From Modicisalibacter coralii (GTDB lineage Bacteria > Pseudomonadota > Gammaproteobacteria > Pseudomonadales > Halomonadaceae): DNA of 64,000 bases. The translations under genes were made by a program, and so were the position numbers. This document shows positions 1 to 64,000 of this stretch, in pieces (within the stretch, counting starts at the first letter, position 1; each line of letters opens with the position of its first letter). The notes beneath the pieces were generated by a model. The model saw only the letters and a list, made by a program, of their open reading frames with translations. It was not told the origin of the DNA and ran no database searches. The stretch spans positions 1 to 64,000 of the forward strand of contig NZ_QWBW01000015.1 in NCBI RefSeq assembly GCF_004117855.1, in the 5' to 3' direction.

Positions 1-925
1 GCAGCCGGGAGCCGGCGATGCACACCTCGCCCTGGTTGTGGAAGATCGCCTCGGCGGCGTGACGGGCCACGGCGTCGAGGTCCTTGCAGTCGGCGAAGAC
101 CAGATTGGGACTCTTGCCGCCGCACTCGAGATACACCCGCTTCAGGTTCGACTGGCCGGCGTACTGCATCAGTTGCTTGCCCACCGCGGTGGAGCCGGTA
201 AAGGCCAGGCAGTCGACGTCCATCGACAGCGCCAGGGCCTTGCCCACGGTGTGGCCGAAGCCGGGCAACACCTGGAAGACGCCCCGCGGCAGGCCGGCCT
301 CCTTGGCCAGTTGGGCGAGGCGCAACGCGGACAGCGGCGACTTCTCGGAGGGCTTGAGGATCACGCTGTTGCCGGCGGCCAGCGCCGGGGCGATCTTCCA
401 GGCGGTCATCATCAGCGGGAAGTTCCACGGCACGATCGAGGCGACCACCCCGAGCGGCTCGCGCAGCACCAGGCCGAGAGCGTCCTCGCCGGTGGGCGCG
501 ACCTCGCCGTAGAGCTTGTCGATCGACTCGGCGTGGTGGCGCAGGCAGCCGATGGCGCCGGCCATGTCACCCAGCGAGCTGGCGATCGGCTTGCCCATGT
601 CGAGGGTGTCGAGCAGCGCCAGTTCGTTCTTGTGCTGCTCCATCAGCGCGGCCAGGCGCAGCAGCACCGCCTTGCGCTCGCCCGGGGCGCGCCGCGACCA
701 GCCACCCTCGGCGAAGGCACGCCGCGCATGGGCCACCGCCACCTCGGCGTCGGCGGCGTCACAACTGGCCACCTCGGCGAGAGTCTCGCCGGTGGCCGGG
801 TTGACGGTGGCGAAGGTCTCGCCGCTCACCGCCGCGACGAAGGCGTCGTCGACGAAGGCGCGGGTCTCGAAGGTCAGGTCGCCGGCCAGGCGCTGCCAGT
901 CGGCGTGGGTGAGATCGGTGCTCAT
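1..925 (-). CDS. puuC: NAD(P)-dependent aldehyde dehydrogenase, PuuC type (3' end outside window)
   Basis: Oxidises aminoaldehydes such as gamma-glutamyl-gamma-aminobutyraldehyde or 4-aminobutanal to the acid in putrescine breakdown; cytosolic. The 308 visible codons contain the fold's landmarks: the PWNFPL segment, FTGSTAVGK for cofactor binding, LECGGKSP with the general-base Glu, and the nucleophile Cys302 in QGEVCIAG. About 190 C-terminal residues lie beyond the window edge. The ATG at 925 shares an ATGA overlap with the stop of the upstream aminotransferase, so the two are probably translationally coupled. Family is certain; the exact aldehyde is inferred from the surrounding polyamine genes. 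Confidence 0.9.
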   Translation of the reverse strand, partial: MSTDLTHADWQRLAGDLTFETRAFVDDAFVAAVSGETFATVNPATGETLAEVASCDAADAEVAVAHARRAFAEGGWSRRAPGERKAVLLRLAALMEQHKNELALLDTLDMGKPIASSLGDMAGAIGCLRHHAESIDKLYGEVAPTGEDALGLVLREPLGVVASIVPWNFPLMMTAWKIAPALAAGNSVILKPSEKSPLSALRLAQLAKEAGLPRGVFQVLPGFGHTVGKALALSMDVDCLAFTGSTAVGKQLMQYAGQSNLKRVYLECGGKSPNLVFADCKDLDAVARHAAEAIFHNQGEVCIAGSRL

Positions 926-2337
926 GAGGTCGTCTCTCCAGAGAGTCGTTGTCCCGAGGCACGGCATTCCGGCGCGCCTCGCTGCAGGTAGGCCAGCGTA
1001 TCGTCCAGTGCCTGACGCGCCAGCGACACCAGCTCGTCGATCTGTTCGCGGGTGATCACCAGCGGCGGCGAGATGATCAGGGTATCGCCCACCGAGCGCA
1101 TCACCAGGCCACGGGCGAAGCTGGCGTCACGGCAGTGGCCGCCCACCGCCAGCGTCTTGTCGAAGCGCTCGCCGCTGGCCGCGTCGAACAGTTCCAGGGC
1201 GCCGATCAGGCCCAGGCTGCGCGCCTCGCCGACCAGCGGATGCGTGGCGAGACTGGCCCAACGCTCGGCCAGGTAGGGCCCGAGGTCGTCGCGCACCCGC
1301 TCGACCACGCCTTCGGCCTCGAGCAGTTCGAGGTTCTTGAGAGCCACGGCGGCACAGGTCGGATGCCCCGAGTAGGTGAAGCCGTGGAAGAACTCGCCGC
1401 CCGCCTCGATCAGCGTCTCGGCGACCCGATCGCCGACCAGCACCCCACCGATCGGCAGGTAGCCCGAGGACAGCCCCTTGGCGATCGGCATCAGGTCGGG
1501 CTCGAGGCCGTAGTGCTGGCTGCCGAACCACTCACCGAGCCGCCCGAAGCCGCAGATCACCTCGTCGGCGACCAGCAGGATATCGTACTTGGCGAGCACC
1601 GCCTTGACCGCCGGCCAGTAGCTGGGTGGCGGAATGATCGCCCCGCCCGCGCCCTGCACCGGTTCGGCGATGAAGGCCGCCACGTTCTCTTCGCCGAGCT
1701 CGAGGATCTTCGCCTCCAGCGCCGCCGCGCATTCGCGCCCGAAGGCCTCCGGCGTGCGGTCACGCCCTTCGCCGAACCAATAGGGCTGGGCGATATGCAC
1801 GATACCCGGCACGCCAGGCCCACCCTGGGCGTGCATCGGCGCCATGCCACCGAGGCTCATGCCGGCGATGGTGGAACCGTGATAGGCGTTCTCGCGGGCG
1901 ATGACCACCTGCTTGTCGGGCTTGCCCTCGAGCGCCCAGTAGTGCCGCACCATGCGCAGCACGGTGTCGTTGGCTTCGGACCCCGAGCCGGTGAAGAACA
2001 CCCGGTTGATGTGTGCCGGCGCCAGCGCGCAGAGTTTCTCGGCCAGGCGCACCGCCGGCGCATGCGTGGTCTTGAAGAAGTTGTTGTAGTAGGGCAGCGT
2101 GCGCAACTGCTCGGTGGCCGCCGCGGCCAGTTCCTCGCGGCCGTAGCCGAGATTGACGCACCACAGCCCGGCCATGGCGTCGAGGATGCGGTTGCCCTCG
2201 CTGTCATGGATGTACACGCCTTCGGCGTGGGTGACGATGCGACTGCCCTCCTCGCCGAGTGCCTTGAAGTCGGTGAAGGGATGCAGATGATGCGCCCGGT
2301 CGAGCGCCCGGAGTTCATCGGTGACGGGTCGATTCAT
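922..2337 (-). CDS. spuC: Putrescine-pyruvate aminotransferase (SpuC-like class III aminotransferase)
   Basis: PLP enzyme expected to transfer the amino group of putrescine (or a related diamine) to pyruvate, giving 4-aminobutanal for the adjacent dehydrogenase. The 471-residue protein has the class III features: GSGSEAND (117-124), YHGST (152-156), the Asp of VADEVICGFGR (258) and the Schiff-base lysine in IAKGLSSGY (Lys287). Start is the ATG at 2337; a longer open frame upstream has no homology-like content. It sits 26 nt downstream of puuD and overlaps the dehydrogenase by 4 nt. Other omega-aminotransferases (beta-alanine or taurine type) look alike, so substrate is inferred from context. 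Confidence 0.88.
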   Translation of the reverse strand: MNRPVTDELRALDRAHHLHPFTDFKALGEEGSRIVTHAEGVYIHDSEGNRILDAMAGLWCVNLGYGREELAAAATEQLRTLPYYNNFFKTTHAPAVRLAEKLCALAPAHINRVFFTGSGSEANDTVLRMVRHYWALEGKPDKQVVIARENAYHGSTIAGMSLGGMAPMHAQGGPGVPGIVHIAQPYWFGEGRDRTPEAFGRECAAALEAKILELGEENVAAFIAEPVQGAGGAIIPPPSYWPAVKAVLAKYDILLVADEVICGFGRLGEWFGSQHYGLEPDLMPIAKGLSSGYLPIGGVLVGDRVAETLIEAGGEFFHGFTYSGHPTCAAVALKNLELLEAEGVVERVRDDLGPYLAERWASLATHPLVGEARSLGLIGALELFDAASGERFDKTLAVGGHCRDASFARGLVMRSVGDTLIISPPLVITREQIDELVSLARQALDDTLAYLQRGAPECRASGQRLSGETTS

Positions 2338-2363
2338 GACGGTCTCCACGCAATACAGCAGGA

Positions 2364-3104
2364 TCAGGCGGCCGCATGCTCGCGACAGGCCGCGGCGAAA
2401 TGACGGAACAGCGCATCGTAGAGCGGATGGTCGTGGGGCTGCCATTCGGGGTGCCACTGTACCGCCATGGCGAACCGCTTGGCTCCCTCGACCGAAACCG
2501 CCTCGACCAAGCCGTCCGGGGCCCGCGCCTCGACGCACAGCCCCTCGCCGAGACGCTCGACGCCCTGCTGGTGCAGCGAATTGACCCGCGCGCGCGGCTG
2601 GTCGAAGACACCGGCCAGCGCGCCGCCGGGCGCGATGTCGAGGTCGTGGCTGGGCGCGTAGTGATCCGCCCGGTCGCCTGCCGGCTCGCGATGGTCGAGC
2701 ATCCCCGGCACGGTCTGCACGGCCTGGTAGAGCGAGCCGCCAAATGCCACGTTGATCTCCTGAAAGCCGCGACAGATGCCGAACAGCGGCAGGCCGCGCT
2801 CGATCGCCGCCGGGATCAGCGACAGCGCCACCGCGTCGCGGTCCCGGTCGTCGCGGGTGTTCTCCGGGGCGCGTTCGGCCCCGTAGCGCGACGGCTCGAC
2901 ATTGGTGTAACTGCCGGTCAATAGCAGGCCGTCGAGCACCGCCAGCAGCGCCGTGTCGACCCCGTCTTCCCAGACCGGAATCATCAACGGCGCCAGACCG
3001 TAGTCATGCAGGGCGCGAAGATACTTGTCGGTGACCATGTGCGCCGGGTGGCCTTCCACCTCGCGACGACAGGCAATCACGCCGACCAGGGGGCGCGCGT
3101 CCAT
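2364..3104 (-). CDS. puuD: Gamma-glutamyl-GABA hydrolase, class I glutamine amidotransferase-like
   Basis: Predicted to hydrolyse gamma-glutamyl-GABA to glutamate and GABA, the last step of the glutamylated putrescine pathway (PuuD/SpuA, peptidase C26 family). The 246-residue protein has the nucleophile elbow FGICRGFQE with Cys111 and the HPE dyad His218/Glu220 in QWHPEW. The ATG at 3104 is preceded by a GAGG ribosome site; the open frame extends 24 codons further without one. First gene of the minus-strand puuD-spuC-puuC unit and divergent from the ligase gene at 3359. Confidence 0.9.
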   Translation of the reverse strand: MDARPLVGVIACRREVEGHPAHMVTDKYLRALHDYGLAPLMIPVWEDGVDTALLAVLDGLLLTGSYTNVEPSRYGAERAPENTRDDRDRDAVALSLIPAAIERGLPLFGICRGFQEINVAFGGSLYQAVQTVPGMLDHREPAGDRADHYAPSHDLDIAPGGALAGVFDQPRARVNSLHQQGVERLGEGLCVEARAPDGLVEAVSVEGAKRFAMAVQWHPEWQPHDHPLYDALFRHFAAACREHAAA

Positions 3105-3146
3105 CGGCTTTACCTCACTTGTGCAGTCTGTTGTTTCGTTATTCTC

Positions 3147-3176
3147 AACATACCCGTCTTGATCGGCGATTGCCAA
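3147..3176 (-). promoter_or_regulatory. Candidate sigma-70 promoter of puuD-spuC-puuC
   Basis: On the minus strand TTGGCA (3171-3176) and TATGTT (3147-3152) are separated by 18 nt, lying about 40 nt upstream of the puuD start. The -35 matches consensus at five of six positions and the -10 at four. Prediction by eye only. Confidence 0.42.
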
Positions 3177-3238
3177 GGGTCGACGAAAGTTTTAGAAATT
3201 CGCCTCGATACGGGCAAATAAGCCGCATTAAGGGCGAA

Positions 3239-3293
3239 ACGGGCGGGCCGCAAGCCCGTTCGAGAAGCATCCGGGAACGTAAAAAATTTGACA
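3239..3293 (+). promoter_or_regulatory. Regulatory stretch upstream of the ligase gene: dyad plus -35-like TTGACA
   Basis: The ACGGGC (3239-3244) / GCCCGT (3254-3259) inverted repeat precedes an A-rich run and a perfect TTGACA (3288-3293). No good -10 follows at 16-18 nt (AAAGAT at 3311), which would suit an activator-dependent promoter. The dyad could bind a regulator controlling both divergent units. Confidence 0.3.
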
Positions 3294-3358
3294 ACACTTC
3301 TGGCTGACGAAAAGATGAACGCCATGGACACATCCCCTCCGTGCAAAGGTATTCGCTC

Positions 3359-4738
3359 ATGACGGCCGCCACTGCCCGCAACGAAGCGCGGGCCTTCCTC
3401 GAACGTCACCCGGACATCGAAACGTTCGATCTGCTGATCAGCGACCTGAACGGCGTGCTGCGCGGCAAGCGCATTCCCCGCGACAATCTGATCAAGGCCT
3501 ACAAGAACGGCATCAACCTGCCGGCCTCGCTGTTCGCGCTGGACATCAACGGCAACACCATCGAAGAGACGGGACTGGGCCTGTCCATCGGCGACAGCGA
3601 TCGCGTCTGTCGGCCGATCGCCGGCTCCCTGATGCCGACGCCCTGGCTACGCGACGGGCGCCAGGCCCAGTTGCTGATGACCATGGAAGAACTCGACGGC
3701 GAGCCCTTCTTCGCCGATCCGCGCCAGGTGCTGCGCCACGTGCTCAAGGATATCGCCACGCTCGGCCTGACCCCGGTGGTCGCCCTCGAGCTGGAGTTCT
3801 ATCTGGTCGATCGGCGCCGCGACGACTCGGGGCTGGCCCAGCCGCCCTGCTCGCCCGGAACCGGTGAGCGCGCCACCCAGAGCCAGCTCTACTCGATCAG
3901 CGAACTCGACGAGTACGCCGATTTCCTCGAGGAGATCCAGCAGGCCGCCCAGGAACAGTCGCTGCCGCTGGACACGGCCCTCAAGGAGTGCGCACCGGGG
4001 CAGTTCGAGATCAACCTGATCCATTGCGACGACGCCCTGCGTGCCGCCGACAGCGCCGTGCTGCTCAAGCGCCTGATCAAGGGCGTGGCCCTCAATCACG
4101 GCTTCGAGGCCACCTTCATGGCCAAGCCCTACGGCAACGAGGCCGGCAGCGGCGCCCACGTCCACATCAGCCTGGTCGACGACGCGGGCCGCAACATCTT
4201 CGCCAGCGACGACGAGGATCCGCTGGGCACGCCGCGGCTGCGCCAGGCGATCGCCGGCCTGCTCGAACTGATGCCGGCGTCGATGGCGATCTTCGCGCCC
4301 AACATGAACTCGTTCCGCCGTTTCCAGCCCGGCCTCTACGTGCCGATGACCCCCTCCTGGGGCTACGACAACCGCTCGGTGGCGGTACGTATCCCCTCGG
4401 GCCCCAATGCGGCACGCCGCATCGAGCACCGGGTCGCCGGCGCCGACGTCAATCCCTATCTGCTGCTGGCCACCCTGCTCGCCTCGGTGCGCCACGGCCT
4501 CGACCGGCACCTCGACCCGGGCGAGCCGATCGAGGGCAACGCCTATGAACAGCTCGAGCCGACCCTGACCAACAGCTGGCAGAAGGCGCTCGACCTGTTC
4601 GCCGACAGCGAGATCCTGGCCGAAGCGCTGGGGCGCGGTTTCCACCACGTCTACCGCACCAATCGCCTGGCCGAGCGCGCCCAGGCCATGCAGACCGTCA
4701 GCCCGCTGGAATACGACTGGTACCTGCGCCACGTCTGA
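3359..4738 (+). CDS. spuB: Glutamate-polyamine ligase, glutamine-synthetase family (SpuB-like)
   Basis: ATP-dependent gamma-glutamylation of putrescine or a related polyamine. The 459-residue protein has the GS beta-grasp domain first (SDLNGVLRGKRI near 25-36) and then the catalytic domain: metal-binding ELEFYL, NEAGSGAHVHIS and the arginine-containing RIEHRVAGAD. The stretch KNGINLPASLFALDINGNT is typical of SpuB proteins rather than nitrogen-assimilating GlnA. ATG 3359 is preferred over GTG 3341 because AAGG lies 9 nt upstream of it. It faces the puuD unit and is followed by an antiporter gene. A second, more distant paralogue lies at 10060-11421. Confidence 0.87.
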   Translation: MTAATARNEARAFLERHPDIETFDLLISDLNGVLRGKRIPRDNLIKAYKNGINLPASLFALDINGNTIEETGLGLSIGDSDRVCRPIAGSLMPTPWLRDGRQAQLLMTMEELDGEPFFADPRQVLRHVLKDIATLGLTPVVALELEFYLVDRRRDDSGLAQPPCSPGTGERATQSQLYSISELDEYADFLEEIQQAAQEQSLPLDTALKECAPGQFEINLIHCDDALRAADSAVLLKRLIKGVALNHGFEATFMAKPYGNEAGSGAHVHISLVDDAGRNIFASDDEDPLGTPRLRQAIAGLLELMPASMAIFAPNMNSFRRFQPGLYVPMTPSWGYDNRSVAVRIPSGPNAARRIEHRVAGADVNPYLLLATLLASVRHGLDRHLDPGEPIEGNAYEQLEPTLTNSWQKALDLFADSEILAEALGRGFHHVYRTNRLAERAQAMQTVSPLEYDWYLRHV

Positions 4739-4952
4739 CCGTCGGTGCGACTCGCTCGCGCAACGCCTCGCCAAACCACAAGACCGCTATCACCGGCCGG
4801 CTGCCCAGGCACCGGCCCGGAGGGCCCCTGCGCGCCATTCATCGTCATCCAACCAACGACAAGACGCCTCATGGACACCACAACGACAAGCGCCACCACC
4901 GCACGACGCCCCGTTTTCCATCGCTGGACAGCCTGCGGGCGGGAGGATTGAC

Positions 4953-6434
4953 ATGACCAAGACGTCCACGCTCTCGGCTTCGATGCCGCGCCAGAGAAGC
5001 CGGCTCAACGCCCTGCTGACGATCACCGCCGTCGTCGCCGTCATCGGCGGCCTGACCCTCTACCACCAGCCCGGCAGCGACTTCGGCTGGATCAGTCTGG
5101 TGCCCTCGGCGCTGGTACTGCTGGTCGCCATCGCCACCCACCGCACCCTCGAGGCTCTGGTGATCGGCTCGCTGGCCGGGCTCTTCCTGCTGCAGCCTGA
5201 CAACTATATCGGCGAGCTGTCGAGCATCTCGCTGTCGGTGATGCAGAACGAGACCATCGGCTGGCTGATCCTGGTGGTAGGGCTGATGGGCGGCTTCATC
5301 GGCATGCTCGAGAAGGCCGGCTGCACGCTGAGCTTCAGCCATTTCATGCAGCGTCTGGTCAAGACGCGCCGTCAATCGCTGCTGTGGACCTCGGTGCTGG
5401 GCATGCTGATCTTCATCGACGACTACCTCAATGCCCTGGCCATCTCGTCATCGATGAAGCGCCTCACCGACCGCTTCGGCGTCTCACGCGAGAAACTCGC
5501 CTACATCGTCGACTCCACCGCCGCACCGGTGTGCATTCTGGTGCCGATTTCCACCTGGGCGGTGTACTTCGCCGAGCTGCTCAAGACCAACGGCGCCACC
5601 GAGGGCAGCGGCATGTGGCTCTACATCCAGTCGATCCCCTACATGGTCTACGGCTGGGTCGCGCTGGCGGTGGTACTGCTGGTGGCCATCGGCCTGATTC
5701 CCGATTTCGGCCCGATGAAGGCCGCCGAGGCCCGGGCCCGCGCCGGGCAGCCGATCCCCGACGACGCCCCGGACGAGCCGCTCGAGGACGACCAGGCGCC
5801 GCGCATCAGCCCGTGGCTGGGCCTGTTCAACTTTCTCGCGCCGATGGCGGTACTGATCGGTGCCAGCGCCTACTTCGACATCGACCTGCTGATGGGCTCG
5901 ATCGTCGCCATCCTGTTCACCCTGGCGCTGTTCCTGATCCAGCGCCTGGCGACCTTCGACGCACTGATGGACTCGGTGATGGACGGCTTTCGTACCATGA
6001 TGCTGCCCTTGGCGATCGTCGCCGCCGGCTTCGTGCTGCGCGACATCAACCAGCAGTTGGGCATGACCGAGTTCATGATCGACGCCCTGACGCCCTACCT
6101 GTCCTCGGCGCTGCTGCCCGCGGTGGTCTTCGTGTCGATGGCCGTGGTGGTCTTCGCCACCGGCTCGTCGTGGGGCGTATTCGTAATCTCGATTCCCATC
6201 GTGATTCCCATCGCCCAGCACATGGACGCTCCCATGCCATTGGTGGTCGGCGCGCTGCTCTCGGCATCGAGCTTCGGCAGTCATGCCTGCTTCTTCTCCG
6301 ACTCCTCGGTGCTCTCCTCCCAGGGCAGCGGCTGCCTGCCGATGCAGCACGGCCTGACGCAGATCCCCTATGCGCTGCTCGGCGCCGTGGTCGCCGCCGC
6401 GATCTTCCTGGTGCTGGGGTTCTCCCTCGCCTGA
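4953..6434 (+). CDS. NhaC-family Na+/H+ antiporter-like transporter
   Basis: Integral inner-membrane protein of 493 residues with about a dozen hydrophobic segments and a cytosolic loop around 250-275 rich in Asp/Glu. IFIDDYLNAL (153-162), DSTAAPVC (187-194) and the late GSHACFFSDSS segment are characteristic of the NhaC/ArcD-like ion-transporter superfamily. A strong GGGAGG ribosome site precedes ATG 4953. It is probably cotranscribed with the ligase gene 214 nt upstream; that gap contains no convincing gene. NhaC relatives exchange Na+ for H+ or amino-acid-like solutes, so a role in polyamine or product exchange is possible but not shown. Confidence 0.8.
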   Translation: MTKTSTLSASMPRQRSRLNALLTITAVVAVIGGLTLYHQPGSDFGWISLVPSALVLLVAIATHRTLEALVIGSLAGLFLLQPDNYIGELSSISLSVMQNETIGWLILVVGLMGGFIGMLEKAGCTLSFSHFMQRLVKTRRQSLLWTSVLGMLIFIDDYLNALAISSSMKRLTDRFGVSREKLAYIVDSTAAPVCILVPISTWAVYFAELLKTNGATEGSGMWLYIQSIPYMVYGWVALAVVLLVAIGLIPDFGPMKAAEARARAGQPIPDDAPDEPLEDDQAPRISPWLGLFNFLAPMAVLIGASAYFDIDLLMGSIVAILFTLALFLIQRLATFDALMDSVMDGFRTMMLPLAIVAAGFVLRDINQQLGMTEFMIDALTPYLSSALLPAVVFVSMAVVVFATGSSWGVFVISIPIVIPIAQHMDAPMPLVVGALLSASSFGSHACFFSDSSVLSSQGSGCLPMQHGLTQIPYALLGAVVAAAIFLVLGFSLA

Positions 6435-6441
6435 CATCAAC

Positions 6442-6465
6442 CGCCCCCGGCCGGCGCCGGGGGCG
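6442..6465 (+). terminator. GC-rich hairpin after the antiporter gene
   Basis: CGCCCCCGG (6442-6450) pairs perfectly with CCGGGGGCG (6457-6465) across a 6-nt loop, 8 nt after the stop. No T-run follows, so it may be a weak terminator or an mRNA-stabilising stem. Confidence 0.5.
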
Positions 6466-6623
6466 TACCGCTATCCGCCTCTCAGCCGTTCACCCATCGA
6501 ACAGGATATCGCCCTCGATCACGCAGCCACGGCCGCCCGCCTTGCGTGGGCCTTCGTCGTCGGGTTGCCCGCGACCTCGCCTAGCGGGGCGGCTTGACTC
6601 GTCAGGCCGCCGGGCAAGAACGC

Positions 6624-6646
6624 AAAAAGCCCGGCAAGGCCGGGCT
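6624..6646 (-). terminator. Rho-independent terminator of the glycine-zipper gene
   Basis: On the minus strand an 8-bp stem (6628-6635 with 6639-6646, 3-nt loop) is followed by five T residues. It lies 50 nt beyond the stop of the gene at 6697 and faces the convergent antiporter gene. Confidence 0.8.
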
Positions 6647-6696
6647 ATCAAGCATGCGGCGACAGGGATCGCCGCCGGGACAACAGACGGGAATGC

Positions 6697-7254
6697 TCAG
6701 CCCTGGGTCGGCGCGGCGGCCTGCCACTGCGGCTGGCCATCGACCAGCGGGACGCGCTTGCCCTGCTCCGGGGCGTCGTCCAGTCGGGCACTGTAGGTCT
6801 TCTCGCCGATCCGATAGTCGACATCGTAGCCGACCACCGTCTCCTGGCTGTCGTTGACCGTGTGACAGCGGCGCTCGGTGGTGGAATAGGTCTCGCCCTG
6901 CTGGACGCGCCCCTGCACCTCGCGACCGGCGAAACCGCCGGCCACCGCGCCCGCGGCGGTGGCCAGCTTCTTGCCGTTGCCACCGCCGAATTGATTGCCG
7001 ACCACCCCGCCGACGATGGCGCCGATGGCAGTGCCGGCGATGCGGTTGGGATCCTTGGCGGGCCGCTGGCGGGTCACCGCCACGTCCTCACAGACCTGCC
7101 GCGGTGTCTCGACACGCTGGGTCACGCGATCGACGTGGGTCACCTCGGCGTATTGCGGGGCCTGACCGCCACCCTGCATCTGGTAGGCGCCGAATGCCAG
7201 GCCGCCCAGGCCCAGCACCGACAGGGTCGTGCCGATAACGATCGATTTGTTCAT
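6697..7254 (-). CDS. Glycine-zipper 2TM-domain envelope protein
   Basis: A 185-residue envelope protein. An N-terminal hydrophobic segment (6-24) is a signal peptide or anchor without a lipobox Cys. A glycine-zipper pair follows at about 74-110 (AGTAIGAIVGGVVGNQFGG, then AGAVAGGFAG), as in SlyB/PcP/UmoD-type surface antigens. The C-terminal part is a small polar domain with VGYDVDYRIG. Such proteins are associated with outer-membrane integrity and stress. The GGAGG-preceded ATG is at 7254; the gene is monocistronic with its own terminator. No functional tie to the flanking polyamine genes is visible. Confidence 0.8.
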   Translation of the reverse strand: MNKSIVIGTTLSVLGLGGLAFGAYQMQGGGQAPQYAEVTHVDRVTQRVETPRQVCEDVAVTRQRPAKDPNRIAGTAIGAIVGGVVGNQFGGGNGKKLATAAGAVAGGFAGREVQGRVQQGETYSTTERRCHTVNDSQETVVGYDVDYRIGEKTYSARLDDAPEQGKRVPLVDGQPQWQAAAPTQG

Positions 7255-7503
7255 GGTCGCCTCCTTCTTCTTGCACGGGCCGACGTCACTGTCAGCGTCT
7301 GGCGAAGCCGTCGAAACGGTCGACGCTCGCCGGGGTTGGCGATGCGCCTGCAGGATGACGATGTGAGCGGCGCCCGGCTCGAGGCGCCGTCGGGTTGCGA
7401 TCGGTAAAGCGTACTCGAAACCCGGTTATCGAACAATGTTTTCTTACACGAAACGTTACACCGCCTCGTCAGCACACGGGTCGAGCCGGCTCGGCGGCGA
7501 GGA

Positions 7504-8796
7504 TCAGATTCCCAGGGCGTCGCGCATCCGATAATACCAGGCCCCCAGCGTGGTCATGGGCACGCTCAGCGTGCGCCCGCCGGGGAACGGCAGGTGTGGC
7601 AGACCGGCGAAGGCATCGAATCGCTCGCTCTGCCCCGCCAGGATCTCGGCGATCAGCCGACCCGCCAGGTGCGAGCAGGTCACGCCGTGGCCGGAATAGC
7701 CCTGGGCGTAATAGACGTTGGACTCGATGCGCCCGAACTGCGGCAGTCGGTTGAGCGTGAGCAGGAAGGTACCGCTCCAGGCGTAATCGACCTTGACGCC
7801 CGCCAGCTGGGGAAAGGTCTTCTCCAGCTTGGGCCGGATCACGCCTTCGATGCTCGCGGGATCCTGGCCGCCATAGCTGACCCCGCCGCCGTAGAGCAGC
7901 CGGTTGTCGGCGGTGAGCCGGTAATAGTCGAGCAGGTAGTTGCAGTCCTCGACGGCGCGATCGGTGGGCAGGATCTCGCGAGCCCGCGCGGCGTCGAGCG
8001 GTTCGGTGGTGACGACCTGGGTGCTGGCGGGCATCGACTTGCCCTCGAGCTGCGGCATCAGCCCCTTCATGTAGGCGTTGCCGGCGAGCACCGCGCGTTC
8101 GGCGACGACCACGCCCTGGGGCGTGTGCAGGCGCACCGGCTCGCCGTGCTCGATCCGCGTCACCGGCGTCCGTTCATGGATCACCCCGCCCAGCGACTCC
8201 AGCGCCGCCGCCTGACCGAGCACCAGGTTGAGTGGATGCAGGTGGCCGCCGGAGTGATCGAGCAGGGCGCCAGTGTAGCGCTCGCTGCCGATCTCGCGCT
8301 TGTAGGCCTCGCCCTCGAGCAGCTCGAGGCGATCGTGACCGTAACGTTCCCAGAGCGCCTTGTGCTCGACCAGCGCCTTGAACTGCTTGGCGTTGCAGGC
8401 CGCGAACAGATTGCCCTCCTTGAGGTCGCAGGCGATGTCGTAGCGCGCGATGCGCTCGCGAATGATACGGTTGCCCTCGAAGGCCATGTCGCCCAGCGCG
8501 CGGGCCGTGTCATCGCCGTAGCGCGACTCGATGACGTCCATGTCACGACTGTAGCTGTTGACGATCTGACCACCATTGCGCCCGGAGGCACCGAAGCCGA
8601 CCCGGGCGGCCTCGAGGACGATCACCCGATGCCCCTGCTCGGCCAGGTGCAGGGCCGCGGAAATGCCGGTGAAGCCGGAGCCCACCACACAGACGTCGCA
8701 ACGGGTCTCGCCGCTCAGCGCGGGGCGCTCGGGGCTGGGATTGGCGGAGGCGGCGTAGTAGGACGCCACATGATCGGTCGGCGCGGGAGTCGGCAT
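7504..8796 (-). CDS. puuB: FAD-dependent gamma-glutamylputrescine oxidase-like protein (copy 1)
   Basis: DAO-fold flavoenzyme expected to oxidise gamma-glutamylputrescine to the aldehyde with release of ammonia and H2O2. The 430-residue protein carries the Rossmann motif VVGSGFTGISAALHLAE (GSGFTG 39-44), GFGASGRNGGQ, and the C-terminal YYAQGYSGHGV segment that closes over FAD. ATG 8796 is chosen over upstream starts because GGAGG sits 6 nt before it. Last gene of the minus-strand run, 163 nt after the first binding-protein gene. A diverged paralogue lies at 15582-16898. Substrate is inferred from neighbours. Confidence 0.85.
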   Translation of the reverse strand: MPTPAPTDHVASYYAASANPSPERPALSGETRCDVCVVGSGFTGISAALHLAEQGHRVIVLEAARVGFGASGRNGGQIVNSYSRDMDVIESRYGDDTARALGDMAFEGNRIIRERIARYDIACDLKEGNLFAACNAKQFKALVEHKALWERYGHDRLELLEGEAYKREIGSERYTGALLDHSGGHLHPLNLVLGQAAALESLGGVIHERTPVTRIEHGEPVRLHTPQGVVVAERAVLAGNAYMKGLMPQLEGKSMPASTQVVTTEPLDAARAREILPTDRAVEDCNYLLDYYRLTADNRLLYGGGVSYGGQDPASIEGVIRPKLEKTFPQLAGVKVDYAWSGTFLLTLNRLPQFGRIESNVYYAQGYSGHGVTCSHLAGRLIAEILAGQSERFDAFAGLPHLPFPGGRTLSVPMTTLGAWYYRMRDALGI

Positions 8797-8959
8797 GACG
8801 AGCCTCCAGACGGAATCGATGAGTGTTGATTTTATTTGACACAATGACGCCATGTTACCGCCTCGGCGGCGACTAATCCAACCTCATGGCGTCTTATTTG
8901 CAACGCATCACGAAAAATGGCCGGGATGGACCCGACCATTCCGCGCCCCTGGCGACGGC

Positions 8960-10033
8960 TCAGCGACTCAACGCCTCCGTCCACAACTGCTGGAGCCACT
9001 GCAACTGCTCGCCCTGCACCGAGGGCGTGAAGTGCAACGCCCGTCGGGCCTCGGCGTCTGGCATCACCGGCGGTTGACGCAGCACCGCGTCGACCTGCTC
9101 GAGCGCCGCCTCGTTGGGGGTGGTGTAGTAGTTGTAGTTGGCCAGCCGAGCGGCCACCGCCGGGCGCAGCATGTAACGCACGAAGGCGCGGGCGGCCTCG
9201 GGATGCGGCGCGCGGGCGGGGATCGCCATCACGTCGACCCAACGCTGCGAACCCTCGCGGGGGATGAAGAAGCCGATCTTGTCGTACACCTCGGGGTTGT
9301 TCGCCTTGCGCGAGGCCAGATCGCCATTGTAGGCGATCCCCGCCTGGATCACGCCGCGCGCCAGTTGCTCGAGGGTCGCGGTGGCATCGACGAAGCCCAC
9401 GAAGTTGTCGCGGTGACGGGTCTCGATCACCTGTCTGGCGGCCTTCTTCCAGGGCTCCTGGCCCACACAGTCGAACCCCTCGCCGAGATAGGCGCAGGCC
9501 GTGCCGAAGGTGAACTGGGCATCGCCCTTGAGCAGCGCGAAGGGCTGGTCGGGATTGACCGCGGGGTCGTAGAGCAGCGACCAGCTCGGCTCGGGATCCG
9601 GCCAGACCTCGGTGTTGTAGACGACGCCGGACGTGCCCCACAGGTAGGGCACGGTATAGCGCCCCTCGGGATCGTAGGCCGGCTTGCGGAACTCCTCGAG
9701 GATCGCCTCGCGGCCAGCCAGGTGCTCGCCCTCGCCGACCAGCGGCTGCACCAGCCCGGCCTGGATCATCCGCGGCATGAAGTAGCCCGACGGCACGATC
9801 ACGTCGTACTGCGAGTCACCGCCGGTATTGAGCTTGGCGAACAGTTCGGCATTGGAGTTGTAGTAGTTCTGCACCACCTCGATGCCGGTCTCCTGCTCGA
9901 AATCGGCGATGATCGACGGGTCCATGTAGTCGGACCAGTTGAACAGATTGAGCTGCCGCTCGGCGGCCAGCGCCGGCAGCGTCATGCCCAGCAGCCCCGC
10001 CGCCAGCAGCCCCTTGCGAATCGTCCCCTGCAT
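8960..10033 (-). CDS. potF: Periplasmic putrescine/spermidine-binding protein (PotF/SpuD-like, copy 1)
   Basis: Solute-binding component of a polyamine ABC importer; periplasmic. The 357-residue precursor has a signal peptide ending near ALAA (22-24). It then has the family opening LNLFNWSDYMDP, VVQNYYNSNAELFAKL, YDVIVPSGYF and the late ANYNYYTTPNEAA, all hallmarks of PotD/PotF. ATG 10033 follows a GAGGAGG site; the frame extends 10 codons further without one. It lies 26 nt after the second ligase gene. It is clearly related to but diverged from the binding protein at 11530-12594. Confidence 0.9.
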   Translation of the reverse strand: MQGTIRKGLLAAGLLGMTLPALAAERQLNLFNWSDYMDPSIIADFEQETGIEVVQNYYNSNAELFAKLNTGGDSQYDVIVPSGYFMPRMIQAGLVQPLVGEGEHLAGREAILEEFRKPAYDPEGRYTVPYLWGTSGVVYNTEVWPDPEPSWSLLYDPAVNPDQPFALLKGDAQFTFGTACAYLGEGFDCVGQEPWKKAARQVIETRHRDNFVGFVDATATLEQLARGVIQAGIAYNGDLASRKANNPEVYDKIGFFIPREGSQRWVDVMAIPARAPHPEAARAFVRYMLRPAVAARLANYNYYTTPNEAALEQVDAVLRQPPVMPDAEARRALHFTPSVQGEQLQWLQQLWTEALSR

Positions 10034-10059
10034 GCTTGCCTCCTCTCCGAGGAACTGCC

Positions 10060-11421
10060 TCACACCCGCAACAGCAGGTGTTCGCGCTCCCAGGAACTGA
10101 TCACTCCGAAATAGGCCGAATGCTCGGCGCGCTTGACTGCCAGGTAGCTGTTGGTGAAGCGTTCACCGAGCAGGTCGGCGAGCGGCTTGCACTCGCGCAG
10201 CGCGGCGAGCGCGGGGCCGATGTCGTCGGGCAGCTTGTTGCCCGCCGACCAGGCCGACCCGACCATCGGCGGCCGCGGATCGAGCTGGGCGAGCATGCCC
10301 AGATACCCGCAGGCCAGCGAGGCGGCCATCGCCAGATAGGGGTTGGAGTCGGCACCACCCAGGCGGTTCTCGATGCGCGTCGCCTCGGGCGCCCCCACCG
10401 GCACACGCAGGCCCACGGTGCGGTTGTCGTAGCCCCATTCGGTATTGACCGGGGCCGAGCCGCTGGTCTCGGTGCGCATCAGCCGCCGATAGGAGTTGAC
10501 GTTGGGGGCGAAGAACGGCATCGCCGCCGGCAGGTATTGCTGCATGCCGCCGATGAAATGGTGGAACAGCCGGCTGGGCTCGCCGTCGTCGCCGGCGAAG
10601 ACGTTACGGCCCTCGCCGTCGACCAGGCTCTGATGGATGTGCATCGAGCTGCCCGGCTCGTTGGCCATCGGCTTGGCCATGAAGGTGGCGTACATGCCGT
10701 GGCGCAGCGCCACTTCGCGCAGCGTGCGCTTGAAGATCACCACCTGGTCGGCCAGCTTGAGCGGGTCGCCGTGCTGGAAGTTGACCTCCATCTGCCCGGC
10801 GCCCTCCTCGTGGATCAGGGTGTCCAGATCCAGATCCATCGCCTCGCAGTAGTCGTACATCTCCTCGAAGAGCGGATCGAACTCGTTGACCGCATCGATC
10901 GAGAACGACTGACGGCTGCTCTCCTGCCGCCCGCTGCGACCGACCGGCGGCTCCAGCGGGTAGTCGGAATCGGTGTTAGTCTTGACCAGGTAGAACTCCA
11001 CCTCGGGAGCCACCACCGGACGCCAGCCCCGCGCGGCGAAGAGTTCCAGCACCCGCTTGAGCACGCTGCGCGGCGACAGCTCCACGGGTTCGCCGGTGAG
11101 GTAATAGCAGTCGTGGATGATCTGCGCGGTGGGATCGTCGGCCCAGGGCACCAGGTAGACGGCACCGGGGTCGGGCACCAGTTGCATGTCGCGTTCGGCG
11201 GGATTCCAGAAACGGATGTCCTCGTCGTCCGGATAACCGCCGGTGACGGTCTGGATGAAGATAGAGTCGGGCAGACGCGGCCGGCCGCCGTTGAGGTACT
11301 TGCCGGCGGGCATGATCTTGCCCTTGAGGATGCCGGTCAGATCGCTGACCAGGCACTCCACTTCGGTGATGCCATGAGCATTGAACCATTCACTGAGTTC
11401 ATGGCCGTTACGCTCGCTCAT
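10060..11421 (-). CDS. puuA: Gamma-glutamylpolyamine synthetase, glutamine-synthetase family (PuuA-like)
   Basis: ATP-dependent ligase attaching glutamate to putrescine or another polyamine. The 453-residue protein has the N-terminal SDLTGILKGKIMP, catalytic PEVEFYLVKTN, NEPGSSMHIHQSL and RIENRLGGADSNPY motifs and the ending SSWEREHLLLRV typical of PuuA/PauA enzymes. ATG 11421 follows AAGGAT; a 20-codon extension is possible but lacks a site. It lies between the two binding-protein genes. It belongs to a different subfamily from the ligase at 3359, so the two may prefer different amines or serve different flux directions. Confidence 0.87.
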   Translation of the reverse strand: MSERNGHELSEWFNAHGITEVECLVSDLTGILKGKIMPAGKYLNGGRPRLPDSIFIQTVTGGYPDDEDIRFWNPAERDMQLVPDPGAVYLVPWADDPTAQIIHDCYYLTGEPVELSPRSVLKRVLELFAARGWRPVVAPEVEFYLVKTNTDSDYPLEPPVGRSGRQESSRQSFSIDAVNEFDPLFEEMYDYCEAMDLDLDTLIHEEGAGQMEVNFQHGDPLKLADQVVIFKRTLREVALRHGMYATFMAKPMANEPGSSMHIHQSLVDGEGRNVFAGDDGEPSRLFHHFIGGMQQYLPAAMPFFAPNVNSYRRLMRTETSGSAPVNTEWGYDNRTVGLRVPVGAPEATRIENRLGGADSNPYLAMAASLACGYLGMLAQLDPRPPMVGSAWSAGNKLPDDIGPALAALRECKPLADLLGERFTNSYLAVKRAEHSAYFGVISSWEREHLLLRV

Positions 11422-11529
11422 CGGAATATCCTTGATCGAAAGGCAGGTTAAGCGACGCCGCGACCGGTCTTGCCTCGGCACGACCGGTCGCCGCGGGCCG
11501 CGATGGCCGAGGCCGCCGCGGCGAAGGCC

Positions 11530-12594
11530 TCAGCGCGATTGCACTTCGGTCCACAGCTGGTTGAAGGTCTGCAGCTTGTCGCCATCGAGGCTGGGGGTGA
11601 AGTGCAGCTTGTCGATGTCGCTGTCGGCGGGGGTCACCGGCGGCTCGGTCAGCACCTCGTCGAGATAGGGCTTGGCGGCCGCATTGGGGCTCGAATAGTA
11701 GTTGTAGTTGGACAACTGGGCGCCGATCTCGGGGTCGAGGATGAAGTTGATGAACTTGTGAGCCAGGTCCGGGTGCGGCGCCTGGGCCGGAATCATCATC
11801 GAGTCGACCCAGATCTCGGTGCCCTCGTCGGGAATCATGAACTTGATGTTCTTGAAGGTGTCGGGGTTCTCTTCCTTGTAGAACAGGTAGTCGCCGTTAT
11901 AGGTGAGCGAGACGTGGGTCACCCCGCGGGCGAGCTGCTGCAGCGCCGGGGTGCCGTCGACGAAGCCGCTGAAGTTGCTGCGCTGCTTGGTCTCGAGCAG
12001 CAGCTTGGCACTCTCCTTCCAGGCATCGAGATCGGTGCAGTCATAGCCATGCCCCAGATAGGCACAGGCGGCCCCCATGCTGACCTGACCGTCGCCCATC
12101 AGGCCGAACGGGTAGCCGGGATTGACCTCGGGATCGAACACCAGCGACCAGCTCTTGGGGGCGTCGGGGAAGGTCTCGGCGTTGTAGACGATGCCGGTGA
12201 TCCCGTACTGGTAGGCGGCGGTGTACTCGCTGCCCGGGTCATAGGCCGTATCGCGGAACTTGTCCATGATGTTGTCGAAATTGGGGATCTTCGACTTGTC
12301 GAGCTTCTGGACCAGGCCGGTCTCGATCAGCCGCGGCACATAGTAGTTGGAAGGCACGATGATGTCGTACTGGGAGGCCCCGCCGGCCTTGAGCTTGGCG
12401 AACAGCTCGGGCAGCGAGTTGAAGTAGTTCTGGACCACCTCGACGTCGTACTTGTCCTCGAAGGCCTTGATGATCACCGGGTCCATGTACTGCGTCCAGT
12501 TGAACAGGTACAGCTTCTCCGAGGCCGCCTGGGCCCCGCCGGCCAGCAGGAGGCCACCGAGGACGGCGGCGAGTTGCGTCTTGATTGTTTTCAT
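11530..12594 (-). CDS. potF: Periplasmic putrescine/spermidine-binding protein (PotF/SpuD-like, copy 2)
   Basis: Periplasmic receptor of 354 residues for the PotGHI transporter encoded immediately upstream. It has a signal peptide ending at AQA (21-23), then LYLFNWTQYMDP, VVQNYFNSLPELFAKL, YDIIVPSNYYVPRL and the late SNYNYYSSPNAAA. Binding-pocket aromatics and acids of the PotD/PotF family are visible at the N terminus (W and D of NWTQYMDP). It starts 40 nt after potI, so it is the natural partner of that permease. Which polyamine it prefers cannot be told by eye. Confidence 0.92.
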   Translation of the reverse strand: MKTIKTQLAAVLGGLLLAGGAQAASEKLYLFNWTQYMDPVIIKAFEDKYDVEVVQNYFNSLPELFAKLKAGGASQYDIIVPSNYYVPRLIETGLVQKLDKSKIPNFDNIMDKFRDTAYDPGSEYTAAYQYGITGIVYNAETFPDAPKSWSLVFDPEVNPGYPFGLMGDGQVSMGAACAYLGHGYDCTDLDAWKESAKLLLETKQRSNFSGFVDGTPALQQLARGVTHVSLTYNGDYLFYKEENPDTFKNIKFMIPDEGTEIWVDSMMIPAQAPHPDLAHKFINFILDPEIGAQLSNYNYYSSPNAAAKPYLDEVLTEPPVTPADSDIDKLHFTPSLDGDKLQTFNQLWTEVQSR

Positions 12595-12634
12595 GGTGTC
12601 GCTCTCTCCTTGGTTCCCAGGGTCGTCGGACGCC

Positions 12635-13432
12635 TCAGCGGCGCCCTTGTCGGTTGAACAGCAGACTGATCACCGCCGCCAGGGCGACGGCGCCGATCAT
12701 CAACGCGGCGATGGCGTTGATCTCCGGCGTCACGCCCTTCTTGATCGCGCCCCAGATGTAGATCGGCAGCGTGGCGCTCTCCGGCCCGGCGGTGAAGAAG
12801 CTGATCACGAAGTCGTCGATCGACAGCGTGAAGGACAGGAAGAACGCCGAGATCAGCGCCGGCTTGAGGGTCGGCAGCAAAAAGTGCAGCGCGCGCTGGA
12901 ACGGCGAGGCATAGAGATCCTTGGCGGCCTCGAACAGCGTCGGGTCGAGCCCCACGAAGCGCGAATAGACGATCAGCGCGACGAACGGGATCTGGAAGGT
13001 GACGTGGGCGATGATCATGGTGACCAGGCCCGGTTCCAGCAGCCCGGTCGCGCGGTTGATCTGCACGAAGAAGGCCATCTCGGAGATGCCGAAGACGATG
13101 TCCGGCAGCACGATCGGCAGATAGATCAGCACGATCAGCCAGCCCAGCTTGCGATGCCGGTGGCGATACATGCCATAGCCGATCAGACAACCGATGACCA
13201 GGGCGATCACCGACGAGACGATCGCCAGCACCAGACTGTTCCAGAAGGCCGAGATGATCTGCTCGTTGCCCAGCAACTGGTGATACCAGCGCAGCGAGAA
13301 ATGGGCGAAGTGGGCCGCGCTGTTGGCCGAGTTGAAGGAGAACAGCACCACCACCGCCAACGGCAGATAGAGGAACGCCAGGGTCAGCCACCAGAAGCCG
13401 GTCAGCGAGCGCGCGAGGGTCTTCTTTCTCAT
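12635..13432 (-). CDS. potI: Polyamine ABC transporter permease PotI
   Basis: Inner-membrane permease subunit (265 residues, six predicted helices) of the putrescine importer. The cytoplasmic coupling loop EAAKDLYASPFQRALHFLLP is the EAA motif of binding-protein-dependent permeases, near 165-185. The ATG at 13432 overlaps the potH stop by 4 nt (ATGA), so translation is probably coupled. A longer open frame running through potH is a shadow and was ignored. Confidence 0.92.
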   Translation of the reverse strand: MRKKTLARSLTGFWWLTLAFLYLPLAVVVLFSFNSANSAAHFAHFSLRWYHQLLGNEQIISAFWNSLVLAIVSSVIALVIGCLIGYGMYRHRHRKLGWLIVLIYLPIVLPDIVFGISEMAFFVQINRATGLLEPGLVTMIIAHVTFQIPFVALIVYSRFVGLDPTLFEAAKDLYASPFQRALHFLLPTLKPALISAFFLSFTLSIDDFVISFFTAGPESATLPIYIWGAIKKGVTPEINAIAALMIGAVALAAVISLLFNRQGRR

Positions 13433-14349
13433 ATCACCACCTCCTCGCCGCCGCCCAGGCGCTTGCCGATACGGCGCATGGCGTAGAGACCGCCGAAGGT
13501 CGCCAGCAGCATGAGAATCGCCCCGGCCGCGCCCAGCGGCCAGTTGGAACCGCCGGCGAACTGATTGGCCACCAGGTTGCCCAGCATCATGCTCTTGCCG
13601 CCACCCAGCAGTTCGGGGATCACGTACATGCCGAACGCCGGGATCGCTACCAGCACGGTGCCCGCCAGCAGCCCGGGCAGGGTCTGCGGGAACACCGCGT
13701 GCCAGAAGGCGCGCACCGGCGAGGCGTAGAGGTCCTGGGCGGCCTGCACCTGGGCGACGTCGAGCTTCTCGAAGGCGGCGTAGAGCGGCAGCACCATGAA
13801 CGGCAGGAAGTTGTAGACCAGCCCCAGGGTCACCGCGAAGTTGGAGGGATAAAGCCCCATGTGCGGCCCGATCAGTCCCAGCGAATCGGCCAGATCGGAG
13901 AGCGGCGTGCCCGGCGCCAGCAGGTTCATCCAGCCGAAGGTGCGGATCACCTGATTGGTCCAGGAAGGCACCACCACCGCCAGCAGCATGATCGGCCGCC
14001 ACTTTTCGCGACAGGTGGTGATGTAGTAGGCGATCGGATAGGCGACCACGACGACCAGCGCCGTCGACACCAGGGTCTGCCACAGCGAGCGCAGCAGGGT
14101 GTAGAGATTGCCCGGGCTCCAGCCCAGGAAGCCGAAGCCGGCGAGCTGCTCGAAGGCGTCCAGCGACAGCGGCATCTGCGGCAGCCCGTAGGGCCCGTTG
14201 GTCATGAAGGCGACCGCCATCAGGTAGACGCTGGGCAGCACCAGGAAGACGAAGATCCACACCGCCCCCGGCGCCACGCTGAACAGCAGATGCCGGGTCT
14301 CGCCGACCACCGCCCGGCGCCGCGATGAAAGCAGGGATGATTCCACCAT
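13429..14349 (-). CDS. potH: Polyamine ABC transporter permease PotH
   Basis: Inner-membrane permease of 306 residues that pairs with PotI. Hydrophobic helices start near residue 22, and the coupling motif VQAAQDLYASPVRAFWHAVFP lies near 205-225, followed by a PELLGGGKSMMLGNLV segment conserved in PotH/PotB. The ATG at 14349 lies 11 nt after potG, and its stop overlaps the potI start. The order G-H-I then a binding protein matches the enterobacterial potFGHI set with the receptor moved to the end. Confidence 0.92.
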   Translation of the reverse strand: MVESSLLSSRRRAVVGETRHLLFSVAPGAVWIFVFLVLPSVYLMAVAFMTNGPYGLPQMPLSLDAFEQLAGFGFLGWSPGNLYTLLRSLWQTLVSTALVVVVAYPIAYYITTCREKWRPIMLLAVVVPSWTNQVIRTFGWMNLLAPGTPLSDLADSLGLIGPHMGLYPSNFAVTLGLVYNFLPFMVLPLYAAFEKLDVAQVQAAQDLYASPVRAFWHAVFPQTLPGLLAGTVLVAIPAFGMYVIPELLGGGKSMMLGNLVANQFAGGSNWPLGAAGAILMLLATFGGLYAMRRIGKRLGGGEEVVI

Positions 14350-14360
14350 GTGCGCTCTCC

Positions 14361-15500
14361 TCAGGCCGCGACGCGAACCAGATCTTCCGGGCAGACGCTG
14401 ATCGTCACCCGGTCGCCGACGTCGTGCATGCGCTGGCCCAGATTGCTGGCCACGGCCATCAGCGTCCGGCCGTTGACCGACAGGCGGTACTCGATGCGGC
14501 TGCCGCGGTAGAGACGTTCCTCGACGGTACCCTCGAGCCGGTTGTAGCCCTCCGGCACCTCGCCGTCCAGTTCCAGGGTCTCGGGACGGATCAGCAACCA
14601 GCCGGCCTGATCGTCGCGCTGTTCGGCGGGGTCGAGCCGCAGGCGGCCCAGCTCGGTGTCCACCCAGTCGTCCTCGCTGGCGGAGATCGCGAACAGATTG
14701 TCATGGCCCATGAAGCGCGCCACGAAGGCATTGGCGGGGTGCTCGTAGACCTCGTTGGGCGTACCCACCTGCTGGATGATGCCGCCGTCGAGCACGGCGA
14801 TGCGGTCCGACATCACCATCGCCTCGTCCTGATCGTGGGTGACGAACACGAAGGTCATGCCCAGGCGCTTCTGCAGGCGCTGCAGCTCCACCTGCAACTG
14901 GCTGCGCAGCCCCGCGTCGAGGGCCGACAGCGGTTCGTCGAGCAGCAGCACGTCGGGCTCGCAGATCAGGGCACGGGCCAGGGCGATACGCTGCTTCTGG
15001 CCACCCGAGAGCTGCTCGACGCGACGCTCGACCAGCGAGCCGAGCTGGATGAACTCGGCGACCTCGTCCACCTTGCGATGGCGCTCGGCGGCCGGCTCGC
15101 CGCGCATGCGCAGGCCGAATGCCAGATTGTCGCGTACCGACAGGTGCGGAAACAGCGCATAGGACTGGAAGACGGTATTGACGCTGCGCCGGTGCGGTGG
15201 CGTGTCGGTGACGTCCTTGCCGCCGATCAGCAGCCGACCGTCGTTGGGCGCCTCGAGTCCGGCGAGAATCCGCAGCAGGGTGGTCTTGCCGCAGCCGGAG
15301 GGACCCAGCAGGGTGAAGAACTCCCCCGCCTCGATGGTCAGATCGACGCCGTCGAGGGCCACGGTGTCCTTGCCGAAACGCTTGTGCAGGCCCTTGAGCT
15401 CGATGGACGACGCCTCGCGGGGCCGGGCCTCCCGGGTGTCCGCCCCGGACGTTTCGGCCTGCTGGGTTGCGGCCGTGGCGGCCGCCGTGGGGTCACTCAT
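14361..15500 (-). CDS. potG: Polyamine ABC transporter ATP-binding protein PotG
   Basis: ATPase subunit of the putrescine importer, 379 residues, cytosolic. Walker A GPSGCGKTT, Q-loop FQSYALFPH, signature LSGGQKQRIALARAL, Walker B VLLLDEPLSALD and switch His in VTHDQDEA are all intact. The C-terminal TOBE/OB domain typical of PotA/PotG follows from about residue 290. ATG 15500 follows GAGGGGAG; an 11-codon extension is possible. The N-terminal 40 residues before IELKGLHKRFG are low-complexity Ala/Thr-rich. The 81-nt gap to the upstream oxidase gene leaves room for a second promoter. Confidence 0.92.
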   Translation of the reverse strand: MSDPTAAATAATQQAETSGADTREARPREASSIELKGLHKRFGKDTVALDGVDLTIEAGEFFTLLGPSGCGKTTLLRILAGLEAPNDGRLLIGGKDVTDTPPHRRSVNTVFQSYALFPHLSVRDNLAFGLRMRGEPAAERHRKVDEVAEFIQLGSLVERRVEQLSGGQKQRIALARALICEPDVLLLDEPLSALDAGLRSQLQVELQRLQKRLGMTFVFVTHDQDEAMVMSDRIAVLDGGIIQQVGTPNEVYEHPANAFVARFMGHDNLFAISASEDDWVDTELGRLRLDPAEQRDDQAGWLLIRPETLELDGEVPEGYNRLEGTVEERLYRGSRIEYRLSVNGRTLMAVASNLGQRMHDVGDRVTISVCPEDLVRVAA

Positions 15501-15581
15501 CGCAACACTCCCCTCTTGTTGTCGGGATATCACGGCGTCGTCGAACGCCGCCAGGGATGCTCGTGTGTCTATCCAGGCCCG

Positions 15582-16898
15582 TCAGAGCCGGTCCCGCAGC
15601 TTGTAGAAATGGGTGGCCAGCACCAGCAGCGGCGTACGCAGCCAGCGACCGCCCGGAAACGGCCGATGGGGCATCGCCGAGAACAGGTCGAAGCGTTCGG
15701 CGTGCCCGGCCAGCGCCTCGGCCAGCAGCTTGCCGGCCAGCCCCGCCAGCGACATGCCGTGGCCGGAATACCCTTGAGCGTAGAAAAGATTGCCGTCCAG
15801 GCAGCCGAAATCGGGGGCACGGTTGAGCGTGATCGCCACGTCACCGCCCCAGCGATAGTCGATGCGCACGCCCTTGAGCGCCGGAAACAGCCGGGCGATC
15901 TTGGCATCCATGCGCGCCTGGAGCCGACGGGGTTCGCGGCCGTCGTAGCTTACCTCGCCACCGTAGATCAGGCGGCGATCGCCCGACAGGCGGTAGTAGT
16001 CGAGCACGAAATTGGCGTCGGAAAGCGCGTCGTTGCGCGGCAGGACCCGGGCCACCTGGTCATCGCCGAGCGGCTCGGTGGCGATGATGTAGTTGGCGGC
16101 ACGCATGATACGCCCGTCGAGCTCCGGGACCAGGCCGTTCAGATAGGCGTTGGCCGCCAGCACCACGTGGTCGGCGGTCAGCATGCCCTGGGCGGTGCGC
16201 ACCCGGGCCGGCGAGCCGCGCTGGATGGCGACGACCGGACTGTGTTCGTGGATCGTCACCCCGGCGCGCTGGGCGGCGCGCGCCAGGCCCAGGGTATAGT
16301 TGAGCGGATGCAGGTGGCCGCCCTCGGCGTCGTAGAGCGCCGCCGGATAGGCGTCGGTGACCACGTGCTCGCGCAGCGCCTCGCCCTCGAGCAGCGAGAG
16401 CGCCGGATAGTCGTAGCGCTCGGCCAGGGTGTCGCGGAATTCGCGCAGCTCGCGCACGTGCCGCGGCTTGACCGCGGCGTGCAGGTAACCCCAGCTCAGG
16501 TCACAGGGGATATCATGGCGCCTCACCAGATCGGCGGTGAGACGCACCGACTCGCGGCTCATCTCCCAGATCGACTTGGCGCGCTCGTGCCCCAGGGCCT
16601 TCTCGACCACGCCGATGTCGGTACCCAGCCCCGGCAGGATCTGACCGCCGCTGCGCCCCGAGGCCCCGTAACCGATCTCGCCGGCCTCCAGCAGCGCCAC
16701 CCGATAGCCGCGCTCGGCCAGGTGCAGCGCCGCCGAACAGCCGGTCACCCCGCCGCCCACCACGCAGACGTCGACCCGCGATTCGCCGGCCAGCGGCGTG
16801 GTCGGCGCCAGCGTCACGGCGATGCTGGCGTTGTAGTAGGAAGCGGGGCGTCGCAGGGCGGCGGCTGCATTCATATCGGAAGTCCCGAAGACGGCCAT
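15582..16898 (-). CDS. puuB: FAD-dependent gamma-glutamylputrescine oxidase-like protein (copy 2)
   Basis: DAO-fold flavoprotein of 438 residues, paralogous to the one at 7504. Dinucleotide motif CVVGGGVTGCSAALHLAE (GGGVTG 48-53), GYGASGRSGGQILPG and YAQGYSGHGMSLAG are present. Start is uncertain: ATG 16898 and ATG 16874 are both weakly served by ribosome sites. It lies between the LysR gene and potG in the same orientation. Likely role is oxidative deamination of gamma-glutamylputrescine or another glutamylated amine; the two copies could divide substrates. Related D-amino-acid or sarcosine oxidase functions cannot be excluded. Confidence 0.83.
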   Translation of the reverse strand: MAVFGTSDMNAAAALRRPASYYNASIAVTLAPTTPLAGESRVDVCVVGGGVTGCSAALHLAERGYRVALLEAGEIGYGASGRSGGQILPGLGTDIGVVEKALGHERAKSIWEMSRESVRLTADLVRRHDIPCDLSWGYLHAAVKPRHVRELREFRDTLAERYDYPALSLLEGEALREHVVTDAYPAALYDAEGGHLHPLNYTLGLARAAQRAGVTIHEHSPVVAIQRGSPARVRTAQGMLTADHVVLAANAYLNGLVPELDGRIMRAANYIIATEPLGDDQVARVLPRNDALSDANFVLDYYRLSGDRRLIYGGEVSYDGREPRRLQARMDAKIARLFPALKGVRIDYRWGGDVAITLNRAPDFGCLDGNLFYAQGYSGHGMSLAGLAGKLLAEALAGHAERFDLFSAMPHRPFPGGRWLRTPLLVLATHFYKLRDRL

Positions 16899-16989
16899 CG
16901 ATGATGACTCGAATTGTTGTTGAATTCTTTCACCGTTTCGAGAAAACGATCACGGTGCTTTCCGTAAGTCTGACACCAAAACGCTATCG

Positions 16990-17006
16990 ATTGTCAAGTA
17001 TTCAAT
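16990..17006 (-). promoter_or_regulatory. Dyad and -35-like element between the LysR and oxidase genes
   Basis: ATTG-N9-CAAT (16990-17006) is a small dyad in an AT-rich patch. On the minus strand it overlaps a perfect TTGACA (16992-16997) with no good -10 downstream. This would suit LysR-dependent activation of the oxidase-pot operon, but that is inference. Confidence 0.3.
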
Positions 17007-17027
17007 AACACACCTGACGACAAAGGA

Positions 17028-17963
17028 TCACGAGTCGACGCCGGCCGCCTGCTCGGCCAGCGCCTCCAGGAAGGCGTCGAGCACCCGATGCGGGCGTCGC
17101 CCGCGCCGGGTCAGGATGACGAAGTCGGTGAAGAACTGTTCGCGTGACGGCACCAGCGCCCGCAGGCGCCCCGCCGCCACCCAGGGCGCGGCCAGGTGAT
17201 CCGGCAGATAACCGATGAAGCGCCCGGTGAGGATCAGAAAGGCCGTGCCCTCGCGATCCGAGGCCGTGGCCCGGCCATCCAGCCACTCGATACGCTCGCG
17301 GGCCGCCATCGGTAACGGATAGCCGGGTACCACGGCTTCCTGGGCCTGCAGGAGCGCCGTGTCGATCTGCGCATCGGGCACGGCGAACAGCGGGTGATCG
17401 TCGGCACAGTAGAGCAGCGAGCGCTCGCTGTAGAGCGGCTGGACGTCGAGACTGGCGAGGCGGTTGACATCGGGCACCACGCCCAGGTGCAGGCCGCCGT
17501 CGAGCACCGCCAGGGCGATGTCGTCGGGGGGCGTCATGTGAATGTTGATGCGTACGTCCGGTCCCCGCGCCTTGAGCTGCGCCAGGGCCCGGGTGATGTG
17601 CATGCGCGGCAGGCTGACCAGGTTGTCGGTGATGCCGATGTTGAACTCGCCGCGCAGGGTCCGGTGCAGGCCATTGACCTCGGTGCGGAAGGTCTCCAGC
17701 GAGGCGAGCAGCGTCAGGGCCGCCCGATAGACCTCGCGCCCCTCTTCGGTCAGCGCGAAGCCGCCTCGCCCGCGCTGGCACAAGCGCAGCCCCAGCCGCT
17801 TCTCGAGATCGTTCATGTGCACGCTGATCGCCGAGCGGCTGATCCCCAGCGGCACCTCGGCGGCGGTGAAGCCGCCGCTTTCGGCGACGGTCTTGAAGAT
17901 GCGCAGCAGGCGAATGTCGAAGTCGCTGACCTGACCGAGTAACGTCGCCTTGCGCTCGCCCAT
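17028..17963 (-). CDS. LysR-family transcriptional regulator
   Basis: A 311-residue DNA-binding regulator. The N-terminal winged helix-turn-helix spans about 15-75 (FKTVAESGGFTAAEVPLGISRSAISVHM segment, then LEKRLGLRLCQR). The substrate-binding domain covers about 100-300 (LRGEFNIGITDNL, HLGVVP). It is encoded just upstream of the polyamine oxidase-transport run in the same direction and 10 nt after moeB. It is the best local candidate for regulating that run, with a polyamine or glutamylated intermediate as effector, though this is inferred only from position. Confidence 0.85.
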   Translation of the reverse strand: MGERKATLLGQVSDFDIRLLRIFKTVAESGGFTAAEVPLGISRSAISVHMNDLEKRLGLRLCQRGRGGFALTEEGREVYRAALTLLASLETFRTEVNGLHRTLRGEFNIGITDNLVSLPRMHITRALAQLKARGPDVRINIHMTPPDDIALAVLDGGLHLGVVPDVNRLASLDVQPLYSERSLLYCADDHPLFAVPDAQIDTALLQAQEAVVPGYPLPMAARERIEWLDGRATASDREGTAFLILTGRFIGYLPDHLAAPWVAAGRLRALVPSREQFFTDFVILTRRGRRPHRVLDAFLEALAEQAAGVDS

Positions 17964-17973
17964 GCGGATTCGC

Positions 17974-18726
17974 CTAGCGTGGCGCGCACACCGGACAGGC
18001 CGGGTCGCGCGGTACGTTGAAGCGCCGCCACTCGCCGGTCAGCCCGTCGAAGGTCGACAGACCCCGGTGGGGCGTGCCGGCACCGCTGATCAGCTTGAGG
18101 GCCTCGAGCGCCTGGAAGGTGCCGATCATCCCCACCAGCGGCCCCGCGACGCCGTTCTCGGCACAGCGCAATTCGTCGTCCTCGCCCCCCGCCTGTGGTG
18201 GATACAGGCAGGCGTAGCAGGGGCCGTCGGGCTGACGCGGGTCGAAGACCGCGAGCTGGCCGGAAAAGCGGATCGCCGCCCCCGAGACCAGCGGTCGACG
18301 GGTCGCCAGGCAGGCCCGGTTGATCGCGTAGCGGCTGGCGAAGCGGTCCGTGCAGTCGAGCACCACGTCGGCCTCGGCGGCCGCTTCGCGCAGCGCGTCG
18401 TCGCCCAGGTGGCGGGGGATCGCGCGCACCTCGCAACCGTCGTTGAGCGCCCCGATCGCCGCCGCCGCGGACTCGGCCTTGTTGCGACCGATGTCGGCCT
18501 GGCGATGGGCGATCTGGCGCTGCAGGTTACTCAGCTCGACGGCATCGGCATCGGCGATGGTCAAGCGCCCCACGCCGGCGGCGGCCAGATAGAGCGCCAC
18601 CGGCGACCCCAGGCCACCGGCGCCGATGATCAGCGCATGGCCGGCCAGCAGACGCTCCTGGCCGTCGATGTCGATCGGCTCGAGCAGGATCTGGCGGCTG
18701 TAGCGCAACAGCGAGGCGTCGTTCAT
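17974..18726 (-). CDS. moeB: Molybdopterin-synthase adenylyltransferase MoeB (ThiF/E1-like)
   Basis: Adenylates the C-terminal glycine of the MoaD small subunit for sulfur loading in molybdenum-cofactor synthesis (ThiF/E1 superfamily); cytosolic. The 250-residue protein has the ATP-binding GAGGLGSP (35-42), LSNLQRQIAH, the DCTDRF segment, and two zinc-binding Cys pairs, CYAC and the C-terminal CPVC. It probably belongs to the ancestral hemA-prfA-prmC-moeB run, here separated from prmC by an lrp gene. A ThiF role in thiamine synthesis is the main alternative. Confidence 0.88.
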   Translation of the reverse strand: MNDASLLRYSRQILLEPIDIDGQERLLAGHALIIGAGGLGSPVALYLAAAGVGRLTIADADAVELSNLQRQIAHRQADIGRNKAESAAAAIGALNDGCEVRAIPRHLGDDALREAAAEADVVLDCTDRFASRYAINRACLATRRPLVSGAAIRFSGQLAVFDPRQPDGPCYACLYPPQAGGEDDELRCAENGVAGPLVGMIGTFQALEALKLISGAGTPHRGLSTFDGLTGEWRRFNVPRDPACPVCAPR

Positions 18727-18751
18727 GGTCCTCCAGAACGTCTGAATGGCA

Positions 18752-19252
18752 CTATTTCTCCTCCAGCTGCTCGAGCTCCGGCACGTGCAGGGAGAATTCC
18801 TCCTTGACCTCTTCCATCACCACATAGCTCTTGGACTCCTTGACCCCGGGCAGCGTCAGCACGACGTCGCCGAGCAACTGACGATACGCCGACATCTCGG
18901 GAATCCGGCACTTGAGGATGTAATCGAACTGCCCCGACACCAGATGGCACTCCTGGATCTGCGGCAGCTTGGCCACGGCGCGGCGAAACTCGTCGAACAC
19001 CGCCGGCGACTGGGTCTCGAGACAGATCTCGACGAACACCAGCAGATTGGCCTTGAGCGCCCGCGGATCGAGGATGGCGCGATAGCCGCGGATGATGCCC
19101 GCCCGCTCCAGGCGCTTGACGCGCTCCAGGCAGGGCGTGGTCGACAGCCCCACCTGCGAGGCGAGATCGACATAGGAGATGCGGGCGTTGTCCTGCAGAC
19201 AGCGCAGGATGTTGAGATCGATACGGTCCAGCGATCGGGTCTTGGCTTTCAT
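18752..19252 (-). CDS. lrp: Leucine-responsive regulatory protein (Lrp/AsnC family)
   Basis: Global or local transcriptional regulator of 166 residues. The helix-turn-helix covers about 5-60 (LDRIDLNILRCLQ, VGLSTTPCLERVKRLERAG). The RAM effector domain from about 68 includes IQECHLVSGQFDYILK and the LPGVKESKSYVVMEEVKE ending, very close to enterobacterial Lrp. The start is ATG 19252; a 12-codon extension lacks the family pattern. It is inserted between prmC and moeB with 171 nt of upstream spacer, so it likely has its own promoter. The regulon is unknown; nearby amino-acid and polyamine genes are plausible targets. Confidence 0.88.
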   Translation of the reverse strand: MKAKTRSLDRIDLNILRCLQDNARISYVDLASQVGLSTTPCLERVKRLERAGIIRGYRAILDPRALKANLLVFVEICLETQSPAVFDEFRRAVAKLPQIQECHLVSGQFDYILKCRIPEMSAYRQLLGDVVLTLPGVKESKSYVVMEEVKEEFSLHVPELEQLEEK

Positions 19253-19423
19253 TGTTGGATGGATCCCTGCTGCTCGATGGCGGAACAATCACCTGAATTT
19301 GCCGTCGCGAGCAGCAACGAACGACAAAACAACGGACAAATCCCCACGGAGATAGCCGAAATTATCGATCGGGCTCGGCTATACCATAGTCTTACCACAT
19401 TCGCCCGCGGGATCACCAGCGTG

Positions 19424-20263
19424 TCAGCCGGCCCAGCATCCCTGGGTCACCCGCGGCAGTCCGGCCAGATCGTCGTGGGTGACGATCGAGCGGAAGCCGG
19501 CGGCGGCGAAGGCCTCGCGTAGCGCCTCGCCCTGGGCCATGCCGTGTTCCAGGAGCAGATGCCCGCCCGGCTCGAGATGCTCGCGCCCGGCGTCGATCAG
19601 ATGCTCGAGATCGGCCAGTCCCGCGCCCTCGGCGACCAGCGCCGAAGGTGGCTCGAAGCGCACGTCGCCCTGCGCCAGATGCGGGTCGTCGGCGGCCAGG
19701 TAGGGCGGGTTGGCGACGATCAGGGTGAAGCGCCGCGCCTCGAGCCCGGCGAACCAGTCGCCGACCCGAAAGACCGCATTGGCGAGCCCCAGGCGCGCGG
19801 CGTTGTCACGGGCCAGCGCGACCGCCGCCGGCACCCGGTCGATGCCGGTCACCCGCCAGGCCGGGCGCTCGCTGGCCAGCGCCAGGGCGATCGCCCCGCT
19901 GCCGGTGCCCAGATCCAGCACGTCCGCGGCCCCGGCAGGGGTACAGGCGAGCGCCGCCTCGACCAGTCGCTCGGTATCCGGCCGCGGGATCAAGGTCGAA
20001 GCCCGGGTCTGCAGCCGCAGCCCCCAGAACTCGCGCTCGCCGGTGAGGTAGGCGACCGGACGCCCCTCGGCCCGCGCCGCCACCAGCGCCGCGAAACGCG
20101 CGTGCTCGAAGCCCGCGACGTCATGGTCGTTCCAGGTATACAGCCAGGTGCGGTCGCGCCCCAGCACGTGCCCCAGCAGCACTTCGGCGTCGAGACGCGG
20201 CGTCGGCGAACCGGCCTCGCGCAGCCGGGCGGCGGCCCCGGCGAGCAACCGATCGAGGCGCAT
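19424..20263 (-). CDS. prmC: Peptide chain release factor N5-glutamine methyltransferase
   Basis: Methylates the Gln of the GGQ motif in release factors RF1 and RF2 using S-adenosylmethionine. The 279-residue protein has an N-terminal helical domain, DLGTGSGAIA (117-126) for SAM binding and the catalytic NPPY (185-188). Its ATG at 20263 overlaps the prfA stop by one base (TGATG), so enzyme and substrate genes are translationally coupled. Length and motifs match HemK/PrmC. Confidence 0.96.
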   Translation of the reverse strand: MRLDRLLAGAAARLREAGSPTPRLDAEVLLGHVLGRDRTWLYTWNDHDVAGFEHARFAALVAARAEGRPVAYLTGEREFWGLRLQTRASTLIPRPDTERLVEAALACTPAGAADVLDLGTGSGAIALALASERPAWRVTGIDRVPAAVALARDNAARLGLANAVFRVGDWFAGLEARRFTLIVANPPYLAADDPHLAQGDVRFEPPSALVAEGAGLADLEHLIDAGREHLEPGGHLLLEHGMAQGEALREAFAAAGFRSIVTHDDLAGLPRVTQGCWAG

Positions 20264-21348
20264 CAGGCGTCCTGCAGCGCGGCCAGGCGCTCGGCCTGGT
20301 ATTCGTTGACCAGCGGTCCGACCACCTCGTCGAGCTCGCCGGCCATCACCTCGCCGAGCTTGTAGAGGGTCAGGTTGACGCGATGATCGGTGAGCCGGCC
20401 CTGGGGGAAATTGTAGGTGCGGATACGCTCGCTGCGATCGCCCGAGCCGACCAGTGACTTGCGGGTGTCGGCCTGCTGGCGGCGCTGGCTGTCCACGGCG
20501 CTCTGCTTGAGCCGCGCGGCGAGCAGCGACATCGCCTTGGCACGGTTCTTGTGCTGGCTGCGCTCCTCCTGGCACTCCACCACCACGCCGGAGGGCAGGT
20601 GAGTGATGCGGATCGCCGAGTCGGTGGTGTTGACGTGCTGGCCGCCGGCGCCGCTGGAGCGGAAGGTGTCGACGCGCAGGTCGTTGGGATCGATGTCGAC
20701 GTCGCCGACCTCCTCGGCCTCGGGCATCACCGCCACCGTGCAGGCCGAGGTGTGGATGCGTCCCTGGGACTCGGTGGCCGGCACCCGCTGCACGCGATGC
20801 GCGCCGGACTCGAACTTGAGCCGGGCATAGACGCCCTCGCCGCGCACCCGGGCGATGATCTCCTTGTAGCCGCCCTGCTCGCCATGGCTGGCGCTGACCA
20901 CCTCGACCTTCCAGCCGACCTTCTCGGCGTAGCGCGAATACATGCGAAACAGGTCGCCGGCGAACAGCGCCGCCTCGTCCCCGCCGGTACCGGCACGAAT
21001 CTCCAGGAAGACGTTGCGGTGGTCGTCGGGGTCGCGGGGCACCAGCAGCTGCTTGAGGCGCTCCTCGAGGGCCGCCAGGCGGTCGCGACCCTCGCGCAAC
21101 TCCTCCTCGGCCATCTCGCGCATCTCGGCATCGCTGTCGGCGCAGAGCTGCTCGGCGGCCTCGATGTCGCCCTCGGTGGCCCGGTAGGCCTGCCAGGCCT
21201 CGACCAGCGACTCGAGCTCGGCGTACTCGCGGGAATAGTCGCGAAAGCGCGCCTGGTCGCCGATCACCTCCGGCTCGGCGAGCAGCGCGGCCAGCTCCTC
21301 GAAACGGTCCTGAAGGCTTTCCAGACGTTGGCGCAGTGACGCTTTCAT
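20263..21348 (-). CDS. prfA: Peptide chain release factor 1
   Basis: Terminates translation at UAG and UAA. The 361-residue protein carries the codon-discriminating PAT tripeptide (190-192 in RVPATESQG) and the peptidyl-transferase-centre GGQ (235-237 in GAGGQHVN). It is encoded 8 nt after hemA and overlaps prmC, whose product modifies that GGQ. Family length is normal and nothing is missing. Confidence 0.97.
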
Positions 21349-21356
21349 GCAGTGTC

Positions 21357-22631
21357 CTATGGCGGGTCCTGGGAGACGGCGGCAGGGTCGAGCAGCAGGG
21401 CCTCGGCCGCCTGGATGATGTCGTGACGCTCGGCGCCCGAGGCTTCGCGCAGACGCAGGGTGGGCCCGTGCAGCAGCTTGTTGGTGAGCTGCTGGCTGAG
21501 CCGGCGCAGGACCTTTTCCGGGTCCTCGCCGCGCGCCAGCTGGGCGAGCGCCTGAGCCTCGCTGGCCTGGCGCAGCGCCTCGCCCTGCTCGCGATAGCGG
21601 CGGATCAGATCGCCGGCCCCGCGCACGCGGCGCTCGTGCTGCCAGTGACCGACCCCCTGATGGATCAACTCCTCGGCCTGGTCGGCGGCGACCTGGCGAT
21701 GACGCCGGTTCTCCTCGATCACCTCGTGGAGGTTGTCGACGGTATAGAGGAAGACGTCGTCGAGCTCGCCGACCTGAGGCTCGATGTCCCGGGGCACGGC
21801 GATGTCGACCATGAAGATCGGCCGATGCCGGCGCAGTTTCAGCGCCCGCTCGACCATCCCCTTGCCGAGGATCGGCAGCGGCGAGGCGGTCGAGGAGATC
21901 ACGATGTCGGCGCGCCCCAGGGCATCGGGAATCTCGCCGAGGGTGATCGCCTGACCGCCGAACTCACCGGCCAGGTGTTCGGCGCGCTCGCGGGTGCGGT
22001 TGGCGACGATCAGCTCACGGATGCCCGCCTCGCGAAGGTGGCGGGCGACCAGCTCGATGGTCTCGCCGGCACCCACCAGCAAGGCCCGGGAACTCGAGAA
22101 GTCATCGAAGATGCGACTCGCCAGACTGACCGCGGCGTAAGCCACGGATACCGGGTTCTCGCCGATACCGGTCTCGGTGCGCACCTGCTTGGCCACCGCG
22201 AAGGTATGCTGGAAGAGCCGTTCCAGCTCGCCGCCCAGCCCCTGGTGGAGGCGTGCCTGCTGGTAGGCCTCCTTGATCTGGCCGAGGATCTGCGGCTCGC
22301 CGAGCACCATCGAATCCAGCCCCGAGGCCACCCGCATCAGGTGCCGGGCGGCGGCCTCGTCGAGATAATGGTAGGCGCAGTGGGCCAGCGTCTCGACCGG
22401 CAGGTCGTGGAAGCGCCCCAGCCAGTCGAGCACCGCCTGCTCGCCCTGCGACTCGGTGACGCAATAGAGTTCGGTGCGATTGCAGGTCGACAGCACCGCC
22501 GCCTCGCGGATCGCCGGCAGCGCCTTGAGCTGCGTCAGCGCCGCCTCGAGCTGGGTCGGCGTGAAGGCGACCTGCTCGCGCACCGCGACGTCGGCGGTCG
22601 TGTGATTGATTCCCAGAGCCAGAAGCGTCAT
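21357..22631 (-). CDS. hemA: Glutamyl-tRNA reductase
   Basis: Reduces glutamyl-tRNA to glutamate-1-semialdehyde with NADPH, the committed step of C5-pathway tetrapyrrole synthesis. The 424-residue protein has the nucleophile Cys50 in LSTCNRTE, the [10 protein letters not shown] catalytic segment, an NADPH domain ([11 protein letters not shown]) and the C-terminal dimerisation helix. First gene of hemA-prfA-prmC; it diverges from the lipoprotein-lolB-ispE run across a 427-base spacer. Confidence 0.97.
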
Positions 22632-23058
22632 TGCAGTCAGGGCCGTTGGATCCTAGGCGAGTGATTACGCTGAAACGTCGATGACGGGAAGGCCCGCCCA
22701 CCAAGCAAGGCGCGGATGCACCGGCGCCTCCCGAAGCGTCGAATGGCCGCCATGACGGTATAAGGTGCCGTTCGCACCGGCCCGCGCCAGACGCGCCTGA
22801 AATTGTTGTGGTTGGCCACGATCGGGCGCATCAGTCTACCACAACGGCGCCAACCGTGGGCACGGGGCAAGCGCCGCGCCTCCACGTGGTCGGTAGCGCT
22901 TTGCCCGACATCGGCGAACCGGTATGCTGAACCCAGCTCCCGGCCCTGCCGGCAAGGACGCTCAACGGGAATGACCGGCACCCCGGCCGGTCTGTCAAGG
23001 CGCGAGCGGCTCGCCGATCCGGCGACTCGCCGACGAGCGGCTCACCAACGAGGAACGC
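22632..23058. other. 427-base divergent intergenic region hemA // TPR lipoprotein
   Basis: No supportable gene lies here; the small open frames have no ribosome sites or recognisable content. It must contain the hemA promoter on the minus strand, which I could not locate with confidence. A candidate promoter for the rightward run is listed at 22901-22928. Confidence 0.6.
22901..22928 (+). promoter_or_regulatory. Candidate sigma-70 promoter for the TPR lipoprotein-lolB-ispE run
   Basis: TTGCCC (22901-22906) and TATGCT (22923-22928) are separated by 16 nt, with 4/6 matches in each box, about 130 nt upstream of the ATG at 23059. Confidence 0.4.
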
Positions 23059-24783
23059 ATGCACGCACGCTGGCTTGTGACGACATTGACCGCCACCTGG
23101 CTGGCGGGCTGCCAAAGCTTGACGCCGCCGCCGACGCAAGTGGCGGACCCCATGGCCACCGCACCGCCCATCGAATCGGGTCTCGACGCCGACAGCCTGG
23201 CGACCCTGATCACCGCCGAACTGGCCGGCCAGCGCGGCCAGTTCGGCGAGGCCGCCCAGGGCTATCTGAAGACCGCCCGACGCTATCATTCGCCGGCCCT
23301 GGCCGAACGTGCCACCCTGGCGGCGCGCTATGCCGACGACCCGGCGCAGCTGACCCGCGCCGCCGAGACCTGGCAGACCCTGGCGCCCGATGCCGAGGCC
23401 CCGGCGCGCCTGCTCGCCGGCATCGCCCAGCAGCGCGGCGACTGGACGGGCAGCCTGGAACAGCGCCTGACCCTGGCCCGGCGCGACGGCCAGGGCGACC
23501 TGACCGGCTTCGCCGAGGCCGCCCTGGAACAGGGCGCCGCCCTGCCCCCGCTGATCGCGCGCCTGCGTCGCTTCATCGACCGTCAGCCGGACCACCCCGA
23601 CGCCCTGCTCGCCACCGCCCTGCTCGAAGCGGGCAACGGCAACGTCCAGCGTGCCGACGAACGCCTCGACCGGCTCGTCGCGCGCCACCCCGACCTGCCG
23701 GACCTGTGGCTGGCCAAGACGCGCATCGCCCTGCAGCAGGGCCGGGACGCGGCGGCCCGGGATGCGGCGAAACGCGGGCTCGACCTCGCCCCCGACGACA
23801 GCCGGCTGATCCTGCTGCTCGCCCAGGCCCAACTGCGCCTGGGCGACGTGGATGCCGCCCAGTCGCAACTCGACGCCCTGATCGCGCAACACGCCGACGC
23901 GCCGCAGTTGCGCCTGGCCCTGGCCCAGCTATATCTCGGCGAAGGCTATCCGGCCCCGGCCAAGCGTCTGCTGCTGCCGCTGATCGACGACGAGCCCAGC
24001 CCGCCACTGGCCTTCATCCTGCTCGGCAACGTCGCCGAACAGGAGGGCGAAATCGACAACGCCCTTCTCTATTACCGGCAGGTTCCGCCCGGCGACGGCT
24101 TCCTCGAGGCGCGCCAGCGCGGCGCACGGATGCTGGCCGATGCCGGACGGCTCAGCGATGCCCGCACCTTCCTGCACATCGAGCGGCTGCGCCACCCCGA
24201 GGCCTTCGGCGACCTGATCGCGCTCGAGGTCGACCTGCTCGGCGATCAGGGCGAGGACACGGCGGCCGATGCGCTGCTCGATCGTGCCCTGACGAGCCAC
24301 CCCGACGACGTTCAGCTGCGCTTCATGCGGGCCATGCGGCATTATCACGACGACGATCTCGCGGGCATGGAGCGTGACCTGCGTTACATTCTGGCCCGTC
24401 ATCCCGACAATGCCACGGCGCTCAACGCCCTGGGCTATACGCTCGCCGACGAGACCTCGCGGCTCGACGAGGCGCGTCAACTGATCGAACACGCCCACCG
24501 TCTGGCGCCCGACGACCCGGCGATCATCGACAGCATGGGCTGGCTCCAGCATCGACTCGGCAACGACGAGGCCGCCCTGCCCTACCTGCGCGAGGCCTAC
24601 CGGCGCCAGCCCGATCCGGAGATCGCCGCGCACCTCGCCGAGGTCCTCTGGCGGCTCGGCCAGCGCAGCGAGGCGCGCGCCCTGGTCGCCGACACCCTGG
24701 AGCGCTTCGACACGCATCCGCCGATCGACGACCTGATCCAGCGCCTCCCGTCACTCGCCCCCGCATCCACGCAACCGGAGTAA
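23059..24783 (+). CDS. Tetratricopeptide-repeat lipoprotein
   Basis: A 574-residue predicted outer-membrane or periplasmic lipoprotein. The signal peptide ends in lipobox LAGC with the lipidated Cys at 18. The rest is a TPR solenoid, clearest near the C terminus (NATALNALGYTLADETSRLDEA..., DDPAIIDSMGWLQHRLGN). Proteins of this kind sit next to lolB and ispE in many gammaproteobacteria, including Pseudomonas. TPR scaffolds mediate protein-protein contacts; no enzymatic motif is visible. The gene starts the rightward run and ends 4 nt before lolB. The specific function is unknown to me. Confidence 0.88.
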   Translation: MHARWLVTTLTATWLAGCQSLTPPPTQVADPMATAPPIESGLDADSLATLITAELAGQRGQFGEAAQGYLKTARRYHSPALAERATLAARYADDPAQLTRAAETWQTLAPDAEAPARLLAGIAQQRGDWTGSLEQRLTLARRDGQGDLTGFAEAALEQGAALPPLIARLRRFIDRQPDHPDALLATALLEAGNGNVQRADERLDRLVARHPDLPDLWLAKTRIALQQGRDAAARDAAKRGLDLAPDDSRLILLLAQAQLRLGDVDAAQSQLDALIAQHADAPQLRLALAQLYLGEGYPAPAKRLLLPLIDDEPSPPLAFILLGNVAEQEGEIDNALLYYRQVPPGDGFLEARQRGARMLADAGRLSDARTFLHIERLRHPEAFGDLIALEVDLLGDQGEDTAADALLDRALTSHPDDVQLRFMRAMRHYHDDDLAGMERDLRYILARHPDNATALNALGYTLADETSRLDEARQLIEHAHRLAPDDPAIIDSMGWLQHRLGNDEAALPYLREAYRRQPDPEIAAHLAEVLWRLGQRSEARALVADTLERFDTHPPIDDLIQRLPSLAPASTQPE

Positions 24784-24787
24784 CGCC

Positions 24788-25405
24788 ATGCGACGGCTAG
24801 CCATTCTGACCCTGAGCCTGCTCCTGCTGGGCGGCTGTGCCAGCCAGGCGCCCACGCCCGAGACGCCGCGCGAAACGGGCGACTGGGCCGCCCAGCAATC
24901 GCACCTGAAAGCCTTCGACCACTGGCGCCTGGCCGGCAAGGTCGGCCTGCGCACCCGCGACGACGCGACCAGCGCCAACCTCGACTGGACCCAGCGGGGC
25001 GCCGATTACCGGATGCTGATCAGCGGCCCCTTCGGCAGTGGCCGCAGCGTGCTCGAGGGCGGCCCCGACGGCGTCGTGCTGACCACCGGCGACGGCCGCT
25101 ACGAAGCCGATACCCCGGAGAGGCTGATGGAACGCCAGCTCGGCTGGTCGTTGCCGGTCTCGGCGCTCGACGACTGGATTCGCGGGCTGCCGGCTCCGGT
25201 GGTCGCCCACCGCATGACCCGCGACGATCTGGGCTTCCCGGAGCGCCTGCGTCAGGCGGGCTGGACCATCGACTACCGCGCCTGGACCCGGGCCGACGGG
25301 CTGTGGCTGCCCAGCCGGGTGGTCATGACCTTCGCCGACCTGCGCGCCACCCTGGTGGTCAACGCCTGGCACCCCGAGGACGAGGACGCCACCCGAGCGC
25401 CATGA
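24788..25405 (+). CDS. lolB: Outer-membrane lipoprotein receptor LolB
   Basis: Accepts lipoproteins from the periplasmic carrier LolA and inserts them in the outer membrane. The 205-residue precursor has lipobox LLGGC (Cys17). The LolB fold then begins with HLKAFDHWRLAGKVGLRT, followed by NLDWTQRGADYRMLISGPFG and ending WLPSRVVMTFADLRATLVV. Its stop overlaps the ispE start (ATGA). It functions with the LolC/E-LolD complex encoded at 39.6-41.6 kb. Confidence 0.94.
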   Translation: MRRLAILTLSLLLLGGCASQAPTPETPRETGDWAAQQSHLKAFDHWRLAGKVGLRTRDDATSANLDWTQRGADYRMLISGPFGSGRSVLEGGPDGVVLTTGDGRYEADTPERLMERQLGWSLPVSALDDWIRGLPAPVVAHRMTRDDLGFPERLRQAGWTIDYRAWTRADGLWLPSRVVMTFADLRATLVVNAWHPEDEDATRAP

Positions 25406-26253
25406 ACGAACTGGTCCTGCCCGCGCCGGCCAAGCTCAACCGGCTGCTGCACATCACCGGTCGGCGCGACGACGGCTACCACGAGCTGCAGACGCTCTTC
25501 CAGTTGCTCGATCACGGCGACACGCTGCACTTTCGCCGCCGCGACGACGAGCGCATCAGCCTGTCACCGGGCGTGCCCGGCGTGGATCACGAGGCCAACC
25601 TGGTGGTGCGCGCCGCCCGCCTGCTGCAACGCACCAGCGGCTGTCGGCTGGGGGCGGACATCCGCCTCGACAAGCGCCTGCCGATGGGCGGCGGCCTGGG
25701 CGGCGGCAGCTCCAACGCCGCGACCGCCCTGCTGGGGCTCAGCCGGTTATGGTCGCTGCCGCTCGATCTCGACGCCCTGGCCGCGCTGGGGCTCGAGCTC
25801 GGCGCCGACGTACCGGTCTTCGTCCGCGGCCGTTCCGCCTGGGCCGAAGGGATCGGCGAACGCCTCGTTCCCGTCGCGCTCGACGACGACTGGTTCGTGG
25901 TCCTGCACCCCGGCGTGGAGGTCGCCACGGCGGCGGTGTTCCAGGCCCCGCAATTGACACGCGACACCCCCCCCATTAGTATGGCGCGCGCACTGCAGGA
26001 GGGGCCGCCGGCCTGGCACAACGATTGTCAGCCGACGGTGTGCCGGCTCTACCCGGCCGTCGGCGAAGCACTGGGCTGGTTGTCGGACTTCGCTCCCAGC
26101 CTGCTGACCGGGACCGGCGCCTGCGTCTTCTGCCGATTGACGCAGGAAAGCGAGGCGGATAGCATACTCTCCCGTGTTGGCACCGGCTGGCAGGCCTTCA
26201 AGGCGCGTGGCTGCAACACGTCTCCCCTCCACCAGGCGCTGGGCCTGGCCTGA
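25402..26253 (+). CDS. ispE: 4-diphosphocytidyl-2-C-methyl-D-erythritol kinase
   Basis: GHMP-family kinase phosphorylating CDP-methylerythritol in the MEP isoprenoid pathway. The 283-residue protein has the N-terminal PAPAKLNRLLHITGRRDDGYH, the glycine-rich ATP loop PMGGGLGGGSSNAA near 93-106, and the C-terminal GTGACVF segment. The ATG at 25402 overlaps the end of lolB, and a tRNA-Gln gene follows 68 nt after the stop. Confidence 0.96.
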   Translation: MNELVLPAPAKLNRLLHITGRRDDGYHELQTLFQLLDHGDTLHFRRRDDERISLSPGVPGVDHEANLVVRAARLLQRTSGCRLGADIRLDKRLPMGGGLGGGSSNAATALLGLSRLWSLPLDLDALAALGLELGADVPVFVRGRSAWAEGIGERLVPVALDDDWFVVLHPGVEVATAAVFQAPQLTRDTPPISMARALQEGPPAWHNDCQPTVCRLYPAVGEALGWLSDFAPSLLTGTGACVFCRLTQESEADSILSRVGTGWQAFKARGCNTSPLHQALGLA

Positions 26254-26321
26254 CGGCCGACAGCGTCATGGCAGTCCGATCCGCGGCAGACCCGGCCGTG
26301 GTGGGCTCGGGAAAAAGTTGC

Positions 26322-26396
26322 TGGGGTATAGCCAAGTGGTAAGGCAGCGGTTTCTGGTACCGCCATTCCCAGGTTCGAATCCTGGTACCCCAGCCA
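26322..26396 (+). tRNA. tRNA-Gln (anticodon CTG)
   Basis: A 75-nt cloverleaf with encoded CCA. The acceptor TGGGGTA pairs with TACCCCA, the anticodon stem GCGGT/ACCGC encloses loop TTCTGGT (anticodon CTG, reads CAG), and the T-arm contains GGTTCGAATCC. It lies between ispE and prs. Confidence 0.96.
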
Positions 26397-26462
26397 ATTC
26401 CTCCGAGCACGACTGCACAACCCCGCTCCTGAGATCCCCCAAGACTCCAAAGGTGGCTGCGC

Positions 26463-27404
26463 GTGTCTAAATTGATGGTTTTCGCCGGGAACGCCAATCC
26501 CGAACTCGCCCGCAAGGTGGCCGAGGCCCTCGACAATCGGCTGGGCCATGCCACGGTCGGCCAGTTCAGCGACGGCGAGATCGCGGTCGAGATCAACGAG
26601 AACGTTCGCGGCAAGGACGTCTTCATCCTGCAGTCCACCTGCGCCCCGACCAACGACAACATCATGGAACTGATCCTCATGGTGGACGCCCTGCGGCGCG
26701 CTTCCGCCACCCGGATCACCGCCGTGGTGCCCTACTTCGGCTATGCCCGCCAGGATCGCCGGGTGCGCTCCGCCCGCGTGCCGATCTCCGCCAAGGTAGT
26801 GGCCGACATGATGGTCAAGGCCGGGGTCGACCGGGTGATGACCATGGACCTGCACGCCGATCAGATCCAGGGCTTCTTCGACGTGCCGGTGGACAACGTC
26901 TACGGCTCGCCGATCCTGCTCGATGACATCGAGCGCCAGAATTACGACGACCTGGTGGTGGTCTCGCCGGACGTCGGCGGCGTGGTACGGGCCCGCGCCA
27001 TCGCCAAGCAGCTCAACGCCGACCTGGCGATCATCGACAAGCGCCGCCCCCAGGCCAACCAGGCCCAGGTGATGCACATCATCGGCGACATCGACGACCG
27101 CACCTGCGTGGTGGTCGACGACATGGTCGACACCGCCGGCACCCTGTGCAAGGCCGCCGAGGCGCTCAAAGACCACGGCGCCCGCCGCGTCGTCGCCTAC
27201 GCCACGCACCCGATCCTGTCGGGCCCGGCCGTCGACAATATCAGCGGCTCGGTACTTGACGAACTCGTCGTGGCCGATACCATTCCGCTTTCCGAACCGG
27301 CACGTCGCAGCGGCAAGATTCGCCAGCTGTCGGTGGCCGGGCTGATCGCCGAAGCGATTCGCCGCGTCAGCAACGAGGAATCCGTCAGCGCGATGTTCCA
27401 TTAA
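26463..27404 (+). CDS. prs: Ribose-phosphate pyrophosphokinase
   Basis: Makes PRPP from ribose-5-phosphate and ATP for purine, pyrimidine, NAD, His and Trp synthesis. The 313-residue protein has the ATP-site residues in [10 protein letters not shown], the metal-binding [13 protein letters not shown] and the PRPP loop [13 protein letters not shown]. It begins with GTG at 26463, preceded by AAGGTGG. A stem-loop at 27447 may end its transcript before rplY. Confidence 0.97.
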
Positions 27405-27446
27405 GGAGTCGCGCGGATACGCGCGCCGTCGAGGCGCTACTGGAAA

Positions 27447-27486
27447 CGGCATCGCTTGGTCGCGGGCGATGCCGATTTCCTTATTT
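27447..27486 (+). terminator. Stem-loop between prs and rplY
   Basis: CGGCATCGC (27447-27455) pairs with GCGATGCCG (27466-27474) and is followed by ATTTCCTTATTT. It is a plausible intrinsic terminator or attenuator 25 nt before the rplY ribosome site. Confidence 0.6.
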
Positions 27487-27505
27487 CGACCCCGAGAGGT
27501 TAACC

Positions 27506-28198
27506 ATGTCCGATTATCAATTGTCCGCCAACGTTCGACACGACCTGGGGAAAGGTGCGAGCCGCCGCCTGCGTCGTAAGAACGAGCAAGTCGCTGCCAT
27601 CATCTACGGCGGCGAGAAGGCCCCGCAGCCGATCACCATCGACAAGCCGGCCTTCTACAAGGCGATCGAAGAAGAAGCCTTCTTCTCCTCGATCATCACC
27701 ATCGACGTCGAGGGCAGCAAGGAACAGGTCGTCATTCGTGACCTGCAGCGCCACCCGTACAAGGCGCTGGTCACCCACGCCGACTTCCTGCGTGTCGATG
27801 CCACTCACGCCATGACCATGCACGTGCCGCTGCACGTGGTCGGCGAAGAGAACTGCAAGGGCATCAAGGAACAGGACGGCGTGCTGCACGTGCTGGCCAC
27901 CGACGTGACCATCAGCTGCCTGCCCAAGGACCTGCCCGAGTACCTCGAGGTCGACATCAGCGACCTGGAACTGGGCGACACCCTGCACCTGTCCGACCTC
28001 AAGCTGCCGGCCGGCGTGACGCTGGTCGAGCTGAGCCATGGTGAAGAGCACGACGCCGGCGTGGTCAGCATCACCCGTCCGACCCGCGGTACCACCGAGG
28101 AAGGCGACGCGGAAGAAACCGAGACGCCGACCGAAGTCGAACAGCGTGCCGAGGAAGAAGCCGGCAACGAGGGCGAGGAAGACGGCAAGGCCGAGTAA
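27506..28198 (+). CDS. rplY: 50S ribosomal protein L25, long Ctc form
   Basis: Binds 5S rRNA in the central protuberance. The 230-residue protein has the N-terminal L25 domain (about 1-95, with [19 protein letters not shown] and AIIYGG), then the C-terminal TL5/Ctc beta domain (about 100-190). An acidic low-complexity tail rich in Glu (190-230) follows, much longer than the 94-residue enterobacterial protein. It is followed by the damaged pth gene with only about 33 nt between the rplY stop and the likely original pth start. Confidence 0.95.
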
Positions 28199-28231
28199 TC
28201 GGCTTCGCCGTACCACCAGCAAGGCACCCGC

Positions 28232-28731
28232 ATGACGCCCTGGCGCGCGACAGCCATACGCCGCTGCGCATGGAGAAGAAGTTTCTCGGCGACTACGCCA
28301 AGATCCACTTCGCCGGTCACGAGCTGCACCTGCTCAACCCGACCACCTTCATGAACCGCAGCGGCGCGGCTGTCGCCGCGCTCTGCCAGTTCTTCAAGAT
28401 CGCCCCCGAGGAACTGCTCGTCGCCCACGACGAACTGGACATCGCCCCCGGCACCGCCCGCTACAAGCGCGACGGCGGCCACGGCGGTCACAACGGCCTG
28501 CGCGACACCATCAGCGCGCTGGGCAATCGCAAGGACTTCCACCGCCTGCGCATCGGCATCGGCCACCCCGGCAGTGCCAAGCAGGTCACCAACTATGTAC
28601 TGGGCCGCCCCGGCAAGGCCGAACGTCAGGCCATCGACGCCGCCATCGACGAGTGCATTGCCACCCTGCCCGACGCCCTCTCCGGCGACTGGGCCAAGGC
28701 CATGAACCGGCTGCACAGCTTTTCCGCCTGA
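28232..28731 (+). pseudogene. pth: Peptidyl-tRNA hydrolase lacking its N terminus (frameshifting 5' deletion)
   Basis: Pth recycles peptidyl-tRNA and is normally about 195 residues. From codon 28234 onward the frame reads like Pth (DALARDSHTPLRMEKKFLGDY), with FMNRSG, VAHDELDI, GGHGGHNGLRD and RLRIGIGHPG all intact. The first about 28 residues are absent, including the GLGNPG Asn and the catalytic His of TRHNAG. ATG 28232 has a well-spaced AAGG (28221-28224) and looks like the original start, but it is offset by two bases from the Pth frame. The deletion therefore also shifts the frame. The only in-frame ATG is 28270, giving 153 residues without the catalytic His and with no ribosome site. 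Either a real lesion or a sequence/assembly error. Confidence 0.85.
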
Positions 28732-28747
28732 GTCGGAAAATCTCGCT

Positions 28748-28832
28748 GTAAGCTTGAAGCTATAAGCCGTAAGCCATCCCAACCGGCCGCGTGAGCTGTC
28801 TTACCGCTTAACGCTTATGGCTTACCGCTCAT
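28748..28832. repeat. Inverted AAGC-type repeat between pth and ychF
   Basis: The left arm is built of short GTAAGC/ATAAGC-like units (28748-28777). It is mirrored by CGCTTAACGCTTATGGCTTACCGC on the right (28805-28828), with a perfect 9-bp core GTAAGCCAT (28769-28777) / ATGGCTTAC (28817-28825). It resembles the dispersed AAGCT-rich intergenic repeats known from halophilic gammaproteobacteria. Confidence 0.6.
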
Positions 28833-28888
28833 ACCGAGTAGAATACCGACCCATCACACGCCTCGAACTCTCTTTCCAGGAAGATTCC

Positions 28889-29980
28889 ATGGGATTCAAC
28901 TGCGGCATCGTCGGCTTGCCCAACGTCGGCAAGTCCACGCTCTTCAATGCACTGACCAAGTCCGGTATCGACGCCGAGAACTTCCCCTTCTGCACCATCG
29001 AGCCCAATACCGGCATCGTGCCGATGCCCGACCCGCGCCTCGACAAGCTCGCCGAGATCGTCAAGCCCGAGAAGGTCGTCCCCACCACCATGGAGTTCGT
29101 CGACATCGCCGGACTGGTGGCGGGCGCTTCCAAGGGCGAAGGCCTGGGCAACCAGTTCCTCGCCAACATCCGCGAGACCGACGCCATCGCCCACGTGGTG
29201 CGTTGCTTCGACAATGACAACGTCATCCACGTCGCCAATCAGGTCGACCCGCGGGCCGACATCGAGACCATCAATCTGGAACTCGCGCTGGCCGACCTGG
29301 ACAGCGTCGAGCGCGCTCTCCAGCGCCTCGCCCGGGTGGTCAAGAGCGGCGACAAGGAGGCCATCGCCACCAAGGCCCTGCTCGATCGCATCCAGCCGCA
29401 CCTCGCCGAGGGCCTGCCGTTGCGCAGTTTCGGGCTCTCCGACGAAGAGAAGCGCCAGGTCAAGAGCTACGGCTTCCTGACACTCAAGCCGACCATGTAC
29501 ATCGCCAACGTCAACGAGGACGGCTTCGACGCCAACCCGCACCTCGACACCGTGCGCGAGATCGCCGCCGAGGAAGGCGCCGTGGTGGTGCCGGTGTGCA
29601 ACCAGCTCGAGGCCGAGATCGCCGAACTGGAGGACGAGGAGCGCGCCATGTTCCTCGACGAGATGGGCATGGAGGAACCGGGCCTCGACCGGGTGATCCG
29701 CGCCGGCTACAACCTGCTCGGCCTGCAGACCTACTTCACCGCCGGGGTCAAGGAAGTGCGCGCCTGGACGGTCAGGGTAGGCGCCACCGCGCCCCAGGCG
29801 GCCGGCGTGATCCACACCGACTTCGAGAAGGGCTTCATTCGCGCCGAAGTGGTGGCCTACGACGATTTCGTCACGCTCGGCGGCGAAGCCGGCGCCAAGG
29901 ACGCCGGCAAGTGGCGCCTGGAGGGCAAGGAGTACATCGTCGCCGATGGCGACGTGATCCACTTCCGCTTCAACGTGTGA
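28889..29980 (+). CDS. ychF: Ribosome-binding GTPase/ATPase YchF (Obg-like)
   Basis: Universally conserved P-loop NTPase that binds ribosomes and in bacteria prefers ATP; linked to stress responses. The 363-residue protein has G1 GLPNVGKST near 8-16, G3 [20 protein letters not shown] and the altered G4-like NVNE, then a C-terminal TGS domain ([22 protein letters not shown]...). ATG 28889 is the family start; the frame is open 24 codons further. Linkage pth-ychF is conserved across gammaproteobacteria. Confidence 0.97.
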
Positions 29981-30000
29981 CGCGACGGGGGCGATATTCC

Positions 30001-30029
30001 TTGACAGCTCAGCGTCTTATACGTAATAT
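30001..30029 (+). promoter_or_regulatory. Strong sigma-70 promoter of tRNA-Met
   Basis: A perfect TTGACA (30001-30006), 17-nt spacer and TAATAT (30024-30029) end 15 nt before the tRNA. This is the best promoter match seen in the window. Confidence 0.8.
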
Positions 30030-30044
30030 TCGCCCTCGTTGAAC

Positions 30045-30121
30045 GGCTACGTAGCTCAGCTGGTTAGAGCACATCACTCATAATGATGGGGTCCCCTGTT
30101 CGAATCAGGGCGTAGCCACCA
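30045..30121 (+). tRNA. tRNA-Met, elongator (anticodon CAT)
   Basis: A 77-nt tRNA with encoded CCA. Acceptor GGCTACG/CGTAGCC, anticodon stem CATCA/TGATG enclosing CTCATAA (anticodon CAT), and T-loop TTCGAAT. The paired G1-C72 acceptor end fits an elongator rather than initiator tRNA-Met. Confidence 0.95.
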
Positions 30122-30130
30122 GAACATGCC

Positions 30131-30170
30131 AGAAGGCCCCGTCGGTTCGCCGACGGGGCCTTCTGCGTTT
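30131..30170 (+). terminator. Strong hairpin terminator after tRNA-Met
   Basis: A perfect 15-bp stem (30131-30145 with 30150-30164) capped by a TTCG tetraloop is followed by GCGTTT. It may also end the convergent murB operon on the other strand. Confidence 0.8.
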
Positions 30171-30237
30171 CGGATCTTGTCGAGCCACACGAGCCGATCG
30201 CCGCGGGCTCGCGGCCCCTGTACGACCCGCCGTCATT

Positions 30238-31272
30238 CTACGGCTTTCCGCCCCCTGCCGGCCGCGCCTGCCCGAAGCGCCGCGGTTCGCGCTCCAGGCA
30301 CACGCCGAAGCGCCGCTCGACCGCCGCCGCGACGCGCTCGGCCAGTGCCAGCAGTTCCGCGGCGCTGCCGCCGCCGTGATGCACCAGCACCAGGGCCTGA
30401 CGGTCGTGAACGCCGACATGGCCGTCACGCAGGCCCTTGAGGCCGCACTGGTCGATCAGCCAGCCGGCCGCCAGCTTGACGCCGCCATCGGGCAGGGGAA
30501 AGTGCGGCATCGTCGGAAACGCCGCGAGCAGTGCCCGTGCCTGGTCTGCATCGACCCGCGGGTTCTTGAAGAAGCTGCCAGCGTTGCCGAGCCGCGCCGG
30601 GTCGGGGAGTTTCTCGCGGCGTACCGCACTTACCGCGTCGACGATCTCGCTCGGCGACGCTGCGGCCGAGACCCGCGAGGCCAGGTCGCCGTAGTCGAGT
30701 CGGGGCCGCGGGCGACGCGACAGGCGCAGCACCAGGCGGGTGATGATCACGCGGTTCTCGAGGGCGTGCTTGAAGACGCTGTCGCGGTAGCCGAAGGCAC
30801 ACTCCTCGCGTCCCAGCACCCGCTCGCGCGCCCCGTCTCGCTCGATCAGGTGAACTTCCTCGAGCACCTCGGCGAGTTCCACGCCGTAGGCGCCGATGTT
30901 CTGGATCGGCGCCGCCCCGGCCAGCCCGGGAATCAGCGCCAGGTTCTCGATACCCCACAGGCCGCGCTCGGCCATGGCGACGACCAGTTGGTGCCAGTTC
31001 ACGCCGGCCCCCACGTGAACGCGCACGGTGTCGCCGTCGGCCGCTTCCAGCCAATGCTCGGTCAGCGCCGGGCGCACCACGAGCCCCGGCAGCCAGGGCT
31101 CCAGGACCAGGTTGCTGCCGCCGCCGATCACCGTCAGCGGCCAGGTGTGGCGTTCGGCCTCGATCAGCGCCTGGCGGGCCTCGGCGATCGAGGTCACCGT
31201 CGCCAGACGCTCGGCGGTGGCGGGCAGCCCCAGGGTGTTGGCCGCGCTCAGATCGACGTCGTGCTGGATCAT
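30238..31272 (-). CDS. murB: UDP-N-acetylenolpyruvoylglucosamine reductase
   Basis: FAD enzyme completing UDP-MurNAc synthesis for peptidoglycan. The 344-residue type I MurB has LPLTVIGGGSNLV-like FAD binding (IGGGSNLVL), IPGLAGAAPIQNIGAYGVE, the catalytic serine region GNAGSFFKNP and a C-terminal substrate domain. Its ATG overlaps the phosphatase stop (ATGA). Last gene of the comEC-to-murB run. The last about 15 residues are Pro/Gly/Arg-rich. Confidence 0.95.
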   Translation of the reverse strand: MIQHDVDLSAANTLGLPATAERLATVTSIAEARQALIEAERHTWPLTVIGGGSNLVLEPWLPGLVVRPALTEHWLEAADGDTVRVHVGAGVNWHQLVVAMAERGLWGIENLALIPGLAGAAPIQNIGAYGVELAEVLEEVHLIERDGARERVLGREECAFGYRDSVFKHALENRVIITRLVLRLSRRPRPRLDYGDLASRVSAAASPSEIVDAVSAVRREKLPDPARLGNAGSFFKNPRVDADQARALLAAFPTMPHFPLPDGGVKLAAGWLIDQCGLKGLRDGHVGVHDRQALVLVHHGGGSAAELLALAERVAAAVERRFGVCLEREPRRFGQARPAGGGKP

Positions 31273-31742
31273 GACCCCGCCAGGCGGCGCCGGATCTCGT
31301 CGATCAGGCCGTCGCTGGCCGCCTCGATCAGATCGAGCACCGTCTCGAAGCCTTCGTCGCCACCGAAATAGGGGTCCGGCACCGCGTCGTCGGGGCGCCC
31401 GGCATAGCTCAGGAAGAGATCGACCGTCGCCCGGCAATCCACGGGCCGGCCCGCCTCGATCGCGGCGAGGTTATCGTGATCCATGGCCAGGATGTAGTCG
31501 AAGTGGCGATAGTCCGCCGCGTCGAGAACCCGCGCGCGCAGCCCGGCGATGTCGATGCCACGCTTGCGTGCCGCCGCCTGGGCGCGCTCGTCGGGTGCCT
31601 TACCGACGTGCCAGTGGCCGATGCCGCAGGAGTCGACCTCGACCCGCTCGGCAAGGCCGGCACGCTGAAGGCGCGCCCGAAACACGCCTTCGGCGCTCGG
31701 CGAACGACAGATGTTACCCAGACACACGAACAGAACTCGCAT
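31269..31742 (-). CDS. Low-molecular-weight protein-tyrosine phosphatase
   Basis: A cytosolic phosphatase of 157 residues. The catalytic loop CLGNICRS starts at Cys7 with Arg13, and the general acid Asp is in DPYFGGDEGF. Wzb/PtpA-type relatives dephosphorylate tyrosine kinases controlling polysaccharide export; no such kinase is in this window. It sits between kdsB (1-nt overlap) and murB (4-nt overlap), a linkage also known in Pseudomonas, so its physiological target may not be a capsule system. Confidence 0.92.
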   Translation of the reverse strand: MRVLFVCLGNICRSPSAEGVFRARLQRAGLAERVEVDSCGIGHWHVGKAPDERAQAAARKRGIDIAGLRARVLDAADYRHFDYILAMDHDNLAAIEAGRPVDCRATVDLFLSYAGRPDDAVPDPYFGGDEGFETVLDLIEAASDGLIDEIRRRLAGS

Positions 31743-32515
31743 CAGTGCGACGCCTCCTGCTGCAGAAACCAATGACGGACCCGCTCGAGATCCGCGGCGC
31801 TGTCCACGCCGGCCGGGTGCACCTCGCGCGCCAGGGCGACCTGGATGTGCCGGCCGTGATGCAGGGCCCGCAACTGCTCGAGCTGTTCGAGCTGCTCCAG
31901 CGGGCTCGGCAGCCAGTCGACGTACTCGGCGAGAAAGCCCGCCCGATAGGCGTAGAGGCCGATGTGTCGCAACCAGGCATCGGTGGCCAGGGTCTCGGGA
32001 CGCGCCGCGAACTGCTCGCGATCCCAGGGAATCGGTGCCCTTGAAAAGTACAGCGCCCGGCCGCGCACGTCGCGCACCACCTTGACCACGTTGGGGTTGA
32101 ACAGCGCCTCGACGTCGCCGATCGGCTCGGCCAGCGTGGCGATCGCCGCCTCGGGGTCGTCCGCCAGGCGCGCGGCGACCTGGGCGATCGACGCCGGGGG
32201 CAACAAGGGCTCGTCGCCCTGGACGTTGACCACGATGGTCTCGTCCGCCAGCTGCAGCGACTGCGCCACTTCGGCCAGCCGGTCGGTGCCGGAAGGATGG
32301 TCGTCGCGGGTCATCAGCGCCTCGCCGCCGGCTGCCTCCACCGCCGCCCGGATCCGCGCGTCGTCGGTCGCCACCACCACCCGGGCGGCCCCGCTGTCGA
32401 GGGCACGCTGCCAGACGCGCACCACCATCGGCACCCCGGCGATATCGGCGAGCGGCTTGCCCGGCAAACGGCTCGAGGCGTAGCGCGCCGGGATCACCAC
32501 CACGAACTCGTTCAT
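31742..32515 (-). CDS. kdsB: 3-deoxy-manno-octulosonate cytidylyltransferase
   Basis: Activates Kdo to CMP-Kdo for lipopolysaccharide inner-core synthesis. The 257-residue protein has the nucleotidyltransferase opening [26 protein letters not shown] and [10 protein letters not shown]. The [11 protein letters not shown] stretch near 210 is normal for the family. The start overlaps the upstream Trm112-like gene by 4 nt, and its stop overlaps the phosphatase start. Confidence 0.96.
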
Positions 32516-32733
32516 GCCTCGGGGTCCGTTGCCGCGGCCGGGCCCGACGACTTGCCGAGCTTCTCGTCGGCATCCATGACCCGGGCCTCTTCCTGGAGCA
32601 TCACCGGGATGTCGTCGCGTATCGGGTAGGCCAGGCCATCGTAATGGCACTTGAGTTCGCCGCGTTCGCGATCGTACTTGAGCTTGCCCTGGCACAGCGG
32701 ACAGACCAGCATGGCCAGCAATTCCTTATCCAT
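32512..32733 (-). CDS. Trm112/YcaR-family small zinc-binding protein
   Basis: A 73-residue protein with the family opening [14 protein letters not shown] (a single CPLC pair), the [20 protein letters not shown] segment and a short divergent tail. In gammaproteobacteria it is encoded between lpxK and kdsB. Trm112 relatives stabilise methyltransferases; the bacterial role is unsettled. It overlaps both neighbours. Confidence 0.9.
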
Positions 32734-33757
32734 GAGTTACCTCGCAGGTCGCGGGTTGTAGCGTATCGAGTCGTTCGGCCAGCCAGCTCGCGAAGGCCGG
32801 ATCCGGCGCCGCCTCGACGTCCAGCGCCCAGCAGCGCTCGTTGGCGAAGCGCCGGCATTTGACCGCGTCCTTGGCGGTCATCACCACCGGGCGGTTGTCG
32901 GCGAAGCGCAGATCCTCGGCGCTGAAGCGGTGATGATCGGGCAAGGGGTGCGCGTCGTGGCTCACGCCCAGCGCCTCCAGCGTGGCGAAGAAGCGCGCCG
33001 GGCGGCCGATGCCCGCCAGGGCATGCACCCGCCCCGAGAACGGTGGCGTCTCGACACCATAGCCCACCCCGTCGGTGAGATGCCGCCAACGGGCCGGTAC
33101 CAGTTGCATGCCGTAACCGGCCGGCGCCCCGCCAGCCGCCGCGGCAAGTCCCTCGCGGCCGCCGCCGTTGACCACCAGGGCATCCACGCTCGCCAGGCGC
33201 GCCAGCGGCTCGCGCAGCGGCCCGGCGGGCAGGCAGCGGCCATTGCCGAAGCCCAGGGCACCGTCCACCACCACCAGTTCGATGTCGCGACCCAGCGCCA
33301 GATGCTGCAGGCCGTCGTCGGCGATGACGATGTCGCAGCCGGCGGCGATCAGCTTGCGAGCGCCGCGGGGGCGGTCCGGGTCGACCACCACCGGCCGCCC
33401 GGTCTGCTGGGCGAGCATCAGCGGCTCGTCGCCGCTGAAGGTCACGTCGCTGTCGGCGTCGACGTAGAACGGGTAGCGCGGTGCCTGACCCCCGTAGCCC
33501 CGCGAGACGATCCCCGGCCGCCAGCCGCGCTCGCCCAGCCAGCGCACCAGCCAGGCCACCAGCGGCGACTTGCCGGTCCCGCCCAGGGTCAGGTTGCCGA
33601 CCACGATCACCGGCACCGGCGAGCGCCAGATCGGCTTGCGGCCGCTGGCGTAGGCCCGGCGGCGCGTCTCGACGCCGAGGCGGTAGAGCCACGACAAGGG
33701 CCGCAACGCCTGCAGCCAGGCGGCGTCACGATAGCCGGCATCGACCCAGCGGCTCAT
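32726..33757 (-). CDS. lpxK: Tetraacyldisaccharide 4'-kinase
   Basis: Membrane-associated kinase phosphorylating the lipid A disaccharide at the 4' position. The 343-residue protein has the P-loop GNLTLGGTGKSP near 54-65, then VSRGYGG, GDEPLMLA and ADDGLQHLALGRD, all conserved. Its ATG overlaps msbA's stop (ATGA), coupling lipid A maturation to export. Confidence 0.95.
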   Translation of the reverse strand: MSRWVDAGYRDAAWLQALRPLSWLYRLGVETRRRAYASGRKPIWRSPVPVIVVGNLTLGGTGKSPLVAWLVRWLGERGWRPGIVSRGYGGQAPRYPFYVDADSDVTFSGDEPLMLAQQTGRPVVVDPDRPRGARKLIAAGCDIVIADDGLQHLALGRDIELVVVDGALGFGNGRCLPAGPLREPLARLASVDALVVNGGGREGLAAAAGGAPAGYGMQLVPARWRHLTDGVGYGVETPPFSGRVHALAGIGRPARFFATLEALGVSHDAHPLPDHHRFSAEDLRFADNRPVVMTAKDAVKCRRFANERCWALDVEAAPDPAFASWLAERLDTLQPATCEVTHG

Positions 33758-35496
33758 GCCACCGCCTCCTGGAACTGCAGACGATGCAGCGCGGCATAGG
33801 CGCCGTCCCGGGCGAGCAGCTCGGCATGAGTCCCGCTCTCGACGATCTGCCCCTGCTCCATCACCAGGATGCGATCGGCGCGCTCGATGGTCGACAGGCG
33901 ATGGGCGATGACCAGGGTGGTACGACCGCGGCAGACTTCCTCGAGGGCACGCTGGATGTAGCGCTCCGACTCGGTGTCGAGCGCCGAGGTGGCCTCGTCG
34001 AGGACCAGCAGCGGCGCATCCTTGAAGATCGCCCGGGCGATGGCCAGGCGCTGGCGCTGGCCGCCCGAGAGCATCACGCCGTTGTCGCCGATCACGGTGT
34101 CGTAGCCCTGCGGCAGGCGACGAATGAACTCGTCGGCGTAGGCGGCGCGCGCCGCCGCCTCGACGCTGGCGCGGTCGGCATCGGGCACGCCATAGGCGAT
34201 GTTGTCGGCCACCGAGGCGTTGAACAGCGTGACCTGCTGCGAGACCAGCGCGATCTGCCGGCGCAGCGGCGACAGCCGGTACTCGTCGAGCGGCACGCCG
34301 TCGAGGCACACCCGCCCCTGCGTGGGCCGGTAGAAGCGTGGCAACAGGCTGACCAGCGTCGACTTGCCGCTGCCCGAGCGGCCGACGATGGCGATCATTT
34401 CGCCGGCATCGATCTCGAGATCGATGCCCTTGAGCACCTCGGGCTGATCCGCGCCGTAGGCAAAGTGCACGCCCTCCAGGCTCACACGACCGGCGATGTT
34501 CTCGGGATCGCGATGGCCGTCGTCGATCTCGGTGGGCTCCTCGAGCAGGCGGAACAGTTCGCCGGCCGCCGCCAGGCCCTTCTGGATCACCGAATTGACC
34601 TCGCTGAGCGACTTGATCGGCTTGGCCATCAGCGAGGCGGCGGTGATGAAGGCCACGAACTCGCCCGGGGTCATGTCGGCCATCAGTTCGGGGGCCATGG
34701 CCAGCCAGACCAGGGCGGCCAGCGACAGCGCCACCAGCAGCTGGATCACCGGCGTGCTGACCGCCTTGGTCAGCGCCTCCTTCATGCTCTGCTCGCGGTT
34801 GTAATCGCTGACGGCGGCGAAACGGCGCTTCTCGTACTCCTCGGCGCCGTGGGTGCGCACCACCTTGTAGCCGGTCAGGGCCTCGGAGGCGACGTGAGTG
34901 ACGTCGCCCATCGAGTTCTGGATGCGCCGCGAGAGACGCCGGAAGCGCTTGCTGGCGTAGCGCACTACCCCGGCGATCAAGGGCGTGACGGCGAGGAACA
35001 GCAGCGTCAGCATCCAGTTGGTCCACAGCAGATAGACCACCAGGCCGATGACGAACAGCCCCTCGCGCAGAATGATGGTGATGGCGTTGGTGGCCGCGCC
35101 GGTGACCTGCTCGACGTGATAGGTCACCCGCGAGATCAGGTGCCCGCTGGAGTGGGCGTCGAAGAAGCGCCCCGGCAGGTGCAGCATGTGATTGAACACG
35201 CTGCAGCGCAGGGAATGGACCACGTTGCGCGCCACGTCGCTCATGAAGTAGGTGCCCAGGAAGGTCCCGGCGCCGCGGGCGGCGAACATGCCGACCACGA
35301 ACAGCGGCAGATACAGCCGGAACGCCGCATCGGGATTCTGGATACCATCGATCAGGCGTTTCATCATCTCGGCCAGGGCGGTGCTCGACGCCGCGTAGAT
35401 GGCATAGCCGAGCACGGCGGCGGCGAAGGCCTTCCAGTGCGGCTTCACGTAGCCGAGCAGGCGCCGGTACAGGGACAGACTGGTGGCTTGCGTCAC
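33754..35496 (-). CDS. msbA: Lipid A flippase, ABC transporter MsbA
   Basis: Homodimeric inner-membrane exporter that flips core-lipid A to the periplasmic leaflet. The 580-residue protein has a six-helix domain (about 1-310), then an ATPase domain with Walker A GRSGSGKST, signature LSGGQRQRLAIARA, Walker B LLVLDEATSALD and switch IAHRLST. It is encoded between exbD and lpxK with 4-nt overlaps on both sides. Confidence 0.95.
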   Translation of the reverse strand: MTQATSLSLYRRLLGYVKPHWKAFAAAVLGYAIYAASSTALAEMMKRLIDGIQNPDAAFRLYLPLFVVGMFAARGAGTFLGTYFMSDVARNVVHSLRCSVFNHMLHLPGRFFDAHSSGHLISRVTYHVEQVTGAATNAITIILREGLFVIGLVVYLLWTNWMLTLLFLAVTPLIAGVVRYASKRFRRLSRRIQNSMGDVTHVASEALTGYKVVRTHGAEEYEKRRFAAVSDYNREQSMKEALTKAVSTPVIQLLVALSLAALVWLAMAPELMADMTPGEFVAFITAASLMAKPIKSLSEVNSVIQKGLAAAGELFRLLEEPTEIDDGHRDPENIAGRVSLEGVHFAYGADQPEVLKGIDLEIDAGEMIAIVGRSGSGKSTLVSLLPRFYRPTQGRVCLDGVPLDEYRLSPLRRQIALVSQQVTLFNASVADNIAYGVPDADRASVEAAARAAYADEFIRRLPQGYDTVIGDNGVMLSGGQRQRLAIARAIFKDAPLLVLDEATSALDTESERYIQRALEEVCRGRTTLVIAHRLSTIERADRILVMEQGQIVESGTHAELLARDGAYAALHRLQFQEAVA

Positions 35497-35924
35497 GGCG
35501 TCTCCGCGTGTTTGGAGGATGAGGGCGTCGCGCGGGTGGCGATACGCACCCGCTGGATGTCGAGCGAGGCGGCCTGGTCCAGGGCCGTCACCACGGCGCC
35601 GTGGGTGGCCTGGGCATCGGCCTCGATCACCAGGCCGCGTTCCCGGGCGGTCGCGGCCCGCTCGGCCAGCGCCCGATGCAGCGCCTCGCGGGAGGTCAGC
35701 GTGCGCTGGTCCAGGCGATAGGTGCCGTCCCGGGTCACCGTCAGGGTCACCGGCGCGGCCTCGAGGGCCTGGCCGTTGTCGCTCGACGGCAGGGTCAGCT
35801 CCAGCGCCTCGCGGGTCTCGAAGGTGGTCGAGACCATGAAGAAGATCAACAGCAGGAACACCACGTCGATCAACGGCGTGAGGTTGACCTCCTCCGGTTC
35901 GCGGTGGCGACGCGGAAACTTCAT
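35493..35924 (-). CDS. exbD: ExbD/TolR-family proton-channel subunit
   Basis: A 143-residue inner-membrane protein with one N-terminal helix (LTPLIDVVFLLLIFFMVST, including the essential Asp in PLIDVVF) and a periplasmic domain. Works with the ExbB-like neighbour to convert proton-motive force into mechanical work. No tonB or tolA gene is nearby, so the energised partner is unknown; position next to msbA and lpxK recalls Pseudomonas. Confidence 0.9.
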   Translation of the reverse strand: MKFPRRHREPEEVNLTPLIDVVFLLLIFFMVSTTFETREALELTLPSSDNGQALEAAPVTLTVTRDGTYRLDQRTLTSREALHRALAERAATARERGLVIEADAQATHGAVVTALDQAASLDIQRVRIATRATPSSSKHAETP

Positions 35925-36595
35925 GCGCGGCGGCCCCGGGCCTCGCGCGGGGCGCTGCGCACGTCGCGGCGCTCCGCCAGGGTCAGCTCCTGGCCATGAT
36001 GGGCGAGGAACTCCACCACCTGGCCGGCCTGCTCCTCCATGCGCACGGTGATGTCCTCCACCCGGCGCTGGAAGTAGCGATGGAACATCAGCGCCGGAAT
36101 CGCCACGGTCAGACCCGCCGCGGTGGTCACCAGTGCCTGGGAGATGCCACCGGCCAGTTCGGTGGTGCGCTGCGCGCCCTCCGCCGAGACGATCACCGCG
36201 AAGACCTGGATCATCCCCACCACGGTACCCAGCAGGCCGATCAACGGGGTGATCGAGGCGATGGTGCCGAGCGGGCTGAGAAAGCGCTCCATGTCGTGGA
36301 TCACCGCGGTGGCGGCTTCCTGAATGCGCGCCCGGACCTGATCCTGCCCCAGCCGGGCGTTACGCAGACCCGCCGCCAGCACCCCGCCCAGCGGCGAGTG
36401 GCTCTCCAGCCAGAACAGGTTGACCTGCCCCTGCTGGATCAGTTCGCAGACCTCTTCGCCGAGACGCGCCGGCGCGATCCGCGAGGCCCGCAGGCTCCAC
36501 AGACGCTCGACGATGATCAGCGTGGCGAGCAGCGAGCAGCCCAGGATCGGGATCATCAGGACCCCGCCGGCCACCAGCGCGTCGTAAACGTTCAT
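35921..36595 (-). CDS. exbB: ExbB/TolQ/MotA-family proton-channel subunit
   Basis: A 224-residue inner-membrane protein with three helices and the family core LGTIASITPLIGLLGTVVGMIQ (about 109-130) and GGISQALVTTAAGLTVAIPAL (about 148-168). ATG 36595 is used; an upstream open extension of 61 codons overlaps intergenic DNA. It forms a pentamer around ExbD in known complexes. It overlaps exbD by 4 nt and follows comEC by 38 nt. Confidence 0.92.
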   Translation of the reverse strand: MNVYDALVAGGVLMIPILGCSLLATLIIVERLWSLRASRIAPARLGEEVCELIQQGQVNLFWLESHSPLGGVLAAGLRNARLGQDQVRARIQEAATAVIHDMERFLSPLGTIASITPLIGLLGTVVGMIQVFAVIVSAEGAQRTTELAGGISQALVTTAAGLTVAIPALMFHRYFQRRVEDITVRMEEQAGQVVEFLAHHGQELTLAERRDVRSAPREARGRRA

Positions 36596-36633
36596 TGCGT
36601 CCCGTCTCCCGGTTCGTGAAGGCAGCGCCGCTT

Positions 36634-38964
36634 TCAGTGCGGCGATTCTACCGTATGGCAGCGCCCTTCGACACTCTCGCGCCACCCCACCGGCGGGCGC
36701 TGTGCGCTCACCTCGGGGTCGTGGGAGCCACCCAGCCAGAACGTCACCGCGCCATCCAGCGCGGTGTTCCACAGGCAACTGCCCGCCTGACGGTAACGAC
36801 GCACCACGGCATCGCGGGGATGATGGTGCGGGTTGTCGCGCCCGGCGCTGAAGACCACGTGATGCGGCCGCGTCGCCGTCACCCAGGGCGGCGACGAACT
36901 GCTCAGGCTGCCGTGATGACCGGCCACCAGCACGTTCACCGGGCCCGGCAGCGCATCGGCCAGCTGCGCCTCCACGGTCGCCGAGGCATCACCGCTGACC
37001 AGCAGGCGCTGCCCCGCCGTCTGCGCCAGCAGCACGCAGGAGCGGTCATTGTCGTCGAACCCGGCCGGATCGCCGCGCGGCCACAGGAAGCGGAAGTCGA
37101 CGCCATCCCAGCGCCAGTGCCGGCCCGCCCGACACGGCTGTACCTCGACACCCAGCGGCGTCACACCCGGCGCGTACCACCTCGCCACCCGATGGTCCTG
37201 CTCGAGTGCCGGAATGCCGCCGGCATGATCGCGGTCGGAATGACTGACGATCACCGCATCGAAGCGCTGTCCGGCCGGCCACAGCGTCGTCAGCGGCATG
37301 AAGCCGGAACCGAAACGCGGTCCGGTATCGTAGAGCAGCCGATGATGGGCCGTGCGCAACTCGAGCAACTGCCCCTGACCGACATCGTGGACACGGACAC
37401 GCAGCACTCCCGGAGCGATCCCCGACGGCGCGAGGGTCGACACCATCATCAGCAGTGACAGGCTGCCGATCCAGCGCAGCGTCCGCGCCACGCCGGGCAG
37501 CGCCCAGAGCGCCGTCAGCGCCACCAGGGCCAGGGCGACCGGCCACGCTTCCCAGCCCGGCGGGTGCCAGAGCGGCACCCACTGCATGACGCGCTCGAGT
37601 CCGGCGTGGACGAGATGCGCCGCCGCGCTGAAGCCTTGCCAGCACAACGCCGCCAGCGAGGGCCACCAGGCCAGCGCCCAGCCGGTCAGCCCCGCAGGCA
37701 CCAGCAGGCTGCCGACCAGCGGCACCGCGATCAGGTTGACCAGCGGCGCCGCGGGCGCCAAGCGATCGAAGGCGACCAATACCGCCGCCGCCATCAGCGG
37801 CGCCAGCAGCGCCTGGGTACGCAACAGGGCGACCAGCCAGCCGCGCGGACCGCGTGGCCGGTCCCGCCCCTGCCAGATCAGAATGAGCAGGCCCACGGCG
37901 ACGAACGACAGCCACAGCCCCGGTCGCCACAGCGCCAACGGGTCGGCGAGCACCACCAGGGCGAGCGCCAGCCACCAGCCCTGCCAGGGCCCCGGCGCAT
38001 GGCGGCCGCTGGCGACCCACAGCCCGACCAGGGTCATGATCATCGCGCGCATCGCCGGGGGCTGCAGCCCGGCCAGACCGGCATAGCCGATGGCCGCCGC
38101 GCCCGCGCACCACCAGGGCCAGACCGCCATCCGCCAGCGCCCCGGCGTGAGCAGCCGCGCCGCAGCGCGTGCCAGCCACAGCACGAGGGTCGCGATCAGC
38201 CCGACATGCAGCCCGGAAATGACCATGATATGCGTGGTGCCGGTGGCGTTGAGCAGTTCCCAGTCGGCATCGTCCAGCCGCTGCGAGGCGCCCAGGGTGA
38301 GTGCCGCCAGCCAGCGCCGGCCGAGCGGATCGGCGACGTGGCCGTCGAGAAAGCCCAGCGCCTGCTGGCGCAGGCCCGCTCCGCCCGCGACGAGACGCTC
38401 GGGCGCCGGGGCATCGCGCACGTAGCCGGTGGCGCCGATACCCTCGCGCCACAGCCAGGCGCCATAGTCGAAGGCATCGGGGTTGGCGAAGCCGACCGGC
38501 GGACGCAGCCGCAGCGTCAACCGCCAGACGTCGTCCACCGCCAGCGGCGGCGCGTCGTACCAGCTCACCCGGACGCGCGCGAGGCCGTCACAGGCGGGGC
38601 GTGGGCTGGCCAGCGGCCGGCAGTCGTCGACCGCCAGGCGCAGCCGGGTGACGGCATCGTCATCGCTGACCGCGAGCACCCGGGCCTGCACCGCCAGGTC
38701 GGCGCGCGAGAGGCCCTCGGGCAGGATCGCGCCACGTGCCAGCAGCACCTGTACCGCGGCCAGGGCCACCACGCCGAGCGTCAGCGCCAGCCGGTAGCGC
38801 CCGGCCGCCAGACACGCAAGCCAGGCCAGCGCGAGCCCGGCGGCCAGCCCGGGCGGCCCGACGTTGCCGAGCACACCGCCCAGGAGCGCACCCAGCGCCA
38901 GCCGGGCGGCCAGCCCCGGACGACGGGCGTGACTCGGGAGCGGGAAGCGGCCTGCGATGTCCAC
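36634..38964 (-). CDS. comEC: DNA internalisation competence protein ComEC/Rec2
   Basis: A 776-residue inner-membrane channel proposed to carry single-stranded DNA into the cytoplasm. The N-terminal helices and OB-fold domain (about 90-180) are followed by the ComEC core with MVISGLHVGLIATL. A C-terminal metallo-beta-lactamase domain carries SHSDRDHAGG. The gene is first in the minus-strand comEC-exbB-exbD-msbA-lpxK run, as in Pseudomonas. No other competence genes are in the window, so natural transformation is possible but unproven. Confidence 0.93.
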   Translation of the reverse strand: MDIAGRFPLPSHARRPGLAARLALGALLGGVLGNVGPPGLAAGLALAWLACLAAGRYRLALTLGVVALAAVQVLLARGAILPEGLSRADLAVQARVLAVSDDDAVTRLRLAVDDCRPLASPRPACDGLARVRVSWYDAPPLAVDDVWRLTLRLRPPVGFANPDAFDYGAWLWREGIGATGYVRDAPAPERLVAGGAGLRQQALGFLDGHVADPLGRRWLAALTLGASQRLDDADWELLNATGTTHIMVISGLHVGLIATLVLWLARAAARLLTPGRWRMAVWPWWCAGAAAIGYAGLAGLQPPAMRAMIMTLVGLWVASGRHAPGPWQGWWLALALVVLADPLALWRPGLWLSFVAVGLLILIWQGRDRPRGPRGWLVALLRTQALLAPLMAAAVLVAFDRLAPAAPLVNLIAVPLVGSLLVPAGLTGWALAWWPSLAALCWQGFSAAAHLVHAGLERVMQWVPLWHPPGWEAWPVALALVALTALWALPGVARTLRWIGSLSLLMMVSTLAPSGIAPGVLRVRVHDVGQGQLLELRTAHHRLLYDTGPRFGSGFMPLTTLWPAGQRFDAVIVSHSDRDHAGGIPALEQDHRVARWYAPGVTPLGVEVQPCRAGRHWRWDGVDFRFLWPRGDPAGFDDNDRSCVLLAQTAGQRLLVSGDASATVEAQLADALPGPVNVLVAGHHGSLSSSSPPWVTATRPHHVVFSAGRDNPHHHPRDAVVRRYRQAGSCLWNTALDGAVTFWLGGSHDPEVSAQRPPVGWRESVEGRCHTVESPH

Positions 38965-39046
38965 CGTCGAGCCCTCCGCGATCGATCATGGCAGGGAGCC
39001 GGACAACCATGGATAATGGCCGGACCCCGAACCAGCGAGCGAGACC

Positions 39047-39610
39047 ATGCCGCGCCGTCTGATCCAGCGCTACATGCCCCATCCGGACACCCTGAAGCGC
39101 AACCGCTCGCTGCGCTTCATGAGCCACCTGATCGGCAACGCCTCGCTGTGGGTGCTGACCCGCCGCTCGGTCGGCAACGCCTTCATGGTCGGCCTGTTCT
39201 GCGCCCTGCTGCCGATTCCCTTCCAGATGGTTCTCGCCGCGGCGGGCGCCTGGCTGCTGCGCTGCAACCTGCCCCTGTCGGTGGGGCTGGTCTGGCTGAC
39301 CAACCCGCTGACCATGCCGATCATCTTCTACGGCAACTATCGCCTGGGCGCCTGGCTGCTGGCCACACCGCCACGGCAAGTTCCCGATCACCTCAACGCC
39401 CACTGGCTCGCCGCCAAGATGGCCGAGATCCTGCCCGCGCTGATGGTCGGCTCGCTGGTCGCCGCGGTCGTCGCCGGGCTCGCCGGCAACCTGGTGATCC
39501 GCCTGCTCTGGCGCTGGCACGTGGCGCGCAGCTGGAAGCGCCGCGCCCGTCGTCGCCGTCAGGCGCGCGCCACCCAGACCGGCGCGCCCGCTCGAGAGAA
39601 GCCCGACTAG
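39047..39610 (+). CDS. DUF2062 membrane protein
   Basis: A 187-residue inner-membrane protein of unknown function. The DUF2062 pattern is visible: PHPDTLKRNRSLRFM at the start, hydrophobic helices at about 45-70 and 75-95, WLTNPLTMPIIFY, and a further helix near 130-155. A very basic tail follows (RRARRRRQARATQ). It is divergent from comEC and convergent with lolD. The same neighbour is known in Pseudomonas. Confidence 0.85.
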   Translation: MPRRLIQRYMPHPDTLKRNRSLRFMSHLIGNASLWVLTRRSVGNAFMVGLFCALLPIPFQMVLAAAGAWLLRCNLPLSVGLVWLTNPLTMPIIFYGNYRLGAWLLATPPRQVPDHLNAHWLAAKMAEILPALMVGSLVAAVVAGLAGNLVIRLLWRWHVARSWKRRARRRRQARATQTGAPAREKPD

Positions 39611-39634
39611 CGCATACGCTGCGCCGCCCGTGGC

Positions 39635-40357
39635 CTAATCGCTAGCAAGATGCCCCCGATCCAGATGCAGCACCCGATCCTGATGCGCGGCCAGGCCCGG
39701 ATCGTGGGTCACCACCACGAAGGCGCAGGCCGTGGTCGCGGCGAGTTCGTCCATCAGCGCGAGGATGCTCGCCGCGGTGGTCTGGTCGAGGTTACCCGTG
39801 GGCTCGTCCATCAGCATCAGGCTGGGATCGGTGATCAGCGCCCTGGCGATCGCCACGCGCTGGCGCTCGCCGCCGGAAAGTTCGCCCGGCTTGTGATCGG
39901 CCCGTGCCGCCATGCCTACCTTGTCGAGGATCTCGCCGGCCCGCTGCTCGGCCTCCCGGCGCTTCTGACCGCGAATGATCAGCGGCAGCGCGGCGTTCTC
40001 GCGCGCCGTGAACTCGGCCAGCAGATGGTGGAACTGATAGACGAAACCGATGTGACGATTGCGGAAGCGGCCGAGCTCGGCGTCGCCGAGATCGGCCAGT
40101 GAGCGATCGGCCACGCGCACCGTGCCGGCGGTGGGCTTGTCGAGCCCGCCGAGCAGGTTGAGCAGGGTGGTCTTGCCGGAGCCGGAACTGCCCACCACGG
40201 CGATCCGCTCGCCGGCGCGCACCGCCAGATCGAGCCCGTCGAGAACGGTGACGTCCTGGGGGCCTTCCCGATAGATCTTGGTCAGCCCCTCGCAGGCCAG
40301 CATGACCGGGCGCGCGGTGGCTTCGTTCGGGGTCGTCGATTGCATGGGCTCATTCAT
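39635..40357 (-). CDS. lolD: Lipoprotein-releasing system ATPase LolD
   Basis: ATPase powering extraction of outer-membrane-destined lipoproteins to LolA. The 240-residue protein has Walker A GSSGSGKTT, the LolD-typical Q-loop FVYQFHHLL, signature LSGGERQRVAIARAL and Walker B LMLMDEPTGNLD. ATG 40357 is chosen because GGAGG lies 9 nt upstream; this gives an 8-nt overlap with the permease gene. It acts together with LolB encoded at 24.8 kb. Confidence 0.94.
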   Translation of the reverse strand: MNEPMQSTTPNEATARPVMLACEGLTKIYREGPQDVTVLDGLDLAVRAGERIAVVGSSGSGKTTLLNLLGGLDKPTAGTVRVADRSLADLGDAELGRFRNRHIGFVYQFHHLLAEFTARENAALPLIIRGQKRREAEQRAGEILDKVGMAARADHKPGELSGGERQRVAIARALITDPSLMLMDEPTGNLDQTTAASILALMDELAATTACAFVVVTHDPGLAAHQDRVLHLDRGHLASD

Positions 40358-41594
40358 AGCGCAGTACCTCCGCAGGCTGGACACGCGCCGCCCGCCAGGC
40401 CGGGTACAGCGTCGACAGGAAACTCAGGCCGAAGGCCGCCAGCACGATGAAGCCCACGTCGCTCCACTGCAGCCGGGAGGGCAGATAGCTGATGAAGTAG
40501 ACGTTGGGATCGAGGAACTGGATACCGGTGACCGCCTCGAACCAGGCGATGATGTCGGAGACCGACAACGCCAGGACGATGCCCAGCACCACGCCGATGA
40601 CGATGCCGATCAGGCCGATCGCCAGCCCCTGGACGATGAAGATGCCCATGATGGTTCGCGGCGTGGCCCCGATGGTGCGCAGGATGGCGATGTCGGCGTG
40701 CTTGTCGGTGACCACCATCACCAGCGTCGAGACGATGTTGAAGGCGGCGACCGCGACGATCACCATCAGCAGCAGCCCGATCATGCGCTTCTCCATCTGG
40801 ATCGCCTGAAACAGGTTGCCATGGGTGTAGGTCCAGTCCATGCCGCGGTAACCGTAACCCAGCTGATTGAGGATCGACTGGGTCACCGAGCCGGCGAGGA
40901 AGAGGTCGTCGAGTTCGAGCCGCAGCCCGCCGACGGCATCGCCCATGCGCGCCAGTTTCTGCATGTCCTGGATGTTGGTATAGGCCAGCCGCGCGTCGAG
41001 GTCGGCCCCGACCTTGAAGATCCCGCTCACCGTGAAACGCTTCATGCGCGGGAAGACCCCGCCCGGGGTGATCGAGGCCTCGGGCACCAGCAGCGTCACC
41101 CGGTCGCCGACCCCGACGCCCAGGTTGCGTGCCAGCAGGTCGCCGAGCACGATGTGCCACTCCCCCGGGGCAAGATCGTCGAGGCTGCCCTGCTGCATGT
41201 GCTGGTCGATGATCGACACGCGCTTCTCGTAGTCCGGCTGGATGCCCCACACCAGCGCGCCCTGGGTATTGCCGCCGGCCGCCAGCATGCCCTGCTGCTC
41301 GACGTAGGGCGCCGCGGCGACGACGTGCTTGCGCTGGGTCAGCCGCTCGGCGAGCGGCTTCCAGTCGGTCATCCCGGCGGGCTTCTCGATTCGCGTATGC
41401 GGAACCATGCCCAGCACCCGGGTGCGCAGCTCGTGATCGAAGCCGTTCATCACCGACAGCACCAGGATGAGTACCGCCACGCCCAGCGTCAGCCCCAGCA
41501 TCGAGGTCAACGAGATGAACGAAATGAAATGGTTGCGTCGTTTGGCCCGCACGTAGCGCAGCCCGATCAGAAAAGGTAGGCGATCCAGCATCAA
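40350..41594 (-). CDS. lolC: Lipoprotein-releasing system permease (LolC/LolE/LolF type)
   Basis: A 414-residue inner-membrane permease with one N-terminal helix (about 22-50, LTSMLGLTLGVAVLILVLSVMNGF), a large periplasmic domain and three C-terminal helices. The family motif is MNGFDHELRTRVLG. Only one permease gene accompanies lolD here, whereas enterobacteria have separate lolC and lolE. A LolF-like homodimer is one explanation; a second permease elsewhere is another. Confidence 0.9.
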   Translation of the reverse strand: MMLDRLPFLIGLRYVRAKRRNHFISFISLTSMLGLTLGVAVLILVLSVMNGFDHELRTRVLGMVPHTRIEKPAGMTDWKPLAERLTQRKHVVAAAPYVEQQGMLAAGGNTQGALVWGIQPDYEKRVSIIDQHMQQGSLDDLAPGEWHIVLGDLLARNLGVGVGDRVTLLVPEASITPGGVFPRMKRFTVSGIFKVGADLDARLAYTNIQDMQKLARMGDAVGGLRLELDDLFLAGSVTQSILNQLGYGYRGMDWTYTHGNLFQAIQMEKRMIGLLLMVIVAVAAFNIVSTLVMVVTDKHADIAILRTIGATPRTIMGIFIVQGLAIGLIGIVIGVVLGIVLALSVSDIIAWFEAVTGIQFLDPNVYFISYLPSRLQWSDVGFIVLAAFGLSFLSTLYPAWRAARVQPAEVLRYE

Positions 41595-41640
41595 CTCGGT
41601 TCCTTGTCGGCAGGCGACCCATGGTACGGTTTTTTACGTG

Positions 41641-41767
41641 TCGACGCATCGGCGCCCGACGCATCGACGGTCCGACGCTTCGGCGCCCGACGCATCGACG
41701 GTCCGACGCTTCGGCGCCCGACGCATCGACGGTCCGACGCTTCGGCGCCCGACGCATCGACGGCCCG
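41641..41767. repeat. 31-bp tandem repeat array upstream of aguA
   Basis: Three essentially identical 31-bp units begin at 41665, 41696 and 41727, flanked by a degenerate copy from 41641 and a partial one to 41767. The unit length is not a multiple of three and both strands are open, so it is unlikely to be coding. It occupies most of the 291-base gap between the divergent lolC and aguA genes. Confidence 0.9.
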
Positions 41768-41885
41768 AGGTGTCGGCATCCGCCACGGCGGCGGCACGGC
41801 ACCACCAAACGCTTGCAACGCGCAGGGCGCGGTCTACAATGCCGCCGCCTGGTTCCCGGGCACGTTCTCGGCTTCAGGAGACACC

Positions 41886-42953
41886 ATGACGCAGCGTCTG
41901 TTCCCCGAATGGCATCCCCAGGACGCCATTCAGCTCACCTGGCCCACCCGCGACAGCGACTGGGCGCCGACCCTGCCGTGCATCGAGGCGACGCTGGAAG
42001 CCATGGTGGTGGCCATCGCCCGCCACCAGCACGTGCTGATCAGCGTGCCCGACGCCGCCACCCGGGCGCGGCTGACCACGACCTTCGGCCATCTCGGGGT
42101 GCCGGCCGGGCGCCTGCGTTTCGTCGAGGCCCCCGCCGACGATACCTGGGCCCGCGATCACGGTCCGATCGGCGTCGAGCGCGACGGCACGGTGGTGCTG
42201 CTCGACTACCGTTTCACCGGCTGGGGCGGCAAGTTTCCCGCCGAGCACGACGATGCCCTGACCCGGCGACTCGCCGAGGCCGGCGCCTTCGCCGCGCCGG
42301 TGGAAGCCCGCGAGCTGGTGCTCGAGGGCGGTGCCATCGAGACCGACGGCCAGGGAACACTGCTCACCACCGAGGCCTGCCTGCTCAACCCCAACCGCAA
42401 CCCGAGCTTCGATCGCGCCGCGATCGAAAGCCGGCTCGCGGCGGACTTCGGGGTCGACCGGGTACTCTGGCTCACCCACGGGCATCTCGAGGGCGACGAC
42501 ACCGACAGCCATATCGACACCCTGGCGCGTTTCTGCGACCCGCAGACCATCGCCTACGTGCGCTGCGACGATCCCGCGGACCCGCACTACCCGGCGCTGA
42601 CCGCCATGGAGCGCGAGATCCAGGCCCTGCGCCAGCCCGACGGCACGCCCTATCGGCTGGTACCGTTGCCCTGGCCACGGCCCTGCTTCGATCCGGACGA
42701 CGGCCACCGGCTCCCCGCCACCTATGCCAACTTCCTGATCATCGACGGGGCGGTGCTGGTGCCGACCTATGCCGATCCGGCCGACGCCCGGGCACTCGCG
42801 GCCCTGGCCGAGGCGTTTCCCGACCGCGAGATCGTGCCCATCGATTGCCGCAGTGTGATCCGCCAGCACGGCAGTCTACACTGCCTGACCATGCAGTTAC
42901 CGCGAGGCAGCCTGGCCGAGACCGGCGACCCGCAAGACGACGAGGAGCGTTGA
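41886..42953 (+). CDS. aguA: Agmatine deiminase
   Basis: Converts agmatine to N-carbamoylputrescine and ammonia (peptidylarginine-deiminase fold). The 355-residue protein has WARDHGP, EGGAIETDG, the HGHLEGDDTDSHID acid/His segment and the nucleophile Cys in GSLHCLTMQ near residue 335. ATG 41886 follows AGGAG; a longer open frame upstream runs through the tandem repeat and is not credible. One base separates its stop from aguB. The product feeds putrescine to the pathway at 1-17 kb. Confidence 0.95.
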   Translation: MTQRLFPEWHPQDAIQLTWPTRDSDWAPTLPCIEATLEAMVVAIARHQHVLISVPDAATRARLTTTFGHLGVPAGRLRFVEAPADDTWARDHGPIGVERDGTVVLLDYRFTGWGGKFPAEHDDALTRRLAEAGAFAAPVEARELVLEGGAIETDGQGTLLTTEACLLNPNRNPSFDRAAIESRLAADFGVDRVLWLTHGHLEGDDTDSHIDTLARFCDPQTIAYVRCDDPADPHYPALTAMEREIQALRQPDGTPYRLVPLPWPRPCFDPDDGHRLPATYANFLIIDGAVLVPTYADPADARALAALAEAFPDREIVPIDCRSVIRQHGSLHCLTMQLPRGSLAETGDPQDDEER

Positions 42954-42954
42954 G

Positions 42955-43854
42955 ATGCACAAGACCCTCAAGGTGGGCCTGGTCCAGCAGCCGGCCTGGC
43001 CCGACAAGGCCCGCAGCCTGGACGCCAGCGAAGCCGGCGTTCGCGAACTGGCCGAACGCGGCGCCCAGCTGGTGCTGCTGCAGGAACTGCACGCCACCCA
43101 CTACTTCTGCCAGTGCGAGGACCCGGAACTGTTCGACCTCGCCGAACCGCTCGACGGTCCCACCGCCACGCGCCTGGCGGAACTCGCCCGCGAGCTGGAC
43201 ATCGTGCTGGTCGGCTCGATCTTCGAGCGCCGCGCCGCCGGGGTCTATCACAACACGGCGCTGGTCTTCGACCGCCAGCGCGGGCGTGTCGGCCACTACC
43301 GCAAGATGCACATCCCCGACGATCCCGGCTTCTACGAGAAGTTCTACTTCACGCCGGGCGACGCCGACGCCGAGCAGGGTTTCGAGCCCATCGACACCTC
43401 GCTGGGCCGGCTCGGCGTGCTGGTGTGCTGGGACCAGTGGTACCCGGAAGCGGCGCGCCTGATGGCCCTGGCCGGCGCGGATCTGCTGCTCTACCCCACG
43501 GCGATCGGCTGGCACCCGCCCGACGACCTGCCGGAGAAGGGCCGTCAGAAGGAGGCCTGGACGCTGATCCAGCGCGCTCACGGGGTGGCCAACGGCCTGC
43601 CCGTGCTGGTCGCCAACCGGGTCGGGCACGAGCCGGACCTCAGCGGTGTCACGCCGGGCATCCATTTCTGGGGGGGCAGTTTCATCTGCGGCCCGCAGGG
43701 GGAATTGCTGGCCCATGCCGGCGACGAACCCGAGAACCTGCTGGTCGAACTCGACATGGCCCGCAGCGAGAACGTCCGCCGCATGTGGCCCTACCTGCGC
43801 GACCGGCGCATCGACGCCTACGGCGATCTGACCCGGCGCTATCGCGACCGCTGA
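42955..43854 (+). CDS. aguB: N-carbamoylputrescine amidase
   Basis: Hydrolyses N-carbamoylputrescine to putrescine, CO2 and ammonia. The 299-residue nitrilase-superfamily protein has the catalytic triad Glu44 (LLQELHA), Lys117 (RKMHIP) and Cys158 (VCWDQWYPE), with the FYEKFYFTPGD segment typical of AguB. It is immediately downstream of aguA, one base apart, and followed by a stable hairpin. Confidence 0.95.
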   Translation: MHKTLKVGLVQQPAWPDKARSLDASEAGVRELAERGAQLVLLQELHATHYFCQCEDPELFDLAEPLDGPTATRLAELARELDIVLVGSIFERRAAGVYHNTALVFDRQRGRVGHYRKMHIPDDPGFYEKFYFTPGDADAEQGFEPIDTSLGRLGVLVCWDQWYPEAARLMALAGADLLLYPTAIGWHPPDDLPEKGRQKEAWTLIQRAHGVANGLPVLVANRVGHEPDLSGVTPGIHFWGGSFICGPQGELLAHAGDEPENLLVELDMARSENVRRMWPYLRDRRIDAYGDLTRRYRDR

Positions 43855-43886
43855 GACGCGCCTGCCCGCCCACCACCCCACTCTCC

Positions 43887-43914
43887 GCGCCGACGCCCGC
43901 CATGGCGTCGGCGC
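43887..43914 (+). terminator. Perfect hairpin after aguB
   Basis: An 11-bp perfect stem (43887-43897 with 43904-43914) with a 6-nt loop, 32 nt after the aguB stop. There is no T-run, so termination is uncertain. Confidence 0.5.
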
Positions 43915-44031
43915 CGCAGCGACGACCCGCTGCACGGCGCGCCGATTTGCCGTAAAATGCCGCCCCGCGGCGACCCCGCCGTATCCACCATCCGGACCGT
44001 CCTTTACGCGGACGACTCACTGGAGAACGAC

Positions 44032-44970
44032 ATGAGCCAGACCATCGTCGTGGCGGCACTGTACAAGTTCGTCACCCTCGAGGATTTCGAAGCCCTGCGC
44101 GAGCCGCTGCTCGACGTCATGCGGCGCAACGACGTCAAGGGCACCCTGCTGCTTGCCGAAGAAGGCATCAACGGCACCGTATCCGGTACCCGCGAAGCGA
44201 TCGACGCCCTGCTCGCCTGGTTGAAGGCGGATTCGCGCCTGCACGACGTCGACCACAAGGAATCCTACTGCGACGCCCATCCCTTCTATCGCACCAAGGT
44301 CAAGCTGAAGCGCGAGATCGTCACCCTCGGCGTTCCCGATGTCGATCCCAACCAGCGGGTCGGGACCTACGTCGAGCCCGAAGCGTGGAACGACGTGATC
44401 AGCGACCCGGAAGTCCTGGTGATCGATACGCGCAACGACTACGAAGTGGAGATCGGCAGCTTCGAGGGGGCGATCGACCCGCGGACGACGTCGTTCCGTG
44501 AGTTTCCCGAGTACGTGAAGGCTCACTACGACCCCGCCCGCCACAAGAAGGTGGCGATGTTCTGCACCGGCGGGATCCGTTGCGAGAAGGCCTCGAGCTA
44601 CATGCTCAACGAGGGCTTCGAGACCGTCTATCACCTCAAGGGCGGCATTCTCAACTATCTGGAGAAGGTGCCCGAGGAACAGTCGCTGTGGCGCGGCGAG
44701 TGTTTCGTCTTCGACAACCGGGTCACCGTGCGTCACGACCTGAGCGAAGGCGAGTACGACCAGTGCCACGCCTGCCGGAGGCCGATTTCCGATGCCGACC
44801 GCCAGTCGCCCCATTACCGCCCCGGCGTCAGCTGTCCCCACTGCTGGGACGCCCTCGCCGAGAAGACCCGCGCCCGCGCCGCCGAGCGTCAGCGCCAGAT
44901 CGAGCTGGCCAGGGCCCGCCGGCAGCCGCACCCCATCGGCCGCGATCCCCGCGCCGCCAACGGCAACTGA
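44032..44970 (+). CDS. trhO: tRNA uridine(34) hydroxylase TrhO (rhodanese family)
   Basis: Oxygen-dependent hydroxylation of U34 in certain tRNAs, first step to 5-(carboxy)methoxyuridine. The 312-residue protein has an N-terminal acylphosphatase-like domain ([13 protein letters not shown]), then a rhodanese domain with active-site loop [13 protein letters not shown] (Cys178, Cys184). A C-terminal zinc-like Cys cluster follows ([12 protein letters not shown]). ATG 44032 is preceded by GGAG; an open 25-codon extension is ignored. A hairpin follows the stop. Confidence 0.93.
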
Positions 44971-44978
44971 CGGCACCA

Positions 44979-45002
44979 GGGCCCGCTGGCCGGGCCCGTT
45001 TC
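44979..45002 (+). terminator. Hairpin terminator after trhO
   Basis: GGGCCCG (44979-44985) pairs with CGGGCCC (44991-44997) and is followed by GTTTC, 8 nt after the stop. Confidence 0.6.
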
Positions 45003-45071
45003 CCGGGATGACAGCAGCGTGTCACGGGATTACAGTCTCTCTTTGAGCTAACGGTATAAGGGGCGCACGCC

Positions 45072-45938
45072 ATGGAGATCCAGTACCGTCTGATGGCCGA
45101 ACTCGAGGTCGCCTTCGATCGGCTCGTCGAGACCAGCGAAGCGCTGCTCGACCGCTATGCGGCCCGCCCGCGAGACGCCTGGGCCCTGGCAACGCCCACC
45201 CCCGACCGGGAGTGGCTGCGGCGCAGCCTGCTCGACTTCTGGTACCGCGACGGCCAGGACGGGCGCGCCACGCACAGCTACGTGGCGCTGGTCGCCGCCG
45301 ACGAGGCACTGCTCGAGGCGGTCGCCAGCGTCAACGCGGCCAAGCAGGCCTTCGCCGCCAAGCTCGGCGACATCCGCGAACAGGCCGCCGGCCTGATTCC
45401 CGAGATCAAGGCGGTGCTGCCCTTCCGCCATCCCGCCCTCCACGACCACCTGCGCGGCCAGGGGCTGGCCCGGCTGCATCTCAAGCAGTGCTGGCGCCAG
45501 ATCCCGGTGGCGGATGCCCCGCTCTCCCGGGTCCGACTGGCCTGGTACTCGAGTGGCCGTTCGATCAAGCGGCTCACGGTACGCGAGGCCGAGCAGAAAC
45601 TGCTGGCGCTGGACAGCGAGGCGCCCCACATCCGTATCCAGCTCGAACGGCTGGCGGGTATTCCCGACCGCGAGCCCCTGGCCCAGGTCCAGAAGCAGGC
45701 GCCGGTGATGCGTGGCAACCTGTTCTTCGCCGAGCCGCTCGCCGACGGCCGCGAGCGACGGGCCCTGAACCTGCCGCTGCCGCTGTTCATCCCCGCGCCG
45801 GACGGCCGCCTGCCCCACCACAACGAGCCGCTGCCCCGGCCGCCCGAAGGGCGCACGCGCGCCAGGCGCAGCGACGAGCGGCTGGAGGACGAGGTCTTCC
45901 TGCCGAGCCTGCGGGTCTACCGCTACCGGAGCGCCTGA
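45072..45938 (+). CDS. DNA replication terminus site-binding protein, Tus-like
   Basis: A 288-residue protein resembling the Tus/Ter-binding family. The order of features matches E. coli Tus (recalled): an N-terminal helical part (LMAELEVAFDRLVETSEALL), a central LPFRHPALHDHLRG, then RLAWYSSGRSIKRLTVREAEQKLLAL like the Tus [23 protein letters not shown] region. A basic strand LAQVQKQAPVMRGNLFF, LNLPLPLFIPAPDG and the end VFLPSLRVYRYRS follow. Tus binds Ter sites and blocks forks from one side. Similarity is by eye and low in places. It is convergent with the yrhK gene, 7 nt apart. Confidence 0.75.
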   Translation: MEIQYRLMAELEVAFDRLVETSEALLDRYAARPRDAWALATPTPDREWLRRSLLDFWYRDGQDGRATHSYVALVAADEALLEAVASVNAAKQAFAAKLGDIREQAAGLIPEIKAVLPFRHPALHDHLRGQGLARLHLKQCWRQIPVADAPLSRVRLAWYSSGRSIKRLTVREAEQKLLALDSEAPHIRIQLERLAGIPDREPLAQVQKQAPVMRGNLFFAEPLADGRERRALNLPLPLFIPAPDGRLPHHNEPLPRPPEGRTRARRSDERLEDEVFLPSLRVYRYRSA

Positions 45939-45945
45939 CGACGCA

Positions 45946-46230
45946 TCAGTAGTCCTGGTCGCTGCCGGGCAGGCGCTTGAAACGGATGTAGCGGTGCAGG
46001 CGAATCATCGGGCGAATCAGCAACTGCACGCTGCCGATGACGAACAGCCAGACGCCGATCGTCTTGAGCGTGCCTTCGAAGAAGAAGCAGACACTGCCGA
46101 GGGTGAACCAGACCCCCAGCATGAAGTCGTTGACGATGCTCAGGACTTCATAGCGCTGGTGAATCACCAGCTCCTCGTGGCCGAAGGTAAAGGTCCAGTC
46201 GTTGTTCTGCGAATTGCGTTCCTTGCGCAT
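45946..46230 (-). CDS. YrhK-domain membrane protein
   Basis: A 94-residue protein with two hydrophobic helices (about 31-53 and 55-75). The YrhK signature GHEELVIHQRYEVLSIVNDFMLGVWFT precedes SVCFFFEG. Function unknown. The N terminus is polar and the tail basic, consistent with both ends in the cytosol. It lies 61 nt downstream of sthA, from which it is separated by a terminator. Confidence 0.82.
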   Translation of the reverse strand: MRKERNSQNNDWTFTFGHEELVIHQRYEVLSIVNDFMLGVWFTLGSVCFFFEGTLKTIGVWLFVIGSVQLLIRPMIRLHRYIRFKRLPGSDQDY

Positions 46231-46254
46231 GCTGACCTCCTGTCGCGATGAGAC

Positions 46255-46284
46255 GAAAGGAAACGGCCCGCACGATGGCGGGCC
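46255..46284 (-). terminator. Rho-independent terminator of sthA
   Basis: On the minus strand GGCCCGC/GCGGGCC (46265-46271 with 46278-46284, 6-nt loop) is followed by GTTTCCTTTC, just after the sthA stop. Confidence 0.75.
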
Positions 46285-46291
46285 CTAGGGC

Positions 46292-47683
46292 TCAGAACAG
46301 GCGGTTGAGCCCGTTCTGAGCCGCCACCCGATAGGCCTCCGCCATGGTCGGGTAGTTGAAGGTGGTGTTGATGAAGTACTTGAGGCTGTTGGCCTCCCCC
46401 GGCTGCTGCATGATCGCCTGGCCGATGTGGACGATCTCCGAGGCCTGGTCGCCGAAACAGTGGATCCCCAGGATCTCCAGCGAGTCGCGGTGGAAGAGGA
46501 TCTTGAGCATGCCCACGGTGTCGCCGGTGATCTGCGCCCGGGCGGTATCCTTGAAGAAGGCCTGGGCCACCTCGTAGGGCACCTTGGCCTCGGTCAGTTC
46601 GCTCTCGGTACGGCCCACCGAGCTGATCTCGGGAATCGTGTAGATGCCGGTGGGAATCTCGGTGACGAAGCGGAACGGCTCGTCGAGGAACTCGTCGCTG
46701 GCACTGCGCCCCTGATCGTAGGCGGCGCTCGCCAGGCTGGGCCAGCCGATCACGTCGCCCACCGCATAGACGTGCGGGATGGCGGTGCGATAGTGATCAT
46801 CGACCGTGAGCTGGCCGCGCCCGTTGGCCTCGAGCCCGATGTTCTCGAGACCCAGCTCGTCGGTATTGCCGGTCCGGCCGTTGGCCCACAGAAAGGCATC
46901 GGCACGCAGCTTCTTGCCCGACTTGAGGTGCACGACGACCCCGGACTCATCGCCCTCGATCCGCTCGTACTCCTCGTTGTGACGCACCAGCACTCCGTGC
47001 TGACGCAGGTGGTAGGACAGCGCATCGCTGATCTCGTCGTCGAGGAACGACAGTAGCCGACTGCGGGTATCGATCAGGTCGACCTTGACCCCGAGCCCCG
47101 AGAAGATCGAGGCGTATTCGGAGCCGATCACCCCGGCGCCGTAGATGATCAGCGTGCGCGGCGTGTGCGACAGGCCCAGGATGGTGTCGGAGCAGTAGAT
47201 CCGCGGATGACGGAAGTTGACGTCGCCCGGCCGGTAGGGCCGCGAGCCGGTGGCGACGACGATCTTCTGGGCGCAGAGCTCCTCGACGCCTTCGTGATTG
47301 TCGCGTATGACCACGGTGTGCTCGTCGCGAAAGCGCGCCACGCCGAAGAACAGGTCGATGCGATTGCGCGCGTAGAAATTGGTGCGCATCTCGACCTGCT
47401 GATCGATGGTCACCCGGGAGCGCTCGAGGACCTTGGGAAACGAGAACCAGCGCGGCTCGCCGATATCGCGGAACATGCGGTTGGTGTTGAACTGCATGAT
47501 CTGCTTGACCTGATGGCGCAACGCCTTGGAGGGGATCGTCCCCCAGTGGGTGCAGTTGCCGCCCACGGCGGGCTGCTTCTCGACCACGGCGACCCGCTTG
47601 CCGTGCTTGGCGGCATTGATCGCCGCGCTCTCCCCTGCCGGTCCGGTGCCGATCACCACCACGTCGTAGTTATGGACTGCCAT
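46292..47683 (-). CDS. sthA: Soluble pyridine nucleotide transhydrogenase
   Basis: Flavoprotein exchanging hydride between NADPH and NAD+, usually reoxidising excess NADPH; cytosolic. The 463-residue protein has the FAD motif [14 protein letters not shown] near 8-21, [15 protein letters not shown] near 41-55, an NAD(P) domain ([14 protein letters not shown]) and a C-terminal dimerisation domain. Only one Cys of the lipoamide-dehydrogenase redox pair is present (Cys44; the partner position is Thr49). This is the SthA hallmark separating it from disulfide reductases. Confidence 0.95.
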
Positions 47684-47720
47684 CGGTTCTCGTGTCTCCT
47701 CGCGCGGATATGGAAGTTAA

Positions 47721-47862
47721 GAGGGTGTTTACAACAGTCACGAGCGACGGTCAGACAAGGCGAAATCAGCCGAGAAAGCGCAGTTTACGAGTGGGTAAAT
47801 GAGCATTTCGAGGCTGATTTCAACGCCGTATGGCCTAGCGCAGTAATTTGTAAACATCCTCT
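47721..47862. repeat. 142-bp nested palindromic intergenic element
   Basis: The ends are inverted repeats GAGGGTGTTTACAA (47721-47734) and TTGTAAACATCCTC (47848-47861), one mismatch. Inside are GAAATCAGCC (47762-47771) / GGCTGATTTC (47812-47821) and, at the centre, TTTAC/GTAAA. The whole can fold as one long stem. It looks like a miniature, MITE-like or ERIC-like repeat and encodes nothing. It lies between sthA and nqrM. Confidence 0.85.
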
Positions 47863-47902
47863 GAGGCGTCGCGACGCCGTCCCTGGCGCCTGGTCGGGCC
47901 GC

Positions 47903-48160
47903 CTAGCGGCGCGTGGCGTCGTAGCCCAGGTCCAGACCGCGGCTCTCGTCGGCACGCCGGCGCGCCCGGCCGCTGCGCTTGCGGTTCTCTTCCTCGCAGA
48001 CCTCGTCCTTGCCGCCGCAGATCTCGCAGCCGTCCTTGAGGCCCAGATTGTTGAGGCCGCCACAGGAACCGCTGATCGGCTTGCGCCCCAGCAGCACGCC
48101 GATCGACATCGCCGCGACCAGCAGCAGCATCGCCCCGAACACCAGTAGCCAGGTCGTCAT
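47903..48160 (-). CDS. nqrM: Na+-NQR maturation protein NqrM
   Basis: A small factor needed for assembly of Na+-NQR, proposed to deliver iron to the intramembrane site. The 85-residue protein has one N-terminal helix (about 4-24, LLVFGAMLLLVAAMSIGVLLG) and four conserved Cys: SCGG, GCEIC and VCEEE. A basic tail follows. It is the last gene of the nqr operon, one base after apbE. Confidence 0.93.
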   Translation of the reverse strand: MTTWLLVFGAMLLLVAAMSIGVLLGRKPISGSCGGLNNLGLKDGCEICGGKDEVCEEENRKRSGRARRRADESRGLDLGYDATRR

Positions 48161-48161
48161 G

Positions 48162-49229
48162 TCACTCCTCCTCGCCGGTCGTCCGGGCCCCTTCCAGGTA
48201 GGGCTCGAAGGCCGGACTCATGCGTGTTTCGAAACCGTCATCGGTTCTGACAATGACATAGACCGCCAGGTTTTCCCGTTCGGCCAGTTTCAGCGCCGCA
48301 CTCTCGCCCATCACCGTGAAGGCGGTGGCCAACGCATCCGCCGTGGCACAACGCTGGGTGATCACCGTCACCGAGGCGACACGGTTGGTGATCGGCCTGC
48401 CGGTGCGCGGATCGATGGTATGCGAGTAGCGTACGCCGTTTTCCTCGAAATAGTTGCGGTAGTCACCCGAGGTCGCCACCGCCGCGTCGCCCAGATCGAT
48501 GACCCGTTGCACGCTGCGCTCGCTGGACACCGGCTTCTCGACGGCGACCCGCCACGGGCTGCCATCCGGCTTGTGGCCGCGGGTGCGAATCTCGCCACCC
48601 ACTTCCACCAGGTAGCTGTCGATCCCCTGACGCTCCAGGTAATCGGCGACCTGATCGGTTCCGAACCCCTTGGCGATCCCCGACAGGTCGACGTAGACCG
48701 GCTTGGTCTTGGTCAGGGTGTCGCCGTGGAGTTCGAGGGCGTGGATGTCGACGCGGGCGAGCGCCTCGGCCAGCGCGTCGGCCTCGGGAGCACGGTCGGG
48801 GCGCCCCTGCGGCCCGAAGCCCCACAGATTGACGGCGGGTCCCACGGTGACGTCGAAGGCATCGTTGGATAGTCGGGCGATACGCAACGACTCGCGGATC
48901 ACCGCCGCGGTCTCCGGCGACAGGAAGAACGGCACCCCCACAGGGTAGCGGTTGAAGCGTGACAGTTCAGAGTCGTCCTTGTAGGTCGACATCAGGTGGT
49001 CGACGTGCTCCAGCTCGCGGTGGATGCCCTGGTCGAGAGTTTCCTGGGCCTCGTCGTCGAGCGCCGCATAGACCGTGACGTGGTAGCCGGTACCGAAGAT
49101 CGGCCCCTGGAAGCGGTGCGCCGAGACATCGGGCGGGGGATTGCAGCCGGCCAGCGCCAATGCCAGGGTCACTATCAACAACAGGGCCTGGAGGGGCCCT
49201 GTCGCGGTCGGTCGGTGGTCTCGGATCAT
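48162..49229 (-). CDS. apbE: FAD:protein FMN transferase ApbE
   Basis: Periplasmic lipoprotein that covalently attaches FMN to Thr residues of NqrB and NqrC. The 355-residue precursor has lipobox ALAGC (Cys29), the opening [55 protein letters not shown] and the [12 protein letters not shown] metal/substrate region. It overlaps the nqrF stop by 4 nt, fitting its role in maturing that complex. Confidence 0.95.
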
Positions 49230-50458
49230 CCGCCGAAGTCGTCCAGCATGATGTTTTCCGGCTCGACCCCCAGGTCGGTGAGCATCTTGATGACCGAGGC
49301 GTTCATCATCGGCGGCCCGCACATGTAGTACTCGCAATCCTCGGGCGCCGGATGGTCCTTGAGATACATCTCGTAGAGGACGTTGTGGATGAAGCCGGTC
49401 GGCCCCTCCCAGTTGTCTTCCGGTTGCGGATCGGAGAGCGCCAGGTGCCATTCGAAGTTGTCGAACTCCTCGGCCAGCTGGTCGTACTCCTCGTTGTAGA
49501 AGGTCTCGCGCCAGGAGCGCGCCCCGTACCAGAACGACATCTTGCGCTTGGACTCGAGACGCTTGAGCTGGTCGAAGATATGGCTGCGCATCGGCGCCAT
49601 GCCGGCGCCGCCACCGATGAAGACCATCTCGGCGTCGGTATCCTTGGCGAAGAACTCGCCGAACGGACCCATCACCGTCACCTTGTCGCCCGGCTTGAGG
49701 TTGAAGACGTAGGTCGACATCAGCCCCGGCGGATGATTGGTGTTGGGCGGCGGCGTGGCGATACGGATGTTGAACTTGAGGATGCCCTTCTCTTCCGGAT
49801 AGTTGGCCATGGAATAGGCGCGGATCACTTCCTCGTCGTTCTTGTGGGAGACGTTGAACAGCCCGAACTTCTCCCAGTCGCCCCGGTACTCCTCCTCGAT
49901 GTCGAAGTCGGAGAACTTGATGTCGTAGGGTGGCGCCACCAGTTGCACGTAACCGCCGGCGCGGAAGGCGACTTCCTCGCCCTCGGGAAGCCTGAGGTTG
50001 AGTTCCTTGATGAAGGTGGCGACGTTGGGGTTCTCGATGACCTCGCATTCCCACTTCTTGACGCCGAAGACCTCCTCGGGGACCTCGATCTTCATGTCCT
50101 GCTTCACCGGCACCTGGCAGGAGAGCCGCCAGCCCTCCTTCTTTTCACCCATGGTGAAGTGCGACTCCTCGGTGGGCAGGATCGAGCCGCCCCCGTCCAG
50201 CACCCGGCACTTGCACTGGGCACAGGAACCGCCGCCGCCACAGGCGGACGACAGGAAGATGCCGTTCGAGGCCAGGGTCTGCAGCAGCTTGCCGCCCGCC
50301 TGGGTGGTCAGGGTGTTCTCGGGATCCTCGTTGATCTGGATCGTTACGTCCCCACTGCTCACCAGCCGGCTGCGCGCGGCCAGAATGATCGCCACCAGGC
50401 CAATGACGATCACGGTGAACATGACGACGCCGAGCACGATAATCGATGTATCGACCAT
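49226..50458 (-). CDS. nqrF: Na+-translocating NADH:quinone reductase subunit F
   Basis: NADH entry subunit. The 410-residue protein has one N-terminal membrane helix, a 2Fe-2S ferredoxin domain ([15 protein letters not shown], with further Cys in RLSCQVP), then FAD (RAYSMANYP) and NADH-binding ([12 protein letters not shown]) domains. Electrons pass NADH to FAD to 2Fe-2S and on to the membrane subunits. It is encoded 26 nt after nqrE. Confidence 0.97.
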
Positions 50459-50484
50459 GTCGAATTCCTATGTTCTCGTTGTGC

Positions 50485-51105
50485 TTACAGCTGGATGCCG
50501 GAGAAAGACATGAAGCCCAGCGACATCAGCCCCACGGTCAGGAAGGTGATGCCCAGGCCGCGCAGGCCGGCGGGCACGTCGCTGTACTTGAGCTTCTCGC
50601 GGATGCCCGCCAGCGCGGCAATCGCCAGCGCCCAGCCGGCGCCGGCGCCGAAGCCGTAGATCACCGACTCGCCGAAGCTGTAGTCGCGCTGCACCATGAA
50701 CAGCGAGGCACCCAGGATCGCGCAGTTGACGGTGATCAGCGGCAGGAACACGCCCAGGGCGTTGTAGAGCGCGGGCACGAACTTGTCGAGGAACATCTCC
50801 AGGATCTGCACGATCGCCGCGATCACGCCGATGTAGCTGAGCAGGCCCAGGAACGACAGGTCGATGTTCTCGGCGCCCGCGATGCCGGTCCAGGACAGCG
50901 CCCCCTCCTCCAGCAGGTAATGGAGGATCAGGTTGTTGACCGGCACGGTGATGGTCAGCACCACGATCACCGCCACGCCCAGGCCGATGGCCGAGGACAC
51001 CTTCTTGGACACCGCCATGAAGGTACACATGCCCAGAAAGAAGGCCAGTGCCATGTTCTCGACGAACACGGCCTTCACGAACAGGCTCAGGTAATGTTCG
51101 AACAT
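50485..51105 (-). CDS. nqrE: Na+-NQR subunit E
   Basis: Membrane subunit of 206 residues with six helices. NqrE and NqrD are inverted-topology homologues that hold an intramembrane iron centre between them; the conserved Cys is in [10 protein letters not shown], with a second half-site in [10 protein letters not shown]. The ATG at 51105 directly abuts the nqrD stop. Confidence 0.96.
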
Positions 51106-51774
51106 TTACACGGCCTCCTTGGCCTGGGTATTGGCCGTGATCTTGAACTCGTTCTCCTCGACCTGTTCCGGGTTGAGGCTGCGCAGCCCCCAGATGATCA
51201 GGCCGATCACGAAGAACGCCGAGGGCGGCAGCAGCAGCAGACCGTTGGTGACGTACCAGCCGCCGTCGTTGACCGGCTGCAGCACGGTGAAACCGAAGAT
51301 CGAGCCGGAGCCGAACAGTTCGCGGAAGAAGCCCACGGCCAGCAGCATCGCGGCATAGCCGAGACCGTTGCCCACCCCGTCGAGGAAGCTCATCACCGGG
51401 CCGTTCTGCATGGCGAAGGCCTCGGCACGGCCCATCACGATGCAGTTGGTGATGATCAGACCGACGAACACCGAGAGCTGCTTGGAGATCTCGTAGGCGT
51501 ATGCCTTGAGTACCTGATCGACCACGATGACCAGCGAGGCGATGATCGTCATCTGCACGATGATACGAATCGACGACGGGATCTGGTGACGGATCAGGGA
51601 AACGAAGAAGCTCGAGAACGCGGTAACCGCGATGACCGCCAGCCCCATGACCAGCGAAGTGTTCATGGAGTTGGTGACCGCCAGCGCGGAACAGATACCC
51701 AGGATCTGCAGGGCGATCGGGTTGTTCTTGAAGATAGGCGTGGTCAGCACGCCTTTGGGCGTATAGGCAGCCAT
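51106..51774 (-). CDS. nqrD: Na+-NQR subunit D
   Basis: Membrane subunit of 222 residues, partner of NqrE. It has six hydrophobic helices with iron-site cysteines in [12 protein letters not shown] and [15 protein letters not shown]. It ends with no gap before nqrE and begins 3 nt after nqrC. The last about 20 residues are polar. Confidence 0.96.
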
Positions 51775-51777
51775 GGC

Positions 51778-52563
51778 TTACGCTCCTTGCGTCGTGTCGC
51801 GGAACCGGGCCAAGTACTCGGCGAAGCCTTCGTCACTCAGCCAGAATTGCAGCAGATTGGTGACCCCCTTGCTGGTCAGCGTGGCACCGGAAAGCGCGTC
51901 CACCTTGTGGACGGCGTCCGGCGTCTGGGGGCCGACCCCGCCCTTCACCAGCTTGATGGCGGGATCCATGCTGTCCTCCGGGTAGATCTTCTTGCCATCC
52001 CACAGCGCCTTCCACTTGGGATTGTCGACCTCACCGCCGAGCCCCGGCGTCTCGCCCTGATCGTAGAAGGACAGGCCGACGACGGTGTTGCCGTCACCCT
52101 TGAGGGCCAGATAGCCGGACATCAACGACCAGAGCCCCTGCCCGCGAACCGGCAGGATGATCTCGTCGGGGCTGTCGGGGTCACCCACCAGATATACCGT
52201 AGCGTAATTTTCCCGACGTCCGATACCCGCAAGATCCTCGGCGCCGGACAGGGTGCGCGACTGCGCGGGATCCTTGGCGGCCTCGAACTGGTTGAAGGTC
52301 TCGGGATTCTTGCCCTCGGCATACTCGCCCGTCTTGAGGTCGACGACACGCGGCGTGATCAGCTCGTCGTACTGGTCACGGATGTCCTGGCCGGGCTTGT
52401 AGAGCTCGGCGACCTGGAGCAGGTTGCGCATGCGGTCCTGTTCCTGGTTCTTCGCCTGGGTGGGACGCAGCACGACCGCAGCCGATGCCACCACCACGGA
52501 GCAGACGATGCACAGCGCGAACGCGACCGTGAGAGTCTTCTTGACGGAGTTGTTGCTGGCCAT
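51778..52563 (-). CDS. nqrC: Na+-NQR subunit C
   Basis: Subunit of 261 residues with one N-terminal helix (about 11-31) and a periplasmic FMN domain. The FMN-accepting threonine lies in DALSGATLTSKGV, matching the ApbE target consensus. The gene overlaps the nqrB stop by one base (TGATG). The apbE product in the same operon would modify it. Confidence 0.96.
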   Translation of the reverse strand: MASNNSVKKTLTVAFALCIVCSVVVASAAVVLRPTQAKNQEQDRMRNLLQVAELYKPGQDIRDQYDELITPRVVDLKTGEYAEGKNPETFNQFEAAKDPAQSRTLSGAEDLAGIGRRENYATVYLVGDPDSPDEIILPVRGQGLWSLMSGYLALKGDGNTVVGLSFYDQGETPGLGGEVDNPKWKALWDGKKIYPEDSMDPAIKLVKGGVGPQTPDAVHKVDALSGATLTSKGVTNLLQFWLSDEGFAEYLARFRDTTQGA

Positions 52564-53792
52564 CAGGCGGTCTCCTTGCTCATCGCAGCGGCCGCTTCAC
52601 GTTTCTGGCGACGCTTGATATTGGCCTGCACCACGAAGTGGTCGATCAGCGGGGCGAACAGGTTGGCGAACAGGATCGCCAGCATGATGCCTTCGGGGAA
52701 GGCGGGGTTGACCACCCGGATCAGCACCGTCATCACCCCGATCAGGGCGCCGAACACCCATTTGCCGGTATCGGTCATCGAGGCGGACACCGGATCGGTG
52801 GCCATGAACACCATGCCGAAGGCGAAACCGCCGACCACCAGGTGCCAGTACCAGGGCATGGCGAACATCTGGTTGGTATCGGAACCGATGGCGTTGAACA
52901 GCGCGCTGGTCGCCACCATGCCCAGGAAGACGCCGAGCATGATCCGCCAGGAGGCGATCTTGGTCCCTACCAGGACCAGGGCGCCGATCAGGATCGCCAG
53001 CGTCGAGACCTCGCCGATCGACCCGGGAATGAAGCCCAGGAAGGCGTCCATCCAGCTCATCTGCTGATGCAGGGCGCTCATGCCGTCGGCATAGGTGGTG
53101 GACAGGGCCGTGGCTCCGGTATAGCCGTCCGCCGGCACCCACACCGAGTCGCCGGAAATCTGCGCCGGATAGGCGAAGTAAAGGAAGGCACGCCCGGTCA
53201 GTGCCGGGTTGAGGAAGTTCTTGCCGGTGCCGCCGAAGACTTCCTTGCCGATCACCACGCCGAAGGTGATGCCCAGCGCCACCTGCCACAGCGGGATGGT
53301 CGCCGGCAGGATCAGGGCAAAGAGCACCGAGGTGACGAAGAAGCCCTCGTTGACCTCGTGACCGCGCTTGACGGCGAACAGCACTTCCCAGAAACCGCCG
53401 ACCACGAAGGTCACCAGATAGATGGGCAGGAAGTAGGTCGCGCCGAGCACGAAGTTGTCCCACCAGTTGGCCGGATCATTGCCCCCGGCCAGCAGCATGG
53501 TCGCCGCCTCGCGCCAGCCGCCCAGCACGCCGTAGCCGTCGGCGATCGCCTGGTTGGCCTGCAGGCCGACGTTGTACATGCCGAAGAACATCGCCGGAAA
53601 GGTGCAGAACCAGACGGTGATCATGATCCGCTTGAGATCGATCCCGTCGCGAATGTGCGAGGTGGTGCGAGTGACGTCGGGCGGCGAGTAGAAGATGGTG
53701 TCCACGGCCTCGTAGAGCGCGTAGAACTTCTCGTACTTGCCCCCCTTGTGAAAGTGCGGCTCGAGATTGTCGAGTGTCTGTCGGATGCCCAT
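52563..53792 (-). CDS. nqrB: Na+-NQR subunit B
   Basis: Main Na+-translocating membrane subunit of 409 residues with about ten helices and a long cytosolic N terminus. The covalent FMN site is in [14 protein letters not shown]. It binds quinone and riboflavin in known structures. ATG 53792 lies 2 nt after nqrA; an upstream open extension overlaps nqrA and is ignored. Confidence 0.96.
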
Positions 53793-53794
53793 CT

Positions 53795-55147
53795 TCAAGC
53801 CTCTTTCTCGATCGTGGTGAGATTGTCGCGCAGGATGGGGCCATACTCGTACTTGCCGGGGCACACGTAGGTGCACAGCGCGAGGTCTTCCTCATCCAGT
53901 TCGAGACAGCCGAGCTGCATCGCCATTTCGATGTCGCCGACGATCAACGAGCGCAGCAACTGGGTCGGCAGGATGTCCAGCGGCATCACCGTCTCGTAGG
54001 CCCCCACCGGCACCATGGCGCGCTCCGAGCCGTTGGTGGTGGTGGTCGGGGCATAGTCGCGCAGCCCGGTGAACCGCGACAGGTAGATGCCCAGCACCGA
54101 ATGACGGTTGCGTCCCGGCGACAGCCAGCCCATGAAGGCGCGCTTGTTGCCCTCCTCGAGCAGCGTGACCTGGCGGTGGAAACGCCCCAGGTAGCTCAGC
54201 GCCCCCTCGGCGACCTTGCCGCCGAACACCGAGCCCGAGATCACCCGCACATCGTTGTCGGCCTTGGCGATCTCGCCATCGAGCAGTTCGCGCAGGCTGG
54301 CCCCCAGGCGGGTGCGTACCAGACGCGGCTTGGCGGCGAGCGGCCCGCCCAGGGCGACCACGCGGCTGACGTCGAGCTTGCCGTCGGCGAACAGCTTGCC
54401 GATGGCGATGACGTCCTGGTAGCCCAGATGCCAGACCTGACGGGTCAGGCTCACCGGCGACAGGTGATGGATATGGGTGCCGGGAAGACCGGCCGGATGC
54501 GGCCCCTTGAAGCTCTCGCTACGTACGCCGGTCACGTCGCTGCCGGGGAGCTCGGCATCGGGGGCGTGACAGAGGAACACCGCCCCTTCGGTCAGTCGCT
54601 TGAGTACCTTAAGGCCGTTGCTAAACGCCTCGGGTTGCTCATTGACGATCGGCGCCGGGTCGGCGGCGAGCGGATGGGTATCGATCGCGGTGACGAAGAT
54701 GCTCGCCGGCTCGGCGTCGAGGGCCGGCGTCCGCGAGAAGGGACGCGTGCGCAAGGCGGTCCACAGCCCCGACTCGACCAGTTGATCGACGACGGTCTGC
54801 CGCTCGAGACGCTCCAGCGCCTCGGCGCCATGGGCGGTGAAGTCGGCCGACTCCTCGCTGTCGTCGACCTTGATCACGACCGACAGCAGGCGCCGCTTCT
54901 CGCCACGATTGATCTCGACCACTTCACCGGCAGCCGGCGCCGTGAAACGCACGCCCGGGATCTTCTTGTCGGTGAACAGCAGTTGGCCGAGTTTCACCCG
55001 GTCCCCCTCCCGGACCTCCATCGTCGGCTTCATGCCGACGTAATCGGTGCCCAGGACGGCCACGTGACGCACCGGCCGCGCATCCTCGATACGCTGCTCG
55101 GGCGCCCCCGCGATGGGGAGATCCAGGCCTCGTTTGACTTCGATCAT
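53795..55147 (-). CDS. nqrA: Na+-NQR subunit A
   Basis: Cytosolic-facing peripheral subunit of 450 residues. It shows the family opening [42 protein letters not shown] (lipoyl-like domain) and [10 protein letters not shown], and ends with [20 protein letters not shown]. First gene of the nqrABCDEF-apbE-nqrM operon. A TATAAT box 185 nt upstream suggests a long leader. Confidence 0.96.
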
Positions 55148-55331
55148 AGTCTCGCCCAGTTATCGAATCTGATTAGCAAGGAAAGGGGTTCGAGGCACGG
55201 CATGGTGACGCCGCCGATACGCGAGCTGGCGACGCGAACGGTAAACAGTCACGGTGCTCGAAGGCTTTTCTTATCAGAAGGTTTTACTGTACAGCCCGTG
55301 GCCATACGGACCGCGCCAAAAAATCGCAGCC

Positions 55332-55337
55332 ATTATA
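55332..55337 (-). promoter_or_regulatory. Candidate -10 box of the nqr operon
   Basis: A perfect TATAAT on the minus strand, in an AT-rich patch, with only a weak -35 (TGGCCT at 17 nt). It would give a leader of about 175-180 nt before nqrA. The rest of the 293-base gap to the GAPDH gene shows no gene. Confidence 0.45.
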
Positions 55338-55440
55338 AAGAGACACTGATCGAAAGGCCACCGGCGCGGGCGGCCGCCTCCCGGACGAGAGGCGCGGAGA
55401 GGCCGGCCGCCCGACGGGGCGACCGGCCGCGCAGGGCCCG

Positions 55441-56895
55441 TCAGTCGCGGGCGCGGGGCAGGTAACGGAAGCGCACGTTGGACATCGACTGCAGGATGCG
55501 CACCACCTGACAGCTGTAGCCGAATTCGTTGTCGTACCAGACGTAGAGCACGGCGTTGGTGTCGTCGGCGATGGTCGCCTTGGCGTCGACGATGCCGGCA
55601 TGGCGGTTGCCGACGAAGTCCGACGACACCACCTCGGGCGAGTCGACATAGTCGATCTGCTTCTGCAGCGGCGAATCCAGCGACACCTCGCGCAGGTAGT
55701 CGTTGAGACGCCCGGCGTCGGCCTCGCGCTCCAGGTTCAGGTTGAGGATCGCCATCGAGACGTTGGGCGTGGGCACGCGGATCGCGTTGCCGGTGAGCTT
55801 GCCCGAGAGTTCCGGCAGCGCCTTGGCCACGGCCTTGGCCGCCCCGGTCTCGGTGAGCACCATGTTCAGCGGCGCACTGCGCCCGCGACGATCGCCCTTG
55901 TGGTAGTTGTCGATCAGGTTCTGGTCGTTGGTGTAGGAGTGCACCGTCTCGACGTGGCCGTGGCGGATGCCGAATTCGTCGTTGACCGCCTTGAGCACCG
56001 GCACGATGGCGTTGGTGGTGCACGATGCCGCCGAGATGATGCGATCCGCGTCGCCGATGTCGTCGTGATTGATGCCGTAGACGATGTTCTTGACGCTGCC
56101 CTTGCCCGGCGCGGTGAGCAGGACCTTGGCCACGCCCTTGCTCGACAGGTGCTGCGACAGCCCTTCGTCGTCGCGCCACTTGCCGGTGTTGTCGACGACG
56201 ATGGCATTGTCGATGCCATAGGCGGTGTAATCGATCTCGCTGGGCGAGTCGGCGTGAATCACCTTGATGTAGTGGCCGTTGGCGATCAGCGCGCTGTTGT
56301 CGTGGTCGACGCTGATCGAGCCGGCGAAGGGCCCGTGTACCGAGTCGCGACGCAGCAGGCTGGCCCGCTTCTCGAGGTCGTCACCGCCGCCGCGCACCAC
56401 GATCGCGCGCAGACGCAGCAGGTTGCCGCCGCCGGCCTTCTCGATCAGGATGCGCGCCAGGATACGCCCGATGCGCCCGAAGCCGTAGAGCACCACGTCC
56501 TTGGGTTCGCCGCCCATGCCGTTGGTCTCGTGGCCCCCCACGATCTCGGCGAGCTCCTCGCGCAGGAACGCCTCGACATCGCTGCGACCGCTGCGCTTGA
56601 AGGCCACCGCCAGCTTGCCCAGGTCGATGTGCGCCGGGGCCAGCTCCAGATCGAGCATGGCCCGGACCATCGGCAGCGTATCGCGCACGGACAGCTCGGT
56701 ACCCTCGACCTTCTTCACGTAACGGTGGTTCTTGAGAATACGGATCACCGAACGAATGATCAGCGAACGGCCATACAGCGAAGGCACCACGTTGTACTTG
56801 CGATACAGCTGACCGAGCAGCGGGATCATCTCTTCGGCCAGCGCCTCGCTGTCCTGCCATTCCTGAAAACAGGTATCGAGCATGTCTTGACTCAC
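55441..56895 (-). CDS. Glyceraldehyde-3-phosphate dehydrogenase, long form with N-terminal extension
   Basis: Phosphorylating GAPDH of 484 residues. About 130 extra N-terminal residues (helical, SEALAEEMIPLLGQLYRK...) precede the standard enzyme: NAD motif LYGFGRIGR near 136-144, catalytic SCTTNAI (Cys292) and C-terminal WYDNEFGYS. This long form is known next to mfd in Pseudomonas; it may serve gluconeogenesis or regulation. GTG 56895 is preferred because AGAGG lies 7 nt upstream; GTG 56910 and ATG 56883 are alternatives. Divergent from mfd. Confidence 0.88.
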   Translation of the reverse strand: MSQDMLDTCFQEWQDSEALAEEMIPLLGQLYRKYNVVPSLYGRSLIIRSVIRILKNHRYVKKVEGTELSVRDTLPMVRAMLDLELAPAHIDLGKLAVAFKRSGRSDVEAFLREELAEIVGGHETNGMGGEPKDVVLYGFGRIGRILARILIEKAGGGNLLRLRAIVVRGGGDDLEKRASLLRRDSVHGPFAGSISVDHDNSALIANGHYIKVIHADSPSEIDYTAYGIDNAIVVDNTGKWRDDEGLSQHLSSKGVAKVLLTAPGKGSVKNIVYGINHDDIGDADRIISAASCTTNAIVPVLKAVNDEFGIRHGHVETVHSYTNDQNLIDNYHKGDRRGRSAPLNMVLTETGAAKAVAKALPELSGKLTGNAIRVPTPNVSMAILNLNLEREADAGRLNDYLREVSLDSPLQKQIDYVDSPEVVSSDFVGNRHAGIVDAKATIADDTNAVLYVWYDNEFGYSCQVVRILQSMSNVRFRYLPRARD

Positions 56896-56936
56896 GTAGT
56901 CGCCTCTCACGGAATCGCGTTGAAAATGATGCGTTC

Positions 56937-56966
56937 ATTATCCTTGCCGACTCACGAGGACCGCAA
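56937..56966 (-). promoter_or_regulatory. Candidate promoter of the long GAPDH gene
   Basis: On the minus strand TTGCGG (56961-56966) and GATAAT (56937-56942) are 18 nt apart, about 40 nt upstream of the GTG start. Confidence 0.38.
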
Positions 56967-57108
56967 TCGCTGTATGGTCGCACTCGCTGTAGGGCAATTA
57001 CAGAAATCCGGGGTTGACTACAAACCCGAATTGGGCGTGTTGCGCCACGGCAGGCGCGGCGCGCCGACCGCGCCTTCAGGGTCGTTTTCCCGCCGGACTC
57101 GTGCGCCT

Positions 57109-57116
57109 GTTATGAT
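57109..57116 (+). promoter_or_regulatory. Candidate extended -10 promoter of mfd
   Basis: TG-T-TATGAT (57108-57116) is an extended -10 motif 38 nt upstream of the mfd ATG. No good -35 is visible. Confidence 0.38.
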
Positions 57117-57154
57117 TCGCCCTACCGTCGTTCCGTCGAAACGTTGCCTGGACC

Positions 57155-60100
57155 ATGCCTGACTTCTCCCCGCTCGCGCCGCCGACACCCGGCGGCCATC
57201 GCGACACGCTCTTCTGTCTGGCGCCACAGGGCGCCGCCACGCCGTTGACGCTGGCCCGGCTCGCCGATGAAGGGCCACTGCTGGTGGTCACCGCCGATAC
57301 CGCCGCCGCCCAGCGTCTGGAGAACGCCCTGCGCTTCTTCGCCGAGGTCCCGGTCCTGCCCTTTCCGGACTGGGAGACCCTGCCCTACGACAGCTTCTCG
57401 CCGCACCAGGACATCGTCTCCGAGCGGTTGCGCACCCTGCGCCGCCTCCAGGAGGCCCGCGACGGCATCGTGCTGGTGCCCGTCAACACCCTGATGCAGC
57501 GCCTGCCGCCCAGCGACTACATCGCCGGCCGGGTGATGACCCTGGAAGTCGGCATGACGCTCGACCGCGAGGGCTTTCGCGAACGCCTCTCGCGGGCCGG
57601 CTACCGCGCCGTGGAGACCGTCTACGAGCCCGGCGAGTACGCCCTGCGCGGCGCGCTGATCGATCTCTATCCGATGGGCAGCGACACGCCCCTGCGCATC
57701 GACCTGTTCGACGACGAGATCGACACCCTGCGGCGCTTCGATCCCGACACCCAGCGCAGCGGCGACAAGGTCGAGTCGGTCGAGCTGCTGCCGGCTCACG
57801 AATACTCGCTGTCGCGCTCGGCGATCGCCTGCTTCCGCGAAGGCTTCGAGACCCTGTTCGACGTCGACCCGCGTCAGTGTCCGCTGTACAACGACGCCAT
57901 CAGGGGCATTCCCTCGCCGGGACTCGAGCAGTACCTGCCGCTGTTCTTCGAGGAAACCGCCACGCTCTTCGACCACCTCGCCGAGGGCACGCGGGTCGCC
58001 CTGATGCCCGGCGTCTTCGAGGCCGCCGAACACCACTGGGCGGCGATCCAGAGCCGCTACGAGAACCTCGGGGTCGACCCGACCCGCCCGCTGCTGCCGC
58101 CGTCGCGAGCCTTCATTCCGGTCCCCGAGGTGTTCGCCGCGATCAAGCAGCGCCCGCGCCTCGAACTGGTCCGGGACGTCGACCACCCGCACGCCCGAAC
58201 ACCGCTGACCCAGGCTCCGCCGGCGGTGGCGATCAACGCCCGCGCCCAGAAACCGCTGGCTGCCCTGAGCGCCTATCTCGATGCCGAGGAGCGGCGCCGG
58301 GTACTGTTCGTCGCCGAATCGCGGGGCCGACGCGAGGCCCTGGAAGAAACCCTCGAGGTGCTGCATCTCGACATGCCCCACGTCGCGGGCTGGCGGGCCT
58401 TCGTCGAGAGCGATGCGCCCCTGGCGATCACCGAGGGGCTGCTCGACGAAGGGATGACCCTCGACGAACCAGCCATCGCGGTGATCACCGAGACCGAACT
58501 GTTCGGCGAGGTGGTCCGCCAGAGCCGGCGCCGCGAGAAGGCCACCGACGACAACGAACTGGCGGTGCGCCACCTCTCGGAACTGCGCCCCGGCGCCCCG
58601 GTGGTCCACCAGACCCACGGCGTCGGCCGCTACCTGGGGCTGGAAGCCCTCGAGGCGGGCGGCCAGGCCGCCGAATTCGTCGCCCTGGAATATGCCGACG
58701 GCGCCAAGCTCTACGTCCCGGTCGACAGCCTGCACCTGATCTCGCGCTACGCCGGCGCCAGCGACGAACTCGCCCCGTTGCACAAGCTGGGCTCGGATAC
58801 CTGGGACAAGGCCAAGAAGAAGGCCGCCGAACGCATCCGCGACACCGCGGCGGAACTGCTCGACGTCTATGCTCGGCGCGAGGCACGCGAGGGCTTCGCC
58901 TGCGAGGCGCCCGGCGAGGAGTACCTGCGTTTCGCGGCCAGTTTCCCGTTCGAGGAGACCCCCGATCAGCGCGCCGCGATCCACGCGGTGATCGGCGACA
59001 TGACCGCGCCCCGGCCCATGGACCGCGTGGTCTGCGGCGATGTCGGCTTCGGCAAGACCGAGGTCGCCATGCGGGCGGCCTTCCTCGCCGTGCACTCCGG
59101 GCGTCAGGTGGTGGTGCTGGTGCCCACCACCCTGCTCGCCCAGCAGCATTACGACAACTTCCGCGACCGCTTCGCCGACACCGCCGTCCAGGTCGAGTTG
59201 ATCTCGCGCTTCACCGGCGGCAAGGGTCAGGCCGAGACCCTGAAGCGCATCGAGGAGGGCCGCGCCGACATCGTCATCGGTACCCACAAGCTGCTGTCCC
59301 GCTCGATGAAACTCCCCAACATGGGGCTGCTGATCGTCGACGAGGAACACCGCTTCGGGGTCGGCCAGAAGGAGCGCCTCAAGAACCTGAGGGCCGAGGT
59401 CGACATCCTCACGCTGACCGCCACCCCGATCCCGCGGACGCTCAACATGGCGATGAGCGGCATCCGCGACCTGTCGATCATCGCCACCCCGCCGGCCCGG
59501 CGCCTGTCGGTGAAGACCTTCGTCCAGCAGCGCGACGACGGCGTGATCAAGGAAGCCCTGTTGCGCGAGATCCTGCGCGGCGGCCAGGCCTACGTCCTGC
59601 ACAACGAGGTCAAGACCATCGAGCAGACCGCCGACAAGATCCGCGACCTGGTGCCCGAGGCGCGGGTCGCCGTGGCCCACGGCCAGCTCCCGGAACGCTC
59701 GCTGGAGCGGATCATGTCGGACTTCTACCATCAGCGCTTCAACGTGCTGGTGTGCTCGACGATCATCGAGACCGGCATCGACGTGCCCAGCGCCAACACC
59801 ATCGTCATCGAGCGCGCCGACAAGTTCGGCCTCGCCCAGCTCCACCAGTTGCGCGGGCGCGTGGGCCGCAGCCACCACCAGGCCTACGCCTACCTGCTGA
59901 CCCCGCACCCCAGGGCGATGACCAAGGACGCCGTCAAGCGCCTCGAGGCGATCGGCCAGGCCGAGGACCTGGGCGCCGGCTTCACCCTGGCCAGCCACGA
60001 CATGGAGATCCGCGGCGCCGGCGAACTGCTCGGCGACGAGCAGAGCGGGCAGATGGAGACCATCGGCTACAGCCTCTACATGCAGATGCTCGACCGGGCG

Positions 60101-60604
60101 GTCAAGGCGATCCGTGCCGGCAAGACGCCCAACATCGAGGCCCCGCTCGATGAAGGCGTCGAGATCAGCCTCAACCTGCCGGCGCTGATTCCCGACGATT
60201 ACCTGCATGACGTCCAGCAGCGGCTGATCATGTACAAGCGCATCAGCAACGCCGAGAACGAGGCCGACCTCAAGGAACTCCAGGTCGAGATGATCGACCG
60301 CTTCGGCCTGCTGCCGGCGCCGGTCAAGACGCTGTTTCGCCAGACCCGCCTGCGCCAGCGTGCCGCACGGCTGGGAATCGCCCGCCTGGAGGCCGGGGAC
60401 GAACGGGGCCGGGTCATCTTCGGCGCCAACCCGGCCGTCGACCCCATGACGCTGGTCCAGTTGATCCAGCAGCAACCCGACCGCTATCGCCTCGAGGGCG
60501 CCGAGATCCTGCGCTTCGAAGCCGACATGAGCGACGAGACGGCGCGCTTCACCGCCGTGGAATCGCTCATCGAGACCTTGAACCGCAAGGCCGAGGCGGC
60601 CTGA
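57155..60604 (+). CDS. mfd: Transcription-repair coupling factor Mfd
   Basis: ATP-dependent translocase that displaces stalled RNA polymerase and recruits UvrA. The 1149-residue protein has the UvrB-like N-terminal domains (DWETLPYDSFSPHQDIVSERL), the RNA-polymerase-interaction domain (about 490-560), and RecG-like motor domains. Motor motifs include Walker A GDVGFGKTEVA near 629 and DEEH in VDEEHRFGVGQ. The C-terminal UvrA-masking domain follows. All parts and length are normal. Confidence 0.97.
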   Translation: MPDFSPLAPPTPGGHRDTLFCLAPQGAATPLTLARLADEGPLLVVTADTAAAQRLENALRFFAEVPVLPFPDWETLPYDSFSPHQDIVSERLRTLRRLQEARDGIVLVPVNTLMQRLPPSDYIAGRVMTLEVGMTLDREGFRERLSRAGYRAVETVYEPGEYALRGALIDLYPMGSDTPLRIDLFDDEIDTLRRFDPDTQRSGDKVESVELLPAHEYSLSRSAIACFREGFETLFDVDPRQCPLYNDAIRGIPSPGLEQYLPLFFEETATLFDHLAEGTRVALMPGVFEAAEHHWAAIQSRYENLGVDPTRPLLPPSRAFIPVPEVFAAIKQRPRLELVRDVDHPHARTPLTQAPPAVAINARAQKPLAALSAYLDAEERRRVLFVAESRGRREALEETLEVLHLDMPHVAGWRAFVESDAPLAITEGLLDEGMTLDEPAIAVITETELFGEVVRQSRRREKATDDNELAVRHLSELRPGAPVVHQTHGVGRYLGLEALEAGGQAAEFVALEYADGAKLYVPVDSLHLISRYAGASDELAPLHKLGSDTWDKAKKKAAERIRDTAAELLDVYARREAREGFACEAPGEEYLRFAASFPFEETPDQRAAIHAVIGDMTAPRPMDRVVCGDVGFGKTEVAMRAAFLAVHSGRQVVVLVPTTLLAQQHYDNFRDRFADTAVQVELISRFTGGKGQAETLKRIEEGRADIVIGTHKLLSRSMKLPNMGLLIVDEEHRFGVGQKERLKNLRAEVDILTLTATPIPRTLNMAMSGIRDLSIIATPPARRLSVKTFVQQRDDGVIKEALLREILRGGQAYVLHNEVKTIEQTADKIRDLVPEARVAVAHGQLPERSLERIMSDFYHQRFNVLVCSTIIETGIDVPSANTIVIERADKFGLAQLHQLRGRVGRSHHQAYAYLLTPHPRAMTKDAVKRLEAIGQAEDLGAGFTLASHDMEIRGAGELLGDEQSGQMETIGYSLYMQMLDRAVKAIRAGKTPNIEAPLDEGVEISLNLPALIPDDYLHDVQQRLIMYKRISNAENEADLKELQVEMIDRFGLLPAPVKTLFRQTRLRQRAARLGIARLEAGDERGRVIFGANPAVDPMTLVQLIQQQPDRYRLEGAEILRFEADMSDETARFTAVESLIETLNRKAEAA

Positions 60605-60633
60605 ACGCCCCGGGCGCCCGGCACGGCGGGTGC

Positions 60634-60661
60634 TTGCCTTGGGCGTCAATTTCGCCAGAAT
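60634..60661 (+). promoter_or_regulatory. Weak candidate promoter upstream of the L,D-transpeptidase gene
   Basis: TTGCCT (60634-60639) and CAGAAT (60656-60661) with a 16-nt spacer, 4/6 matches each. Confidence 0.28.
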
Positions 60662-60680
60662 GCGAGGTAGGCGACGAGAT

Positions 60681-60715
60681 CGCGGCACGGGCTCGCAGGC
60701 CGAGCCCGTGCCGCG
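60681..60715. repeat. Perfect 15-bp hairpin between mfd and the L,D-transpeptidase gene
   Basis: Positions 60681-60695 and 60701-60715 are perfectly complementary around a 5-nt loop. There is no T-run, so it is not a classic terminator. It could end mfd transcription inefficiently, structure the leader of the next gene, or be a protein-binding dyad. Confidence 0.7.
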
Positions 60716-60785
60716 GTCGGCTGCCATGACGTCCCGCGGTTGTCGCCAGCCCCGCCCCACGGCATTTCACACAGGTCCCACATCC

Positions 60786-61877
60786 ATGCCGATTGCCTTA
60801 TCCACACAGCGCGCCCTGCGTCTGGTCGCCCTGCTCGCCTTCGGGCTCTCTCCCGCACTTCACGCCGAAGCGCCCCCCGACGAGGCCGAGACCTCGCCCA
60901 CCGGGCATTATCGACTCCCCGAGAACGGCGACGTTATCGGCCGGATTCAGACGGTGACGGCCCGGCAGCAGGATACCCTGATCGCGATCGGCCACCGCTT
61001 CGGCGTCGGTTACGAGGAGATGCATCGCGCCAATCCCGAGCTCAACATGTGGCTACCGGGAGCAGGCAGCGAGGTCGTGGTGCCCACCCGCTTCGTGTTG
61101 CCGCCGGGGCCGCGGGAAGGGATCGTCGTCAACGTCGCCGAGATGCGCCTGTACTACTACCCGCCCGCCAGGCAGGGCGAGCCGCGGCAGGTGGAAACCT
61201 ACCCGATCAGCGTCGGCCGCATGGACTGGAAGACACCGCTGGGGACCACCCGGGTCATCGACAAGATCGAGAACCCCTACTGGTATCCGCCCGACTCGAT
61301 CATCCGTGAACATGCCGAGAACGGCGATCCCCTGCCCAAGGCGGTTCCGCCCGGGCCGGACAACCCGCTGGGCGCCTTCAAGATGCGCCTGGGGATTCCC
61401 GGCTACCTGATCCACGGCACCAACAAGCCCGAGGGCGTGGGCATGCGGGTGACCCATGGCTGCATCCGCATGCTGCCCGAGGACATCGCCCAGTTCTTTC
61501 CCCGCGTGCCCGAGGGCACCCCGGTACGCCTGATCAACGATATCCTCAAGCTGGGCTGGTCGGACGGCGTGCTCTACATCCAGTCCTATCCGGGCCTGGA
61601 GGAGACCCGCGAGACGCCCATCCAGCGCGTCACCGAAGCGCTGGATGCGGTCTCGACGGCGGTTCGCGACCGCACTTACCCGGTCGACTACAAGGCGTTG
61701 CGCCGCGAGGTCGAGGCGCCGAGTGGCATGCCGGTGGCCCTGCGGTTCGTGGCCGACTCGCCCGCCCCGGATCGCCTCGCCGGCAGCGATTCCCTGTACG
61801 GTCAGGTCTACCAGATCGCCGGCCCGTACTGGTGGGACGAAATGCAAAAGGCCCTGCCGGAAGCAGGGCCCTCATGA
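60786..61877 (+). CDS. L,D-transpeptidase, ErfK/YbiS/YcfS type, with LysM-like domain
   Basis: Periplasmic enzyme of 363 residues. It has a signal peptide ending at LHA (25-27), a LysM-like peptidoglycan-binding segment (about 55-103) and a YkuD catalytic domain with His210 in LIHGTN and the THGCIRM active site (Cys226). A C-terminal extension covers about 270-363. ErfK-type enzymes attach Braun-type lipoprotein to meso-diaminopimelate or form 3-3 cross-links. A lipoprotein with a C-terminal lysine is encoded next door on the opposite strand. Confidence 0.9.
   Translation: MPIALSTQRALRLVALLAFGLSPALHAEAPPDEAETSPTGHYRLPENGDVIGRIQTVTARQQDTLIAIGHRFGVGYEEMHRANPELNMWLPGAGSEVVVPTRFVLPPGPREGIVVNVAEMRLYYYPPARQGEPRQVETYPISVGRMDWKTPLGTTRVIDKIENPYWYPPDSIIREHAENGDPLPKAVPPGPDNPLGAFKMRLGIPGYLIHGTNKPEGVGMRVTHGCIRMLPEDIAQFFPRVPEGTPVRLINDILKLGWSDGVLYIQSYPGLEETRETPIQRVTEALDAVSTAVRDRTYPVDYKALRREVEAPSGMPVALRFVADSPAPDRLAGSDSLYGQVYQIAGPYWWDEMQKALPEAGPS
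61846..61870 (-). terminator. Rho-independent terminator of the Lpp-type lipoprotein gene
   Basis: On the minus strand GGCCCTGC/GCAGGGCC (61850-61857 with 61863-61870) is followed by TTTT. It lies inside the last codons of the convergent transpeptidase gene. Confidence 0.7.
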
Positions 61878-61883
61878 GCGCGG

Positions 61884-61906
61884 CCCTCGCCCCACCGGGG
61901 CGAGGG
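61884..61906. terminator. Bidirectional hairpin between convergent genes
   Basis: A perfect 10-bp stem (61884-61893 with 61897-61906, 3-nt loop) lies in the 41-base gap between the transpeptidase and lipoprotein stops. Confidence 0.6.
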
Positions 61907-61918
61907 TTCACGACCTCA

Positions 61919-62182
61919 TTACTTCTGCATGGATTTCTGGAACATGCGATCCATTGCCTGCCGGTTTTCACGGGCCATCTGCAGAGCAGACTGCGCGTCA
62001 CGCTCGGCCTTGTTGGCCGTGTTGAGCGCTTCGCTGGCCATGCTACGGGCTTCTGATACGTCAGAATCCATTTGATCCCACTTGCCTTGCTGTTCGCCGC
62101 CTTGTGAAGCACAGCCAGCCATCACCAGCATGGCCGCGCCGATAGCGGAAAGCTTGAGAGCGTTGCTGAAGCTGTTAGCCAT
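61919..62182 (-). CDS. lpp: Braun/OprI-type murein lipoprotein
   Basis: An 87-residue precursor with signal peptide, lipobox VMAGC and a 64-residue mature chain, the same length I recall for Pseudomonas OprI. The mature part is a continuous Ala-rich helix with heptad spacing (coiled-coil trimer in Lpp). It ends RMFQKSMQK, so the C-terminal residue is the lysine that becomes linked to peptidoglycan. ATG 62182 is preferred (GGAG 6 nt upstream); ATG 62185 is immediately before it. It lies between two YkuD-fold enzyme genes and has its own terminator. Confidence 0.9.
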   Translation of the reverse strand: MANSFSNALKLSAIGAAMLVMAGCASQGGEQQGKWDQMDSDVSEARSMASEALNTANKAERDAQSALQMARENRQAMDRMFQKSMQK

Positions 62183-62317
62183 CATGTTCTCCTTTAACAA
62201 CATTCCTTGGTGCTTTGGTTTGGATTCCTGCTTGGCAGGCATTCAAGGCGACCTTGTCGTCGTCCGTGAAACCCCGTCTATGATGCAAGTTAATTGGCAT
62301 CACTTCCACCCTAGAAA

Positions 62318-62878
62318 TTAGCGGATGATGACCTTGGTGCCAAGTCGCACCAATTGGGTCAAGCGGTCGATCTGGCGATTGGTCACTGCCACGCAGCCCT
62401 GGGTCCAGTTGAAGCGCCGATGCAGCTCGGGATCGGCCTCGCCCAGACCATGGATACCGATGCTGCCGCCGAGAATGGTGTCCTGGGGCGGGCGTCCATG
62501 ACGCCGGTAATAGCTCAGGTAACGAGCGAAATCGCTGTCGCTGAAGGTGCCGTCTTCCTGGGCCTGGCGCGCCTGAGCGAGGTTGGGGTAATCGAGACCG
62601 AGAAAGATGTGAAAGTTACTGTCTCGATTGATGCGCGTGATACGGAATTCCCCCGACGGCGTGGTCATGTCGCCGCGCAACCGCTGGCTGGCCACCCCCC
62701 GCCGGCCGACCGAGATGGGATGAAAACGCTCGAGTTCGCGGTCGCCACGGTAGATGGTCAGCGTCGAACTCGCATGATCGACCAGCACCCAGACCGCCTC
62801 CCGTTCGGTGACCGCTTGCGCCAGTGCCGGCATCGCCAGCAGGAGCCCCAGGATCCAGGTGCAGAGTATTCGCCTCAT
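62318..62878 (-). CDS. YkuD-domain L,D-transpeptidase or YafK/DpaA-like amidase
   Basis: Periplasmic enzyme of 186 residues with a signal peptide (LLAMPALAQA). It has a YkuD core with TTPSGEFRITRIN, FHIFLGLDYPN, His143 in IGIHG and the active-site loop TQGCVAVTNRQID (Cys162). The GCxAxTN..ID pattern and the YPN segment are closer to the YafK/DpaA branch than to ErfK/YbiS. DpaA cleaves the Lpp-peptidoglycan bond in E. coli. ATG 62878 follows AAGGGG. Family is sure; direction of reaction is inference. Confidence 0.85.
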   Translation of the reverse strand: MRRILCTWILGLLLAMPALAQAVTEREAVWVLVDHASSTLTIYRGDRELERFHPISVGRRGVASQRLRGDMTTPSGEFRITRINRDSNFHIFLGLDYPNLAQARQAQEDGTFSDSDFARYLSYYRRHGRPPQDTILGGSIGIHGLGEADPELHRRFNWTQGCVAVTNRQIDRLTQLVRLGTKVIIR

Positions 62879-63280
62879 CGTTTCCCCTTGCTGATACCGC
62901 GTCTTGTCGCCGGTCGAGGCGACCGAGGCAACGCTGCTCGATGACGGGAGGTAACGCGGATCGGTAAAAAAGGCGGACCGTGACCGAACGCCTCCGCTCA
63001 CCGAGCGCCGACCATGACGGTCCGGGGCAACGATACGTCAACTCGGCCGCCACTGACCAGCGGGACGAGCGACTTTTTGCCACGCTGCCGGGTGACGCCT
63101 CTCCCCCCGCCCCTCGCGGCCACCATGCCGCCCCCGAACCCGTACTCGGCACCGCCTGGAGTCGCGATGTAAAACGCAAAACATCGTGACAAGTCGCGCC
63201 ATACAGCAGACGCGACGGCTCGCAGGCGCAAGAATCGGAGCGGGGATCCTCCCGATTGCCACCGACGCAGGAACACGCTC
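62879..63280. other. 402-base divergent intergenic region
   Basis: Between the YkuD-domain gene and the XRE gene. No supportable gene. The only structured element is the dyad at 63165-63186. The 63050-63160 part is C-rich and unremarkable. Confidence 0.55.
63165..63186 (+). promoter_or_regulatory. CGATGT-N10-ACATCG dyad upstream of the XRE gene
   Basis: A perfect 6-bp inverted repeat flanking an A-rich 10-nt centre, about 95 nt before the XRE ATG. Half-site spacing of one to one-and-a-half helical turns suits a dimeric helix-turn-helix repressor, possibly the XRE protein itself. Confidence 0.35.
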
Positions 63281-63688
63281 ATGACGGACCCGAAAAACGA
63301 CACCGGATCTCTGTCCCCCGACTCGACCCTGGGCCAGAGAATTCAAGACCAGCGGCTCCGGGCCGGCCTGACCAAGAGCGGGCTGGCGCGGCGCCTCGAG
63401 GTTTCCGACGTGACGGTCGCCTACTGGGAGCGAGGTGTGATCAAGCAGATCGGCCACCGGCACGTGCTGGGTCTGGCCAAAACGTTCGGCATCACGGCCT
63501 CCGAACTGCTGGCCGACCCTCAGTTGCGGGATTATCAGCGCCGTATCCGCCACGAGGTGCTTCACGAAATGATCGAGACGGGCCGGCGGGAAGGCCGCCC
63601 GATCGACTGGCTCGCCGACAGGATGGCCGCGGGGGGCCGGGCCCATGGGCCCACGACGCCCGGCGGCATGGAAATCGACGAGGCATGA
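63281..63688 (+). CDS. XRE-family helix-turn-helix regulator
   Basis: A 135-residue DNA-binding protein. The HTH_XRE domain spans about 18-72 (LGQRIQDQRLRAGLTKSGLA, RLEVSDVTVAYWERG, LGLAKTFGITASELL). The short C-terminal part (about 75-135) is charged and has no recognised effector domain. Target unknown. The divergent YkuD-domain gene and the downstream regulator are the nearest candidates. Confidence 0.8.
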   Translation: MTDPKNDTGSLSPDSTLGQRIQDQRLRAGLTKSGLARRLEVSDVTVAYWERGVIKQIGHRHVLGLAKTFGITASELLADPQLRDYQRRIRHEVLHEMIETGRREGRPIDWLADRMAAGGRAHGPTTPGGMEIDEA

Positions 63689-63845
63689 CCACTCGGTCCG
63701 CTGAACGGCAACGACGACCGTCATCACGACCTGCCCTGACAGCCCGGCGCGCCGTGCGCCGGGCCGGCGTCATCGCGGGAGCCACTTGACGCCGACCGAT
63801 GCCTCCTGTCGACTTGCGAACTCTTGATGCCGTGCCGGGACCGCC

Positions 63846-64000
63846 ATGCGCCTGACCTATACCGCCCCCCTGCCGGAACCCATCGGCTTTCTGCTGCTGC
63901 CACGCTTCGCGATGATGGCCTTCTTTTCAGCCGTCGAGCCGTTGCGAATCGCCAACCGCATCGCCGGCCGCGAGCTGTTCGTCTGGCACGTCATCAGCCA
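63846..64000 (+). CDS. GlxA-type AraC-family regulator (N-terminal fragment, continues past window)
   Basis: Only 51 codons are visible: MRLTYTAPLPEPIGFLLLPR, then FAMMAFFSAVEPLRIANRIAG. This is the opening of the DJ-1/PfpI-like domain found in GlxA/GbdR/ArgR-type AraC-family activators, which often control amine, betaine or arginine catabolism. The HTH part lies outside. ATG 63846 is the first in-frame start. Identification rests on the short N-terminal pattern. Confidence 0.65.
   Translation, partial: MRLTYTAPLPEPIGFLLLPRFAMMAFFSAVEPLRIANRIAGRELFVWHVIS

Follow-up and report, generated by a model that had tools for sequence, protein, structure and literature searches.

The assembled sequence of Modicisalibacter coralii carries an 85-bp frameshifting deletion which removes codons 2–30 of the only pth (peptidyl-tRNA hydrolase) gene found in the genome, and the gene as written, judged from its sequence, cannot yield a catalytically competent Pth. 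It is fairly probable, in our view, that this is a hairpin-linked technical deletion which lies in the library or the assembly, or in a minority of the templates, and that the cells carry an intact pth. The locus was found within the first 64 kb of a 148-kb contig (C74), in a genome of 4.44 Mb and 74 contigs with an estimated completeness of 99.99%. These first 64,000 nucleotides were analyzed as one stretch of DNA, which is called the window here, and the features recorded at the locus are the following.

27506..28198, plus strand: rplY (bL25/Ctc), the upstream neighbour, intact (open reading frame; NCBIfam NF004130, 268 bits)
28216..28235, plus strand: retained 5′ arm of an inverted repeat, assigned by homology with relatives (folds of 13 relatives, 9 of them with the bracketing pairs)
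28221..28224, plus strand: AAGG, with ATG 7 nt downstream (sequence; the same stretch lies 5′ of pth in relative G009)
28232..28354, plus strand: 40-codon out-of-frame ORF, which now begins at the old pth start, ATG 28232–28234
28235..28237, plus strand: deletion join (net 85 bp absent against each of 13 genus relatives)
28237..28731, plus strand: residual pth frame, from residue 31 (relatives' numbering) to the stop (PF01195, TIGR00447, 2pth_A from chain residue 31)
28889..29980, plus strand: ychF, the downstream neighbour, intact (TIGR00092, 536 bits, residues 1–363)

The original prediction held that pth had lost its 5′ end through a frameshifting deletion, and this is true against every genus relative tested, the segment being intact in 13/13. 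The start codon is normal-looking as described (AAGG at 28221–28224, 7 nt, then ATG 28232), and the offset of two bases between this start and the Pth frame was confirmed, with the frame of ATG 28232 ending at 28354 and the Pth frame open from the join to its stop at 28731. The first ATG, GTG or TTG of the residual Pth frame is ATG 28270, and no full-length Pth frame from a start codon with a ribosome-binding site is present at the locus. Homology to Pth runs from 28234 and covers positions 25–183 of the 183 of PF01195 with 158 bits against a cut-off of 27; the TIGR00447 score is 147 against a cut-off of 100.

The active-site motifs FMN, HDELD and GGHGGHNG are present in the residual frame. 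GLGNPG, which holds the peptide-recognising Asn, and TRHNAG, which holds the catalytic His, had been reported as absent, and neither was found at the locus or elsewhere in the assembly. According to PMC11994314, catalysis in the Thermus enzyme centres on His19, and Asn9 tells peptidyl- from aminoacyl-tRNA; a paper whose title names an essential role for histidine 20 is cited there. A shortened working Pth, started from CTG 28240 or ATG 28270 or reached via frameshifting from ATG 28232, would suit the open residual frame and the three motifs kept in it, but the residues which correspond to the catalytic His and the peptide-recognising Asn are gone, and substitution of either strongly lowered the activity of E. 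coli Pth according to the same source (PMC11994314). When the rplY–pth junction was compared in the relatives, the same short N terminus, which the original prediction had named as a refutation, was seen in 0/13. A working enzyme of this kind is very improbable.

Each of the 13 genus relatives gives a net loss of 85 bp. The claim that the lost length is not a multiple of three therefore stands, and the estimate of about 82 nt which came with it does not. Similarly, the start does run directly into later Pth codons, and these resume at residue 30/31 of the relatives' Pth and not at about residue 29. The join is clean and without Ns. The best splits keep 2–5 bases of ATGAC against 8/13 relatives, 2–7 against G004, 3–5 against G011 and 2–3 against G006, G012 and G013. 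A GACGCC run had been proposed as a short-homology breakpoint; this is not supported, as GACGCC was not seen as a direct repeat in the flanks of the relatives, which share GA only (2 nt) in the closest matches G007 and G009.

The absence of the segment is, by the sequence comparisons made, not due to chance, because the N terminus of pth is complete in 13/13 relatives of the same genus, both motifs are in frame in 79/80 named loci (the best 80 of 366), and a clearly weakened match among the 254 good-quality family genomes is found only in this genome and in G161. A match to PF01195 was obtained in 57/58 genomes of the first sample of relatives (this genome included), in 273/275 genomes of the family and in 254/254 of its good-quality ones (this genome counted in both), and in 369/377 genomes of a class-wide sample of Gammaproteobacteria, limited to completeness of at least 95%, or 360/367 of the good ones. 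A hairpin-linked technical deletion seems likelier to us than the tolerated loss of an enzyme matched in this last proportion of genomes.

Some other genomes also have an irregular pth. In G161 the gene has a frameshift and two overlapping pieces, both of which are kept. Four family genomes of low completeness have a partial or split pth: overlapping pieces in G146 and G245, two partial matches on two contigs in G184 and a C-terminal piece in G286. The exception among the best 80 of the 366 named loci is L092 (Halomonas olivaria AP019416), which by its coordinates is the same as G245; this genome is rated 86% complete, and the apparent frameshift which breaks its pth in two is likely a sequence error. 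As an observation of its own, no PF01195 match was found in G480, G308, G485, G600 and G629, which are Gammaproteobacteria genomes rated 97–100% complete. The most striking of these is G480, with about 40 contigs and a rating of 100%. G429, a 0.3-Mb single-contig genome rated 95%, is also without a match.

The locus had been taken as the main copy of the gene, and this was supported by the kept gene order rplY-pth-ychF and by a profile search of the whole assembly (4.44 Mb, 74 contigs), in which PF01195 gave a single match. The search for another Pth which had been suggested was also performed. With the full Pth protein of a relative, and E values up to 10, neither a second Pth nor a detached N terminus was detected, and the only hit was the pth locus itself, from residue 30 of the relative. 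A 131-base segment of relative DNA spanning the pth start matched the locus only from the join onward; its 40 further matches were all short (14–41 bases) with E of 0.02 or more. Pth2 (PF01981) gave 0 matches in the genome. Added to the matches in every good family genome, the lack of Pth2 and of a second Pth or N terminus in these searches further supports a technical deletion. Viral contigs were searched as well and no relative was found there.

A real deletion may also be present in some chromosomes only, if the culture or clone was a mixed population or had the region in duplicate and the assembler collapsed or discarded the intact copy. A real join would then agree with the essentiality of the gene, and a collapsed repeat could leave just one PF01195 match, as seen. 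No intact fragment was found on any of the 74 contigs, which speaks against it, and we give this explanation only a small chance.

Three matches to the RF-1 domain were found in the genome, at 20380–20703 of the window, on contig C13 and in an ArfB-like protein. The first two are taken as putative release factors. The ArfB-like protein has 137 aa with GAGGQ and is encoded at C6:290823-291233; tmRNA is also present in the genome. ArfB was detected in 9/14 genomes of the genus including this one and is thus common to 8/13 relatives, all of which keep pth. ArfB/YaeJ was hence rejected as a specific replacement for Pth.

The quality of the assembly was checked along the contig with the ORFs of G003 or G009 which are conserved in two other relatives. 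Among those with a hit, 41/43 (G003) and 45/47 (G009) are intact on C74; 13 and 14 ORFs without a hit, respectively, were set aside, and by extrapolation these lie at or beyond the contig end. Taken as targets in turn, G009 had 40/40 intact and G007 38/43 of those with a hit (10 without a hit). The gene pth is the one clear break among the conserved ORFs of the contig, for the second flagged ORF of G003 has an over-extended start in the query and the second one of G009 has 97 aa and lies opposite a window ORF. A generally poor assembly was rejected on this basis.

A separate screen against the window flagged 27 ORFs with G009 as query and 26 with G003, and 19 and 18 of these had no match in the window. 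The flagged ORFs with a window match are pth; ORFs in other strands or frames over pth, rplY, prs and 40350–41594; genes truncated by the contig start; and low-identity matches to other genes. The frames of three flagged ORFs were checked and the others were judged from coordinates. The clean join, the completeness of 99.99% and the lack of any sign of generally poor assembly argue against a technical deletion, and the clean join in a contig whose conserved genes are otherwise intact counts in favour of a genuine loss.

The surroundings of the start were analyzed by minimum-energy DNA folds of a 106-nt stretch, which starts 16 nt upstream of the ATG and ends with codon 30, in 13 relatives. In 9/13 of them codons ~22–29 pair with the ATG and the bases upstream of it, so that the pairing brackets the lost segment. 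The four relatives without the bracketing pairing, G004, G006, G008 and G012, group together as a clade in the tree. Judged by homology, the window would have kept the 5′ arm (28216–28235) and lost the loop and the 3′ arm. Tested on 131-nt stretches, none of 200 shuffles folds as strongly as G007 (z −3.96) and 3 of 200 as strongly as G009 (z −2.34); in G013 (z −1.96), G001 (z −1.39) and G011 (z −0.39) the fold exceeds the shuffles barely or not at all. Ranked among 300 windows slid along the locus, the fold takes places 3–23 in seven of the nine relatives. It comes at 137 and 164 of 300 in G002 and G003, which are the two closest relatives and sister to the window genome in the tree, and is there not unusually stable for the locus.

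The pairing of the start region showed no excess of covariation beyond the shuffle controls. It is for this reason treated as a DNA inverted repeat and not as a proven RNA element, and the idea of an RNA hairpin kept by selection at the pth start was rejected. As a side observation, the pairing seen at L118:1191-1296 and at the equivalents in L112, L113, L114, L116, L120, L121, L122 and L124 could sequester the pth start in the mRNA and may be a possible translational control, which the covariation does not support. A REP-like element is further found between pth and ychF (28745–28828), with two adjoining 42-nt arms which are 71% complementary and 9 more partial matches elsewhere in the genome.

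Deletions at inverted repeats can arise via slipped mispairing or via polymerase jumping at hairpins. The location of the inverted repeat points to a skip by a polymerase, which could have taken place in the cell or in the tube. In the mechanism proposed here, the inverted repeat over the pth start would form a hairpin, with one arm before and over the ATG and the other over codons ~22–29, and a DNA polymerase or an assembly step may skip it and leave the 85-bp deletion. This skip would occur in the sequencing library or the assembly, or in a minority of the template molecules. This account supposes that the ancestor of the window shared the hairpin of the relatives, that this hairpin was the cause of the skip and that the skip took place outside the living cell. 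We favour a technical or minority event because the gene is essential, the remnant is free of stops and the hairpin brackets the loss; Pth is called essential in most bacteria in PMC9973355. The unremarkable fold in G002 and G003, the weak folds against shuffles in G013, G011 and G001 and the lack of covariation argue against this explanation.

Selection on the remnant was analyzed by a branch model (own implementation) over 161 residual codons and 14 taxa. The dN/dS of the residual pth is 0.34 on the window branch against 0.09 elsewhere (LR 6.4, p=0.011), and against a ratio of 1 the window branch gives p=0.08. No comparable shift was seen in ychF (196 codons) or rplY (10 taxa), and none of the 13 other genomes reaches LR 2.5 when it is used as foreground for pth. 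In a scan of 49 window ORFs, which were picked by rule and some of which are maybe not genes, with five taxa (four for some), upward shifts above 3.84 were found only in pth (LR 5.5) and in 55441–56910 (LR 5.9). The latter is a conserved ORF on the minus strand, open throughout, with a window-branch dN/dS of 0.146 against 0.039.

The changes which are found only in the window number 10 nonsynonymous and 5 synonymous in pth, against 722 and 1099 across the remaining 48 ORFs (Fisher p=0.06). About 6.7 nonsynonymous and 10.2 synonymous changes are expected for 153 codons from the 16,508 codons of the other ORFs. As 5 synonymous changes were observed against 10.2, part of the raised ratio in pth reflects a shortage of synonymous changes, and the counts are small. 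The window departs from its four nearest relatives at 11 positions, and at 7 of these its residue is found in another member of the genus, which gives further support to a technical deletion. A window-only Asp lies in the GGGHGGHNG segment, where 13/13 genus relatives have Gly and 1/80 named loci (the best 80 of 366) has Asp.

The raised dN/dS of the remnant is what is expected under already relaxed selection and argues against a technical deletion, though weakly, few synonymous changes contributing to it. The corresponding explanation is a genuine loss with bypass, in which the deletion is fixed in the strain or lineage, little peptidyl-tRNA drops off or some other enzyme cleaves it, and the residual pth would be a pseudogene or an inactive C-terminal fragment from ATG 28270. 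Besides the clean join, it draws on the likelihood ratios with 14 and with five taxa, on the rarity of such upward shifts (2/49 window ORFs), on the Gly-to-Asp change and on the presence of the ArfB-like protein and tmRNA. Against it, Pth is essential elsewhere (PMC9973355), the raised ratio reflects a low count of synonymous changes in addition to a high count of nonsynonymous ones, the residual frame is still open, without a stop over the 161 codons compared, ArfB is not specific to this genome and no Pth2 was found. We consider a genuine loss unlikely. In its boldest form, a free-living halophile lineage would have lost catalytic Pth by a hairpin-driven deletion and would live without a recognised peptidyl-tRNA hydrolase, owing to very low drop-off or to an unrecognised enzyme, with the remnant under relaxed constraint; this is unlikely. 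Among the literature matches listed, none reports a free-living bacterium without pth in its title or the start of its abstract.

If the loss is real, it would be very surprising, for it would mean that a free-living gammaproteobacterium can do without Pth, which paper titles present as a studied antibiotic target, and it would open the search for a replacement. If the deletion is an artefact, a single hairpin-linked event makes an essential gene seem absent from a genome rated almost fully complete, and this matters for surveys of gene loss.

The technical deletion which we prefer resembles known hairpin-deletion systems in that the lost segment, by homology, is the loop and one arm of the inverted repeat of the relatives; it is unlike them in that the flanks of the lost segment share 2 nt only, and an origin in the cell is not distinguishable here from one in the tube. 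With the split pth genes of G161, G245 and G146 the locus has in common that a single pth is not readable in one frame, whereas the N- and C-terminal pieces overlap in those genomes and the window is without 85 bp and without an N-terminal piece. In comparison with bacterial Pth (Pth1; PF01195, TIGR00447), the window gene is without residues 2–30, which hold GLGNPG and TRHNAG, and its start codon is out of frame, but it shares with this family the rplY-pth-ychF locus, residues ~31 to the C terminus and scores above the cut-off.
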